Source: Dipodascopsis uninucleata var. uninucleata (lineage: Eukaryota; Ascomycota; Lipomycetes; Lipomycetales; Lipomycetaceae). Taken from it: a DNA stretch of 64,000 nt. Below, piece after piece: positions 1-64,000 of the stretch. The position numbers were made by a program, and so were the translations under genes. The stretch covers positions 310,001-374,000 of the forward strand of contig JAJLTO010000008.1 of assembly GCA_030568195.1 (NCBI GenBank), in the 5' to 3' direction. Position 1 is the first letter of the stretch. Each line of letters begins with the position of its first letter. Under the pieces are notes generated by a model, which made no database searches, was not told the DNA's origin, and saw nothing but the letters and a program-made list of their open reading frames with translations.

Positions 1-384
1 AAAGAAGATTATGCAGTTCAAATGATAGATTGTATAAGTGCTATCCGTGGTGTCAATAAAAACGATGCTACAAGTCTGATAACAAGCTTTGGAAGTTTAA
101 AAAGTGCTGTCCTTGACCAGGGCAAATCACTATCCAGTATTAGTGGATGGGGTGATCTAAAAATACGCCGCTATAAAAGCGCAATTTCAGATCCTTTTGT
201 GGTTCGAAACCAGAATTTTGTGAGAACGCCCAAGAAAAGGAAGACAAACAACAGTTTATCGAGCACTGGCCATGAACAAGATACCGGCAACTTGACTCCT
301 ACGAGGAAAACAGGCGATGAAATCATCGATTTTTCAAATTCCCGAAAAGAGTATAATCAAAAGAGTCAGTCGATCAGTAGTTAG
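1..384 (+). CDS. RAD10: RAD10/ERCC1 nucleotide-excision repair endonuclease subunit, C-terminal part
   Basis: The open frame enters from the left edge, so the gene is partial: about 127 residues are visible. Residues VNKNDATSLITSFGSL followed by GWGDLKIRRY match the tandem helix-hairpin-helix domain of ERCC1/Rad10, which pairs with XPF/Rad1 to form the structure-specific nuclease that cuts 5' of lesions in excision repair. A basic, Ser/Thr-rich tail of about 60 residues (starting PKKRKTNN) follows the domain and is probably disordered. Stop codon TAG at 382-384. Identity rests on the HhH segment only; the central nuclease-like domain lies outside the window. Confidence 0.85.
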   Translation, partial: KEDYAVQMIDCISAIRGVNKNDATSLITSFGSLKSAVLDQGKSLSSISGWGDLKIRRYKSAISDPFVVRNQNFVRTPKKRKTNNSLSSTGHEQDTGNLTPTRKTGDEIIDFSNSRKEYNQKSQSISS

Positions 385-719
385 GTGATATACAGAATGA
401 AAGAGAAATTCTGGAATTATTCTCTGGTGTACTAGCAAATATTACGAAAATGAGAAATGCGCAAAGATAGCTTTATGGTTTGGTATATATGTATCTTACT
501 CTCTTGTAGCTTTAAATCTAGTATAGATGCTCTAATTCTATTTATTTTTAAGTTTAAACAGCAGTTTGCATTACTGAGAGTGTTATATTCGTAAATACAT
601 TCAGATCCAGATTCTCAGGTGGCTTAATTTCTGAATGTTTTGATTGGGATGTAATTGGAAGTCCAAGGCAAATTTTGTCCCAGACAAAATTTCAAAGTAA
701 AAACTCCCAAAAGAGTAAG
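385..719. other. Intergenic, RAD10 3' end to NOP4 promoter
   Basis: No convincing coding potential on either strand; the longest reading frame (minus strand, 601-783) is a low-complexity shadow. It probably holds the RAD10 3' UTR and the upstream part of the NOP4 promoter. Confidence 0.6.
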
Positions 720-733
720 AAAATTTTTTGAAA
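720..733. promoter_or_regulatory. RRPE-like A/T element upstream of NOP4
   Basis: AAAATTTTTTGAAA lies about 90 bp before the NOP4 start and resembles the rRNA-processing element (core AAAATTTT) found before yeast ribosome-biogenesis genes. NOP4 is such a gene, so the position fits, but an A/T run of this kind can occur by chance in AT-rich intergenic DNA. Confidence 0.35.
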
Positions 734-822
734 GTAGACGTTTTTTTTGGTAGCCATTTGCTCTCGCTTTTTATTTCATTCAATGCGATATAAGGAAATT
801 GATCAAAATATAATATAAAAAA

Positions 823-2934
823 ATGCCTTATACTGAGTCTGGGGCCAAGGAAGAAAGTAGAGACCAGAAGTCGTCAGAGAGCTCTCAAGGAATCGATAAC
901 ACTACATTGTTTGTTCGATCCTTACCAGACTCTGCGACGTCTGAATCTCTATCTGATTTTTTCTCCAATATCTCTCCTGTAAAGCACAGTGTTGTTGTGA
1001 CGGACAAAGAAACCAAGCGGTCGAAAGGATTTGGATTTGTGACATTCGCACTTCCTTTAGATGCAAAAAAAGCACTCGAGGAAGGCCGCAAGGCGAAGTT
1101 TGAAGACCAACTCTTAAAGATTGACTACGCCAAGAAACGACAGAGAAAGCAGCCAACTGAAGATGAGCAGCCTAAAGAAGTTGATCCAGTGAAGCTTGGT
1201 AGAGAGAATCACCAGCGTCCAAGGCTGATCATCAGAAATATGCCTTGGTCTATCAGGACCCCTGAACAATTAGAAAAAATTTTCAGTCAATATGGTAAGG
1301 TAATAGATGCTACAATTCCTCGTCGAGATGGTGGTAAAATGTCGGGATTTGCATTTATAACTTTAAGGAAATGGTCTTCAGCTGAGAGAGCTGTAAAAGA
1401 AGCAAACGGAATGACTATTGGTGGACGCCAGGTAGCTGTGGACTATTCAGTTAATAAAAATACGTGGAAAGAGCATCTTGAGAATGGTGGGGAACTCAAT
1501 CTTGACCGACGGGATGACAGTAGCTCGGAAAGTGAACAGGAAAATGAGAACGAAGAGGCTGATAATGAAGTTGATAGCGATATGGACGTAGGAGACGATG
1601 AAGAGGAAGATGAAGGCGAAGAATTCAAAGAAGACGATGAAGACGATGAAGACGATGAAGATGAAGATGAATATGCATCAGAATTAGCGATTATCAAAAG
1701 TGAGAATCGCAAGAATACCACTGATGAAAATACAGTGTTTATAAGAAATTTGTCTTATTTGAGTACAAAGGAGATATTGGAAGAACATTTCACAACCAAT
1801 TTTGGTCCTGTAAAATATGCTCTACCAGTAATTGACAAGGAGTTGGAACAACCAAGAGGTACCGGTTTCGTTTGCTTTAAAGATAATGCTTCTTTTGAAA
1901 AATGCCTCGAATCAGCCCCAAAACAAGTTGACGAATCGTCAATTTTGATAGCCGATGACGTTGATCAACGATATGTTCTTAACGATCGAGTTTTACTTAT
2001 TTCACGTGCAGTGAATCGCGAGCGCGCCGGAAAATTGGCCGAATCTAACGCAGTCAAGAGACAACTTGCCATGGGAAAGGATGGTAATGCGGGAAAAGAT
2101 AAGCGACATTTGTTTTTACTTAATGAAGGTCGTATTACACCAGAATCGCCTCTGGGACAGATGATGTCCAAATCCGATCACGACGTTCGTCAACAATCAT
2201 TGGCACTGCGTAGACAACAACTGCGTTCAAATCCTTCTCTGCATCTTAGTTTAACTCGATTAGCTGTTAGAAATATCCCGAGAAGCGTCACGGCAGCACA
2301 TCTCAAGCTACTAGCTAGAATGGCTGTAGTCAAATTTGCTGAAGAGGTCAAGCAAGAAAAACGCCCTAAGCTGACCAAAGACGAGTTGGAAAGATCAAGG
2401 ATTCATGATGAAGAGATGGGTGCTAAAGAAAAAAAAAAGAAGCATGGTATTGTAAAGCAAGTGAAAATTATCACTGAGAGCAAAGATGCGAAGACAGGGA
2501 GAAGTAGAGGATATGGATTTATTGAGTACTCATCTCATAGGCTTGCTCTAATGGGACTACGATGGCTCAATGCTCGAGACATTGGCCCACGTGATATTGA
2601 AAAGCTTGACAAAGAGCTCAATAAGAATGCAAAGAGAGTGAAAGAAAAGGAAGATGTTATGCCTAAGAAAAAGTCGAGCGTTATTAATGAAAAAGAGGAT
2701 CTTCGTACAAGAAGGCTTGTCGTAGAATTTGCAATCGAGAACATAGAGGTTATAAAGAGAAGATCTGTGCGAGAGAAGAGAGCTAAAGAGCGCGCGCAGA
2801 ACAGAGATGAGAAAGTAGAACCAGAAAATATGATTAACAAGACCGTTCAGAGGAAAGAGCAGAAGAAAGGCAAGAAGAGAAAGTTCAACAGCGGCACAAA
2901 GAAGAATTTCTCGAAGAAGATAAGGAGCTCGTAG
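823..2934 (+). CDS. NOP4: Nop4/RBM28-type nucleolar RNA-binding protein, four RRMs
   Basis: This uninterrupted 703-codon gene encodes the nucleolar protein needed for early 60S ribosomal subunit assembly and 27S pre-rRNA processing. RRM1 spans about residues 26-104 (RNP2 LFVRSL, RNP1 KGFGFVTF). RRM2 spans about 134-212 (LIIRNMPW, MSGFAFITL). A long Asp/Glu tract at about 227-290 contains a tandem GACGATGAA repeat. RRM3 spans about 303-400 (VFIRNLSY, GTGFVCF). RRM4 spans about 490-600, ending in RGYGFIEY. The tail is strongly basic (KKGKKRKF), fitting nucleolar retention. Length and four-RRM order match Nop4 (685 residues in S. cerevisiae). The ATG at 823 is the first in frame. The next gene, PAC2, lies 263 bp downstream on the same strand. 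Confidence 0.93.
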   Translation: MPYTESGAKEESRDQKSSESSQGIDNTTLFVRSLPDSATSESLSDFFSNISPVKHSVVVTDKETKRSKGFGFVTFALPLDAKKALEEGRKAKFEDQLLKIDYAKKRQRKQPTEDEQPKEVDPVKLGRENHQRPRLIIRNMPWSIRTPEQLEKIFSQYGKVIDATIPRRDGGKMSGFAFITLRKWSSAERAVKEANGMTIGGRQVAVDYSVNKNTWKEHLENGGELNLDRRDDSSSESEQENENEEADNEVDSDMDVGDDEEEDEGEEFKEDDEDDEDDEDEDEYASELAIIKSENRKNTTDENTVFIRNLSYLSTKEILEEHFTTNFGPVKYALPVIDKELEQPRGTGFVCFKDNASFEKCLESAPKQVDESSILIADDVDQRYVLNDRVLLISRAVNRERAGKLAESNAVKRQLAMGKDGNAGKDKRHLFLLNEGRITPESPLGQMMSKSDHDVRQQSLALRRQQLRSNPSLHLSLTRLAVRNIPRSVTAAHLKLLARMAVVKFAEEVKQEKRPKLTKDELERSRIHDEEMGAKEKKKKHGIVKQVKIITESKDAKTGRSRGYGFIEYSSHRLALMGLRWLNARDIGPRDIEKLDKELNKNAKRVKEKEDVMPKKKSSVINEKEDLRTRRLVVEFAIENIEVIKRRSVREKRAKERAQNRDEKVEPENMINKTVQRKEQKKGKKRKFNSGTKKNFSKKIRSS

Positions 2935-3197
2935 GTCAGTTTTTAGTCGATTAGTATTAAGTCGAATCACATTTATCTCATGTTATATGTATACTCATTA
3001 GATTTTGTAATAAAGGTTCAAAAGTTTTACGCGTCAGTTTATTATATAGAGTTCCCTCTAAGCCATATCAAAGTGAAAGGTAAAGCAGTTATGCAGGGGT
3101 ATACCCTAACAGTAGACAAAATTTGTACCATTTTATACCACTACTCAAGCTGTTCGATTGTTCTTCGCTGTAAACAATAGGAGCAAAGCAGATTGTG

Positions 3198-4769
3198 ATG
3201 GAATATCGTTGTCCAAGCCGAATATCAATAGGATCCAAGTTAGGTACTGTTAGATTTTTGGGAGAACTACCTGCATGGCCGGGAGAAACGGCGGTTGGAA
3301 TTGAGTGGGATGACCCGTCTCGCGGTAAGCATTCTGGGAGTCTCAACGGCATAAAATACTTTGAATGTCGCGTTCCTGGAAGTGGTAGCTTTATAAAGGC
3401 GAGTAGAAAGAAGGATCTACCAAGGGAGTTTGTAGAGGCTCTTAGGAATAAGTATACATCTGAAGCAGATGAGCTGGAAAAAAGAGACATTAAATTCGGA
3501 GGAAAGGTTGCTGAGAGAGTAGGATTCGACAAGATCAAGCAACGACAGTCGTAAGTGTCGAGTTTTGCAAATATTAGAACACATGAAAATCCATATATTA
3601 GTATGTAAGGCTGATCCATTGGATTGAAAATTAGGAAACTAGATGCATTGTCGTTCGTGTCTCTTGACTACAAATGCATTGCATATTCGTCTCCCGGACT
3701 AGCTTCTATTTGCGGCAGCATTCAAGATCTAGACATTTCATATAATATATTCGAATGTATCACAGAAATCGCAGAGATTGCAGAGCAACTTCCTAATATA
3801 TCTAGTTTGCGTCTCAATGGTAACAGATTGCTTTCCTGGGAACTTCCTAAAGATAAGGCTAAAGCGGCATTTACCAAACTTCGTTCTGTCGGTCTTGGGT
3901 CAACGCTCATTACACCAGAAATCATAGCGGCTTTGCCTATGATGTTTCCATGTGTAACAGAGGTTTCTCTCTTTGAGAATCTTTTGGATACGAAAAAATT
4001 AGAATTTAAGTCTCCATGGGAATCATTAGAGTCATTGGATCTCTCATACAATAACTTCGAAAAGATTCCTGAATTCTCTTCCAAAATGCTCGGAAACTTG
4101 AGGATACTGAATCTTTCTAGAAATAGAATTGGTGTGATTGAAAGTGCTGAATTGGAATGGGCCAAGTCATTAACTCGTCTTGAGGCGATTGATTTACGTC
4201 ATAACCAAATCGCCGAATGGAAAGATATAGACACACTTGCAGAAATATTTCACTCGGTGAAGGACGTCAAGGTCCGGTGGAATCCTCTCTATAATAATAT
4301 GCCAGAGGATCAGGCCCATATAATGACCATAGCGAGATGGGGTACAATCAGATCATTGAACTCGACCAAAATAACAAAGCGTGAACAGGTTGACGCAGAA
4401 CTCTATTTTATGAGCAAAGTTGTTAAGAACGAGGTCATCGACTTCAATATTAATAGTCCCAGATGGGCAAAGCTCTGCGAGATCCACGGCTTGCCAGTCT
4501 ACTCACAGAACCAACCCGTGCGGACGCATCTGCTGAATGTGTCGATAACATACGAGGACAATGAAGTAATCAAAAGTGTTCCCAGGAATGTAACTGTCCA
4601 GAGACTTCAGAGTCTCATTAGTCGTTGGCTAGGAATTGGAATCGGGTATTTCAGCCTAGAGGCCATCGATATTGAAACTGGAGCTACTGATGCGTTAGAC
4701 GACACACTAAAAGAGGTCGCGTACTATGGTACTAACAACCATGTAAATATCCGAGTTGTTCCAAGCTAA
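3198..4769 (+). CDS. PAC2: Tubulin-folding cofactor E (CAP-Gly, LRR, ubiquitin-like)
   Basis: Two exons: 3198-3550 and 3635-4769, with an 84-nt intron (GTAAGT donor, TTAG acceptor) splitting a TCG serine codon; 495 residues. The N-terminal CAP-Gly domain (about 10-65, with ELPAWPGETAVGIEWDD) binds the alpha-tubulin tail. Leucine-rich repeats follow (LRLNGNRL, SLDLSYNNF, ILNLSRNRI, IDLRHNQI). The C-terminal roughly 85 residues form a ubiquitin-like fold (LNVSITYEDNEVIKSVPRNV). This is the TBCE architecture; the protein takes alpha-tubulin through its folding pathway in the cytosol. S. cerevisiae Pac2 is 518 residues, so the length fits. The start at 3198 was chosen because no other ATG in frame precedes the CAP-Gly domain. 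Confidence 0.93.
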
Positions 4770-4968
4770 TTATATTTCGTGTGCCAAGAAAACAAATATA
4801 AATTTACAGTGATCTATGTATAAGAGTAGAGAAGATAATGATATGCAATCGAAATATAGTAAAATTCGGAAAAGGCAACGCCGAAATTGCGTAATACCTC
4901 ACATTTAAATCATCTCGTAGAAAACCAGCTACTAATCACAGCGCAATAGCCAAAGTATATATAGGCCG

Positions 4969-5256
4969 TCAATGTTCTGGTGGAGGACTCTTCCTCCAAA
5001 GCGTTCCATCACCAGCTCTGAGGATACCAGCCGCAATGCATAGTATTCCTGCAACTTTTATACTCGAAGAGACAAATCTCAAGTTCTGAACCTTGACGTC
5101 TTTGTAGAAATCACTAGACGTATCTCGTAGCCGCTTGTTGAATAAAAGGTATAAACCCCCGCCTGTTAAAGCTGTGAACGAAACAATTCGGCAAGTTAGA
5201 CAATCCTCATAAGGTCTATTTGTATTCCCTGGGAAAGGAAGATTAGTTGCAATCAT
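4969..5256 (-). CDS. DMAC1/Dmo2-like small mitochondrial membrane protein (DUF4536-type)
   Basis: Short 95-residue gene. The segment EDCLTCRIVSFTALTGGGLYLL carries the CxxC-type motif followed by a glycine-rich membrane helix that marks the DUF4536 family (human DMAC1, yeast Dmo2). A second hydrophobic stretch is at about 66-84 (IKVAGILCIAAGILRAG). In animals DMAC1 takes part in assembling the distal membrane arm of respiratory complex I. The function here is inferred from family resemblance only, but an NDUFAF3-like gene at 19.8 kb supports a lineage that keeps complex I. It is convergent with PAC2, leaving about 200 bp between the stops. Confidence 0.7.
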   Translation of the reverse strand: MIATNLPFPGNTNRPYEDCLTCRIVSFTALTGGGLYLLFNKRLRDTSSDFYKDVKVQNLRFVSSSIKVAGILCIAAGILRAGDGTLWRKSPPPEH

Positions 5257-5435
5257 TGATAGAGTCGTTGACCATTATCTACCTTTTGCAATAGTGCTAG
5301 AGTGTTTTCGTAGACGTCCTACATACACTCGCTACAATCAAAGTGACACTGAAAGTTTTACACACACGTATTACAATAACCTAACCTTTCATTCAAGGAA
5401 GACCATAGGGAATTATACAACTCAAGTGTATAAGT

Positions 5436-5509
5436 GGTTCGATGGTCTAGTTGGTTATGGCATCTGCTTAACACGCAGAACGTCCCCAGTTCGATCCTGG
5501 GTCGAATCA
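5436..5509 (+). tRNA. tRNA-Val (anticodon AAC)
   Basis: The 74-nt sequence folds as a cloverleaf: acceptor GGTTCGA pairs with TCGAATC, the anticodon stem TCTGC/GCAGA holds loop TTAACAC (anticodon AAC), and the T arm CCCAG-TTCGATC-CTGGG contains the B box. It is nearly identical to the yeast tRNA-Val(AAC). No intron; the discriminator base is A. Confidence 0.97.
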
Positions 5510-5516
5510 TTTTTTT
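5510..5516 (+). terminator. Pol III terminator of tRNA-Val
   Basis: Run of seven T residues directly after the discriminator base, the standard RNA polymerase III stop signal. Confidence 0.9.
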
Positions 5517-5916
5517 GGTTTAAATTTTATTTTAACAAATTATTTTTGAATTCTAGAATTTCAACATTTACGTTTATATAGTAAATCTGTTAACACAATT
5601 TCGTGATAACGCTGCCTCTTAACCTTCTAATTCTAGCTTAAATTTAGTTCCTGCGACAGTTAGCACGAGAATGCGGTGAAAGCTGCCAATTAATTACTGT
5701 AGCGACAGCAGTCATGGAGTTAATTAAACATTCCATTGGTGGATAGCACGTACGCAAATAATTGATAGCTCTTCGCTGATCACAGTTACATTTTTACAGA
5801 CGGCAAATTATGCGCAATTTGCGCTACGACTGTATAACTTTTGTCTGCCACCGGCTCATCGTGGTGGTGTAAATGTGTAATGCTTGCTGATGCCAGCCAA
5901 CTGTGGGCGTCGCAGA

Positions 5917-5933
5917 GTTGTGCACTGCACAAC
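5917..5933. repeat. 17-bp perfect palindrome (8-bp arms)
   Basis: GTTGTGCA-C-TGCACAAC: eight-base arms around one central base, about 1.5 kb before the TRK start. It could be a dimeric factor site; no known motif is assigned. Confidence 0.6.
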
Positions 5934-6092
5934 GAAGAGTATTTAGCGTCGCGTCGCGTCTACTGTATATATTGATGCCCAAAAGCTGCTAATGGAGAGC
6001 ACCGAATATGCAATCAAAGAGAATACTGCAGAAAATTTCATCATTCATAAATGTGACCGGAGACGGCTGTTGAGCGTAAATTACCATGTATA

Positions 6093-6124
6093 TTTATTTT
6101 CTTTTACATTTATTTTCTTTTACA
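6093..6124. repeat. Perfect tandem duplication of a 16-bp unit
   Basis: Two adjacent copies of TTTATTTTCTTTTACA. The perfect identity suggests a recent duplication or slippage event in a pyrimidine-rich tract. Confidence 0.8.
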
Positions 6125-7439
6125 TGCCGTCGCGCTTATAGCTTTTAATGAATTCTGTTTCGCGTCATGATGAACATGCAGTGCTCCCATTGGACCTGCA
6201 ATCTAATCACAGAAAGCAGAAAGTGCTTCTGGAACTAGGAACTGAATTATTTGCGGCCTTCCGCGATGTTACCGACTGTGCAGAAAAACGTTAATAGTGT
6301 CCGCATGTGATCTCAGCTTCTGCGAAAGTGTGGCCCTGTAACTCACCTGTACCGCCACAACAGTAGGCTATATATACGAATTATCGCGTAATAGTTGCTT
6401 AGCTGTAATATACACAGTATTGACGGTAAATACGTTTTAGCATAATATACGGAATATTGTGGCCCTTCAACTATTTTAGTGGGCGTTCACCAGTAGACGT
6501 CTGACAATGGACTCGTACTGATTGTAAACCATCAGCCACACGTACCTTACTGTGTTTGGTCAAGCGCCATGATCTGTGCGTTCTTTTGGCAATCAGGCCG
6601 TGCGTCGTCGTGCAGTCCAAAATCTCGCAGATCGCCACAATTACAGGTGCACAGCCACGCAAATCTGTTTTCAGTGTCCGCGAACAATCCCAGTGCTATT
6701 TTAAGCCGTTCAAAAAATATCAGACTACATACAAGCATGACTCACTTTACTTGTGATTTGATATCTCATAACCTGTAAATAATAACAGTGGCCCTTCTGG
6801 ACCCATATTGTCCCAAACGTAATTTGCATTTGGTTGATCCCATTCTGCATGTCTCAGAAAAATTACTTATGACCTAGTCCAAATAGGACAATGCTGAATT
6901 AACACGCCTTGCTGAAATATCATTGAATTGGCATTTCGCTATACCTAAGCAAAAGGGTAAGTACATCAGCTCTCGACATATTCACTGCAAAAAATTTGCG
7001 GTTTTACTGGCAGCACCGCTTGCTTGTATACAGGCATTCGTATATGAGGATAATCGAAGTCCAGAGGTTCAGAAATAGTGGATTAAAGAAATAAAGAGAG
7101 GGTTGCATTGAGCTAGCTATTAGGCATATCATTTTTTTTTCAGCAAGAAGCCCGATTTAAGCATATCGGCTGCCAACCACACAGATATTACGACCTTATT
7201 CGTGCATCTGCATATAATTTACAATTTTTACGGCGAGCTGAACCATTCACTGGTGCCCTTTAGCCACTCTTAGCAGCGAAGTTCTGTGTTTTTCTTTGTT
7301 TTTTTATCTCTCGTCAAGCATTGTCCAGTAGTAATATGATAAAGCATGGCAAATAATTCGATACGCTAGCGTTAAGCATCTCGGAAATAGACAGTACAAG
7401 AACACGAATTAATATTAGAATAATAGCTGGAGGGCCATA

Positions 7440-10400
7440 ATGATCTGGCGGAGGGTGACTCAGCCCTGTATTGACTTGCTGGTATCAATATTAAAACCGA
7501 GATTTATCTTATTTCATGGTAAGCTATGCCGTTCTTCTAAGTCAGCGACTGCAAAAGTCTTTGGTAATATCTGCTAATCTAATGCATATCTTTAGTTATA
7601 TACATCTGCGGTATCAGTCTCCTTGGTTCTGTGTTAATATTTGCGCAAAGAAATCTTGCATACATTGATGCGTTGTTTATGGCATGTGCTGCTGCAACAC
7701 AGGCTGGTCTTAATACTGTTGATCTAGATTCACTCTCAGATTGGCAACAAATAGTCCTTTTCATAATAGCTCTACTCACGAATCCTATTATAATCAATTC
7801 ATTTCTTGTGTTTGTGAGACTATATTGGTTTGAGAAAGCGTTCGAGAACATTAGACTACAGTCTTATTTGGACCATCGACTACGCAAAGCCCGAAGCATA
7901 GGAGTCGAAGAGCCGGGCGACATTGAGCAATTCGGTGTCGGTAGTCGTCCTATTCGTGTTCTGCACTCGGCGCGCATGACAGAGTCTAATTTTCCCGGAT
8001 ATAGAACCTTTAACTACGGAGACTTACGCAATCGTGACAGCATTGACGATGATGGTAAACACATATATGGATGTGGCCCAAAGTACACGACGGAACCTGA
8101 GCGCAATAACAGCAACGGCGATGATAGTACGTTACTTAAAGATCTGGGGGGTGGCAATATTGATAATCTCAAAAAACGTATGTATAGTTTTCCGAAGGAC
8201 TTTAACTTTTCAAGTTTGGTTTTATTTTTAGAGCTGTTGATACTAATAAGTGTTTATCTAGCTAATTCAGATGCCTCAGCCTCGACTTCATCCGAAATGC
8301 CTTCCTCGTCAACATCTAGTAATATGAGCACTACTGCCGATAAGGTTGAAAATACTACTGCAGTTAAGGATAGTGGCAATATCTCTCGAGATATTAGATT
8401 TGGTGATCTTCCAACTTCAAGGCAATATCAGGACCGCCGTACATCTATGGATGACGGGCCACCTCTTGTTATCAAGTCGCCTCGTGAGCAAGAGAGAGAT
8501 TTTGAACGTGCCGAAAAAGAGAAAAAGGATATCAAATTTGGTAGTCTTCCTAGTCCAAAGACCTTTCATTCTAGATCGTTTAGTCTTGGAGAACATGGAC
8601 CGACGCTAGTCATTAAGTCTCCTCGTGAGCAGGAAATTGAGTCTCAGAATGCAGCTGAAGAGGCACGAAAACAAGGAATCGCTGATCATCCCATAATTTC
8701 GCCAATATCTGGGATTAAAGAGTTTCGACCTTTCAAACGAAAGACCAGCGAAACCAAGATCAAAAGTGAGCCAGTGTTTGATGAAGATGATGACGTCGAC
8801 GACCATGATAATAACGATGACACTGGTCGGCATGTTCGTCGTGTACAGTCGAATATCACTTCTGCAGATGCCAAGGCTAAAGCCACCTACTCATCTCCTG
8901 CAGGACACAAAGTAGACAAGCGTGCTATAACAATTGAAGCACCAGAACAAACCAGAAGTGGACGTACAGCGTACAAGCGCAGTGGTAGCTTTGGAGAGCT
9001 ATTTAGAAGAACCGGAACAATTGACAAGATGGAACGACTCTTCGCTCGTACCCTTAGTCGTCGCCGTGATAGCTCGCCAGCTCGATCGATGACTTCAAGA
9101 AGGTCCGGTTACAATCTGCCATATCTCTCGTATGAACCTACTATTGCACGAAATTCAATTTTTGTTGGTCTCACCGAGGACCAACGTGAGGAACTAGGGG
9201 GTGTAGAATATCGAGCATTAAGAACATTAGCCGCCATCCTGATATTCTATTTTTTCGGATTCCTCATATTAGCATTAATTATGATCATTCCATGGATATT
9301 ACGATCTAAAACGTACATACGAGTTCCAGAGAAATATGATCTGAAGCCTGCGTGGTGGGGAACATTCGCTGCAGTCTCCTCATACACAAATCTTGGACTG
9401 AGTTTAGTTCCAACTTCAATGATGGAGTTTCAGTTCGCTACTTTTCCTTTGTTAGCGATGCCTTTTTTCATCATTATCGGAAACACAGGATTTCCTTGTA
9501 TGCTACGGCTGAGCATATGGATCATACACAAATTCTATCCTAGTGGATCGGCAATGAAGGAATCGCTGTCTTTTCTTTTGGATCATCCTCGCCGATGTTT
9601 TACATTGTTGTTTCCGTCTAAACCAACTTGGTGGCTGTTTTTTGTCTTGGTAGCACTAAATGCCACTGATACTATTTTATTCATTATTTTAGATATAGAT
9701 AATACTATGTTTGATGGATGGTCGGGAGCCCATAAGATACTTAATGGTTTTTTTCAAGCCGTATCAACCAGAGTATGTGGTCTTGCTAGTGTCGATATCT
9801 CGGCATTGCATCCAGCTGTTCAGGTCAGCTATATGGTCATGATGTACATTTCAGTATTACCAATCGCTATCAGTGTGCGACGCACTAATGTTTATGAAGA
9901 GCAGTCGCTCGGTATATATAAAGCCCATGGCGATGATGACGATGAGGATTTTAGCGATTACGACAGTGACAATGACGACGATGACGACGACGATGACGAC
10001 GATGAAGATGAGGGTGCTGACAATGATGGACACAATGAAGCTGATACGGCTGTTGGGAATGGACATGCTGGTAACAACCAATCTTATTCTAGTGGTGCCC
10101 GACAAACCGCTTCGAGTAATGAACTATCAAGGCGGCCAACATTGTCAAACATGCCAAGTTTCAGAGGTCTTACTAGAATTCCTACGTTGGCGAAAGAGAG
10201 ACGAAGACGAAGGAGAAAAGCGAAGGAGAAGAATAAAGAAAGAGGATCTTTCATCACAAATCATTTGCGCCGACAGCTTTCGTTCGATCTGTGGTATATA
10301 ACTATAGGATTATTCATCATTTGTATTGCTGATGGTCCCAAGATACGGAACACGAATGACTATAGTTTCAGCATTTTTGCGGTACTATTTGAAGTTGTAA

Positions 10401-10696
10401 GTGCCTATGGTACTGTTGGATTGAGTTTTGGATATCCAAACTCGAATGCTTCCTTGTCTGCGCAGTTTAACAAAATTAGTAAATTCACAACTATTATGAT
10501 GATGCTGAGAGGTCGACATCGTGGACTTCCATATAGAGTCGATCGAGCTATTCTACTTCCTTCAGAGTCTTTGGCTAAGAAAGATCTGAAGCAAGAGAAT
10601 ATGATCGGAAGGAGGCCATCAACAACTTCAGGACGACCACAACTTCATCATGTTAATATAATGAATAGAATGGGTAGCATTGACGATGTTGTTTGA
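7440..10696 (+). CDS. TRK1: TRK-family high-affinity potassium transporter
   Basis: Three-exon model: 7440-7518, 7596-8177, 8262-10696 (1,031 residues). The ATG at 7440 follows an in-frame stop at 7416. Exon 1 supplies the first hydrophobic segment, joined through a 77-nt intron. The second intron (8178-8261, 84 nt, GTATGT donor, TACTAATAA branch, TAG acceptor) is a multiple of three and could be mistaken for coding sequence. All four selectivity-filter loops are visible: TQAGLNTVD, YTNLGLS, TRVCGLAS and YGTVGLSFG. A large hydrophilic cytoplasmic loop (about residues 100-520) separates the first and second membrane-pore-membrane units and contains a repeated motif. A second acidic loop (Asp-rich, genomic 9929-10015) lies between units three and four. 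The plasma-membrane protein imports K+. Paralogue (TRK1 or TRK2) cannot be told. Confidence 0.93.
8388..8657 (+). repeat. Internal duplication in the TRK cytoplasmic loop
   Basis: Two successive copies of about 46 residues share D-I-[RK]-F-G-x-L-P near the start and the block LVIKSPREQE near the end. The copies differ at many positions, so the duplication is not recent. Probably a regulatory segment of the loop. Confidence 0.7.
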
Positions 10697-11326
10697 TCTT
10701 TTGTATTTGGTAGCATAATGCGTTTAAGTAGGACGTCATTTACGTGATATTCACAGTTTTTTTTTTGTTTAAGTAAAATGTATCTCACAAACATATTATA
10801 GATGAAATTTCTGATTCACTTCAGTTGTATTGTAATTATATATGCATATTCGCTGAAATAGATATTCATAATATATATTAGTCCACATAAAAAGTAAAGC
10901 TGCAGAGGATATAAGTTCTAAATGGTTTGCAGTTTATAAAAATATCACAATTACGAACAAAACAGAACAGCAAATGTATCGGATGGTTTTAAGTATCGCT
11001 ATGATAAGATTTAATGTTATTCAAACATACTATTCCATGAAATAACAAAAGGTAAACACTCCATATGACATTAATTAAATAATAAACAAAACACCTCTTT
11101 AAACAACCCAATACAAAAAATTTATATGATTATCTTTGAAACAATAGAAAGTAATAATATAGTAGTACTGGTGAAATATTGTGACAATTTGTGACAATTA
11201 TACCCAAATGACACCACCTAATAGGCACGTAAAAACATAACGCATAACGTCATATCTTTCTTTCAAAACTCACAATATAGACAAAAAATCACACAAATAA
11301 TGACAAAAACTAATCCAAAATGCATT
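10697..11326. other. Convergent 3' intergenic region
   Basis: AT-rich 3' regions of the TRK gene and the minus-strand orphan gene. No coding potential, RNA gene or repeat recognised. Confidence 0.6.
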
Positions 11327-12484
11327 TCAGATACTGCGTACATTATTCAAATGATCTAAGCTAGACATAGTATCTAATTGCATCCGTCTAAGCTCACGTC
11401 TCGCCATCCTTATAATATCTAAGCGTTCGTCAAGGATGTCATTTTGACAATGATAATTATACATTAGAACATCGTGATCTGCTGAATCAGCAGTATGTGA
11501 TACAGAAGCAAAAGCATATCTGTTTTGCCGTAATCTTGCACGACTACTATAAAAACCGTCAAGATCTAACGGTGACAACAGACGCCTAGGTGGTACAGAG
11601 TTGGCCTGGTTTGCCTCTGGCCCACTACCATTGTTAACTTCATTATTACTTGAAGTCGAACGACGAATAGAAAAATCTTGTTCTGTACCGATATCTCGAA
11701 TTTGATCAACTATGGAACTGAAATTATTATGTCCTTGTTGGTCGATAGTTCTAGTACCGTGGACAGAATAATTAATGCGATCATCATCCTCAACATCGTC
11801 GTCTTCCGTAAGACTCAGATCACCGTAAAGAGAACCGTTAAATGCATTAGATTCGTAAACCATTTCATCGTCAGCTCTCAAGGATATGCCTCGTAGCCGC
11901 CGAACATAATCCTCTAATGACCTATTAACAGCCATATCAGATTCCAGGTGGACGCCGTCTCTAAATACCCGTCGTAATCTATTATCTATGCTGGTGGAGC
12001 CGGGCCCTGATTCAGCTGCAGAAACCAACGACACTCTATGAGAAGATGGAGATCCTAACCGATACTGTCTAGCAACGTAAGTCTGACCTAGAGGTTCCAA
12101 CTCCTCCTCATGCTCGCCTAAAACATCTCTAACCATATCTTCTCTTGCAGTATGATCTAGTGATTCCAGCTCTCGACCGTTGTCCAAGTCATCTATTCCC
12201 GCTATGATCGCATCGATATCATCTTCGTCAGCTCTAGTTAAGCCTGAGCTAACAAATCTTCCACGAACACTCATCGATCTCACCATATCACTTATTCTGA
12301 TAGTAGAAGATGACCGATTTAATTCTCGTCCGTTTGTCTCTCTACCAAGAAAAAGACCAGATCGCCTCTCTGGAAGCGCATGTTTTCTTGCAAGGCGTGA
12401 AAGCCCCTCTGTCCGCGACTTTGCATCATCATTCCTAGTATCCTCTCCGAATGAAGAGCTCGAATCCCACAAAGGAATGCCCAT
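11327..12484 (-). CDS. Hypothetical protein, acidic and disordered
   Basis: Single 385-codon frame that I do not recognise. The protein is rich in Asp, Ser and Arg, with no membrane segment, and is probably largely disordered. An acidic patch lies at about 225-235 (TEDDDVEDDD). The C-terminal 45 residues (from about YNYHCQNDILDER to the end) look helical and amphipathic and may be the conserved core. The start MGIPLWDSSSS is the only ATG near the 5' end. The upstream region carries two CACGTG E-boxes and a palindromic TGACGTCA. The uninterrupted length makes it a real gene; no function is proposed. Confidence 0.6.
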   Translation of the reverse strand: MGIPLWDSSSSFGEDTRNDDAKSRTEGLSRLARKHALPERRSGLFLGRETNGRELNRSSSTIRISDMVRSMSVRGRFVSSGLTRADEDDIDAIIAGIDDLDNGRELESLDHTAREDMVRDVLGEHEEELEPLGQTYVARQYRLGSPSSHRVSLVSAAESGPGSTSIDNRLRRVFRDGVHLESDMAVNRSLEDYVRRLRGISLRADDEMVYESNAFNGSLYGDLSLTEDDDVEDDDRINYSVHGTRTIDQQGHNNFSSIVDQIRDIGTEQDFSIRRSTSSNNEVNNGSGPEANQANSVPPRRLLSPLDLDGFYSSRARLRQNRYAFASVSHTADSADHDVLMYNYHCQNDILDERLDIIRMARRELRRMQLDTMSSLDHLNNVRSI

Positions 12485-13323
12485 ATTTTTTTGATACCAA
12501 AATAAAGAAGCTTATAAAGTCTTTCTCCTAGAGACAGAATATATGGTGCCGACAAGATCTATTTCACCGGTTTACTCCCTAATCTCGAGACCACACAGAT
12601 ATCGATCCGTAAATATGATTTGTACAAACCAAAATCAAAAATTTCAACAGTTTTTTTTATGTCAGAACTAATATCTATATATATTTAAATTCACAACTAA
12701 GAATATACAGAAGCCACAAATATAAGGAAGTATATCGATGAAATTTTTTTCAAAGAAGGCCAGAAGATTTCTGTTCACAATGAAAATTTAAGAAAATTGC
12801 AGGAAAGAGCCGGTGCCGCGTTCTAGAGACAACTCTACTTGTTCCACGTGATGATTCCCGAATGACGTCATGCCATTTTGTCACGTGATATCGGCCAACT
12901 ACGAGGGCGCCATAGCGTGAGAGAGTCGGAGGTTAGATCTATCGGAGTGGTCTCCGACACTACTCATGCGAGCTAAAATAAGCGAGTGAAAGTAAGACTC
13001 GAAACGATTATCGATAGAGAAAAAACATCAAATACACTTTGATGTCTAACATGGTAAGCTTAAAAAATTGTAGAACTAATAACATGAGATGACTCGATTC
13101 CTATAGTTTGTTAAATAATAACTGAGGCACTACGAAGTCAGATGCAGAAATATTTTATTAATTAGAATATATACAATATGAATACGGCGTGTAATGCAGA
13201 GATTAAATACCTACTTTTGAGGCATATGGTGGTGTGCTGATATAAAATTGACGCAGAAAGATCGATGATTGCAAGAGAAAAAAAGAATAAATTACCTTAG
13301 AAAAGGTACAGAAATGTTACGGA
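12485..13323. other. Intergenic region upstream of the orphan gene
   Basis: Contains the promoter of the minus-strand orphan gene and, at its right end, the 3' region of the TED1-like gene. The stretch 12.83-13.00 kb is more GC-rich than its surroundings and carries the E-box/CRE cluster annotated separately. No RNA gene could be folded from it by eye. Confidence 0.5.
12845..12888. promoter_or_regulatory. E-box / CRE / E-box cluster
   Basis: Within 44 bp there are CACGTG (12845-12850), the CRE-type palindrome TGACGTCA (12863-12870) and the extended E-box TCACGTGA (12881-12888). These are consensus sites for class B bHLH factors (Cbf1/USF type) and for bZIP ATF/CREB-type factors. They lie 360-405 bp upstream of the orphan gene start. 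Binding is inferred from sequence alone. Confidence 0.6.
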
Positions 13324-14667
13324 CTATGAATTGCCCAGTTGGTTCCGTATAAATCTATATATAAACTTCTTTACACGAGAAAAGATAATAATACATGGCC
13401 GCAACAAAAATAAAGCAACTAAAGCGATCAGAAAGATCAATATCAAAATGTTCGATGCCCACCAAATATGTTGGACTCCGAAAGAACATAATGTAAAGTT
13501 GAAGACACCTTTATTATGCGATAAGAGGCCAGCATTTCCTCCGAACTCCCCCATCATGCTGCGCAGAGTTATCTCTAAAACACCTGAAGATGATTCAGAC
13601 GAATTGTAAGAATACGCAAAAGGTGAACGTGGCGCTTTACTTATACAATCAGCCGACCATGTCTGAGATTGTATATCTCTAGAATGTTGAACTACACATC
13701 CTTCATGATCATGCCCATTAATAACAATTCCATGCCCATTAGGGAATAAACCTTCAAGTATCCACTGTGATGTGTTTTCGCGAATCATATTCTGCTCCTT
13801 TATGAGCTTTTGCTCGGATAACTGGTCGTAAAACGAGAAATATGGCGAATCAATACATATACCACGGGTCTTATGTAGCGGAATATGGGTGACGAGAATT
13901 GTGAGCTTGGAATAATCGTCTTGAACTGACTCGTTTCGAATAATAGCGAAAACGTTTTCTAAAAACGCATGACTCTGTTTAGTAAACGTTGATTGCCCAT
14001 AATCGATATCATCTAAAGCACCATCAATAGACATTGAATTTAAAACTACATATCTAATGTTATCATGCTCAAAAACTTCATTTAAGGGTCCCATGGCCTT
14101 TTCAAATCGTAAGGCTCGATCAGTAGTGACTTCATGCGCATATCCAATGTCATGGTTGCCAGCGAGATTAATTATCTTCGCATTACGGATGGAATGACGA
14201 TCTACTGCATTCTGATGAGACAGTTGACCTTGCTCGACATTATTATTGAGGCCCGACCGGAAAATTCGTGTCTTGTAGCGACGGACGCGGTTATCGAATT
14301 CTCGATCGTCAATCCACTGGCTTGAAAACAGATCTCCTAGAACGAAGACTATAGAAGGAGTAGTCCATCGGTCAAGTGTCTTGTAGATATTTCCGAGATA
14401 GTAATCATTTCCTATGATATCTATTTCAGTACGTAGATCCAACCTTTCGCCTTGAGTATGTCCTCTAATTTGCGGATCAGCGAACAAGAGTATTCTGCCA
14501 GTGTTTCCCTCTGGAAATGTACAAATTGAGATATTGAATAGCGGATAGCAAATGTTATAGATAAATAAGGGAAAGGTCACGAATGCTAGGAATAGAAAGA
14601 GCCTTCGTTTCAGTCTTAAAAATCTATCCCGCATTATACTTAATTGTCTACCAGTCCCTTTGACCAA
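13324..14667 (-). CDS. TED1: Ted1/PGAP5-like ER metallophosphoesterase
   Basis: 447 residues. A signal-anchor helix near the N-terminus (LFLFLAFVTFPLFIYNICY, about 23-41) precedes a lumenal metallophosphoesterase domain with its metal ligands: LFADPQIRGH (about 61-70), GDLFSSQWI (about 109-117), GNHDIGY (about 174-180), THIPLH and NGHDHEGC. A second membrane helix lies near the C-terminus (LILIFLIALVALFLLRPC). The GDLFSSQWI signature favours Ted1 over its relative Cdc1. Ted1/PGAP5 removes ethanolamine phosphate from the second mannose of GPI glycans in the ER, allowing export of GPI-anchored cargo. The CRH protein at 17 kb is predicted to be GPI-anchored and would be a client. MRDRFLRL (12 codons in) is an alternative start. 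Confidence 0.82.
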   Translation of the reverse strand: MVKGTGRQLSIMRDRFLRLKRRLFLFLAFVTFPLFIYNICYPLFNISICTFPEGNTGRILLFADPQIRGHTQGERLDLRTEIDIIGNDYYLGNIYKTLDRWTTPSIVFVLGDLFSSQWIDDREFDNRVRRYKTRIFRSGLNNNVEQGQLSHQNAVDRHSIRNAKIINLAGNHDIGYAHEVTTDRALRFEKAMGPLNEVFEHDNIRYVVLNSMSIDGALDDIDYGQSTFTKQSHAFLENVFAIIRNESVQDDYSKLTILVTHIPLHKTRGICIDSPYFSFYDQLSEQKLIKEQNMIRENTSQWILEGLFPNGHGIVINGHDHEGCVVQHSRDIQSQTWSADCISKAPRSPFAYSYNSSESSSGVLEITLRSMMGEFGGNAGLLSHNKGVFNFTLCSFGVQHIWWASNILILIFLIALVALFLLRPCIIIFSRVKKFIYRFIRNQLGNS

Positions 14668-15635
14668 ATCGCCTGATCGCTAGATATGGTCTGTATACTG
14701 GAATAGTCTTCCCGTAAACCTATTATTAGTCTTGCCTCCAACCTTATACAGCACAGCAAAGGAGAAGCTATTTTTCAGGAACGAAATGGCACATGTGTGA
14801 AAAGGTTTTTACCTTACAAACTATAGTCACTAACTATTTAGCGAAAATTATATAGTACTTCTCACAAACAATCAGAAACTTTGCAAACATTGACGAGCTA
14901 TAATCATGAAGAATGTGATTTTCGATTAATAATAGGAGGGGTAAGTGCCTCTTGAGAGCCACATTCGAAGGCCACTGATTATATATCTAAAGTTAGGAAT
15001 AGCAGAATCAGTGGATACGAAAAAGAAGATTAGAAATGTATGCCACCTACAATCCCTGCATAGTCATTTTTACATATCTTTTTGTCATGCTACTTCTGCT
15101 ACTCTGACGATACTAAATATTTCCTGGGCGACTGAGAATTGCGTTATTTAACGATCTGGATCTGTCAAAAAAAAACTATCTTTGCTAAATCAGTAAACTG
15201 GTACTAATCTTAATGCATTAGTGCTATTCCATGTCTAAATAAAATGGATTACGTATATCAACAAATGCGCGCAAGCCTTCGTGTTTCTCCATTGATGACG
15301 TGGTGAAACGAATCAGTTTAGATGAAATGACCAGCCATACTTAACTATATACATGGCAAACTCGCTCTCTTACATTCTATTTGAGGTGTTTATACAAACA
15401 CTAAAAGACAAGCATTTTTGTTCGTCTTGAAGAGACTAATAACCACTTTGGCACAAGTATGATACGGCCGCGTGGAACCCTAGGCAAAGCTAAAGAACTC
15501 TGATTTTGCGAGCCCTCATTTGTTTGTAAAAACTACTCATACCAGAATGCAAAATATGGCTTGCAGCGGTATGCATAGTACTATGATCCTCAAAATAAAC
15601 ATACGGCACCGAGGATCAGATTAGAAAAGGGCATC
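14668..15635. other. Intergenic region between TED1 and MED21
   Basis: About 970 bp containing the TED1 promoter and the MED21 3' region, both on the minus strand. A 68-codon frame at 14945-15151 on the plus strand shows no recognisable features and is treated as chance. Confidence 0.5.
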
Positions 15636-16382
15636 CTACTTTCCAATTTCGTTCTTACATCGCGATAGCTCTAAAATTACGCTGTCACATTTCGACAGCA
15701 GTTCTTGTCTGCGCTTAGCCCACTGTAGCCGTTCAACCTCTACATTCTCAAGCTCAGCCTCCAGCTTCCGCACTCGTGCAAGCTGGTCTGTGGCCGAAAC
15801 GCCTGCGCCTGGCAGTGATGAGATTAGCAAGTCTATTTGGCGGGTTTTGACCATTAGGTCGCTCGCAAGCTCACTCTTTGCAGCTAGAATAATATTCCGT
15901 TAGCACTCTTCCATGCGTATCTTTGCAATGGCATTGCGACAATGCATAAATTATTCTATACTTACCATCAAACACGGCAGCGTCGTCGACAACAACTATA
16001 TCACACAGATCGCGATATGACCTCTCGTTAGCAAATATACAACAGACAGGCTTAGTGCCTTTCGCTTCCTCCTTTAACTCCAAACAATTAATGTCCGACA
16101 AGATCAATGGGGCTAATGTCACAGCTATCGGTGTCCATAGTCTCCATATCTCTCAGCCATTCACTCTAAATTTACTTTACATATATTCCTCGACTTCAGA
16201 TATTGTACGTGCAGATGTACACGTAGCATACTCGCTGCCTACATACCTTGCGGATCAGACACCTTCGGCTCATCTTCTAATGGTACAAAGTCATGGTGCG
16301 TATCGAGATAGTGCATTGCCGAGTAAAACTGCACAGCGAGTTGGTCGATGGCATTCTGCAGCTGAGTTAGTCGATCGGTCAT
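15636..16382 (-). CDS. MED21: Mediator complex subunit 21 (Srb7), three exons
   Basis: Exons on the minus strand: 16382-16247, 15995-15966 (30 nt) and 15883-15636; 137 residues, close to the 140 of yeast Med21. Exon 1 begins [20 protein letters not shown], the signature N-terminus of Med21. Exon 3 gives [23 protein letters not shown] and a coiled coil. Intron 1 (251 nt) has GTATGT, branch GCTAAC and acceptor ATAG. Intron 2 (82 nt) has GTAAGT, branch GCTAAC and acceptor CTAG. All junctions are phase 1 and in frame. Med21 pairs with Med7 in the Mediator middle module, bridging activators and RNA polymerase II. The 30-nt middle exon is inferred from splice signals and phase, and is the least certain part. 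MED21 is divergent from CRH. Confidence 0.88.
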
Positions 16383-17092
16383 GCCTATTTTGACAACCGA
16401 TTTTGACAACCGACCTGTAGCCTATCGAGGGTTATTAATCTGTTTTGTTCCAGTTATTCTTAATGCCCTGTTAATTGCGATGTCACGGCTCAGCGCTCTC
16501 CTTTAGTCCTCTTGATCTTTTGCTTGACGCTACATGAACCGCAGTCACTTCTGTTCCTGTACGGCCATTCCGTTCGCGGTTCACCTTTTCTTTTGACCGT
16601 AGCAAGAATAGTCCCGTTTATTTTGGTACCAAAAACACACCTACTAAGTTACAGGGTTTGGTCTATGCATGTCCCGAGTTTCAAAAATAGTACAAATGCC
16701 CTAGTCCCCAGTATATTGAACCTAATAGTGGTAATAGAATACTAAAATTAACTCTTTTTGTTTATGGGTTGCTATTTAGAGTACTTACACCCCTTTGAGC
16801 GGTAAGGCGGGCAAAATTAGTTTTGCGAAGACAATTTCTCCTGTCTGCGCTTTATAAGAACAGGAATATTCCTAACATTCCTACTGAGCAGTCCGGAACG
16901 TCGCTGGCTATCACTTTTATCTGCGAATCACTAGACACTTGTTTCGTTTAGTTTATAGATTTTTCGATTGATCGCATAGACGATTTTGCTTTTCTCGAAC
17001 GTTATTGCACTTCGGCTATTACTCACACGGCCGTTTGTATTACTAGTTCTGCGGACACCAGTAGTAATTTAAGTGCGAATTAAAAGGGGAAG
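16383..17092. other. Divergent promoter region, MED21 and CRH
   Basis: 710 bp shared by the minus-strand MED21 and plus-strand CRH genes. A TTTATAAGAA element at 16851-16860, about 240 bp before the CRH start, is a possible TATA box. A 77-codon frame at 16512-16745 has no features of a protein and is not called. Confidence 0.5.
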
Positions 17093-19070
17093 ATGTTTGT
17101 CAGCTCGAAAATGATGTATGCAGTCGCTGCAGTCGCTGCAGCCTTACTCTCTAGTGTTTCTGCCACTACCACTTGTGGAGCTGGTAATCTATGTCCAGAG
17201 GATCTTCCATGCTGTTCGCGTGAGTGAATTTTTTCCTAATTTTTCTCGGTGTTGAAAATAGAAGAGGGAATTAAAAATAGAAATATTTGTCGATTCCAGT
17301 TACATGTATTTACTATGGGTTATGGCCATTCGCGCTCTACTATTATATGCGTTTGCGCGACAATGCTGTGCCGAGACCAACTCTACGACTTGCAGATGCT
17401 TGCAGCTAGGAGGGTTGGTGTGCTTGGGCGTAATGGCGATGATTTATAGGAAGCCTTAGCAATTATCGCTACGGCAGGATGGAAATTAATGATTAATGAT
17501 ATACTTAAATTTTACTTGGCACACTACTAACAGTTCATTTCTTGAATATAGAGTACGGAGAATGTGGTATGTATATTTATTTTATGCAATTAGGATTTAT
17601 TTATTATATTAAAAATCATATAACAACCTTACTACACGCGTCTCGTTAGCGTTTCTTGGTTTGAGCTGGAGCAAGAGCATTCCTTGCTAACAAAGTCTCG
17701 TTCTAGGAACTGGTTCATACTGTGTTGGTACCTGTGATCCCAGATACTCCTATTCTTTGGATGCATGTGCCCCATCGCCAATCTGCAAGAATGGTAGCTA
17801 CACCTTTGATAACTTGAATGATTTCGCCGTTTCGACGAACTATCTCGGTGACGCTGATAATACCGATTGGGTTTCTTCCGGATATCCAATGAATACTGAC
17901 GACATTTTGCTTGTTACCATGCCCAATGGAACCACTGGTACTGTCATCGCTTCTAGTACTTACGTTTGGTATGGTAAGGTTAGCGTCACCATGAAGAGTT
18001 CCCGAGGTAGCGGTGTTGTCACTGCATTCATTCTATTTTCCGACGTGCAAGATGAAATCGATTATGAGTTTGTAGGTTATGAGCTTGATTCTGTTCAGTC
18101 TAACTACTACTTCCAGGGAACTCTTGATTACGATAACGCTGCTACCATTAATTTAACGGACACTTTTGCAAACTGGCATACTTATGAGGTTGACTGGACA
18201 GAAGATTCACTTACCTGGCTTATTGATGGTCAGACTGCTCGTGTACTTTACAAGAAGGATACGTATAACAGCACTTCACAAGAGTATATGTTTCCACAGA
18301 CTCCTTCTCGTGTGCAGTTGTCTCTCTGGCCCGGTGGTTTATCTTCAAACTCCGAGGGTACCATCGAATGGGCTGGTGGCTTAGTAGACTGGAATAGTGC
18401 GGATATGCAGGAATACGGTTATGACTATGCTATGGTTAAGGCTGTTAGCGTTACTTGCTATAATCCACCTTCTCACACCAACCAGACTGGTACCGCTTAT
18501 CGATATATTGACCGTAATGGTACCGCGGAGTCTGTTATTGTCACAGATGACAACACTGTTCTTGCATCTGACAATGACAGTGGCCTGAATATGTCTTCCG
18601 GTGCTTCTTCCGCTGTGTCTTCTACTACTTCAACTAGCTCTTCGTCTACTTCATCATCTAAGACCTCGTCCTCATCTTCATCGTCTTCCTCGACTCACTC
18701 CTCCAAAACCTCGACATCTGAGAGCAGTTCTGCGTTATCCTCATCGTCGTCCTCGTCGTCCTCGTCGTCCTCGTCGTCCTCGTCGTCCTCGTCGTCCTTG
18801 TCTTCTTCTTCGTCCTCTTCTTCGTCACCTTCGTCATCTTCATCATCTTCATCGTCCTCTACCTCTAGGGGTACTACTACTTCTAATGGAGAAACTCTCA
18901 TTGGAGAAACCTCCACTGGTTTTGCTACTGCAAGCTCAACCGATAGCGGCTTTTCTCAAGACGGTAGCTCCTCTTCATCTAGCAACGTCGCTCCTGGATC
19001 TGGTCCAACGTACGGAACGATGATTTTGTCTCTCATTATGTTCTTGGGCGGTTTCTTGTATATTGTTTAA
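17093..19070 (+). CDS. CRH-family cell-wall chitin transglycosylase (GH16), GPI-anchored
   Basis: Exons 17093-17219, 17552-17566 (15 nt) and 17707-19070; 501 residues. A signal peptide (about 1-23) is followed by a small Cys-rich chitin-binding module whose CPEDLPCCS, QYGECGTGSYC and GTCDPRYSYS pieces come from three exons. The GH16 catalytic domain carries DEIDYEF (Glu164, Asp166, Glu168 in the spliced protein), the Crh nucleophile and acid/base motif. A long Ser tract (about 285-390) and a hydrophobic C-terminus (MILSLIMFLGGFLYIV) indicate GPI attachment. Crh enzymes join chitin to beta-1,6- and beta-1,3-glucan in the wall. Intron 1 is 332 nt and intron 2 is 140 nt; the first has a perfect TACTAAC branch. 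Closest to the Utr2/Crh2 type, which keeps the chitin-binding module. Confidence 0.92.
18661..18870 (+). repeat. Serine-codon microsatellite in CRH
   Basis: Tandem TCGTCC/TCATCG-type trinucleotide array encoding the Ser-rich stalk. Such arrays vary in length between strains, so the stalk length is probably polymorphic. The complementary strand shows a spurious Asp/Glu-rich frame. Confidence 0.85.
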
Positions 19071-19756
19071 TTTCCGAGCATCCGGTGACAGCATTAATAC
19101 CAAGCGGATGAGTTTGTGCAGTTGTCCTGAAATAATCTTAAGTAGAAAAATTTCTCCAATTTTTAATCTTTTGGAAGGATAGGGATGTATGTTTATATAT
19201 GTATCTATTAAGCTCGATTTATTTCTGTTGGTACTGTTTATATCGCTAGCGATATTGCTGGAAATGTCCCTCAATATGATATTTTCGGACTGGTCGTTAT
19301 ATCGATTGTTTACTTTTGGTGGCGAAGGCTTCGTGTAAGTACAGCGGTGTGCTAAAACGTCATAGATTTTCTTTACGAGATGATGTTGTCGAGACGATCA
19401 AGTTTGCGTGACTTTTATTTTGTTTATTTTTGTTATATTTTGTTGCTCATGATGTTTTTATATGAGGTAACTTCCGATCTCATGCAATCGTTTTTAATAA
19501 TTATTACTTTAATACTATAGCTGTCCTTGTGGTTATAGCAAATATCCTTTGATTTATAGTAGTTTGTTTAATTTATAACTTATGAAACGTATCATATGTT
19601 TTTACAGCAATGGATTAATAGTGTAAACTATCAAATTTGTTAACATTGTAAGAAGATTATACATATTTACAAAACTGGCACTACTACATTATATAGCCAA
19701 ACTAGTACCTAGAAACTACTGGAACTGTCCTAGACAGCTGATGAAGATGACTGAAG
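19071..19756. other. Convergent 3' intergenic region
   Basis: 3' regions of CRH (plus) and the NDUFAF3-like gene (minus). AT-rich; nothing else recognised. Confidence 0.55.
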
Positions 19757-20509
19757 TTAAATGTCCATAGGAAGTAAAATCGCGATAATCTGGTTAGGTC
19801 GCTCTGTAGCTAAGAGCTCAAAGTTACTTGCTGCATTTATCTAGAAGTCAACGTTAGCGCGCAAAAAACTCTTTGTTAGCGAATGAAGAACCAAACATAT
19901 TTAACATACAGTATCTGTGACCTCTATTTTATAGCCCATTCCCATCAGTCCATTTTTTGTCTTCTCGTTAAGAATTCTAGACTTTCCGCCAAGACCAATT
20001 AGTAGAAGCTCTGGTCGTGGATAAATCAACTGTAGAAGACTCAGGCCGTTTTCAAGATCAATATCTACCACACCATCTTCTAGTCCCGTACAATATCTTA
20101 GAAAGTCCCATTCGAAAGAGAATGCACCAATTATTGCACAAGCCACTGTCCCATTTTTACAATCAAAAGTTGTATTATCGGAAAGTAAAAACCCATCTGG
20201 CACAACGTTGTCGATCGAGAGGGGAGGACGAGGAAGATCTTGTAATAAGTCGAAATCCTGAATTGCACCGCCTTTGGAAGGCTCGATAGGGGTGGCTTGA
20301 TTCAATATCTTCGGTGCATAATATCTCAATGAAGAGTGAAATTCTCGAACTGGTACATTGAACGAATTGTGTGGCTGTTGATAGAGTTGTTGACAGCTGT
20401 CCGCTGTCAACATCCTCCTCGAAGACAAACAATGATTCAGTCCAGAGCGTATTCTCCAATATATGCTCTGTGAACTGTTATTGAAGCAGTATAATCGGGA
20501 TCCCCGCAT
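19757..20509 (-). CDS. NDUFAF3-like (Mth938-domain) mitochondrial protein
   Basis: Two exons on the minus strand: 20509-19910 and 19840-19757; 227 residues. The 69-nt intron has a GTATGT donor, GCTAAC branch and CTAG acceptor, and splits the gene at VTDT|INAA. The N-terminus is Arg-rich and lacks acids (RGSRLYCF, WRIRSG), a likely mitochondrial presequence. The Mth938/DUF498 core includes GAFSFEWDF, PRPELLLIGLGGKSRIL and, from exon 2, INAASNFELLATERPN. NDUFAF3 partners NDUFAF4 in assembling the complex I Q-module, so the gene suggests that this organism has complex I. The start at 20509 is the first ATG in the frame. Confidence 0.85.
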
Positions 20510-20842
20510 GATGAATTTCAATAATATACTGCGTGCAACCAAGTCCTCTTTTGAAAATATGACTATACAAATTTTTTGTATTGGTGTATGCTTCAGAGAC
20601 TACTTACGAAGTGGACGATTATTCAGAACAAGAAAATTACTGAAGAGTCTTAGACTCACATGGATCCTTACTACTATAATATTAAAAACCAATTGCCGAC
20701 CAATTTAGTAGATTTCGGTGATATATAGGTAGTGATAAGTATAAAAATAGAACATAAAGCAAACTGAGAAATGTAATGAGCTACGAGATATTCCCAAAAT
20801 ACGATATTCGAGAATATATCCAACAAAAAAAACGGACGAGCC

Positions 20843-20914
20843 TGCCGTTGCCCAGAATCGAACTGAGGTTTCTTCGGCCACAACGAAGTGTACTAACCAC
20901 TATACTACAACGGC
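20843..20914 (-). tRNA. tRNA-His (anticodon GTG)
   Basis: 72-nt cloverleaf read on the minus strand: acceptor GCCGTTG pairs with CAACGGC, the anticodon loop has GTG flanked by TT and GC, and the T arm CTCAG-TTCGATT-CTGGG holds the B box. Very close to yeast tRNA-His. As in other eukaryotes, the required G-1 must be added after transcription. A T-run terminator (complement of 20825-20832) follows. Confidence 0.96.
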
Positions 20915-21299
20915 TCAACCGTTGTTAGGGTGTTCCGAACACATTATAAAAGCAACAAATGTTTTAATATATATGAATTGTGAATTTGCGTCTATAAATT
21001 TTTCAAGTGCACTATTTTCTTTCGTATTTTCTTTTCTAAATCAAGCTTGTGCAGTTGGAACTTGGACTTCTGCTGGCGAATTAAATAATATGTGCTAAGA
21101 ACAATCAGGTTTATCGTATAATTGTATGATCGAGTGATTCATGTAACAGAGAAGAACCGAAATTCCAACAAAAGTGGTACTCACCGGACGTCGTTTTAGG
21201 CGAAAGACAGCAGGATATATTGTAAAAAGTTCTATCATCTAGACTTGATATATTTATTTAATTCTCAAATGAGTTCGTAGTTCGTTATGACTCAAGGTA
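20915..21299. other. Promoter region of the SWT1-like gene
   Basis: 385 bp between tRNA-His and SWT1. Two short upstream reading frames precede the main start: 21269-21280, and 21287-21322, which overlaps the main ATG in another frame. Confidence 0.5.
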
Positions 21300-22564
21300 A
21301 TGCTGTCGAATACTCAGGATAATGCTCATACAAGGAGCAATATTGATGATACTGACGATGTCGAGTTGATGGATCTCGATGTTGAAGACGCAACTGCTGT
21401 CGAAATCCGGAACCTGGTCTCAACTAGTCGCAGCGAACTTCGGGACTCATTGTATGTCCTGCAAGAGGACCGCAAGTCACAAGAAAGCTCTAATTCACTG
21501 AATTTGGATGAGTCAATTGGAAAGGCTCCAGTACTTTTTGTAGTGGATACCAATTTCCTAGTGTCCAATCTAAAGATCCTGGATGAGATTGCTACTAAAC
21601 ATGCTTTATATGGGCACGTTATCATTCTTCCAGAGACCGTGATTCAAGAGCTTGATGGTCTTAAAACTATACGAGAGCCAATCTCACCAAATGTACCTAG
21701 CAAATATGCTACAGATGTTGGTTCTCTTGCTCGCAGAGCAAGTAATTGGATATACCGAATATTGGCACAGTCTAGTAGCTCGTTGCGAGGGCAAAAGTCA
21801 AATGAGATTTTGAAGAAAGATCAGCGCGGTGACGATTCGATATTAGATTGCTGTCGCTATTTTCAAGAGGTGCTAGAGAAGCCTACAATTCTGTTATCCA
21901 ATGATCGAAACCTCTGTATCAAAGCTTTAATATATTGTAAGTCGTGTTGATGTCACATACGCCGTTTAACCTGTTTGATAATGACTAATTTTATGTGACA
22001 GCTATTCGGACTATAACGTATTCACCGGGAATAACTTCAGAAGTCATTCTTCAAAAGTCAATTGGGGCTGTTCCAGAAATTGAGATGGAAGATGTGGAAG
22101 GGCATGCTTCTCGGAGAAGAATGCTAGATGACCTTATGTCTATCGACGATGAGCATCATCAAATGCTTTCATCGAAGTTATCGGGTTTAATGGACTCTAA
22201 ATATAGTATGCATAATGGTCCTTCTAAGTATCACGAACGATTTAAGTTTCCTGATCCCAAATTGATGCCTGATTCTCCATATAAAGGATTATCTCATTCT
22301 TCGCGTTATGCAAATCATCGTGGACGCTCATCTTCTGATAGGTCCAAAATTGTTAGAGCGAATTCATTCGAACAGTCAAATAATAGTCCAGAGAGTAACT
22401 TAAGAGCTCTGACTGAGAAAAATAGGAGGTCTGCACAATCGCTACCTTCTGATGAACGAGTGTCTTCGAGAGTGTCTGCAAGTTTATCGTTGTCTAGGCC
22501 ACGTACATTAAAGTTAGGCGGTTTGAGTGATTCAAAATACAACCCAGAAAAAAGAGAATTATAG
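21300..22564 (+). CDS. SWT1: Swt1-like PIN-domain endoribonuclease
   Basis: Exons 21300-21936 and 22002-22564 with a 65-nt intron (GTAAGT donor, ACTAAT branch, ACAG acceptor); 399 residues. The acidic N-terminus (about 1-75) is disordered. The PIN domain (about 78-225) shows VVDTNFLVSNL, LPETVIQELDGLK, the acidic pair in DDSILDC and LLSNDRNLCIKAL, giving the usual set of metal-binding acids. The C-terminal 150 residues are Ser-rich and basic. Swt1 is a nuclear endonuclease in quality control of mRNPs at the nuclear pore. Assignment rests on the PIN domain and overall length; a generic PIN nuclease is the alternative. Convergent with NEJ1. Confidence 0.75.
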
Positions 22565-22969
22565 TAAAATGATTCTGCTCGCCATTTAGACTAGTAAATC
22601 TACCGTTATTTACGCACGTCCGCATAGGTCCTGGAGCTCTATACACAGGTTATACTGTTAGTATTGAATCTCTACTTCGGCGACTGAAAATGCAGGTGAA
22701 TTTGCGCTAGCGTAAATTCACTATTGGGCTTGATGCAAGAGCATATTGTGGATCATAGTACGTTTTATCATTACGGTGACGTTTTAGTTTTATTACTAGG
22801 GCATGCTGTTTCCTGTAGATAAAATGCCTCCAGAGACCTCATACATATTCTTATACATTCAATATACATCTTTTTACACTTCATTTAGTTTAATAATCAT
22901 GGCATAGAGAGCATAAATTTTCTGGAGATAAATAAAATATATTATATATTCACTTCTGCAATAAGACTT
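22565..22969. other. Convergent 3' intergenic region
   Basis: 405 bp between the SWT1-like and NEJ1 stop codons. No gene or repeat seen. Confidence 0.55.
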
Positions 22970-24283
22970 CTAAAATCTCCTTCGTAGTGGAACAGCAGGT
23001 TTGGAATTTGAGAGCTGTTGAAACATTTTTCGGCGTCTGTCAGCTATTTCATCCTGTGAATGTGATATTGGATGCTGATCTAAAGGTGAAATTTGGTCAT
23101 TCAATGCTTCTTTATGAGAACTTCTTGTGGGTGAACTTTGTACTTGCAGAGGAAAAGTTGATGTAGATTCCAGTGTAGCGCCAGACTCATTATCTTCTTT
23201 ACTGGTTATGTGCTTCTTATGGTGTCTCAAATTATTTTTGGAAATTTCGTGACTGTCGCTATCACTGTCGCTATCACTGTCGCTACTCTCAGATGATATC
23301 CATTTACGTTTTCCAACTATGGCTCCTTTTACAGTTGCTTTGCTGACATATTCTGAGTCTGAACCTGAGTCTGTTTCGTTTGATTTCAGAGACTTATTGC
23401 GCAAGGCAGATTGAGACGTCAACTTCTGCCGATTAATTTCAGGACTGTCATTACAGAAAGCATAGGAGGCGAGTCGAGGTATACGATCTAAGGCACTACT
23501 ATCCATTGATATACCATGGCTATCAATGATTCCAGAAGATTCATTAACTAGATCAGGGATTGAATCACTAGAATTTATTCTATTGTGCACTGGCCATGTA
23601 TTCTGCCACTGCTGAAAATCAAACTTCTCTAAAGATGATTTATTCTTTCGTGGCTTATAAGCAGAATGTACTTCTCTCAAAATAGATAAAATAGCAGATA
23701 GGTGCTCGTCTTTTTGAGCTATTACACCTCTCAATGCCTCTAATTGTTGATGAAGGGATTCTATAGTCGCAAAGCAAGACAAAATCATTGGGCGAGAAAC
23801 TGAGCCACTAGAGTCTTCCAAGTTGCTCAGCTGAAATGACCAATTCAAATTCAAGCCTGAATTTGCCAGAGGTGCTGATACACTTAATAAAATAATACCA
23901 TTGATTTGTGAATTTGAGAGCTTTACTGTTGCATCCGGTTGCTTACCTGACAATGACCCCTCTAGCATTTCTAGAAGAGCACTCAGGTTGGAGGGAATGC
24001 TTACATCAACAGCAAGTTTCTCGTTCTATTCATCGAACATTAGCCACACTACACACTATATATTTCGAAACATACAAGCCAGGCGACAGTTCCTTACATT
24101 GGCACGAGTAACTATTTCGTTCCGATCAAGCGATTCTGACCAAGAAGATACAAGATCAGTAACTATGATACTATAAGTTGGCACACGAGTATCGAACTCG
24201 TAGCTGTAGAGTAACGGAGGCAATTTCGCAAAACTCTCCTTACTCTCAACAACTAATGTCTTCCAAGGAAGTTGACTAATCAT
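22970..24283 (-). CDS. NEJ1: XLF/Nej1-like non-homologous end-joining factor
   Basis: Exons on the minus strand: 24283-24098 and 24025-22970; 413 residues; 72-nt intron with GTAAGG donor, GCTAAT branch and AATAG acceptor. The N-terminal head domain contains LPWKTLVV, YSIIVTDLVSSWSESLDR and LNWSFQL. It is followed by the stalk helix (IESLHQQLEALRGVIAQKDEHL), as in XLF/Cernunnos. The second half is a Ser/Asp-rich disordered tail with an SDSDSDS tract. The protein ends PLRRRF, a basic run capped by Phe that resembles the Ku-binding motif at the XLF C-terminus. XLF/Nej1 works with the XRCC4/Lif1-ligase IV complex in end joining. It is divergent from DAP1, sharing a promoter of about 310 bp. Confidence 0.85.
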
Positions 24284-24597
24284 CGCTATAAATATAATTC
24301 TGCTTCATCTCTGTGTTAGTGGTCGACTTTTGAAATAATAATGGCCCATAATAGAATTTGCTGATCTCAGATGGGATGAGAGGTGGTCCAGTAACAAAAT
24401 TGGGATTATCCATTAATCATCGCAAACCATTTATTTACTAATAATGGTTACTCCACATACATTACAATATCAAGAAAATTATATTATCGCAGTGTTTCTG
24501 GAACACAACGATCATACTCTGATCTATAGAACGACCTGACAAATAGAAAGACTCAATTTGAATCCTCTGATCTGGAAAACGAATTCTAAAGAAAATC
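24284..24597. promoter_or_regulatory. Divergent promoter, NEJ1 and DAP1
   Basis: 314 bp separate the two start codons. Nothing specific can be assigned by eye. Confidence 0.5.
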
Positions 24598-25060
24598 ATG
24601 GCACCAAGGTTTGCTCCAAAAGAACCAGTCCAGTTGGCTCCTCCGCAAGATCGAGTATTTACTCCAGAAGAACTTCGGAAATATGACGGTAAGCTCATGT
24701 CGTCCGTACAATATATGAGATATGAAACAACGATAACTAAGTGAAGCAAATCTCTAATGTGGCTACTGATATTTAGGTGTCGAGAGCGATAAGATTTACG
24801 TTGCGGTGAAAGGTGTTGTTTTCGACGTCAGTCATAAGAGAGATGTATATGGGCCCCAGAAATCGTATTCAGTTTTTGCAGGCAAGGACGGATCTCGAGG
24901 ACTGGGGAAAAGTAGCTTGAAGCTCGAGGATGCAGTCCCATTTACAGAAGGCATGACTGAGTCAGAACTAACGGTACTAGATGATTGGTTTTCTTACTTC
25001 AGCCAGCGTTACAACGTTATGGGCCGCGTAGCCCTCTCCACGTCTTCAAACAGGATGTAG
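24598..25060 (+). CDS. DAP1: Dap1-like MAPR heme protein (cytochrome b5 fold)
   Basis: Exons 24598-24688 and 24777-25060 with an 88-nt intron (GTAAGC donor, TTTAG acceptor) splitting a Gly codon; 124 residues. The cytochrome-b5-like domain runs from FTPEELRKYDG to the end. Its MAPR signature GPQKSYSVFAGKDGSRGL includes the tyrosines used by this family as axial heme ligands, in place of the two histidines of true cytochrome b5. Dap1 binds and supports sterol cytochrome P450 enzymes (Erg11) and damage resistance. No N-terminal membrane helix is seen. Confidence 0.87.
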
Positions 25061-25530
25061 TGGCAGACTACACGACAGGAGGCATTTCGCTGTGCTTAGA
25101 TTACTTATACTCAACGTTATCTTTCAGTTCAGATGGCTAGATTCCGTGCATTCACGCTGTACATATTATGTTAATGGGCTCTACAGTAATATCGAATAAC
25201 TTAAGGTAGTTTATAGTACATTGGAAATATATTGAGAGCCATAGAGTATTATTTCTTATAAAATAAAGCTCTTCATAACCAGCGCCACTTATATTATATC
25301 AAAATCAGTACCTAAAAAGTAAGAAGGGATATTAAAGGTCGTTATCGTAGAACAATAAAAAAATACACATTAGTAATAAGCACAAAATTGTACAATCAGG
25401 CCGTCAAATATTTTGTAAAATTCAAGACATTTGAAGAAAATACGTCATGCTAGGCCGTACCAAATCTGAGATACATTAGGAAAATTTGCACTAGTAATAC
25501 AAGAAGTTCAAATATCAGAATTACATGGCA
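25061..25530. other. Convergent 3' intergenic region
   Basis: 470 bp between DAP1 and the bHLH gene; AT-rich, no gene recognised. Confidence 0.55.
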
Positions 25531-26520
25531 TCAACCTAGAAGATCTGATACTCGAATACCGCGTTTATAGTCTTCGGTACTAGCCTGACGAAGCATAAGA
25601 AGTGTTCGGCTGACCTGGTGACCTTCATCATCAGATTCCACGATATGCTCGTCGTCATCCTGTGCGTGTAAGCATTCTTCTTCATCGTCGATCTCGTGGA
25701 CGTCATCACTATCGTCATTGTCATCAAGCTGCATATCTGAAATGCTTCTGTTCTGAGGTATAGTGGAGGGCGAAACAGATCCAGAGAATATCAATCGTTC
25801 GCACGCACCCTCAGCCTTGACTCCGGCCATCGAACCAGACATGTCGGCAGCAGGTGCATCCCGATAAGCGTCGACACCGGTAACGCCACCCATATGCTCA
25901 TAATCAACTTGATTGCCCTCGAGATCATCAATCCTCTCCTGTAGATTAGTGAGGCATTGTTCTAGATACTTCATATACTCGACTGTAGCCTGCAAGATAC
26001 CAAGTTTGTGAAGACTGGCCTCGCCGTGCGTCTCGACAGCGACGCGGCAAGCAGGAACAAGAGTTTTGAGGGCCTCGAACTCTTCGTTCATCTTAGATCG
26101 TCGTCGCCGCTCTATGGCAGAATGCGCAATCTTGCGGGCAGTCTTTCGACTGACCGAAGAGCCAGTACCGCGCCTAGCACGAGTAGTCGTGGTGCCGACG
26201 GTGGACGAGCTAGTCGACATAGCGGTGCCTGAACCAGGCGATCCTTCTGGCTTCGGGAGTACTGGCTGAATCTGGATAATTCTTCGCGAGCGCATAGGGG
26301 GCGGCGGCAGACGTGACGCGCGACCATTACGGGTCTGGTAGGCCTTTGTGCTGGCTGCAGGAGGTAGCTGCAGCGACGATATCTCGGACCCAGTGTCCTG
26401 CGGGTCTCTAGGCAAGATATCTGTTGAAGGCGGCGGTGTGATAGGCTCTGGGCCAGCGTCCGACGCAGCAGTCGCTGAGGCTACCATTTTGGGGGTATTT
26501 GCCCCGTAGTCAAGAGTCAT
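25531..26520 (-). CDS. bHLH transcription factor, class B (E-box type)
   Basis: 329 residues, single exon. The bHLH domain lies at about 127-193. The basic region RKIAHSAIERRRRSK has His133, Glu137 and Arg141 in the H5-E9-R13 arrangement that reads CACGTG. A loop rich in small residues and a second helix (GILQATVEYMKYLEQCL) follow, with a short coiled coil after it. The N-terminus is Pro/Ser/Thr-rich (PITPPPSTD, RLPPPPMRSRR). The C-terminus is acidic (DDNDDSDDVHEIDDEEE), a possible activation region. Orthology to Pho4, Cbf1, Ino4 or others is not clear. Its coding GC is visibly higher than that of DAP1 or NEJ1, and a GC-rich intergenic region lies upstream. Confidence 0.85.
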   Translation of the reverse strand: MTLDYGANTPKMVASATAASDAGPEPITPPPSTDILPRDPQDTGSEISSLQLPPAASTKAYQTRNGRASRLPPPPMRSRRIIQIQPVLPKPEGSPGSGTAMSTSSSTVGTTTTRARRGTGSSVSRKTARKIAHSAIERRRRSKMNEEFEALKTLVPACRVAVETHGEASLHKLGILQATVEYMKYLEQCLTNLQERIDDLEGNQVDYEHMGGVTGVDAYRDAPAADMSGSMAGVKAEGACERLIFSGSVSPSTIPQNRSISDMQLDDNDDSDDVHEIDDEEECLHAQDDDEHIVESDDEGHQVSRTLLMLRQASTEDYKRGIRVSDLLG

Positions 26521-28351
26521 TGTGTGGTGTGGCGTGCTGCGAACCAGCAGTATGATAAACGCTTATAAGGAGCTGCAGCTCTTATCGAGGAGCGGGCAGT
26601 TTAGTGGACAGAGCGAAGAACTGCCAGATGACGATTGATAAGTGAGACGGATGGTATACAGCGATAAACAGAAAATCAGATGTGAGCAGGGACAAAGTGG
26701 GCGATGGTCAGACTTATAAGGCGTACTAGCAGAAAGAGAAAGAAGACGTAGACTGTAGACGGTGCTTGAAGATGTAGCAGATATATATGTATATATATAT
26801 GTATGTAATAGAGATACAGCAAACAAGCTTTAGCAACCTTAAGGTGGTCGCGTGTGGTCTTTATTATATACCTTACAGTCGGCATCCGCAAGTCCAACAC
26901 GACCTATGGCTGCCATCCAAGGTTATTCTATGCGGTAGACTTGCAGAAGGAGATAAATAGTGGCGCTATGTAGCGAAGAGTCTAGTCGATCTACAGGTCG
27001 CCATTCGTCTCATTCGCAGAATCCAGAATCTCCCCGCGCGCACACCGCCGGTGCTGGCTTCCTGACAAATGGCGGTCTGGCCCAGAGGCAGATCTTGCGC
27101 ATGCGGGCGCGATTGTGACTCTGCATCTGGTCCACTGGAGCCGGCATCTGCGCAGCATGTACACCACGGAGCCAGTAAGCGCACAGCCCAATGGTGCTTC
27201 GCGCAGACGTGCTAGCACGATGTGGGCGACAGCAGTGGCCAGCGCGATCCTGCGCAGTGCACAGCAGTGGTCGGCCACGCGAGTCGTGTGCGTGCTGTCG
27301 ACTGCCATTGGTCGCGCGCCGGATGCACGTGCGCACTGAGCGTATCTTAACCTAAACCACAGAGTCTTGCGTCGGGGTACGGGCTGCGTCATTTTGCGCG
27401 GTGCGCTAAACAGTGGATGCGCCAGGATCGACCACGTTTTCTGGCTGGCGGGCGCGACGCCAGCAATCGCATGCAGAAGACGCGCGCACATGTGGGTTTA
27501 CTGGATTGAGCTGGAGCAGCGCCCGGGTGTTGCCATCGCCGCAGTGCACGCAGACAACGAGCGCGCGAGTGTCCTGCAACGTGCATTGCATGTCGTGTGC
27601 GTCAGCAGTATGTGTGAGTGCTAGCGGCAGGCACTAGAATGCGGAGCGAGTGAGCCTTGACCAAGATTGTACGCACACGAGCAGTGATTTGAACAGGACC
27701 GGCAGAAGAAAGGCCCTTGCTAGAGCACACAAGAAGCGGTAGACGCACGCCGGCGCAGCTCGGGGCGCGCAACCTCGCAGCAGATCGACAGTGAGGAGAG
27801 CGCAGCGGATATGGTCTGGTATGTGTACGCGCGCATTATGCACCCAGGCATGTACGCTTAGTGTGACGTGTGATATGTGCATATACGCGTATAGAGCATG
27901 CGTCCAGCTGAGGATATAGATGTAGAAGTGTATTCTACCTATGCGCATTCACACCTCCCAGTCGAAGTCTCTGGCGGTTACTAATCAGACCATTTGTGCT
28001 TAACAAATATATTAGTAATACATTGCTGGTGAAGCAGGACACTCGAAACCCTGTTCTTGTGAAAGACTGGGTAGCACGGGCGACGCGAATAAGACAGCGG
28101 TGCTAAAACAATAGGGTAGCTGAACCGCATCGAGCGATCATATGCACAACCACCAACAGTCGACAGATGTCGATCTTGCACGGAAGACCACAGACCACAG
28201 ATACAGTTGCAGCGCCACGGTCTTGCCAGTGAAAAGGAAATCATAATCTCAGTCGATGCAATGGTGGGAGGTAGATGACGGAGTAATAGAATAAGGGGAT
28301 AAAAATTTTGCTGGCAGTGCACTACAACTCAATATCAGCAACTAGCGCCCA
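26521..28351. other. 1.8-kb divergent promoter with GC-rich island
   Basis: Separates the minus-strand bHLH gene and the plus-strand cyclin gene. About 27.0-27.9 kb is strikingly GC-rich (one counted 60-base line, 27241-27300, is 41/60 G+C) and dense in GCGC, TGCGCA and ACGCG. All six frames stay open for long stretches there, as expected from GC content, but the translations (Cys/Arg/Ala-rich) do not look like proteins. An AT microsatellite lies at about 26,780-26,805. Confidence 0.6.
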
Positions 28352-29248
28352 ATGACTGCGACGCTCTCACGAATCGCGCACAGCCTTGCCACGGCCGATC
28401 AGATTAACCAGGCAAACACACGTGGCCTCTCTGCAAGCGATGTCGACACACTGCACTATACAGGCGCCAGTCTGGCGATGATGGCCGCTGCCGTGATGGG
28501 TATCCGGACTCCGCGCGTCATAAGCACTGCGGCTACGCTTTTCCACCGCTTTCACACTCTCAGAGGCTTCTTTGACCACGCTATAGGTCGCACCGCAGCA
28601 GCGTGCTTATTCATAGCCTGCAAGGCGTGCGAGATCACTGTCACGCCGACCGAGATCCTCGCTGCCTTCAGCGTGGCCATGCAGGACACCGTAGCTGATC
28701 CTGCATTGTCCGTAGTCAAGACTGACTCTACCAGCAGCTTCTCTGCGTCGCATAACCCAGACGTGGCTGCCCTACAGGCCCAGGTCGGCCTTTCGTTTAG
28801 TTCTCTATACGAGGCCGAGCTGCAGGTTTTGACCAGCCTGGCTTTCGATACCCACGTCGTGTGCGCTCATACGCTCCTGCTAGAATACGTTAACATGCTT
28901 GCTCTCGACTCTGACAAAGATCGCTTGGAGAAGCTTGTGTCCCGCGCATGGCGCCATGTCAACGACGCTCTGCTCTCTCGTATTCCTGTAGTTCACCAGC
29001 CTAACGTCATCGCTATAACTGCACTCTGGCTTGCTGCCCGCGAGACGAATGTCGAGCTTCTCGATGGCGAGCCCTGGTGGACCGCGTTTGATGTCGATAC
29101 CGAAGATATGGGTCACATGGTTCTACTGCTACGATCTTTATATCATACAGCCATCGCTGAGCAGCAACGCTTGGTGGTGGGCCAACTGCTTCCGCAGCTC
29201 ACAGTCTTGCAAGTGCAAACTAGACTTGCTCTGGGCTCTGGTATCTAG
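28352..29248 (+). CDS. Cyclin L-like transcription/splicing cyclin
   Basis: 298 residues, one exon. Two cyclin folds are visible. The first (about 40-140) includes RTPRVISTAATLFHRFH and GRTAAACLFIACKACE. The second (about 150-280) includes YEAELQVLTSLAFDTHV, AWRHVNDALLSRIPVVHQP and ALWLAARETN. The H-V-N-D-[AS]-L and following hydrophobic pattern matches cyclin L more than cyclin C, H or T. Cyclin L partners CDK11-type kinases in pre-mRNA splicing and transcription. S. cerevisiae has no clear counterpart. The C-terminal Arg/Ser domain of animal cyclin L is absent. Codons are GC-rich (GCC, CTG, CGC common) compared with most of the window. Convergent with CSN6. Confidence 0.78.
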   Translation: MTATLSRIAHSLATADQINQANTRGLSASDVDTLHYTGASLAMMAAAVMGIRTPRVISTAATLFHRFHTLRGFFDHAIGRTAAACLFIACKACEITVTPTEILAAFSVAMQDTVADPALSVVKTDSTSSFSASHNPDVAALQAQVGLSFSSLYEAELQVLTSLAFDTHVVCAHTLLLEYVNMLALDSDKDRLEKLVSRAWRHVNDALLSRIPVVHQPNVIAITALWLAARETNVELLDGEPWWTAFDVDTEDMGHMVLLLRSLYHTAIAEQQRLVVGQLLPQLTVLQVQTRLALGSGI

Positions 29249-29537
29249 ACTGTGATGATACGCACTTCATGCATTCATGTCCATTACTACTATAATACTC
29301 TTCCTTGTACAACAGTCGTGAGAGACTGCATTCGTCTCTTGTATAACATAGCTCGTGTAAAGCAATACAGCGCCTTGCATTATTCCTAGATCCATCACTA
29401 CTGTTCATGAAGAGCTCAGAACACTTCGCACTTAGACATGCGTGTTCCCAACTCTTTCATTATGCCAATGTGGCGAGTTCTGCAGTGTGCCTTTTATTAG
29501 AATATAACGATATATATATATATATATATATCGTTTT
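29249..29537. terminator. Convergent 3' region with a perfect AT palindrome
   Basis: Between the cyclin and CSN6 stop codons lies AACGA(TA)10TCGTT at 29506-29535, a perfect 30-bp palindrome followed on the plus strand by a T run. It ends only 2 bp before the CSN6 stop codon. It could act as a bidirectional 3'-end or transcription-pausing signal; that role is an inference. Confidence 0.5.
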
Positions 29538-30753
29538 TTACACCATTCGACCGCCCATACCAAACTGCATGTCTAGTGTCTGTCGCTTCTTGTTCATATC
29601 TTTACCAATCTTCATGCCATTCGTCACAAGTCCAAGTATTCCCACCAGGAGCGCATCCACCTGCACATTAATTGTGTCGTCTGAAACTGTATCTGCGCCC
29701 AGTCTACCAATCAGACCACTCACTAACCGTAGGATCTCAAAATCTGCTGCAGTGAGTTCGTCTGCTGGCTTGCTGCGCACATAGCTTAGATAGCTCTGTA
29801 GCAGCTGCAAACGAGATAGCAGCATACGGACAGCATTAGTTTGACTGGTCAACTGCGATACAATCTCTTCTGTGCTAGCTCCAGCAGACGCTGTCGCAGC
29901 TAATGCCCCGACTACTGGACTCATTATAAGCGGTTCACGGCTGATAGCCTTGCCTTTACCTATGGCCTTCACAGACGTCGGCTCAAGCTCATCCTGTGTG
30001 TCACGACGCTCAGTAACCGATTTTCCAGGATCGAGTGATTTGGTGACGTCGCCTTCTGCACTATCAACAGAATCCTGCTTAGCAACGTACAAAATACCAA
30101 TGTGCTCTGCTTCTGAGCTCTCAATGCGATGCATAACCTCAACAAACTGCGGCTGACCGTTTTCGACAATTACTGTCTCGTAGATTGTTATCGGCAATCT
30201 CGACAGTTCGCCTGTGCTTTCTAGAGCAAGCCGCGCGTTTAAGATCATAAGAAGAGGCGGCGTGTCATTGTGAAATCGAGCGAGAAATTCGTGAAGTCCT
30301 AGGATATCTTCAGTGGGCTCGTAAGGAGGAGCTAATGGAATATGGAACCATCCAATAAAATAAAGGTCAGGAAATACTGCTTTGTACTGTTCCAATTTTG
30401 TGCTGAATAAATTCTCATCGATCGTCCCGCCATCAGTTAACTTGAATTCGAACGCTTGCTCAATAGAGACATCTCGTCCATCTTGGCGGCCTATTAAACC
30501 ACCAACCACTTTTTCCAACAACACGTAAACATGTCAGCAAAATATCGTAATGACTTCATTTCATTAATATCAGAACGTTACTTTAGTGATTCTCATCACT
30601 ATAAGTAAAAATTCTATGTCACTTACTCATACTCCGCGATAAGTGCGCTCGTGTGAAGTAGTCAGATATGTTTAACAGGGCCAATGGATGCAATCCAATC
30701 GTCAGATCTGAGCTGCCCCCATGATTCTGAGCCACAAGCGAAGTTGCTGCCAT
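29538..30753 (-). CDS. CSN6: COP9 signalosome subunit 6 (MPN domain)
   Basis: Exons on the minus strand: 30753-30627 and 30508-29538; 365 residues. The 118-nt intron has a GTAAGT donor and acceptor GGAAAAAG, joining as RSM|MVGGLIGRQDG. The MPN domain contains LHPLALLNISDYFTR, VGGLIGRQDGRDV, YFIGWFHI and PLLMILNAR. The metal-binding JAMM residues are missing, as expected for CSN6, the non-catalytic partner of CSN5. The C-terminal helical region supports complex assembly. CSN removes Nedd8 from cullins. A CACGTG lies 171 bp upstream (30924-30929). Rpn8 is the alternative, but the YETV/EHIGI region and order fit CSN6 better. Confidence 0.85.
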
Positions 30754-31077
30754 TTATGCCGTCCCGAATATACCCAATTTCCTCTATAGAGACTTATGTT
30801 TAGGATTCTGCCGGATATTATATTATTGTATCTCAACGTTCATTCTCGATTCAATGTTTGAACATCGAATCTATTCTTCGCTTCAAATATCCCCTTTCCC
30901 TGAAGTGCGCTGCTTCCTCTGATCACGTGCCAATACAAAAGCTCGTATTAATATAGCAGGCAAGAGAAGAAAGTGCTATTAAAAAATATCGACACTCTTG
31001 GTCGATTTTACTTAATTGAGGAATTTCTTCATGACCGCTTCACACCTCCACTCTTTCCTAGTTGTTAAAGTGTAACA
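30754..31077. other. Promoter region between CSN6 and tRNA-Ala
   Basis: 324 bp; holds the CSN6 promoter with one E-box (TCACGTG core at 30924-30929). Nothing else recognised. Confidence 0.5.
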
Positions 31078-31151
31078 GGGCATCTGGTGTAGTTGGTTAT
31101 CACGTCCGCTTAGCATGCGGGAGGTCCCCGGTTCGATTCCGGAGTTGTCCA
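31078..31151 (+). tRNA. tRNA-Ala (anticodon AGC)
   Basis: 74-nt cloverleaf: acceptor GGGCATC against GTTGTCC gives the G3:U70 pair that identifies alanine tRNAs, with one T-T mismatch at 6:67. The anticodon loop TTAGCAT carries AGC, and the T arm CCCGG-TTCGATT-CCGGA holds the B box (its last pair is imperfect). A T7 terminator follows at 31152. Confidence 0.95.
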
Positions 31152-31158
31152 TTTTTTT
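31152..31158 (+). terminator. Pol III terminator of tRNA-Ala
   Basis: Run of seven T residues immediately after the tRNA, followed by further T-rich sequence. Confidence 0.9.
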
Positions 31159-31360
31159 ATTTTTTTTAATTTTTTTTAATATATGTTTTTATAGAGCTGA
31201 TAAAGCATTATAAACTATATTTAATTCATTGTAAGTATCATAACATTTTGATTTTATAAGCCATCCCAATATTTAAATTCCAGATTTAAAACAAAAAACG
31301 AAGCTAATGCATAATTAACCAAAAGAAAACAAAGCCCTACTCATTAAACCGAAATCACTT

Positions 31361-34064
31361 TTAAAATCCCGATAAAGAAGCTCCGCTATCAACCGTGCAA
31401 GCAGGCTGCTGATTCAGAATAGCTAGCTGGTACTTCAGCGCAAGCCGCTTTAAAATATTTGCCATCCGAACTGTAACGCCCCAGACCCATATTCCATCTA
31501 CTAAACTACTCCAAAATTCTACAATAGAGCCTGCAAGAGATTGTTCTGTGCCAGCTCGGACATTCTCATCGACCTCTCCTAATATTGAACGAATACGTGC
31601 AATGTTCTTTTCCTCCGCCTTCGTTATCTCTTGATTTTGAAGCAACGAACACTCGATCTCATGTACCCACACAGATAAAAATAAGATCATCTCCCATCCA
31701 CACAAAGCATTCTGGACATTGCACTGTACAGATACCACTCTGCGGTACATATCTGTGCCTGAGCTCACAGGAATCTCCAGAACTCCGATAGCGTCTTCTA
31801 CAGCTCGATCTGCTAAGTCGCTTCTCTCCGGTCTGCTAGACAGAAATTCGTCCAGTGCGTTGTCTAAAAACTGATCTACGTTTGGTTCACTAAGAACACT
31901 GTTTAGAGCATGTGACGTCTTAAATAAGCGAATTTCCATAACTCGGACAAGAACGCAAGCATTGAACATCATAAGTCGCTGTGATCCTTCGTCGCTCAAT
32001 GCAGCTTGCAGTCCTAACACTTTGAAGGCAGAGCTTTGTAAAATCTGAGCAGCATGGCTGAATGACAAGTTTCGTAATCTATTCAGCTCGTCTTTTTTCG
32101 ATGCAATTGGAAATCCAACTTGAATAAGTTGGAAAGCAGACCATATGTGATGCATCACACAATGCATCACTAAGTAGATTGCATAAGAAGATAATACATG
32201 AAACCTATCGTTGATAATAAATAATTCTGACGAGTCATCTCCATCAAGAGTTTCTATTGACGTTATACTTTCCGGTGTGTTATTCTTGCCCATGAACCAT
32301 TGATTTGAACGACCTTCATTGTCGAATATCGAAAGCGTTCGACTGGATTTACGTTCTGTCGTTTGCTTAAGAAACGTTATCTCGTCCTGACTGCTGAATA
32401 TATCTTTCATGATTTCATCAATTGTTACAGGTGAAACTGTAGATTTTAAGCTTGTCAGCCATTTATATTCCGTCTTGGCGGTCCAAAGAGAATCAGATTC
32501 TGGCAAGAAAAATCCACGATCTAATACGTTAAATGAGATGATTTGATTGTACGTAATAAACATATCAGACATGTAAACATAGACACCCCAGAACAGCCGA
32601 TGATAGGATTCACGCTTGATCCAGTCTCTCCAGTTCGTCAGAACACGATCGCGTCTTAGATTAACTCCACGGGAACAACATTTTGCAAGAAATGATTGTT
32701 CATCTATCGCATGCTGAACAGCATTGCCGTCACCGCTCCATGTATCAAAACCGCATAGAAGAAGATAGGACTGAAACAACCCGAGTCTATTGTCATCTGC
32801 AATCATTTCATTAGATACTAACTTGGGTAAAATAACCCATAGAAGATCTCGCAAACCGTTGGCAACATCATGGTCTAAGGCATGCAGTGCACCAACTGTC
32901 ATCACTGTGAGAGCCAAAGTGGCACTTGAAACATATTCCCAAGGAAAAGAGGCGTCATTGACATCTTTAGATAAATGCGTAATAATAGTAGGTGACAAAA
33001 AGTAGTTCTTCAAAAATTCGAATTTGAACACCGTATGATGTAGTATTGGAAAATGCCTGTGAAGTCCCGCAATGTATGCATAAAAGTATCTAATCATATC
33101 CTGCGTAGCAGGGATAACGTCTTCTAAATCAAATCCTAGAACGGAAAAAATATTCAACATTGCAGTACGACAAGAGTCGTCGAACTCTACGACTATAGCT
33201 GCTGACGATAGCCGCTTCTGGTCGAGTAGCATGTCGCTCACCTCTACATCGTCTGGTGGACTGCCTCCCAAAGACAAGCACGGTTCTGTCTGGGGTGAGA
33301 CTGCTGTTACAGGATCGCTCATATTCATAGAAGACAAAGCCGCTACAACTTCTGGAGTAGCGAACTTCAAAGGATCAAAGAAAGGAATGTTTGCCAAATT
33401 TAGAGAGGGATTGATGGTCTCAAATCCACTGAAGTTTTGTTTCGATGGAAATAAAATGTCTGAAAATCGTCTTTCTGGTGAAAGTAAATATGAGGGATCA
33501 GACAGCTCTGCACCGATAGAGAACTTTTCTATCGATGGTCTTCGCATATATTGCTTGTCGATACCAGAAGGTGCCACTAAAATACTATTACCAGGGCTGG
33601 AGTCCGTAGATACATCAATGCCTCGTATTGATACGACCTGCTCATCCGAAAGAGTCATATCCGTAGGAGAGTGCTGGCTACTAGTCCGTGGAACTGCTAG
33701 ACCCTGGTGAGATGGAGATACTTTCATGGTTACATTTCGTCTATTTCGCCTTTTTGATGGAGTGCCGTTGCACATTCTACTGTGCCGCACTAGTAGATCT
33801 CTGAAAAATGATCTTTGTCAATATGTGTTTCACATACCAGCACTTAAAAATATTGCTTAATACTTACTTCCTTGTGAATGAGCTACCGCACTGATCGCAT
33901 GAAAAAGGTCGTTCCATAGTGTGTGATCTTTCATGCCTAGTTAGATGCTCTCCTCGTTTGAACTCTGCTCCGCAAGATTGACAAATATACTGCTTTCTCT
34001 TTCGCTTTGGAGCAATATTGATGTCCAGGTGCAGCACATTCTGCATAGATGCGAGCGAAGCCAT
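31361..34064 (-). CDS. C2H2 zinc-finger plus fungal_trans transcription factor
   Basis: Exons on the minus strand: 34064-33868 and 33800-31361; 878 residues; 67-nt intron with GTAAGT donor and TTCAG acceptor. The intron falls inside the second zinc finger. Finger 1: Cys28, Cys31, His44, His48. Finger 2: Cys56, Cys59, His72 and Cys76, a C2HC form. A basic stretch precedes finger 1 (PKRKRKQ). The middle (about 250-600) matches the fungal-specific regulatory domain with IRYFYAYIAGLHRHFPILHH. The architecture is that of the Adr1/Klf1-like group of fungal regulators; targets are unknown. It is divergent from SFH5 across 1.9 kb, so a complex promoter is likely. Confidence 0.88.
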
Positions 34065-35959
34065 GATTGAATTGAAAAAGTCAATTGCTCAGATTTCAGA
34101 AAGAATTATAACGAATGGGATATTATAAGTGAGTTGAGACTGAACCAAGATGATTAGTTGGCACTGCGCTTGTCTTGCGTGCGTTCTCCTAAATATTGGC
34201 ACTCACAGTCGACCCAAATCACACTTACTTACTCACTCATCCAATCAGACCATCCAAGGTTGATCAGTTTAATATATTCCTAATTACTTCTCACTTCTAC
34301 TATAATCTCTGTATTATAATTTGTATTTTACTGCCTTCACTCGAAGAAACAGAATCTGGGGTCGAAGGTCGCTTTATAAATAAACTTATGTTTAAATAAA
34401 GATAGTCTGCAAGGGCTGCGAGAGCCATCTGTCAGTGATGTAACAGCGCATATGCCCGAGTGCACTGTCTTGAGTCAGATACATGCCTTTATGACTACTA
34501 TATCTCTTAAGATTACTAATTGGTCACGTTTGTGGCGAACCTTGCCGAAGCTGGCTTGATTAATAAGGCTGAGTTACGAAATTTCATTGGAATAGGGTAA
34601 CAATCATACGACTTATTTTCGAAAACTGTCACAATCTTGTAGGGCTATGCTTAAGCGAATACCTTATTAACAGTTCTTTGAATAGTTTTTGCATATGATG
34701 AGCCGACTGTGATTATGCATCAAGCTGAGAAGCGCATTTCGCACAATTATCCCGGGCCGTAGATCGTCCTATGAGGAGCTTGATAACAATTGACCTCTTA
34801 GCCAACGATAAAGCTGTTCTTCCTCGGGCAAGTTGTATTGGCGTTGCTAATAGTACTAAGCGATATTTAGGGAAAGGCTAGAGCATTGCAATAGCTATGA
34901 AAATAACACCAATAATGTACAAGATCAAGTAGATAGAATACCGAATATACTACTAAACGGGTCGGAGAACAGGTTCGTTCCCTAGACTACTAAGCTTTTG
35001 ATTTTCCAGTTAATGCCTCGGAAACCATTAAACTTTATTGCACGGCGGCGTCATATGTTAAAAATCTTAATGCTAACAGACTGGGGGTTTCGATAATCCG
35101 TGAGCCTCTGGTATATTGAATATCTTCCGATTTTACAATTCGGATCTACGGCAAGATGATGAGGTCATCAAATAAGAGAATACTGGATCTCAGCTGACAT
35201 GATATCTGCTCATTAGCATTATCGCAGATGCTACAAGCCTCTGTTGAGGCTGTGGTGCGCCTGTGGCAACGGTGAACAATACTTTACTTCATCCATACCA
35301 CGGGTCCGAAGAATGATCTGCCGGTGCCAAATATTGAGAATCATAACAGTGAGTCTAGCCGAGCAAATCATGAATGCAAGTTACACGCGCAATGTCATGT
35401 TAGATAAGTTGCCAGATCGTGATCTATATAGTTTATGGAAAGATAATTTTTCGGAATCCATATTCGTCGTCAGATGTCTCGCAATCCAATATTTCGTAAA
35501 TTTGACATGTGTACTAATGAAGGGATAAATGAATGAGCAGACCTGTGGTTTGAGGGTCTAAGGCAGATGTGGTCAACGATTGTTATTTGACTTGACAATA
35601 GCGGCTGTGGTTTTAAGTCATAAATACAAGTAACGTGTGAGTAGCAGACTATAAATACCAAAAATCTCGCAACATAGCTCTCTTCCAGAGAAAAATGCTG
35701 TAGGTTATGTGTTCAGGGACCTTTTTCGTCGCGCAGAGATGACTACATGGCTAGCGACATCCTAGATTATATATCTAGTGCCAAATTTAATCTGATAACG
35801 ATAACGAGTCATACCCTAGCCCATGTTCTTTGTTCTGTTGTGTAGCGAGGTGTTGATCCACTGATTCCAGACTTTTCTTTTACTACATTTTTTGGAGTAA
35901 CGAGGAACGGGAAATTTATCTTAACAACTGCGAAAAGCACGAAATCAACTAAGATAACA
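34065..35959. other. 1.9-kb divergent promoter region, zinc-finger regulator and SFH5
   Basis: No gene recognised. Frames of 60-95 codons at 34.2 and 35.2 kb lack protein-like features. AT-rich throughout; no RNA gene or repeat detected by eye. Confidence 0.5.
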
Positions 35960-36847
35960 ATGGCAGAGGTAGAATCAGAATCGAAGCTTGCATTTGTGAA
36001 GAACATGACTCCAGAGCAGAAGACTGCATTTGACGATTTCATTGGTGCTGTCCCTGATGTCGTTAAAGATGCAGACTACTCGGAGTTATACGGACATGAT
36101 CTCTCAGAGCGCTCTTTAGCGACCGATACTCTTATTTATAAGTTCCTTATTGCTAATAAATATGTAGTGCCAGATGCTAGAAAACAGCTATTGGATACAT
36201 TGCAATGGCGAAAGGAGTTCCGTCCTCTAGCCGCAGCATTTGAAGAGACCCATGATTCTAAGTTCGATGGTCTGGGATATATCACTGAATCTCCAGACAC
36301 TAAAGAAATTATTACGTGGAATCTTTACGGTCAAGCAGCTGGAAAGCCAGAAATTGTTTTTGGTGATGTTGATGCCTTCTTGAGATGGCGAATTGGTGTT
36401 ATGGAACGAGGTTTGCAGATGCTTGACTTCGCTTCTGATAGAACACAAATCAGCCAGGTCCACGATTATGCCAACGTGAGCTTCCTTCGCATGGACCCTA
36501 ATGCAAAGAACGCATCAAAAGTTGCTGTCTCTATTTTTCAGAAATACTATCCTGAGCTTCTTGGAAAGAAGTACTTCATTAATGTACCACTCGTTATGGG
36601 ATGGATGTTCACCGCTATGAAACTCATTGTGTCACGAGATACAATGTCCAAGTTCGTGGTCTTGAGTTATGGTAGCTCTCTTGTTGACTATGCTGGTAAG
36701 AGTATTCCAACGGTTTATGGTGGTCAAGGTCCTTCATTAAAGGAACAGGACTTATCTGCATCTATCAAACCACCGGCAGGTTTTGAGCCTACTAGTACCA
36801 TTAGCAGCGAGGCTCCTGTCGCTGCTTCTGAGTTGAAAGCAGACTAA
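35960..36847 (+). CDS. SFH5: Sfh5-type CRAL-TRIO (Sec14-like) protein, predicted heme-binding
   Basis: 295 residues, intron-less. The CRAL-TRIO N domain (LIYKFLIANKYVVPDARKQL) and lipid-binding domain (TWNLYG, FLRWRIGVMERGLQ, QVHDYANVSFLRMD, YYPELLGKKYFINVP, KFVVLSYG) match fungal Sfh5. Residues Tyr68, His168 and Tyr170 sit where S. cerevisiae Sfh5 has its reported heme ligands Tyr68, His173 and Tyr175, so a heme-binding role is likely. The protein acts at the ER or cytosol. It is convergent with the lipid-kinase-like gene, 222 bp between stops. Confidence 0.9.
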   Translation: MAEVESESKLAFVKNMTPEQKTAFDDFIGAVPDVVKDADYSELYGHDLSERSLATDTLIYKFLIANKYVVPDARKQLLDTLQWRKEFRPLAAAFEETHDSKFDGLGYITESPDTKEIITWNLYGQAAGKPEIVFGDVDAFLRWRIGVMERGLQMLDFASDRTQISQVHDYANVSFLRMDPNAKNASKVAVSIFQKYYPELLGKKYFINVPLVMGWMFTAMKLIVSRDTMSKFVVLSYGSSLVDYAGKSIPTVYGGQGPSLKEQDLSASIKPPAGFEPTSTISSEAPVAASELKAD

Positions 36848-37069
36848 ATTCACCCTAGGTCGATCAATGTAATCTCTTGGAATATTTTATTTTAGTATTC
36901 TTTGATAATAGTAATTTGTTACGTTTGATTTCGCGCGTGAGCAGGACTGTATGAGTGTTCAAAGTGGGGACACTCTACTGTGATTTGAAGACTTAATTTC
37001 TAATTAGTATATATTACTCTATTTTCTCTTGTAATTGGTAAAGAATGCTATAACAAATATCTGATGGAA

Positions 37070-38347
37070 TTAAATAATATATAAGTACCAGTTTCGAAAG
37101 ATATTTTCCTTCGATTCTAATTTTACCGTTGATTTGTTTGGAACCATAATAATTCGCCCATCAATGCAGAATCGTCTCATTCTATCTTCATCTTCTTCTA
37201 CAGCAATTACCGCATCAGATATTTCTTTGTAAACAACCGTTGGTTCGTTCACGTGCCGACCATTTTGATACGCAAGCATAACGAGTCTAAATACTTCATT
37301 AGGCTCCAAATAGGGAATTTCTATCAGAAAGAGACGTCCTGAGAGCGGTTTACCCTCAGGCGAAATAAGAAAACCTGGCTCAAGGCTAGACACCGAAGTA
37401 GCCAGAACATATGAATGTGGCCCTTCTATCACACTAACTTCCTCTAAATTATCCGGCGAATGATATTTTATTGATCCGTTCCATGGGACATTCCGTTCCA
37501 AGTTCGCTTGTGCGGCTCTCTGAAATCGTTCATTTCCAAGCTTTCTGTATTCAGGCGAATCGCTATCGCCAACTAACGCAGCGTGAAGAGCCCATGAAGC
37601 AACAACCAAAGCAGCAATTGGTTGGGGTTTTGCAGTGAAGACAGGAGCAGTTGCTCCCTCAGGTGTGTCATCAGTGGGAGGAAGTATCTCAATAGAGTCT
37701 TGAGGGAATTCAACACCCATATATTTCAAAGGACGTGGTTCCGTATTTACCATGGATTTCACGGCGACTGCAGGCGATGTAATGCCTAGTGAAGTCATCA
37801 AAGCATTTCCTGAGCCCGTAGGAATCGGAAGAAGTACAAGCTTTCGGCTGTCCTGCGCCGTTGAGAGACCATTAACTAATTCACTTATTGAAGTATCTCC
37901 AGATAGAATAATCACAGTCAAAATCTTTTCTGGTTCGACATTCCTGTGCAATTCGGCCGCATAATCCTTGATAGTACTGCTAGATAGCGTAGGAATGTAA
38001 TTATACGGGATATTTAATGACCTTAGCAGAGGTTCAACAAGATTCTTGAAGACCTGTCTACTTTTGCGTTTTCCCGCCGTGACTGAGCAAATGACAGATA
38101 TAGATGACTTTTCAGGGTCAAGGTAGTCAGGTAATTCCTCTATAAAACGAGTTTGCAGCCTCGGATCTTTTGAAATATTGCTATCGTCGACATATGAAAC
38201 TTTCAGATGTTCGGACTGCTCCTCTGTCGACTCATCTATCCAAGCAACAAGCGAGGAAGACGCTAGAACGATGTCAAAGATTTTGATATTTTCGTCATTG
38301 ATCTTGATATAGTCTCCATTGTCAGGAATCTTAGAACCACTAGACAT
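37070..38347 (-). CDS. Diacylglycerol/sphingoid-kinase-like protein
   Basis: 425 residues, single exon. A DAGK-type catalytic fold is visible: VICSVTAGKRKSRQVF near 85-100, then LSGDTSISELVNGL (148-161) and LPIPTGSGNAL (173-183). The second corresponds to the canonical GGDGT-xx-E-x-x-NG phosphate loop, but reads S-G-D-T-S, so the first and fourth glycine positions are changed while Asp151, Glu156 and Asn159-Gly160 remain. PTGSGNA is intact. The C-terminal half (about 230-420) forms the second lobe. Family members phosphorylate sphingoid bases or diacylglycerol. The altered loop leaves activity uncertain. It is divergent from the RDS1-like gene across 3.5 kb. Confidence 0.72.
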   Translation of the reverse strand: MSSGSKIPDNGDYIKINDENIKIFDIVLASSSLVAWIDESTEEQSEHLKVSYVDDSNISKDPRLQTRFIEELPDYLDPEKSSISVICSVTAGKRKSRQVFKNLVEPLLRSLNIPYNYIPTLSSSTIKDYAAELHRNVEPEKILTVIILSGDTSISELVNGLSTAQDSRKLVLLPIPTGSGNALMTSLGITSPAVAVKSMVNTEPRPLKYMGVEFPQDSIEILPPTDDTPEGATAPVFTAKPQPIAALVVASWALHAALVGDSDSPEYRKLGNERFQRAAQANLERNVPWNGSIKYHSPDNLEEVSVIEGPHSYVLATSVSSLEPGFLISPEGKPLSGRLFLIEIPYLEPNEVFRLVMLAYQNGRHVNEPTVVYKEISDAVIAVEEDEDRMRRFCIDGRIIMVPNKSTVKLESKENIFRNWYLYII

Positions 38348-41300
38348 CCTTTCCAGGTACGCAACGCGCCAGTATTGCTTGGTGTATGATGTCCCAGACT
38401 ATATACAGCTGAGAGCGAACATGTAATCAGACTGCTTATGAAGCAATGAATGGACAGATTTAGATACCATCGTAATGAGCCGCACGGTTTAATACCTCTT
38501 AAATTAAAACCTATTGTAATATTATACTATATTTACGAATATCAGACATCGGCTTCTGATAAGAAAGTTCTGAGGTCCACAAAATATAACAACCATGATT
38601 CGCTGGCAATTATCTAGCATCTGGTGTTTGTGAGGGTAGATGAGAAGCGTGAGCCACAAGCATAGCTACCAAGGTATTTACTTAAGGAAAATTGCTAATT
38701 ACGCCGAAAAATATATCAACAGTTTAACAGGATGATATCAAGAATTTGTACTATGAAAAATTATATTAGTTCTAACGAATCAAATTGACTGAAGAGCTTC
38801 CAGTACTCTAATAAATCTGCGAGAGCCAGAAAAATGTTGCCAAATACGTACTCTATCTTCGCAATATCGACTATAGAGCTTTCTCCATCGTAATCGTTAT
38901 ATGCGTAAACTGTAGACCAGACGTGAAATCCAGATTCAGTACTACACTTTACAATTCTTAATCTATATTATGATTCTGCCTCTTTAATTTACTTCACTAT
39001 AGGGCTTTCATAAGAATTACTACCATTTCCAAGATGCGGACAAGAATAGAGATGATGGATCTGTCAAGATCTCTCCTCTCTTTCAGAATGAGACATCTAG
39101 AAGATCAAGAATAGACAGCTTTCTTCATAAAGCAAGAAATATACCTAGGAAATAATGCATAAGTTTACTATTATCTCGAAAAAAATGTGAAGATGCTTTC
39201 CAGACTTCTCAACAGCACGTTCTTCTTAGATCATGGTCGAGATGTACTTCGTGATGCTATATATCTTGATCTCTTTCTCGGTTGGCGGTATGGGCGCTCT
39301 CATAACAATCCCATACTCGAAACTCGAGGTTTTCGTAGTCACCGAACACGCATAATACAGATCATGATTATTCTCGGGACTATTAGAACCCAGTTGGCTT
39401 GTAACTGCGGAATTTGTTTGGTCATACTCGTCATCAGCAAAATCTCGATAAGTTCAACTAACATAGAGTCTTGTAGCCATGCTATCTAAACTTGGAGAAT
39501 AATCTGTTCCGTTGATAGGCATTATGATAATATCTTCAAGTAGACTCCTTCGTTATTACTGGCACATCTCAATACTTCCGATTCTACACTGTACTGGAAT
39601 GAGTAATTGTCTCCAAACTAGACCTTTGCGGTTCGTAATTCTAGTAGCATATCATCAGCAAGATGCCACCAAAACCAATGGATATATCCCTCTTTCTAGC
39701 AACAGTCTGTCGTCTGTCTCCGTCAGAAAATGCTGGGCAGGTATAAACAGATCACTTGTCCGCAGGGCTTTTGATACTTCGTCTACTTCAATGCTGGATC
39801 TAGGGTAATCAAGTTTTCTCTGCGTAGATCATACCGGGTTATTTCTTACCACCACCTGATATATCAAAAAACAGCATTATGACCATTATCTTTGTACTGT
39901 GTATAATCTTTTAGCCATAACGTATCCACGTGTCTCCAATCCTACAAGGCCCTAAAGTTATTCTCGTCCGCCCAACGCCTCATCTAGCACTTCAATAGCA
40001 ATCGGAGTATACGCTGCAGGAAACTGTTACTTCCCAAAATATGCTAATTCATCTTACTGAAAAGAATATCCGTTGATTCTGAAACCATCAGGGTCGACAA
40101 CTATAGCTATCCACAAATCACTGGTCACCATAACTGAACTTACAATCTCTAGAGGGGCCAATTATTCTAGCTCTTCCGATAAGCGCAAGACTATGACAAA
40201 CTCGAAGGATCATCTAATATTTCAGTATTGATTTATATGCTAAGGAAAGTACTATCAAGCCCTATTTAACGAGAAGACAAGCTGAATTAACATCGCTCTT
40301 ATCTCTAGACGAGATATCTCAACAACTCCAAAAATAAGCAGCGAGAACTAGCATATTTGGAACCTAATTGTAGGAGAAAGATTGGAAGTTTATTACTCCG
40401 GAAAATCATGCAACTCGATACTTATAACCAAAGCCAATAGGTAGTCACAGAACGGAACACTATACTTCGATAAAAATAGCTATATCTTAAAAGACTATAG
40501 TTGATAATAACAAATTAACTTGTATTTATAATACACCATGATACTCAACTTATACTATTCCGAACTTCATTTTTAATAGCACAGTGCAGTAAGTTCAGGG
40601 TACGCAACACCGAAGATCACAAGCTTTCGACACAGCAAGGTAGCAGGGAAAATGCGTTCCAGAGGTAATATATCTGTCACAAAAAGTTGATTGCTGATAG
40701 CATGGCAAGAGATTGAGCTTGTTGAATATGCTCCTTTCATACGAACGACCTCGCCATACTACTTAGATCTGTCGTACAAATTATAGGTGCTTAGTAGAAA
40801 TTGCAGGAATTCGCGGAAATATTAGTTTGTCTATGTAGACTGGACTCTATGAAATTTATTGTTTGCTGGTGCATCTTTATCGAAATCAGAGACTACACCC
40901 TTGAAGAGGTTGTCTGGACTTGACAAATGGTCTGCTAATTTTGGACAGATGAAAAGGAGTACGTCAGCATATCGTTATAACCTGAAATGCAGTTTTATAC
41001 GGCTTAATCTGTATATCGCTGCGTATACTTCGTTCTTTATTTTGGTCAATCTGATTTCCGCATCATTTTGAGATTGGATCTTGGAAGGCTACGCAGGGTG
41101 ACTATAAGTTATGGACTATTTCAGAAAAAAACTATGATGTCACTGATAATAGTCCGCTGAAGCTAGAGCGAATATTCTCGAACTAGACGCATAGTGCGTA
41201 GCTAGACAGGTTGATAGATCTAATAGTGCGCAATTACAGCCATTTTCGACTATCCTCTAAAATATCAGCTAATACCTTTTTAGCCAGTCGGAGTTACTTC

Positions 41301-41813
41301 TAGCCGTTGAAATCATAAAAAATATATATATATATTATATGAATTTTTGTCAGTTGCGCTGAGCTGTGACTCAACGGATTAGGTTGACAGGTCATCAGGT
41401 TAGGGCAATGCGATGCACAAAAACTTCGCTGAAAGAAAAATAATTAATGTTCGGAATGCTGGGCCGAAGATCTGTTGAATATCTTTTCTATCTTTACGCT
41501 CGCCGTAGTTTCCAGTGAAATTTATTAACTAATTACAGCACACATTAAGAAATTGTGCAAAATTAATAATATTTTCGTCTGCAAGTCTTGTTCATACACG
41601 TCATTCTGAATGTCGCTCAAACAGTGAGTGGGAATAGATCATCGAATGTCTACTATAGTGTGCTTTATGATCTAGAAAAATTATCTCTCTTCGGAACGAT
41701 CACGGTTGTAGGCCCGAGATATTCCAGCTATATAATAAATCCATGTTATCGTCCTAAGAATTGTGTAGTTTTGTTCAGAGCCTATAGTACTTGTTATAAA
41801 GACGATTTCGAAT
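38348..41813. other. 3.5-kb gene-poor region
   Basis: Longest non-coding stretch in the window, between two divergently transcribed genes. Reading frames up to about 120 codons occur at random on both strands. No tRNA, transposon or LTR-like terminal repeats were seen. A 14-bp AT run sits at about 41,322-41,336. The last 100 bp contain the probable core promoter of the RDS1-like gene. Confidence 0.5.
41729..41739 (+). promoter_or_regulatory. TATA box of the RDS1-like gene
   Basis: TATATAATAAA, 75 bp before the ATG at 41814. A consensus TATA element fits a highly inducible stress gene. Confidence 0.5.
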
Positions 41814-43082
41814 ATGATAGCCCCATTTTTTGCTGTTACCGTCGCGTTGGTAGGTGCTGCCTACAGCGCCGACACAAACTCGACAACCAACTCTACATTA
41901 CCGTCCAATACTACTACCACTGCCTTGAATCCTTATGGAACTGGTTACCTTGAGGTTAACACCACTAGCGGAATCTATAATGCTACCGGAAATTTGACCT
42001 CTCCCGAACCAGAGCCATACACTCCATCTGGTATGCTTGGATCCAACGGGAGTCTGCCAAACTACCATCCAATCACTGATTTCGATTATGAATCTCTTAC
42101 TCTTGCTCTCTATCAGGAATATATTGAGCTTGACCTGTTTCAGTATGGTCTGCAGAAGTTTTCTGCGGAGGAGTTTGAGGAAGCTGGCTTAGATGTGAAC
42201 GATCGTGCTTTGATCGAGTTCATGGCTGAGCAAGAGCAGGGCCATGCTACTTTGTTGACCAACATTATCGGACCTTCTGCTGCTACGCAGTGCCAGTACT
42301 CTTATGATTTCGAGACTGTTGCTGAATTTGTTGACTTCTGCCAGAGAGTCACCAGTTGGGGAGAGTCTGGTGTCTACGGATTTTTGGAGCATCTCGACTC
42401 TCGGTCTGCTGCCCAGTTGCTTCTTCAGTCCATCACTACTGAGGCTCGCCAACAGATGATCTTCCGTCAGTTTGAGGGTTTGTTCCCAATGCCTGTTTAC
42501 TTCGAGACTGGCATTACACAATCTATGGCTTGGACTCTCTTAGCTCCTTACATCACAAGTTGTGATGAAGAGACCCCCCGACTTGGATGGCAGAACTTTC
42601 CCGGTCTTAATGTGACCTTCCAAAATGGCACTGAGTCTCCATACTTCTTGAACACAACAACTAACTCTACCTCTACATCGAATGCAACCATCACTCCCGG
42701 AATTACTTCCAATCTCACATCGTTGTCCTCTGCAGGAACTGAGATTCAGCTCATCGGTGAGCTCCCAGGAAAGCCTGTTGGCCCAAATTTGTCTTACATT
42801 ACCAACACTACTGCTGGCGAGCCGAAGTTCGCGGCTTGGATTTCTCAGATTAACGTTACCTATACTGACATCGAGAGCTACGAAGTCGACAATCAGACTT
42901 ATACCTGGACTGCAACTACCACCCAGCCAGATGATACTATCTGGGAAGATGTCACAATGCCTATTGTTAATGGATCGATGTTCATTGTCGTCACTGATGA
43001 GGATATCTATGTCACTCCATACAACTTGTCTGAGCTCAATGCTCATGTTGTTGCCGGTCCTGCAGTCTTTGTCGCTGGTTAA
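41814..43082 (+). CDS. Rds1-like secreted ferritin-fold stress protein
   Basis: 422 residues, single exon. A signal peptide (MIAPFFAVTVALVGAAYSA) is followed by an Asn/Thr-rich, N-glycosylation-prone segment. The ferritin-like domain (about 90-250) includes YESLTLALYQEYIELDLFQYGL, EFMAEQEQGHATLLT and SITTEARQQMIFRQFEGLFPMPVYFE, giving paired E/H positions of the ferritin-2 family. It resembles S. pombe Rds1, a gene induced by glucose, ammonium, phosphate and temperature stress. Codon choice is biased toward GTT, GCT, ACC and AAC, suggesting high expression. No GPI signal is evident. Metal binding is not demonstrated. Confidence 0.85.
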   Translation: MIAPFFAVTVALVGAAYSADTNSTTNSTLPSNTTTTALNPYGTGYLEVNTTSGIYNATGNLTSPEPEPYTPSGMLGSNGSLPNYHPITDFDYESLTLALYQEYIELDLFQYGLQKFSAEEFEEAGLDVNDRALIEFMAEQEQGHATLLTNIIGPSAATQCQYSYDFETVAEFVDFCQRVTSWGESGVYGFLEHLDSRSAAQLLLQSITTEARQQMIFRQFEGLFPMPVYFETGITQSMAWTLLAPYITSCDEETPRLGWQNFPGLNVTFQNGTESPYFLNTTTNSTSTSNATITPGITSNLTSLSSAGTEIQLIGELPGKPVGPNLSYITNTTAGEPKFAAWISQINVTYTDIESYEVDNQTYTWTATTTQPDDTIWEDVTMPIVNGSMFIVVTDEDIYVTPYNLSELNAHVVAGPAVFVAG

Positions 43083-43645
43083 AAGAGTTAAATATTTTAA
43101 ATTGATTCGTTTTGTATGATTTTTTGTAATTTAATCAGAAAACTAGCCCTTTAATAAATTTACCATCTAATTGGACGTCGAATAAAGAGTAAGTGTTCAG
43201 CCTAGCCAGTGAACATAAACAGACACGTTTGTGAACTTAAAAGGAAAAATAAAATAAGCCTATAAACTATCCTACAAGTGAAGAAAAGCACAAGTTGCAT
43301 CACTTCACGTGGAAATGGAGTATACTAAAATTTCAAAAGTAAAAATCAATTTATTTATTAATAATAGAAAACGTGAAGTAAAGCAAATAGATATGATGTT
43401 TATAACAGAATGACTGAAAAAATCAATTATAGAATAAATTGAGACACCTGACCGACCGCAACCATGCAGAACCGGTTCAACCAAAAAGAAAACATTGTCC
43501 TGTTACCTGGATGTTAATTATTTATTAAATTTCATTTGGATTATTGTTTTTTCTGCTCTTATACTACCATATTCCTGGCAATGTCATAAAAGTTCATTAT
43601 ACGTTATAAAAATACGCTCATACGACTTGTCATATTCATCGACAC
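43083..43645. other. Convergent 3' intergenic region
   Basis: 563 bp between the RDS1-like and RNase T2 stop codons; AT-rich, no gene seen. Confidence 0.55.
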
Positions 43646-45172
43646 TTAAAATCCTTCCCAGGTCAACTTAAATTCAACAGAGAGAGGAAGTTGGTCATCA
43701 GACTCGGAAACACCTGAGTAGATCCCTTCTTTGTTCCAGGCCACGGCCTTTTGTTGTGCTTTCCAAACTGGTGACCCGTCAAAAACAAGCTCACCATCGT
43801 CGCTAACTGAAAAAGTCGTCGGGATAACTTTACTGCCACACACAAAGCGACCTTGGTTGTTAACACCACAGTCGCCACGAGATGAGCGAAGACGGACATC
43901 GCCAGTGCTCAGTTGCTCAGTTCGGAAAGTAGCGCAGGTACCCGATGCATACCAATCACCCTGGGAGATTAAGCAGCCCTCAGTTCCATCGTCGACTAAA
44001 ATATGACCATGGCCAGTGAATGGTTTCCATGGATACTTTGGTGGCTGTGATGGCTTGTGCGGAACGCCTTTGTAAACCTTTGGAAGATACTTGATACCAG
44101 TCTCTGGGCAAGATCCCTTGAATCCATCCGGATCAGTCGGGATGAACTCACCATCCTGCGTACGACCTTGAACATTGAAGTGATACCAAACCTCGTTGAG
44201 AACGTTTCCACGAGTACATCCAAGAGTGACATTGTGACCGTCTGCAAGAGACTCTCCAAGGGCCTCCAAAATCTGAATTTTACTCCAAGATCTTTCCCAA
44301 TTTGGAGAAATGCCAGCGCTAGCAAGAGCTTCGAAGGTATCCAACTCACTGTTGAGTTGAACTGCGCGAGAGAAATACTCAACAATAGCCTGAGAGCTGT
44401 TATCATAAGATCCATAACATTTTGGCTCGAGAGTCGAAATACAGGTTCCATGCTTATTCCACTCGTGAGTCCATAAATGATCATCATTTCCGTTCGAGCT
44501 CTTCCAGATTTGGTGCATGTGGCTAACTAAGTCCACAGTATCTGCAGACGCACTTAAAACAGCTTCAATGCTGCTAACGCTGCGAGAAGGATCACAGAAT
44601 TGTTCGTAAGAACCATCACAGTTATCCGGCCACAGTCCGTGAAGTGTCCACTTGTTTTCTGGACCAAGAGCAGGTGCAAAGTCCCAGAATTGAGCAATCA
44701 AGAGCTGTCCTCCTGGAATATTAACACAGCAAGAGTCAACATCGGAGAGACCGTTCTTAAGATGGCATGACAACGGTGTCTTGGCTGCAGGGCAACTGTG
44801 AGCGTTGCTGATGCGAGTACCAGTAAAGCTGTTAAAGTGATGAATCTGCTCGTGTCCACTGTTGCCTCCTGAGTGGTGCTTCTTGAGGTGGTGGATCCAC
44901 GGAATCAACTTGTTGCGGAGCCAAGCGAATCCATCAGATCCGTTCATGATTCCAGATAAGCCAATGAAGAACATTCCAAGGATAATCGAACCAAAAACTA
45001 TGCCAAGGATTCGCAAGGTAGCACTGCGTCTGCGCTCTCTTGCGGAGGGACCGCGGGCCCATTTTGGGATGCGGCCGTTGTCATATGTAGGAGGATCATC
45101 GTATTTGAATTCCTCAGCGGGCCTGGAAGAGACGTATAACTCTTCCTTCTCGTTAATCCAGCTCGAGCTCAT
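43646..45172 (-). CDS. RNY1: RNase T2 with N-terminal membrane anchor
   Basis: 508 residues, single exon. Both catalytic motifs are intact: WTLHGLWPDNC (His178) and THEWNKHGTC (Glu237, His241). The C-terminal roughly 130 residues form the extension typical of fungal Rny1. The usual cleavable signal peptide is absent. A cytosolic tail of about 50 residues precedes a membrane helix at about 54-74 (ILGIVFGSIILGMFFIGLSG), giving a type II topology with the nuclease lumenal. The tail contains DPPTYDNG (PPTY at 27-30), a PPxY motif of the kind bound by Rsp5/Nedd4 WW domains. This suggests sorting to the vacuole. RNase T2 cleaves RNA in the vacuole or outside the cell. Confidence 0.92.
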   Translation of the reverse strand: MSSSWINEKEELYVSSRPAEEFKYDDPPTYDNGRIPKWARGPSARERRRSATLRILGIVFGSIILGMFFIGLSGIMNGSDGFAWLRNKLIPWIHHLKKHHSGGNSGHEQIHHFNSFTGTRISNAHSCPAAKTPLSCHLKNGLSDVDSCCVNIPGGQLLIAQFWDFAPALGPENKWTLHGLWPDNCDGSYEQFCDPSRSVSSIEAVLSASADTVDLVSHMHQIWKSSNGNDDHLWTHEWNKHGTCISTLEPKCYGSYDNSSQAIVEYFSRAVQLNSELDTFEALASAGISPNWERSWSKIQILEALGESLADGHNVTLGCTRGNVLNEVWYHFNVQGRTQDGEFIPTDPDGFKGSCPETGIKYLPKVYKGVPHKPSQPPKYPWKPFTGHGHILVDDGTEGCLISQGDWYASGTCATFRTEQLSTGDVRLRSSRGDCGVNNQGRFVCGSKVIPTTFSVSDDGELVFDGSPVWKAQQKAVAWNKEGIYSGVSESDDQLPLSVEFKLTWEGF

Positions 45173-47250
45173 TTTGACTCCGGTTTTAAAGAAAAGTCTT
45201 GCTGTGTAAATCTATAGTCGTATTTGTGAGAATGTATCGCTCTATTTTCTATCTGACTCACTTCTCGTAGTGTGATTCGAGAGTGGTGGCTAATTCTATG
45301 AGTCCTTCTAATGTATGTTATCGCTCTCTATCTTGGTGAAAGAAACTGAATAGGAATCACTGAGTAGGTCTTACGACCTCTTTTAATACTACAGCGCCCG
45401 CAAGGTCTTTGTTACTGTTTCAGTAGAAAATTTTCGATTTGTTTCCCTATTTCCTTTAAGAGTACGGACGACAAGTTAATGTTGCAAACATCACTGTGAT
45501 TCGGGCAAGTGCGCGATGGAGTAAACCGCATCCCCATCGCAGCTTTCAAGGAGTTTGTACCCGTACATCGGACAAGTCCGATACGATTTTCAGTTGTGTG
45601 TAATATACAAGGGTTTTGTACAAATGGTTTGTGTGCAGCCTCATTTTCAGGGGGGACAAATATGCTAGCTTGCGTCATACCTAGCGTAGACATTCTTGGA
45701 ATAAGACGTCAGGAATCAAGAAAGTGCGTATAGTAATGAGTAGCTAATATCCAAAAAAAAGATAGAATGGCGACTGGATTACGGATTCAATAGTTTGCTG
45801 CTCATTTTACAGTGTCTGGAGAGATTAGGAAGGTCCTGTGTGGTAGTCTAGGCAGTACATTGGCAAGAACAAGAGTTTAGCATTTGCTATTGGTACAGTC
45901 TCCTCAATCTCTGCCTAAGCGAGAATGCATGCAGTTGCAGTAGAACTAGATTATTGCTTAAATATAATGCCAGTAATAGTATAATGTGGAAATAGCATAT
46001 AGCATAGTAACATGCCATCTCTCTTGGTCGCGATCTCAGACGTCATTTACCTATTGTATCCTACCACTCCCACGGGTCTGAGATCAAATATAAAATGGTG
46101 TACCAGAAGAGGCATCGACTTATAGTAGTAGTCTAGCCATGTAGCGCTTGAATAGCCATACTATCCCAACAAGGCCGTAATTTAAGCGAATAACGAGGAA
46201 TATGGTATTGAGCTCTTGTCGACCCTCAACTTAAGTGGGGAAGATTTCAGCTCAGACCAGTCGACATTAGACCTCATTTCCTGATACTAACGTTTTCACA
46301 TTAATATAATTCCTAAAGTAGATATGTAATTAAATTTGTGGATCGTCATGCTTACTAGAACTTAAGTGCAGCTGAATGCTCTAGGATGAATTAGACAGCG
46401 TAGATACAAACAAGGTGGCTTATTTGAAGCCTGAAAGTCAGGTAAGTTGCTCAATACACAAAGACAGTAGCAATCATCGAACAGAGAAAATTATGGGATC
46501 AGTTATAACAGAAAAGCCACAGAACCATTTTTACACCAGAATCCAACAAGAGCAACCGCTGTGAACAGAACATAAAACGTAACAACATTATCATAGATTA
46601 TTGGGGTTTTATTTTACTTACATATCGAGGAAAATATGGTGGACGGTGGCGCATGAATAGACGAGACCGCGGAATATATAAGAAAACCTGCAGTAGAAAA
46701 ATTTACAGTCAAAATTTCGAGATTCGGTCAGCAAATATGAGTCATTGCTACCGAGCAAAACGAAGTAGCTAGTCTTCTATACACAGCAATTCAAGAACCA
46801 AAAATACAGAAACACAACTAAAACAAAAATCAAGAAAACAAACACGAATCAAATAAAAATTACAACGGAAAAACACTTAAAATGGAAAACCGACCCGCGC
46901 CATTCTGAGAAACTGTCATATTCTCCCATTCTGGTTTTAGGAGAAAATGCCTTCAGTCTCTATTCAAACTCACATTAAATGCAGTAATGCGCCATTCTTA
47001 AATATTCTCTACTTAAAATGTTCTGTGGATTTACCAGTTATTGCGACTGAAATCTTAATAAACATCAGCAAAACAATATTTAACATAAAACCTATCCAAG
47101 ACTTATACGCTCACTTTTTTTTAAAATTGGGTATCACAAACACACAAGTTCCTTTCGGTTGAATCTCCGCCAACTCACGCTCTTCCTTAGTATCTCATAA
47201 CGATTTACTTGGACAATCAGATATTGCGTCATTAAAGCAGCGAAGAGCAG
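45173..47250. other. 2.1-kb intergenic region
   Basis: Holds the RNase T2 promoter and the 3' region of the NDT80-like gene. A 93-codon minus frame (45412-45693) and a 71-codon plus frame (46947-47162) are not recognisable and are left uncalled. Confidence 0.5.
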
Positions 47251-48630
47251 CTACTGTATTAAACCATTAGCTCCACTAGCACCAGAACCACGGTACGCAT
47301 AGTGCCCTGGCGATCTCCCTCGAACCATTATTCCAACAGTAGCAACTCGCTGAACCTCTACATATTTGACCTTGTCACAGCCATCTTCATTGTCGTCGAC
47401 CGCAGCATATAGAACAACTACCACCCGGAACATTTGCTGTGCTGTGTTTTTGCGTCCATTATTGGCAGTAGCTCGCTTGAACTGAATTCGTTCAAAGCAA
47501 ACTGAAGTGGCAACTGTCTGTTCATCTTCATCGCTGACAGAAGATATGCTATTGCCAGCAAGTCCACTAGAACAAAACTCACCAAAAATTCCCGAATGCA
47601 CATCTTCCATGTCTAACTGATTATTCGATGACGATGAACTTTTGGCAGAAGCAGTAGTGTAATATGAATCATTTTGAAATGTGGTTGTAGGGGTAGAAGC
47701 GACGTTAGCTCCAAAGTTGTGAGTACTAGTTGTTCCGCCTGGTGTCCGACTGTCGCTAACGGTTGGTCTAATGCGAGCCACAACAGGTTTTCTACGTGGT
47801 CCTAGATCACGTTTCGAAGTGTGCTGTACAAGCTCGACAGGTCTTCCAGTGACTTCGTCTTCTGCAACGACAGTGAGAGCAAAAAATTTGACGCGTCTGA
47901 TGTCTGACTTGGATCCATTGGCCGACATGTCAACAAGAAAGTTGTGATTGTCTATGCTAGACTTCAGTGGCGACAGCCCGCTAGCTAAACCAGAGGGCGA
48001 TGGCAAAGGCAAAGCTCCAAGAGGCAAATCAAATGACACCGCGGCAGAAATGACAAGGTAGTTCCTTCTGTAAGCCAGCCATCTAGCAGATTCATATCTT
48101 AGACCTCTGGGGATCGAGGCATGGATGTGCACGCGAACAGGATGGAGTTGGTAGTGACCACCATTTAAAGACTCATTTGCACTACCGTTGGAGAAAGATG
48201 GCGTGCAAAGCAGCGACCGCACCGTCCGAGGGAACAAAAATGGTGGACCATTTGGCACTGACGAGCCTCCCAGTATTCCCGCACCACAAGCAGAAGCCAC
48301 ACCCCCAGCTATTGGGCCTGGCATTCCTGATGCAATTGGTGTGGATGGAATTACTGATCCGCCTATACTACAGGCACTACTATGACTCGGTATCACCTGC
48401 CCACCAGACAAACCGCTCCGCGATGAACCTGTTGCCACCACTGTGGCAGAAACAGTGCCAGTATTGGCCGTTGTACCTACTACTGATCCACCAGAATACA
48501 CAGGTCCAATAGTTGTTTGTCCTGTAGCACTAGGCATTAGAGGAGGTAAGGACGAATAAAGTGAATATAGGGGGATTGGTAACCCCGAGTACAGCTCAGA
48601 GCGGGAAGACGACGGAATTGTAGCCATCAT
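47251..48630 (-). CDS. NDT80/PhoG-like DNA-binding transcription factor
   Basis: 459 residues, single exon. The N-terminal 120 residues are Gly/Ser/Thr-rich and disordered. The Ndt80 fold runs from about 150 to 450: ARWLAYRRNYLVISAAV, VELVQHTSKRDLGPRRKP, SVCFERIQFKRATANNGRKN, QMFRVVVVLYA and the terminal MVRGRSPGHYAYRGSG. These are the conserved blocks, with Arg and Lys residues that contact DNA in Ndt80. A Ser/Thr-rich insertion separates the two halves of the domain. In other fungi this family controls meiosis, sporulation, nutrient response or vegetative incompatibility (Ndt80, XprG/Vib-1). It ends soon after the domain. Four GTCGCA repeats lie 155-217 bp upstream. Confidence 0.87.
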   Translation of the reverse strand: MMATIPSSSRSELYSGLPIPLYSLYSSLPPLMPSATGQTTIGPVYSGGSVVGTTANTGTVSATVVATGSSRSGLSGGQVIPSHSSACSIGGSVIPSTPIASGMPGPIAGGVASACGAGILGGSSVPNGPPFLFPRTVRSLLCTPSFSNGSANESLNGGHYQLHPVRVHIHASIPRGLRYESARWLAYRRNYLVISAAVSFDLPLGALPLPSPSGLASGLSPLKSSIDNHNFLVDMSANGSKSDIRRVKFFALTVVAEDEVTGRPVELVQHTSKRDLGPRRKPVVARIRPTVSDSRTPGGTTSTHNFGANVASTPTTTFQNDSYYTTASAKSSSSSNNQLDMEDVHSGIFGEFCSSGLAGNSISSVSDEDEQTVATSVCFERIQFKRATANNGRKNTAQQMFRVVVVLYAAVDDNEDGCDKVKYVEVQRVATVGIMVRGRSPGHYAYRGSGASGANGLIQ

Positions 48631-49090
48631 TTGGATCGTACAAGATGTATTATCTATTTATATATTATATTGACTGAGGATTATGGAAAAACGTACGACA
48701 GACCTGGCGTCTTAAGTATCCTTCAGCGAGCGTGGTAGAATCCTGTACCACGCACTGTGCGGCTCTTCCACGTGAGGCCGTGGTGTCGCACGGACAGGAA
48801 GTCATAGCGTGTCGCATCGCGTCGCACAGAGCCAGACCGACGTCGCACGACCATTCTATGTCGTACATGTGCGCACGGACTGCGACCATAGAATATAAGC
48901 AGTTTTCTGCAATTCTCACAACAAAATATCAATAAATAGCCTTTTCCTCAGATCCATAGTAGCCGGTCTACGGAAAAGTGTAATATGTGATTAAGAGAAG
49001 GCTGTGAACCTTAGCATAGGATCGGAAAAGCGGAATATGAGTAGAACGAGTGGCTGAGGCAGCGTACTTTCGGAGTTCAGAATCCAATTT
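48631..49090. other. Intergenic, NDT80-like promoter and GH47 3' region
   Basis: Contains the GTCGCA repeat cluster and a CACGTG (48769-48774) within a GC-rich patch at about 48.72-48.90 kb. Otherwise AT-rich, with no gene seen. Confidence 0.55.
48785..48847. promoter_or_regulatory. Cluster of four GTCGCA repeats
   Basis: GTCGCA occurs at 48785, 48811, 48821 and 48842, all in the same orientation and 155-217 bp upstream of the NDT80-like start. Four copies in 63 bp are far above chance for AT-rich DNA. Likely a factor-binding array; the factor is unknown. Confidence 0.6.
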
Positions 49091-51332
49091 TTAATCTCGA
49101 ACGCGCATAGGATGAGCCTCTGAGAAACAAGTAAACCGTTAGTATGAACTCCAAAAATATTCATATAGTCATGAAGTACTAAACTGAATAGCTCTAATAG
49201 AGGCAGACCAGAAATAAATATGACACATCGAATTCAGCCCGACTATTCACATAAATTTCAAAAACAAGCCAAAAAGTGTAACAGCTAATTGCTAATTGAG
49301 GCAGCAGAGATGAAAAGGGAAAAGTAATGAATCTAATACAGCCGTATTTGGGATCCCGGCTGTACAGTGATATCCAAACAGGAATCCAACATAAGACGAA
49401 AGTTGAGAATAGCACAATTTATGGCCCAAGAAAAAGCCAAAAAAAAAAAGAAACATGAAACTAAAACAAATGGCTTACCGGTAGTGAAAACCCATCTGTC
49501 AAGACTCCAGCGGTACGGATCGTCAAAAATCAGGTAGAGGTACTTCAAGGTCTCCGCTAAAAAGAAACTTTCTGAATTGTCGACATTTTCGCGACTTCCG
49601 CCAGGTAGACTGACGTCTTCTACCTCGCCATAACCGAAACGACTCTTACAGTGCTGTTTCAAAGATTGAAATGCGGCCCACGCCCATCCTCTGTATTTTT
49701 CGTCACCTGTTATGCGATAGGCATAGAAATAGCCTTCAATAACCTCTGGCCTCAATGGGTAGCGTGCATTTGATATCCAGTACCCATATCTAGCCATTTG
49801 GTCTATTTCATGTTGTCCCGGGGAGGATATGGCCCACTGCACATCCTCAAATCCGCCCTCAATAACGCTTTCGGTCTTTCCAGATCTTTGCGGAACATGA
49901 AAAACGAATCTTTCCGGACCAAGGCCAGTGACTGTCTTGTATGTGGCATGACAAGTGCTTAAAAGATCAAGTCCAAGTTGCACAAGGTCTTCACGACCCA
50001 AAAGCTTACCTCCAAGCATAAGGTTGCCTGTTATGTAACATGACAAATGTTCCATCTCATTTACATACATGCCGTTGACATATCTAGCTATAAATCGGTA
50101 TCCATCTGTACGCTTTCCACCGTCAACTTCATAGGCATTGACTGGGGTTCCCGAAAATACCAGATTATTCTTAACGGAATCCATCGCCTGTTCCCACCGA
50201 TGAGCATATGTGGCAGCGTACTTGTGCTTTGGTGCTAATTGGGCAGCTTTTATGAGATACTCATAATATGAATCATGGCCTGCCCCAATCGAGATCATTT
50301 TGCCTTGAGAAATGCCCGTGATGCCGTCTATTGGAGCGTCGATCAGACCGTCGAATGACTCAGCATTTCGGTTCCACACCAACGATTGCCATGCGCGAGT
50401 TGCATTATTGAGATATGTTTCATCTCCAGTCAAGTCACTAAGTAAAAAATTTTCCAACCAGTTGCTACCGGTTCTTGCTGGATCCGCCGTAAAAGATTTC
50501 TCCATCTTACCTACTATTTGAGACTCAAAGTCTTCGCCGTCATTAATGCCAATGCCAGCTGCGAAGCTCACGCGCGGCCACAGCATTCCTAACGGAGAGT
50601 CATATGCAGGGCCCAGCTTTTTTGCAAGTTTCAGCGCACTGTTCAAAAACCCGTCGCGATATTTTTTCAGATTTGGAAGTGAGCTCATGGCACCGCTATC
50701 AATTATATCGACAGCCGATACTAGCGCACCAAGATAACGTATAATTGTTTCAAAAGGATCTACAACATCGTCTCTAGCCTTGTCCCAATCTAACTCATTC
50801 AGAACATATTCTCCGATCAACGTCACCTCTTCGGTCAAGTTCATAACCATGGCAGTAGTGAGAGCATCTATCGCAGTTGCACCCCAACCGTTTCGCGAAT
50901 CACTGAACTGGCCACTGACTGGACGCACTTCATCGTGGCCCCAGGCATGCTTTCTATACATATTGAAGGTCCAACGGAACTCCTGCACTATTTCTTCCTT
51001 TCTCTCCTGAGCTAGCACTTCTCTGCTGTCAAGGAAATGCTTACCAGGTATTCGGGAGAAGTGGAATTGAACTTTTTGGTTGTTTTGCCATTCCCGTTCT
51101 CTTAATATCATCCGAAATATCCAAATGATAAGTAACGCTAATCTGTATATGATCTCTAGTTAGCATACTGCTTACGAATCTCTGGCTCTCGCGTCATAAG
51201 CTACATGAAAAATAGTATTTAAATCATATATCAGCTAATACTTCGGACTTACATGAGCGATCTCTTATTCTGCGTTACATGCAACTTCAGCCGCCGCCAG
51301 TAGAATCTAAACCTGTGTTTGCTCACAACCAT
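49091..51332 (-). CDS. GH47 class I alpha-1,2-mannosidase, type II membrane protein
   Basis: Exons on the minus strand: 51332-51253, 51142-49479 and 49119-49091; 590 residues. Exon 1 plus the start of exon 2 give a short basic cytosolic tail (FRFYWRRLKLH) and a signal anchor (LILALLIIWIFRMIL). The catalytic domain has RKHAWGHDEVRPVSG, HDSYYEYLIKAAQL, NEMEHLSCYITGN, LRPEVIEGYFYAYR and SESFFLAETLKYLYLIFDDP. The last exon supplies the canonical EAHPMRVRD end. Intron 1 is 110 nt. Intron 2 is 359 nt with a perfect TACTAAC branch. The enzyme trims mannose from N-glycans in the ER or Golgi. The final exon contributes only 29 nt, so a single-frame reading would run into a false C-terminus. Confidence 0.92.
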
Positions 51333-51944
51333 TTCAGTGATTTAGGTATCCACGAAAGCTGTTAATACTAGAGCTTCTTCTATATATTTATATATTATAT
51401 ATGTATATAACCTCAAATAATTATGCGTGTTTGTCATTCATTATGCTGTCCTGTTTAACGCTCTACTGTGTTTGTTGGCTGCCTTTGTTGCGAATTCTGC
51501 CAGGCTACTCCTGCATCATATGCGAGCCTTTGCATGGCTTTGGCTATAAATATATCACGTGATTAATAAGTGACTTGAATGCACTCCCTGTTGCACCGTT
51601 GAGAAATTAATAAACAAGATTGTATACTCATGCGGATTTACTTTGATATATTTCATTGATATTTTTACTTAATTATGTCTGATATATGAATACATTTATA
51701 TCCAAGTGAATGAAAGCGTCTAAAAAAGAACATGTAGTGTGTAAAATGGGCGAGCTTTACGGTCAGCAAACAGATTGAATGCAATTCGTCGAGAGTTAGC
51801 AACATTAAAATGATATGGCGAAGTAACATGACATTGCCAGAACATACAAGCCGTAAATAACAATATAGATTGTTGTATGGATAAAGTGTGATAGTATAGG
51901 ATATTTATATTCAAAAATAACCAAAAGAAAATAGATATAAAAAT
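51333..51944. other. Intergenic, GH47 promoter and 3' end of the FAR1-type gene
   Basis: Includes TCACGTGA at 51555-51562 (223 bp before the GH47 start) and an AT-rich microsatellite near 51.38-51.41 kb. No gene recognised. Confidence 0.5.
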
Positions 51945-53153
51945 TTAATTGTTCGTCGAGCTATACAATATCTGACGTCCCTTGTCGTAAGCATCGAACA
52001 AGATGTTATGCCACTCAGCTAGTTTCTCAACGGAATCTAGTAACCTTACTGTCGTAGAAATACCTTCTATCCTCCCACAAAGCAAGTCCGTCTCATGTAT
52101 AATTTCACTTCTCTTTTTCTTGAGCCAGTTTACGTCCGAAATATCTACCAATGTGAATTCTTTGGTATGATCCGAGACTGGCTCGTTCACAGTCGGAACG
52201 ATTTTAATGTTGTCATCATTTGGAAACATATAATCGTGACCGTTGTGTTCCCAATTCCAACGCACGACAACGCCTTCTCCAGATACTAGCTTACCTGCCG
52301 AGATACGCGCACGGCACCCGCACTTTATGCTCTTCTTGCTGGTCTTTCTATGAGCCTTATTCGGGTCGCGACGATCTCTAGGAGCACCTGCATGAGCACA
52401 AACATACACATATGTCCATTCATATTTTTTTCTGCCCTTAAGAATGTCTGGGCTATCTTGATCTTCTTTGGCCGTAGGCTGAAGAATACCTTTTCGTCTC
52501 CATATCTTCTTGGTGGATGGCCTATTCAAAAACTCAAACCAAGCCTCTTCAGTGATCCTCGTAATATAAGGATTGGCATCGAATGGTCCTGATTTTAGAA
52601 TATAAGATGGATTTTCAGTTGCCCTAGGTTCGGTGCGTGCGTTGTTTGCAGCTTTAATTATTGTTGAGGATAACGGAGCGTCGATCAAAGTGACAACTTC
52701 TGAAACAATACCAGGACTAGCTTTCACCAAGTCATAGAAGTTGGAGTTAGGCTGCACCACAGGAATATGAGTTAGACCAGAATCTGGAGATGAAATACCC
52801 AGTCTTTGGTTCCCAGCTATAAGCTCGTAGCGCGCACCTTCAAGAAGTTGCTCAGTAACTTCCGCTGCTTCTTCACCATAAGATTCGTCCTCCATATCTA
52901 TATCGTCATCTGCTTCATCTGTCTCATTTGCTGCATGATACTCATCAGAAAATCTGTGTGAAATGACGTCTAGATCTTCTAATTTGTCACTGTCGCTATC
53001 ATTATCTGAAAAGCTCTTTACGAAGCCTTTCTCGTTTTCGAGAGTGTCGAATAGTAGATCAGTAATAGCTTCCCAGTTTTTCTGACCATAAGGCCCTTCA
53101 CTGTATCCATAGTTGTCCTTCTTACTATGCCTTTCTTCCCCAAAACTACTCAT
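51945..53153 (-). CDS. FAR1/WRKY-GCM1-type zinc-finger protein
   Basis: 402 residues, single exon. The N-terminal half is acidic and disordered (about 45-105, including DNDSDSDKLEDLD). At about 238-320 a candidate zinc-binding module reads EWTYVYVCAHAG, then KCGCRARIS and RWNWEHNGHDY. The C...C-x-C...H-x-x-H arrangement resembles the FAR1/FLYWCH/WRKY-GCM1 fold used by Mutator-like transposases and by transcription factors derived from them (plant FAR1, yeast Aft1, Candida Rbf1). A short helical tail follows. No DDE nuclease is present, so it is more likely a regulator than a transposase. Exact orthology is unknown. Confidence 0.65.
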   Translation of the reverse strand: MSSFGEERHSKKDNYGYSEGPYGQKNWEAITDLLFDTLENEKGFVKSFSDNDSDSDKLEDLDVISHRFSDEYHAANETDEADDDIDMEDESYGEEAAEVTEQLLEGARYELIAGNQRLGISSPDSGLTHIPVVQPNSNFYDLVKASPGIVSEVVTLIDAPLSSTIIKAANNARTEPRATENPSYILKSGPFDANPYITRITEEAWFEFLNRPSTKKIWRRKGILQPTAKEDQDSPDILKGRKKYEWTYVYVCAHAGAPRDRRDPNKAHRKTSKKSIKCGCRARISAGKLVSGEGVVVRWNWEHNGHDYMFPNDDNIKIVPTVNEPVSDHTKEFTLVDISDVNWLKKKRSEIIHETDLLCGRIEGISTTVRLLDSVEKLAEWHNILFDAYDKGRQILYSSTNN

Positions 53154-53612
53154 TGTAAGCCCTAAATTCTGTGCTGAATAGTTGTATACTGCTCGGTAAT
53201 AGTCGTAGCTACAAGCTGTCCTGTGCCTTTCAGTGCTAATTTTACAAGCGAAGAGATATGCTGATCACTCCTTCTAGCTTTTGACTTTTATTTTATACAA
53301 ATATCTCCATCAATTTCACTGTCCTGTAACTTGGTTTCCATGCATATATCAAAATATTTCGAAATGAGTAAACGAGCTAATCTTTAGTAGACTATCCTAC
53401 ATTCTGATTACAGGATTTACAATTGTTCCGAACCAGAAGTGGTGATGATTAATATGAGGCGCTTATACTCCCAAACGAAGGTGGAAAGATCCTTGATAGA
53501 AACTTAATATACTAGATAATAATATATAGGCAGTACAAATAGGTATAATTCGATTATATTTATTTACACAGTGATGATTATACATATTTCAAGCAGATTG
53601 ATTAATATCGAG
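53154..53612. other. Intergenic region
   Basis: 459 bp between the FAR1-type promoter and the UBA4 stop, both minus strand. No features recognised. Confidence 0.5.
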
Positions 53613-54956
53613 CTAATATCTGGGAAAAGCTGGATCAATTGAGCTTGTCCATGCATCTAATCCTCCTTTGACATGAAAAACATTGGTGGCTTTGTAATTG
53701 TCAATTAGCCATTTTGTAGCCGTCCTCGAATCATTTCCAAGTCTACATATAACATAGATGAACGCATACTGTGAAAGAGCGCTTTCTAAGTCAGTAGATA
53801 TCCTGTTGTTATTTACCAGCTCATTTATAGGAAAATTTTTCGATGGTGGAAGATGGCATATGGCATATTGAGTCCGATCACGAACATCGATTAGGAGATG
53901 TGAGCTGTCTTCAGACTGTTCACCATACAGTACTTTTTGTAGATCAAAAACGTCTATCATCTGAGACTCAGAAATATTTGGATATGTGCTGCTGAAACCC
54001 CCACAGAATTCAATGTAGCTAAATGTGCCACTTGTGATGGATTCTTTCGTTATAGTAGGGCTCGCACTACAGACCGCACAAGAAGCTTGACGTCCTCTGA
54101 TACGCACTGTCCGACACGGTTTTTCATGTAATGCGTCATAAATAATCATTTTAGGAGTTTCGTGTGATGCTTCCAATAGAATTTTTATGCTCTCTATAGC
54201 TTGCAAGGTACCTGAAAAGCCAACAACAGGTCCAAGAATACCAGCATCCTGGCAGGTATCGATCATCTTTGGTGGCTGTGGAAATAAGCATCGATAACAA
54301 GGAAACTTCTCATCAACATTGAAGACTGTTATCTGGGCTTCAAGACGAAGCGCTGAAGCTGACACCAGTGGAATATTTTCAATTCTCGTGGCATCACCCA
54401 ACAAATATCTTGACATTGGAGTGTCCGTACAGTCTAGAACTAAGTCAAAACCTTCAATAAGCCGAAACACGTTGTCTGATGTCAGTCTTTCGTGTACGGG
54501 CTCATACTGTATTTTTTGGTTACGTGATTCAAGGTTATTTGCAGCAGCATAAACTTTTGGAATCCCGACATCTTCCTCTCTATAAAGAATCTGTCGATGC
54601 AAATTTGACTTAGATACTACGTCGTGATCCACGATTCTAATCCTTCCAATTCCAGCACCTGCCAGGTACATCAGCGCAGGACAACCAAGTCCACCTGCTC
54701 CAACGATTAAGACACTACTGTTCCGGAGCTTTAATTGACCTTCTTTTCCCACTGAAGACAGAATCATTTGCCTTCCATATCGTTCGTAGTCTTCAAGATC
54801 CAGCCTTTGATGTTCGATAGTAGTACTGCCTTGCAGATTCTGTTCATCGAGCTGCCGCAACTTCTCAGTGAGAGCTTGAACACGACCGTTGAGAAGAACA
54901 AGTTCGGACTCGATTTGGCTTCTCGCAATGTCGCTCAAAATGGTCGTGTTCTCCAT
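53613..54956 (-). CDS. UBA4: Uba4/MOCS3 E1-like adenylyltransferase with rhodanese domain
   Basis: 447 residues. The E1/MoeB domain has VGAGGLGCPALMYLAGAG (nucleotide binding), RIVDHDVVSKSNLHRQ, DCTDTPMSRYL and two CxxC zinc pairs (CYRC, CAVC). The presumed active-site Cys lies in MIDTCQDAGILGPVVG. The C-terminal rhodanese domain carries the persulfide cysteine in VICRLGNDSRT (Cys404). Uba4 activates the ubiquitin-like Urm1 and passes sulfur to it for thiolation of tRNA wobble uridines and for protein urmylation. A coiled coil at the N-terminus matches other fungal Uba4 proteins. TCACGTGA sits 92 bp upstream (55048-55055). Confidence 0.95.
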   Translation of the reverse strand: MENTTILSDIARSQIESELVLLNGRVQALTEKLRQLDEQNLQGSTTIEHQRLDLEDYERYGRQMILSSVGKEGQLKLRNSSVLIVGAGGLGCPALMYLAGAGIGRIRIVDHDVVSKSNLHRQILYREEDVGIPKVYAAANNLESRNQKIQYEPVHERLTSDNVFRLIEGFDLVLDCTDTPMSRYLLGDATRIENIPLVSASALRLEAQITVFNVDEKFPCYRCLFPQPPKMIDTCQDAGILGPVVGFSGTLQAIESIKILLEASHETPKMIIYDALHEKPCRTVRIRGRQASCAVCSASPTITKESITSGTFSYIEFCGGFSSTYPNISESQMIDVFDLQKVLYGEQSEDSSHLLIDVRDRTQYAICHLPPSKNFPINELVNNNRISTDLESALSQYAFIYVICRLGNDSRTATKWLIDNYKATNVFHVKGGLDAWTSSIDPAFPRY

Positions 54957-55203
54957 TATCCACTCACAGACCTCGTTTACAGGCTTGCAAAGAATGATTA
55001 CTGCTGCGAAATTGTACGAAAATTTAGCTACATCAGTATAATTACTGTCACGTGAGCATAAATATTTCGTCCATCCAATATATATGAAAGCTACAGAGCA
55101 TTATTAAGAGACATCTACATCGGATATAAATGCACCAAAAGGCATATGGATTTTGCTGTTATATACATGCAGAAATTTAAAATAATATAATCAATTTCGT
55201 TGA

Positions 55204-57228
55204 TTAGACAAAAAATCGCGCGTAAACTCGCCAAATGCGCTCCACCGTGCGTAACTGACACTCAACGCCTAGTTGCATATTCTCCACATCACTTAAGTCA
55301 CGAAACCAGTCCTCTCTGAAGGATCTCGGAAGTATTTTCGAACTATGCCTTAAAATATGAACTTCACAAAGAATTCTTCCTTGGTTTGAGTAAGAAATAG
55401 GTGTTCTTGCGCTATTATCATCTAGATTGAGATAGCGCTCAATGTTTCCTAAAGCTCTAAATATTTCAGACGCCTTTCTTCCCTTTCTCTGCAGACCTTT
55501 ACCTCTGAAAGTCCTCAAAAACCAAGCTCCTATGGCATAAGATATAAGCAAGCCAGGGAGAATTGCAAGAATACCAAAAACAAGCTCTTGAGATTTCAGA
55601 AGACGATCTATACCCGTGATAGCTACTTCGACGTCAACCTTTGTCTTCTGTACTTGAATTAGCAATGTTCGTATCAGTTCTCCTCTAAGAGTATTAGCGA
55701 TAGGGTTTTTCAGTTCCATTTCATATACTTTCAGTACTGCTGAAACATCTCCTTCTCTGACTCCATTTCTAATCTGTGAAATTTGGGAGTCGTCGAGGGC
55801 TGATTTTGAATTATCAACAGCAAAATCAACAACCATTCGTTCTAAAGAATCCATATCAGATTCCAAACTTTTTCGACCAACAATAGCTATCTCAGCATCA
55901 TCATCATGTCTAATTGTAGATAAAATATTTTTTATTGGATCAACTACCCAATTGTACCAAAAATCAACAAGAGTACTTCCCGCATCTTCTATCCACTGCT
56001 TGATTGATGCTTGCTTTCTGAATAGAGTATTCAATATAGCAGAACCGAATGTCAACGAAAGAAAAGCCACAGGCCAATACCGCGTAACCATGTCTGGCTT
56101 ACCACTTGACTTCAAGATAGACCTTTTAGTAGAATCATGGTTCGGTAGATGTTCGTTTAAAATACTAAGCAATTTGGAAGCAACAAGATAAGGTGGAGTC
56201 AAAAAACTCTCGGATTTTGTAATTCCAAAAATGCGCTCTTCAAAGTCTGTGACACTTTCGGTATTGGAATTTACTCCTCTGACTATCTCCTCCATAGTAT
56301 CTGCGGCTCGTTGTATTTGCTGTCTCCAGGTTTCCTGAGTGAATGTCATACTTTCGCCGACCAAGAGACCAAGTCCGGCAGAATGAAGATCTCTAAGCTG
56401 TAATAGCCTTTGTCTGTTCTTCTGAATCTCATTATAGACATTTGAAAATGGAGAGAGCATTGATCTAATATAACTATACTGATTTTCACCTGTTAAAATA
56501 TGAAGATTTCGAGCTTGACTACGCTTTCTGTTAAAAGCATCCCTTATATTCTCAATCCACTCATGTAAAGTATGATTCCCAGTTGAAATCCTTCTATGCG
56601 CATCTATTATAACTTCGCGTCCCATTCGCAACATTCTAACAGGTGCAGTCTGAAGAGAGTATATCATTACATTGATGGGATCATTAAGAAGATTTTCCCA
56701 ATAATAAATATCTGATGACATTGGTAGGATCTGATTAAGCAAGTCTTCAAGTAGATGCCCATACAGTACAATCGCAGCAGATCCCACAACAAACCATTCT
56801 ATCTGCTTCTTTCCATCTCCGGGAAATTCAATGTAGTCGTTCCATAGATCTGTTTCGATTTGCTTGATCTGACTAATGTTAATATCTGGATTCGTATTAC
56901 AGATATCCTGTATTTGGGATCTGGCATGTTTAGCATCATCTGATATCTCGAGATACTTATCCAGAACACTGCGTAGGTTATATAAAGATGGAGTAGATGC
57001 TCCAGGCCGAATCATTAATTGATTGAATAAACCAGCCAATGGCTCAACTTCGGAGATCGCACCTTCGGACGCGAGAGGTGACAAAGGTTTCTGGTCTAGG
57101 ACATTTGACGACGAAGGCGTTTCTGAGAGTCGAAGTCGTGGTATAAAGAGCTCTGGTATTATCGACGATGCAAGGTTTTCCAGCGCCAATGACAGAGTAC
57201 GAATCTTATCATCAACTATAGAGCTCAT
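55204..57228 (-). CDS. NCA2: Nca2 mitochondrial membrane protein
   Basis: 674 residues, single exon. It matches the fungal NCA2 family with two membrane segments: WPVAFLSLTFGSAILNTLF at about 389-407 and VFGILAILPGLLISYAIGAW at about 567-586. The conserved block around GVREGDVSAVLKVYE lies between them, and DLSDVENMQLGVECQLRTVERIW at the end. In S. cerevisiae Nca2, with Nca3, is needed to regulate expression of mitochondrial ATP synthase subunits 6 and 8, and it also influences lipid composition. Divergent from IMH1 with a shared promoter of 275 bp. Confidence 0.85.
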   Translation of the reverse strand: MSSIVDDKIRTLSLALENLASSIIPELFIPRLRLSETPSSSNVLDQKPLSPLASEGAISEVEPLAGLFNQLMIRPGASTPSLYNLRSVLDKYLEISDDAKHARSQIQDICNTNPDINISQIKQIETDLWNDYIEFPGDGKKQIEWFVVGSAAIVLYGHLLEDLLNQILPMSSDIYYWENLLNDPINVMIYSLQTAPVRMLRMGREVIIDAHRRISTGNHTLHEWIENIRDAFNRKRSQARNLHILTGENQYSYIRSMLSPFSNVYNEIQKNRQRLLQLRDLHSAGLGLLVGESMTFTQETWRQQIQRAADTMEEIVRGVNSNTESVTDFEERIFGITKSESFLTPPYLVASKLLSILNEHLPNHDSTKRSILKSSGKPDMVTRYWPVAFLSLTFGSAILNTLFRKQASIKQWIEDAGSTLVDFWYNWVVDPIKNILSTIRHDDDAEIAIVGRKSLESDMDSLERMVVDFAVDNSKSALDDSQISQIRNGVREGDVSAVLKVYEMELKNPIANTLRGELIRTLLIQVQKTKVDVEVAITGIDRLLKSQELVFGILAILPGLLISYAIGAWFLRTFRGKGLQRKGRKASEIFRALGNIERYLNLDDNSARTPISYSNQGRILCEVHILRHSSKILPRSFREDWFRDLSDVENMQLGVECQLRTVERIWRVYARFFV

Positions 57229-57503
57229 ATTCTTCTATATTTAAAAATTCAAAATTAATGTGCCTAGCGTTTCTGCTGGTTTTTCATTTAGTGTATAGAC
57301 AAGTTGTGGGTAAGTCAATAAAACTTGACAGGCTGATCTTTGGGACTTCAATGCGTTAACTATCTGATAATCCCGACCAAGTCTACATCTAAACTGAAGA
57401 AACTCTCTCCAGCAGGTCTGCATATTACAGGAGCTGGCATCAACGAGTAGGAACACAAGACTATTTCAATACAGGAGAAGTTCGTCTTTTGATCAGTATA
57501 GTG
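57229..57503. promoter_or_regulatory. Divergent promoter, NCA2 and IMH1
   Basis: 275 bp between the two start codons, likely bidirectional. Minus-strand frames of 65-71 codons extend through it but are not recognisable. Confidence 0.5.
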
Positions 57504-60500
57504 ATGATTTCGCGAATATCTCAAATAAGTAAAACTATTTCGGAAGAGATTGAACAAGCTAGACTTCAGTCTTCAGCCAATACTTCTTCCAGAGGTCAGT
57601 CGCCGGCTCCCCGGTCGCAATCAACTAATCAAAGAGGAGGTTTAAGTAATCCAGGTAGTAGACGATCAAATACAGGATCGGATTTGGCCTCTAGCGATGT
57701 GCTCTTCGATGTTGAAGACGGTGAGCATTTGGACCCATCTCCGTCTCGTTCGGAGAGTTCACTTAGCGAGGCTAGAGACCATCCCCTTTCGACGATGGAT
57801 GAGCACAATCTTGGCGCAATATCAGGTTCAAGTGGAGTTGTGACGCCAGAGGGACAGCAATCGAATGTTCCAAAGTCGACTGTGCAATCAATGATGAATT
57901 CTAACGGTCCTATTGAGTTACCTGCAGACATCCGGTCAAAGCTGCGGAAACTTGCAAAATATGAGGCAAAATATCCTGGTAAGCATGCAAGCGCTTACGT
58001 AGTATTTATAATACAGTATATTGTTAATTTAAGGTATTATATTTAATTGATTTGGCTAACTTAACTAACGTCCTGTGATTCAGAACTGCATCGGGCATAC
58101 GAAGCTGAAAGACAGAAGACTCAATTCATAGCAGCATTTGAGAATGTCCTGCGTGAGCATACACCTTGTTCTTCGATACAAGAACCAGAATCACTTGTTG
58201 AGTATCTACAAAACCTATCACTACGCCAGGAAATGCAAATGGAAGAAATGAAACGTGTTACAAAAGAAAGAGACGATTTAAAGAAGTCAATGGTGTCAGA
58301 AGAGAAGACAAGGGCGGAGTTACTGTCTCAGATTGAGGGCCTGCAAAAGCGAGATAAAGATGCGCAAGTTGCTATAGATGCTCTTAAGGATGAAGTAAAG
58401 AACTATAAAGCAGAATGTGAGAAGTCAGAGGCAGCTTTATCGCAGAACCTTAACGATTTGGAGATTTTGTCTGGCGAGAGAACATCACTCCAAGAACAAC
58501 TTGCACAGACTCAAGATGATTTACAGCGGGCAAATGCTAAGGTTGCAGGTGATGAATCGGCATTCAAATCCGAAATAATTAATTTAAAATCTGCTATTTC
58601 AGAGAAGACGAAGTCTTCGGAGAGTATGCTTGAGAAGATATCGTCATTGACACAGAAGATTGACATTACCAGCAAAGAGAATAGTGATTTCAAAGCTTCA
58701 TTAGAGAGCAAAGAGGCAGAGCTCAAAGAATTTAAATCTATAAATGAGACTCTAAATAACAACCTGAAGGTTGCAGAGTCAGAATCGGAATCTAAGTTGC
58801 AAAAGGCCAACTTGACAGTTGCGGAATTAACCCAAGAGGTTGATGTGTTAAAGCAGAAACTAGAACGCGCATTTTCATCTGATAATCCTGATGGATCGGT
58901 AAATGATTCGCGAGAAGAAGCCGCTATTCCAAGCGTGGCGTCATCAAATACAACTACATCAAAAAACAAGAAAAAGAAGAAAAACAAGGGCCGTGCTGGA
59001 CAGGCTACAATCGCAATACAAGATAAGGCCAGCGCAGTTGAGCCTCCAGCAACAAAAGTGGCGGATATTGTTCCAGATAATCAGGCAGAATCTGCTAACG
59101 ACAGTACGGAGATCCTCATTCGGCAATATAAAACACGTATCGCAAGTTTAGAAGAACAGCTTGAGGAATTAGCATCTGTAAAAGAGCGTCTAGCTACGGA
59201 ACATGGTAAATCTGCGTCACAGGAAGAGGAAATGGAGAATCTCCGCGATATGGTGAGAAACGTTGGTGAGGAGCTTGTTCAATCCAGAGATGAACTGAAA
59301 GAATTTAAAGCTATTAGTATCTCGAGAGAAGAACTTGAACTTGCGCGCAACGATCTGCAAGATTCAAAAAAGCAATATGACTTTTTACAGGCCAAGTATC
59401 AAGCTCTACAGAAAGAATATGATTCAGTACAAACAGAGTTAGATTCTATTAAGAAGCAGCATGAAGAAGTAGGAACAAAGCATTCTGAATTGACGAAATC
59501 ACATAAAAGTATATCTGTTGAGTATTCGAATGCGCTACAAAAACTGGAAGGTCTGACTAAGGAAAACGCAGGATTAACGAAACAATTACAAGAGCTCTCG
59601 GAAATTAAAGAAGGCATTGAGCAAAGTTTATCGGCAAAGATTCAATCTATTGATAGTGATCTCAAAGCAACTGAACAAGTTGCACAAACACGATTCAAGG
59701 ACCTATCGGAAAAGAATGAGATTTTGCAGAAGTTGCAGTCAGATATACAAGCTGCTAACAAAGAACTTACTGATTTGCGAAAGTATAAGATTACTACAAC
59801 CAGAAAGCTAGATGACCTGTCACGACTTGAGAAAAGTGAGCGTATACTAAAATCTGAACTATCAACTTTAAGAGGCACGATTGTGGAGCGTGACAGCGAG
59901 CTCACAAAGTTACGTAATCAAGTTCGTGACAATCAAGCTGCAAGAGCCAAGTTGGACGATAGAATTGCAACATTAAGTCAACAACTTACCAGAGCTGAAT
60001 CAGAATACAAGAATGCTAACGAGCTAGTGGATAAACTTACTAGAGAAAAATATTTAATTCAACAGGAGGCCGAACGATTGAATGGAAGAATAAATTCATA
60101 TTCTACTGCAAATTCCAACCTCAAATCACAACTAGACGCCTTGAATGAGGATCTTGAGATTGCGAAGGCAGAAAGAGTTAGTGCGAAGACAATGATGGAA
60201 AGTTATAGAGAGCAGGCCTCTGAATTGGCGATGCAAAGTAAAGAGAGCCGAGATCGATACAGTGCACTCGAGCAAGAACTTTCCGAAGCCCATCGTCTTC
60301 TTGCGGAGCGTGCTCGAGAAGCAACTACAATACGTAGATTATTGAGTGATGCAGAAGCTGCTCAGGAATCAACTGTGCGTGAACTTAAGGAGCAAATAAA
60401 CGTCCTAATGGAAGAGCGAGATCGTGCTGAAAAAGAAGTCATGGTCATTTCAAGACGTAAATCGCGCGAGATGGAAGACTTAAAGGTCAAAGTACGAGAT

Positions 60501-61118
60501 TTGGATAGAAAGCTTGGAATAGTGGAAGAGGAAAGATCAAAACTTACTGCAGAGCTTAATGATCTTCGCTCAGCTAGAGAGAGAGCTGAAGACAAAGCCA
60601 GTCTTGCTGCTGCAGAGATGTCGGAGACTCGTAAAGTTCTTGGGGATCTTAGGTCTACTCTCGAAAGCACTGAGAATCAACTACGGGATGCGGAAGCCAA
60701 TAGAAATGAATTGAAGCGCCTTGCTGAAGAAACACAAGATAAGGTAGAGCGCTTACAAAAAACAAACAGATCACTCTCAGAAGAGTTGCAGTCTCTTCAA
60801 ACTATGAAACTTACGATGGACCTTCAGTCGCGTACACCTTCCCGAAATCAACGATCTTTCTCAGTTGTCTCATCGAGTAGCAACACTATAACGAAAGACA
60901 GTCGAAGTGGTACACCTACACCCGGAAGCCCGTCATCAACATATATCCCTTACCATGAGTCAGAAAATTTGAGCATTCCGTACTTAAAAAACGTACTTTT
61001 AGGATTCTTGGAGAGAAAAGAACAGAGACAGCAGCTCATACCTGTTCTTGCGACGATACTACAATTTCAAGGAAGTGATGAGCAGCGTTTTTTGGCAGCA
61101 TTTCAAAATCCGAAGTGA
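57504..61118 (+). CDS. IMH1: Imh1-like golgin (coiled coil with GRIP domain)
   Basis: Exons 57504-57978 and 58084-61118, with a 105-nt intron (GTAAGC donor, ACTAAC branch, TTCAG acceptor); 1,169 residues. The N-terminus (ISRISQISKTISEEIEQ) is the amphipathic start typical of golgins. Residues 20-150 are Ser/Pro-rich. Most of the protein, about 170-1,090, is long heptad coiled coil, interrupted near 400 by a Lys-rich tract (NKKKKKNKGR). The GRIP-type domain at the C-terminus reads ENLSIPYLKNVLLGFLERKE and RQQLIPVLATILQF, with the Tyr that binds Arl1. The protein tethers vesicles at the trans-Golgi. The ATG at 57504 was preferred over upstream non-ATG codons. Confidence 0.9.
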
Positions 61119-61602
61119 ATATTATGAGCAATAGATTAGTTATCAAATTTCTAGCTTGACTTTGGAGTTACTCCTTTATTCTTCTGAAATAAACGTTGCG
61201 TTTTAGATATATATAACGAGTATGTTTCTGCAAATCACGCTTCATTGGTTTATTTTCTAATGAATAATCTTAGAACAAATATTTCACATAGAACTGCAAT
61301 GATTGATCATATTTACCGTCATTGAATGTAGGTATTAAGACCATTTGACCTCATGAGACCAGTAAGAATTTGTCGCCAGAGTCCAAATTGACTATTTGTA
61401 TTTGTAGAAGTTCATTCAGTCTCGTTGCAAAAGTAAAAAGCAAGGTTATACTGCCTGCTATTCCTATTACCAGGTCAATAATGTATTTGAGAACATATAC
61501 CTATTATTATGTGTTTTGCGGGACTAATACCTACCTGCACAATATGCCAAATTTTCCTGTGGGCACATGCTAAAGGAAACTCCAAAGCCCATTACGAGAT
61601 AT
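61119..61602. other. Convergent 3' intergenic region
   Basis: 484 bp between IMH1 and the small membrane protein gene. A 67-codon frame at 61370-61573 is unrecognisable. Confidence 0.55.
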
Positions 61603-61839
61603 TTATATCTTATCGCTTTTATTATCTGATATATCAGAGATCCGTGGTTTCGTAGCTGAATTATTGTCATCTGCTCGGTTCACTTCGTCAATTGCAGGAT
61701 CCTTGAGCCCGTTCTGCTGTTTTTCGTATAGGTAGTCCGACAAGAGCATACCGCCATAAGCGAACGCCATCGTGGAGCCACCTATCCAAAGTCTTCCAAT
61801 TAGCGGAAGATTATTATATTTATTCCACAGAGATGACAT
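61603..61839 (-). CDS. Small single-pass membrane protein, unknown function
   Basis: 78 residues. MSSLWNKYNNLPLIGRLWIG leads into a membrane helix (about 18-36, LWIGGSTMAFAYGGMLLSD), then a charged, acidic tail ending DISDNKSDKI. The positive, aromatic N-terminus and the short TM resemble small mitochondrial inner-membrane proteins of fungi, but I cannot assign a family. Divergent from NUR1, whose start is 214 bp away. Its neat fit between two genes supports it as real. Confidence 0.6.
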   Translation of the reverse strand: MSSLWNKYNNLPLIGRLWIGGSTMAFAYGGMLLSDYLYEKQQNGLKDPAIDEVNRADDNNSATKPRISDISDNKSDKI

Positions 61840-62053
61840 CTTGGCCGTAACAAAAATAATGAAGAATGCTTGAACTTTGCAAGAGTTAAGCTTACAGGCG
61901 AGTGTAGAGTATTCTAGCCAGCCGAAACAATATCCTCATGGGACTGGGCTGCGGGTTGGGCAACATCTTTATTCGCCTCAATACTTAAATTTTGTGTACG
62001 CAAGCTGCGGATCTAACAACAGCAGTACGTAAACTGATAACATAACAACTTCG

Positions 62054-63504
62054 ATGCCACCAGCAACAAGGATTGTGAGGAGGGCACCGCTATTGACACG
62101 TCTGAAATCGTACCCATTGGACACATTTCTTTACCTAAATGAACAAATTGAGCTAATAGAATGGGACAAACTCTCTGAAACAATCACCCTTCCATTGGGC
62201 CTGGGATTTGACTTCGTGCTCTTTTTATCTAGAGTGTTTATGAGGGCGCTAGAAGAGACTGAGAATCAGAAAGATGAGGTTTTTCTGGACAGATCAAGGC
62301 TGCGCAAAAGTGTAGTTGCCTCGGAAGTGTTTCAAGGAAGGAATAGCTATAGTTTCCGGAGCTGGATTATCTGGATGGTATGATAGAATTGGGCAATTGC
62401 ACTCTTGAATAAAAATGAAATGAACAGAGTAATATTTGAGGATTTAATCTAATAATGTTGTGTATTATAGCTTTCTTTGCTGTCAATTGGTATATTATTC
62501 CTGAGCTTCTCTAATGCGTACTACGTATTTACAAAGCGAAGAACGTATACTTTGTTTGGTCGATTGCCAACTGATAGCAAACTTCCACGCGTCCATTCGG
62601 CTCGAAAAATACCAATGAACTTTAAAGACATTGAGGGGACAGTCGATCATGAAGATATAGATACTGAAAAGAAACGAAGGAAGTCGTCGATGTTTCCCAA
62701 TATCTGGCCGCTGTAAGTATATTTGCAAGCTAGTTTAATAGGTGCAGAACTAATGGAAATTGATCCAGAAGACAGCAGAGTACTCCAAGTAGTCATTCTA
62801 CAGATGATATAAATGAAAGAGAAGTCTGGGAATTACAGATATGGACCCCACCTTTATTCAATCTCCACCTTTTTTCATCGTTTTCACCTCTGCATGCAGT
62901 GATAGCATTCAATTCGTCGTTCTCCGTAGTGGTTCGTGATATTTTTATGTGTGTATTTCTTACCACTCAACTCTATTTCCTCACGCATTATTTTCTTCAG
63001 CAAGTCTCAGATAAATCGACTATTCACGGTGAAATGTTTGATGAGTATCAAAAGAAAGTGGTTCGACCAAGGCTGGATACAATCAAAATGGATGCTGCTA
63101 TTGGTGACGGCTCTGTCGAATACTTCAGAACTAAACCCGACAGACGGTTTGAAACGCATAGTATTCTTCCCTCGCACACAACTCTTGATTCTCCGCCTTC
63201 TTTAGGTACCAGCCCATTCCAAAGTGCTGCAATAACTGCGTCCAGACAGAGTGGATTTGGTCTACCTTTCAAAAGCTCATCTCGAACCTCTCGGAGTTCA
63301 ACGAGACTGTCTTCAAGCTTTGGCTCTGCTCAGTCTACTCCTTCCGAATACATATCACGGAAAAGGTTAGTATGGTCTTCACGTTTATTTGATCTGATAT
63401 GAATATAAAGTACTGATTGACTATCTGACTACTACAGAAGATCTTCTATTTACACTCAATCTCCCCTATCTAAATCGGGCAGTGAGAATACTACACCTAA
63501 ATAA
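62054..63504 (+). CDS. NUR1: Nur1-type nuclear rim protein, four exons
   Basis: Exons 62054-62377, 62471-62712, 62769-63365 and 63438-63504; 409 residues. Introns are 93, 56 and 72 nt. The N-terminus RIVRRAPLLTRLKSYPLD and the segments LPLGLGFDFVLFLSR, LSIGILFLSFSNAYYVFTK, RRTYTLFGRL, WTPPLFNLHLFSSFSP and VRPRLDT match fungal Nur1. Two or three membrane helices are predicted. Nur1 with Heh1/Src1 anchors silent chromatin and rDNA at the inner nuclear membrane. The tail is Ser-rich (TASRQSGFG, SRTSRSS). The acceptor of intron 2 (TCCAG at 62764-62768) was chosen by frame and branch position; AG at 62780 or 62789 would also stay in frame. Confidence 0.85.
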
Positions 63505-63658
63505 ACATAGATTACTCGTGTTCTGCTCGGACAAGGTGCCCTCATAAGAAATTTAAAATTCTATGCGAAGCAACATTCTTATGGAGTTTAAATTGTTCCA
63601 ATGTTTATAGAACAGTTTGTAATATTAGAATATATAATCACTTTATTATCTGTTATCT
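63505..63658. other. Convergent 3' intergenic, NUR1 and PUP2
   Basis: 154 bp between the two stop codons; AT-rich. Confidence 0.5.
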
Positions 63659-64000
63659 TTAAGCTGTAGCCTGTGTCTCATTTCCTTCGAGTCTCTCAAC
63701 AACAGCCTTCATTTCCTCTTCAGAATATATTCTAAAGCCTTGGTCTTTTGTGACACTAGAAAGCTGAACATTCTTAGAATCCAGCTTCTCCTCCATAACT
63801 TGCTTGAGTGTTTTGAGAACAAGTAACTCAGCTTCATCGAGAGTCAATGAGCTGTGGTACTCGTTTTGAAGTTCAGCCTGCGCTCCTTCACTTCCGCTTC
63901 CGATGGCCTTTGCGTTGTAGCGATAAAATGTTCCAGATGGCTCTGCATGATATAATTGAGGACCATTTTCATCAACACCAGCGATCAACAATGCAACACC
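63659..64000 (-). CDS. PUP2: 20S proteasome alpha5 subunit, C-terminal part
   Basis: The frame runs off the right edge; 113 residues are visible, starting [44 protein letters not shown] is almost invariant in alpha5 of eukaryotes, followed by [26 protein letters not shown] and a C-terminal acidic helix. Alpha5 (Pup2) is an essential member of the outer ring that gates the 20S chamber. No defects are visible in the part present. Confidence 0.95.

Follow-up and report, generated by a model that had tools for sequence, protein, structure and literature searches.

A 15-nt exon, probably constitutive, completes the predicted chitin-binding module of a CRH2/UTR2-type enzyme in Dipodascopsis uninucleata, a genome with further micro-exons down to 4 nt

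The splicing of a small exon in a yeast that uses intron definition was reportedly demonstrated by experiment in S. pombe by Romfo et al. in 2000, whereas the case described here is inferred. Elsewhere, fungal micro-exons are known but only sparsely described (PMC11121469, PMC12940212). The first is the 20-nt micro-exon of Trichoderma Xlr2 which, like the CRH2 exon presented below, is a tiny internal exon in a cysteine-rich fungal domain and was missed by gene prediction (PMC11121469). The Xlr2 exon is reported to be glucose-dependent (PMC11121469), whereas nothing found here points to regulation of the CRH2 exon. The second is the exon of Fusarium CYP621A, which was found by manual curation and likewise restores a conserved protein motif; it is 1 nt long and confirmed by reads (PMC12940212), whereas the CRH2 exon is 15 nt long and predicted from the sequence. 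A search of the open-licence literature on micro-exons in Saccharomycotina returned nothing, by title, on nuclear micro-exons of yeasts, and no catalogue of micro-exons in a yeast was present among the matches listed, as judged from titles and the beginnings of abstracts.

The locus lies in a stretch of 64,000 nt (hereafter the window) from D. uninucleata var. uninucleata, positions 310,001 to 374,000 of contig JAJLTO010000008.1, in an assembly (GCA_030568195.1) of 16.2 Mb and 25 contigs. A fragment of Prp8 from this genome, aligned with solved structures, gave 2926 and 2448 bits for the two best chains, followed by 2272 for a human-type chain, 2225 for S. pombe spp42 and 2034 for an S. cerevisiae-type chain, scores that do not place the lineage. 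The G+C content of the window is 46–48% between positions 24001 and 32000, versus about 39–43% in the remaining part.

The window contains a CRH2/UTR2-type gene with three coding exons, read and spliced from the sequence (Table 1), whose joined frame comprises 501 codons and a stop codon. S. cerevisiae UTR2/CRH2 and C. albicans UTR2 have an N-terminal CBM18 module followed by a GH16 domain with both Crh motifs, as is the case here. In D. uninucleata two introns interrupt the module, whereas S. cerevisiae UTR2 is not known to contain an intron. The GH16 domain scores 161 bits on PF00722 (cut-off 22), and its best relative among solved structures is A. fumigatus crf1 (E 6e-36). Aligned with a fragment of S. 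cerevisiae Utr2, the protein shows 49% identity, with CCSQYGECGTG aligned free of gaps. The two motifs, which go by the names DEXDXE and GTIXWXGG in PMC6458159, are present in the translation as DEIDYE and GTIEWAGG. An N-terminal CBM18 following the signal peptide is found as well, provided that the micro-exon is included. No homologue was detected when genome contigs were searched with the protein, or when genome contigs and viral contigs were searched with an alignment, in a set without relatives of this species. As judged from its sequence, the gene encodes a cell-wall transglycosylase of the CRH2/UTR2 type, whose small CBM18 is interrupted by two phase-1 introns 15 nt apart, and the GH16 score, the crf1 match and the CBM18 obtained with the exon all agree with the family assignment proposed in the initial annotation. 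Chitin-glucan transglycosylase activity and a GPI anchor are putative; the Ser-rich tail and the hydrophobic C-terminus were seen by eye.

The chitin-binding core PCCSQYGECGTGSYC is obtained only if the 15-nt exon is included, QYGECG being encoded by one base of exon 1, the 15 nt of exon 2 and two bases of exon 3. Both junctions of exon 2 are phase 1, and skipping keeps the frame: CCSQYGECGTGSYC is then replaced by CCSRTGSYC (PCCSRTGSYC at the junction), and the number of cysteines in about the first 100 residues falls from nine to eight. Retention of an intron leads to a stop, at codon 45 for intron 1 and at codon 75 for intron 2. On the Pfam CBM18 profile (PF00187), the translation scores 14.6 bits with exon 2 and gives no match without it; the S. 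cerevisiae Utr2 sequence scores 19.9 bits, both values being below the cut-off of 27.8. Among solved structures, the module with exon 2 matches wheat-germ agglutinin (E 1.2e-4, which is a sum over several repeats, the best single repeats giving 13–15 bits) and hevein (E 0.0037), and the module without exon 2 matches nothing at E up to 1. The skipped form has one cysteine fewer and matches neither the CBM18 profile nor a solved structure. In the structure alignments the micro-exon encodes the QYGxC stretch common to the agglutinin repeats, which, from hevein biochemistry, presumably contributes an aromatic residue to the sugar-binding face as well as one of the core cysteines. The initial annotation had claimed that the cysteine-rich core is restored only with this exon, that both junctions are phase 1, and that skipping stays in frame at the cost of one cysteine and with an arginine placed in the core; conceptual splicing and the agglutinin and hevein matches confirm these points.

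The gap between exons 1 and 3 (487 nt) offers 56 possible exons of 3–60 nt bounded by AG and GT. Thirteen of them are in frame and open, and a single one, the 15-nt exon, has full signals, combining a good donor with a branch site and an acceptor of the pyrimidine-AG type; the TACTAAC branch site, ATAG acceptor and GTATGT donor previously ascribed to this exon are all present. We then used 20,000 dinucleotide-preserving shuffles of the gap as a null. Some AG/GT exon restored a hevein-type core in 12 of the 20,000 and some exon with full signals occurred in 2,388, while no shuffled gap contained an exon combining full signals with a restored core (0/20,000). In the window, the succession of branch site, acceptor, short exon and GTATGT was found once for 0.06 expected, and at least once in 5 of 100 shuffles; TACTAAC itself is not enriched there (8 found versus 7.12 expected). 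Genome-wide, the signal patterns were no commoner than in reversed controls (19 versus 16, 85 versus 102 and 10 versus 15), and the same holds for two further patterns (87 versus 140 and 39 versus 48). The count of chance patterns was consequently dropped as a proof of the micro-exon, and the case for exon 2 is made by protein homology and signals together, not by signals alone.

This lack of genome-wide enrichment would also fit a mis-built gene model, the true exon 2 being a different one, or the locus being a pseudogene with a chance match. A 33-nt in-frame exon starting at 17534 would likewise carry YGECG, but its AG stands directly behind the branch site. With no shuffled gap reproducing a full-signal exon that restores the core, and with a reading frame of exon 3 that stays open over 459 codons and encodes a GH16 domain at 161 bits, we regard a mis-built model as very improbable. 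The predicted CRH2 gene model, micro-exon included, is established by homology in combination with the sequence, and the initial annotation had placed the micro-exon correctly to the base.

Micro-exons, defined as internal exons of 30 nt or less between introns with a donor, a branch site and an acceptor, were searched for in the whole assembly. Since the pattern counts do not exceed those of reversed controls, matches were sorted by protein homology. The first pattern gave 19 rows, 8 of which were accepted (CRH2 included); 61 of the 85 rows of the second pattern were read, 10 of which had already matched the first, with 4 further exons accepted; the third gave 10 rows, 2 of them accepted; and the 16-nt exon of a Zn2Cys6 factor gene was added by eye. 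Because the patterns fix the donor and the branch site, the signals of these other micro-exons provide no independent support. L022 (ARF1-like) and L011 were discarded as plain coding sequence running over GTATGT.

At least 14 further micro-exons of 4–30 nt were accepted by homology in 13 other genes, two of them weakly, which brings the total with CRH2 to at least 15 micro-exons in 14 genes (Table 1). The view of the initial annotation that exons of this size are rare and need special recognition finds no support in this genome. In ARP3, the 4-nt exon stands in the context GTCATGG/GTAAGT ... TATAG/ACAA/GTATGT and is required to obtain VVMDNGTG. CCT5 and the COX9-like gene have no Pfam match either with or without the micro-exon; Pfam being uninformative for these two and for RPS27, the alignments with solved structures carry their case. 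The weakest of the accepted candidates, retained only weakly on predicted homology, are those of the MFS transporter and of the TPR/CHIP-like protein. The Zn2Cys6 gene at G000:C9:345k, with its two micro-exons in a row, is a closer parallel than CRH2 to Xlr2. The micro-exon comes directly after the first coding exon in 9 of the 14 genes, as read. Lengths are multiples of three for 8 of the 15 micro-exons, CRH2 among them, and not for the other 7. Half of the 14 others (7/14) are therefore exons whose skipping would break the protein, and the break in frame was demonstrated for four micro-exons; core genes with frame-shifting micro-exons include ARP3, PP1, HSP70 and a cullin.

A further possible Zn2Cys6 micro-exon, of 28 nt, is located at G000:C1:1147673-1147722, where the sequence reads like KKIRCDGT before GTGAGT.

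Table 1. Features of the CRH2/UTR2-type gene (positions in the window), accepted micro-exons of other genes, and the CRH1-like gene (author's genome coordinates where given).
Feature	Position	Strand	Length	Remarks
CRH2 coding exon 1	17093..17219	+	127 nt	Signal peptide and first half of chitin-binding module; ends CCATGCTGTTCGC; phase 1; start codon picked by eye
CRH2 intron 1	17220..17551	+	332 nt	Donor GTGAGT; acceptor ATAG
Intron 1 branch-site consensus TACTAAC	17525..17531	+		Its second A precedes exon 2 by 22 nt
CRH2 micro-exon (exon 2)	17552..17566	+	15 nt	AGTACGGAGAATGTG
CRH2 intron 2	17567..17706	+	140 nt	Donor GTATGT; acceptor TTCTAG
Intron 2 branch-like TGCTAAC	17685..17691	+		
CRH2 coding exon 3	17707..19070	+		Rest of chitin-binding module, GH16 domain, Ser-rich stretch, hydrophobic C-terminus (judged by eye), stop
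ARP3 micro-exon	G000:C13:420600-423600 (L077), ~1574-1577		4 nt	ACAA; aligns with solved homologues
COX9-like micro-exon, possible	G000:C2:1276253-1276292 (L039)		6 nt	GTCTTG; gap-free, E only 0.001
PP1 catalytic subunit micro-exon	G000:C3:1660604-1660656 (L053)	reverse	7 nt	ATTTGTG, giving ICGDIHG; Pfam above cut-off
MPC micro-exon			15 nt	160.2 bits with versus 134.3 without; Pfam domain above cut-off
Zn2Cys6 factor micro-exons	G000:C9:345327-345394 (L017)		16 + 27 nt	Consecutive; 27-nt exon in Pfam domain above cut-off
Cullin micro-exon			17 nt	Inside Pfam domain above cut-off
TPR/CHIP-like micro-exon			17 nt	Moderate; best stretch of two above-cut-off matches stops before the exon residues
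RPS27 micro-exon			18 nt	Gap-free versus solved homologue; Pfam non-discriminating (53.4 with versus 53.8 without)
CCT5 micro-exon			18 nt	Gap-free versus solved homologue
HSP70 micro-exon			20 nt	Pfam domain above cut-off; TACTAAC farther upstream than the branch match 6 nt from the acceptor
Low-molecular-weight phosphatase micro-exon			21 nt	Pfam domain above cut-off; intron 2 of 68 nt
Dynamin micro-exon			29 nt	Inside Pfam domain above cut-off
MFS transporter micro-exon			30 nt	Pfam match below cut-off
CRH1-like GH16 gene	G000:C7:455068-455686 (L026)			One intron; no chitin-binding module

Because other equally tiny exons exist in the same genome, the CRH2 exon is probably a routine part of its gene and not a switch. 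We consider it very likely to be a constitutive micro-exon spliced by sequential intron definition. Inclusion in nearly all of the mRNA, the sequential order and the use of intron definition in this species are what we infer, intron definition being carried over by analogy from other yeasts. A review describes intron definition as the mode for introns that are small relative to larger exons (PMC8624252). Across each intron, the spliceosome would bring a donor together with the branch site and the acceptor, and the two introns would be removed one after the other, either of them possibly going first. Once one of them is out, the 15 nt would belong to an exon of normal size and would never need to be recognized as an exon themselves. 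At least 13 other genes in the genome would be handled in the same way. In ARP3, the branch A is located 15 nt before the 4-nt exon and 19 nt before the next donor; these 19 nt leave little room for both sites at once or for a complex spanning the exon.

This spacing also bears on the proposal that the exon is included but depends on a dedicated micro-exon factor, for example a PRP40-type protein bridging across the exon. PRP-40/PRPF40A is reported to be required for the splicing of micro-exons in worms and in mouse cells (PMC8378409, PMC11463390). However, the exons of 4, 6 and 7 nt found in the same genome provide almost no space for a cross-exon complex, and we give such a dependence very little credence.

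The initial annotation had also suggested that the exon could turn chitin binding on and off. The micro-exon would then be skipped under some conditions, producing a CRH2 with a disabled chitin-binding module and an altered site or strength of enzyme action. A length of 15 nt and phase-1 junctions on both sides preserve the frame on skipping, the 20-nt micro-exon of the Trichoderma Zn2Cys6 factor is reported to be switch-like (PMC11121469), and CBM18 is reported to tune Crh activity in yeast (PMC6458159). About half of the other micro-exons are in frame as well, and a third would be so by chance. The Xlr2 precedent keeps the idea from being far-fetched, but nothing found supports it, and we judge it very unlikely: with 7 of the 15 micro-exons not multiples of three, these exons do not as a group look made to be skipped, skipping would cost a module built on disulphides one of its cysteines, and a separate CRH1-like gene without the module is already present in the genome. 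Furthermore, no title among the matches listed in the open-licence literature reports splicing of CRH2/UTR2. A broader micro-exon programme, in which exons of 4–30 nt are common and the in-frame ones, CRH2 included, are skipped under control, is hardly credible; if true, it would put the chitin targeting of an enzyme that cross-links the wall under the control of splicing.

Read as a constitutive micro-exon, the CRH2 exon is a further case of a known kind, routine in this genome, and taken alone it changes no picture. Its consequence is for annotation: without the 15 nt, CRH2 would appear to have no working chitin-binding module, and the same risk exists for ARP3, PP1, RPS27, CCT5 and others. 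Of greater interest than the CRH2 exon itself is how many very small exons are predicted in core genes of the genome. With exons as short as 4 nt in such genes, a small fungal genome would offer a natural and convenient test of how a spliceosome that works by intron definition handles exons too short to be recognized.
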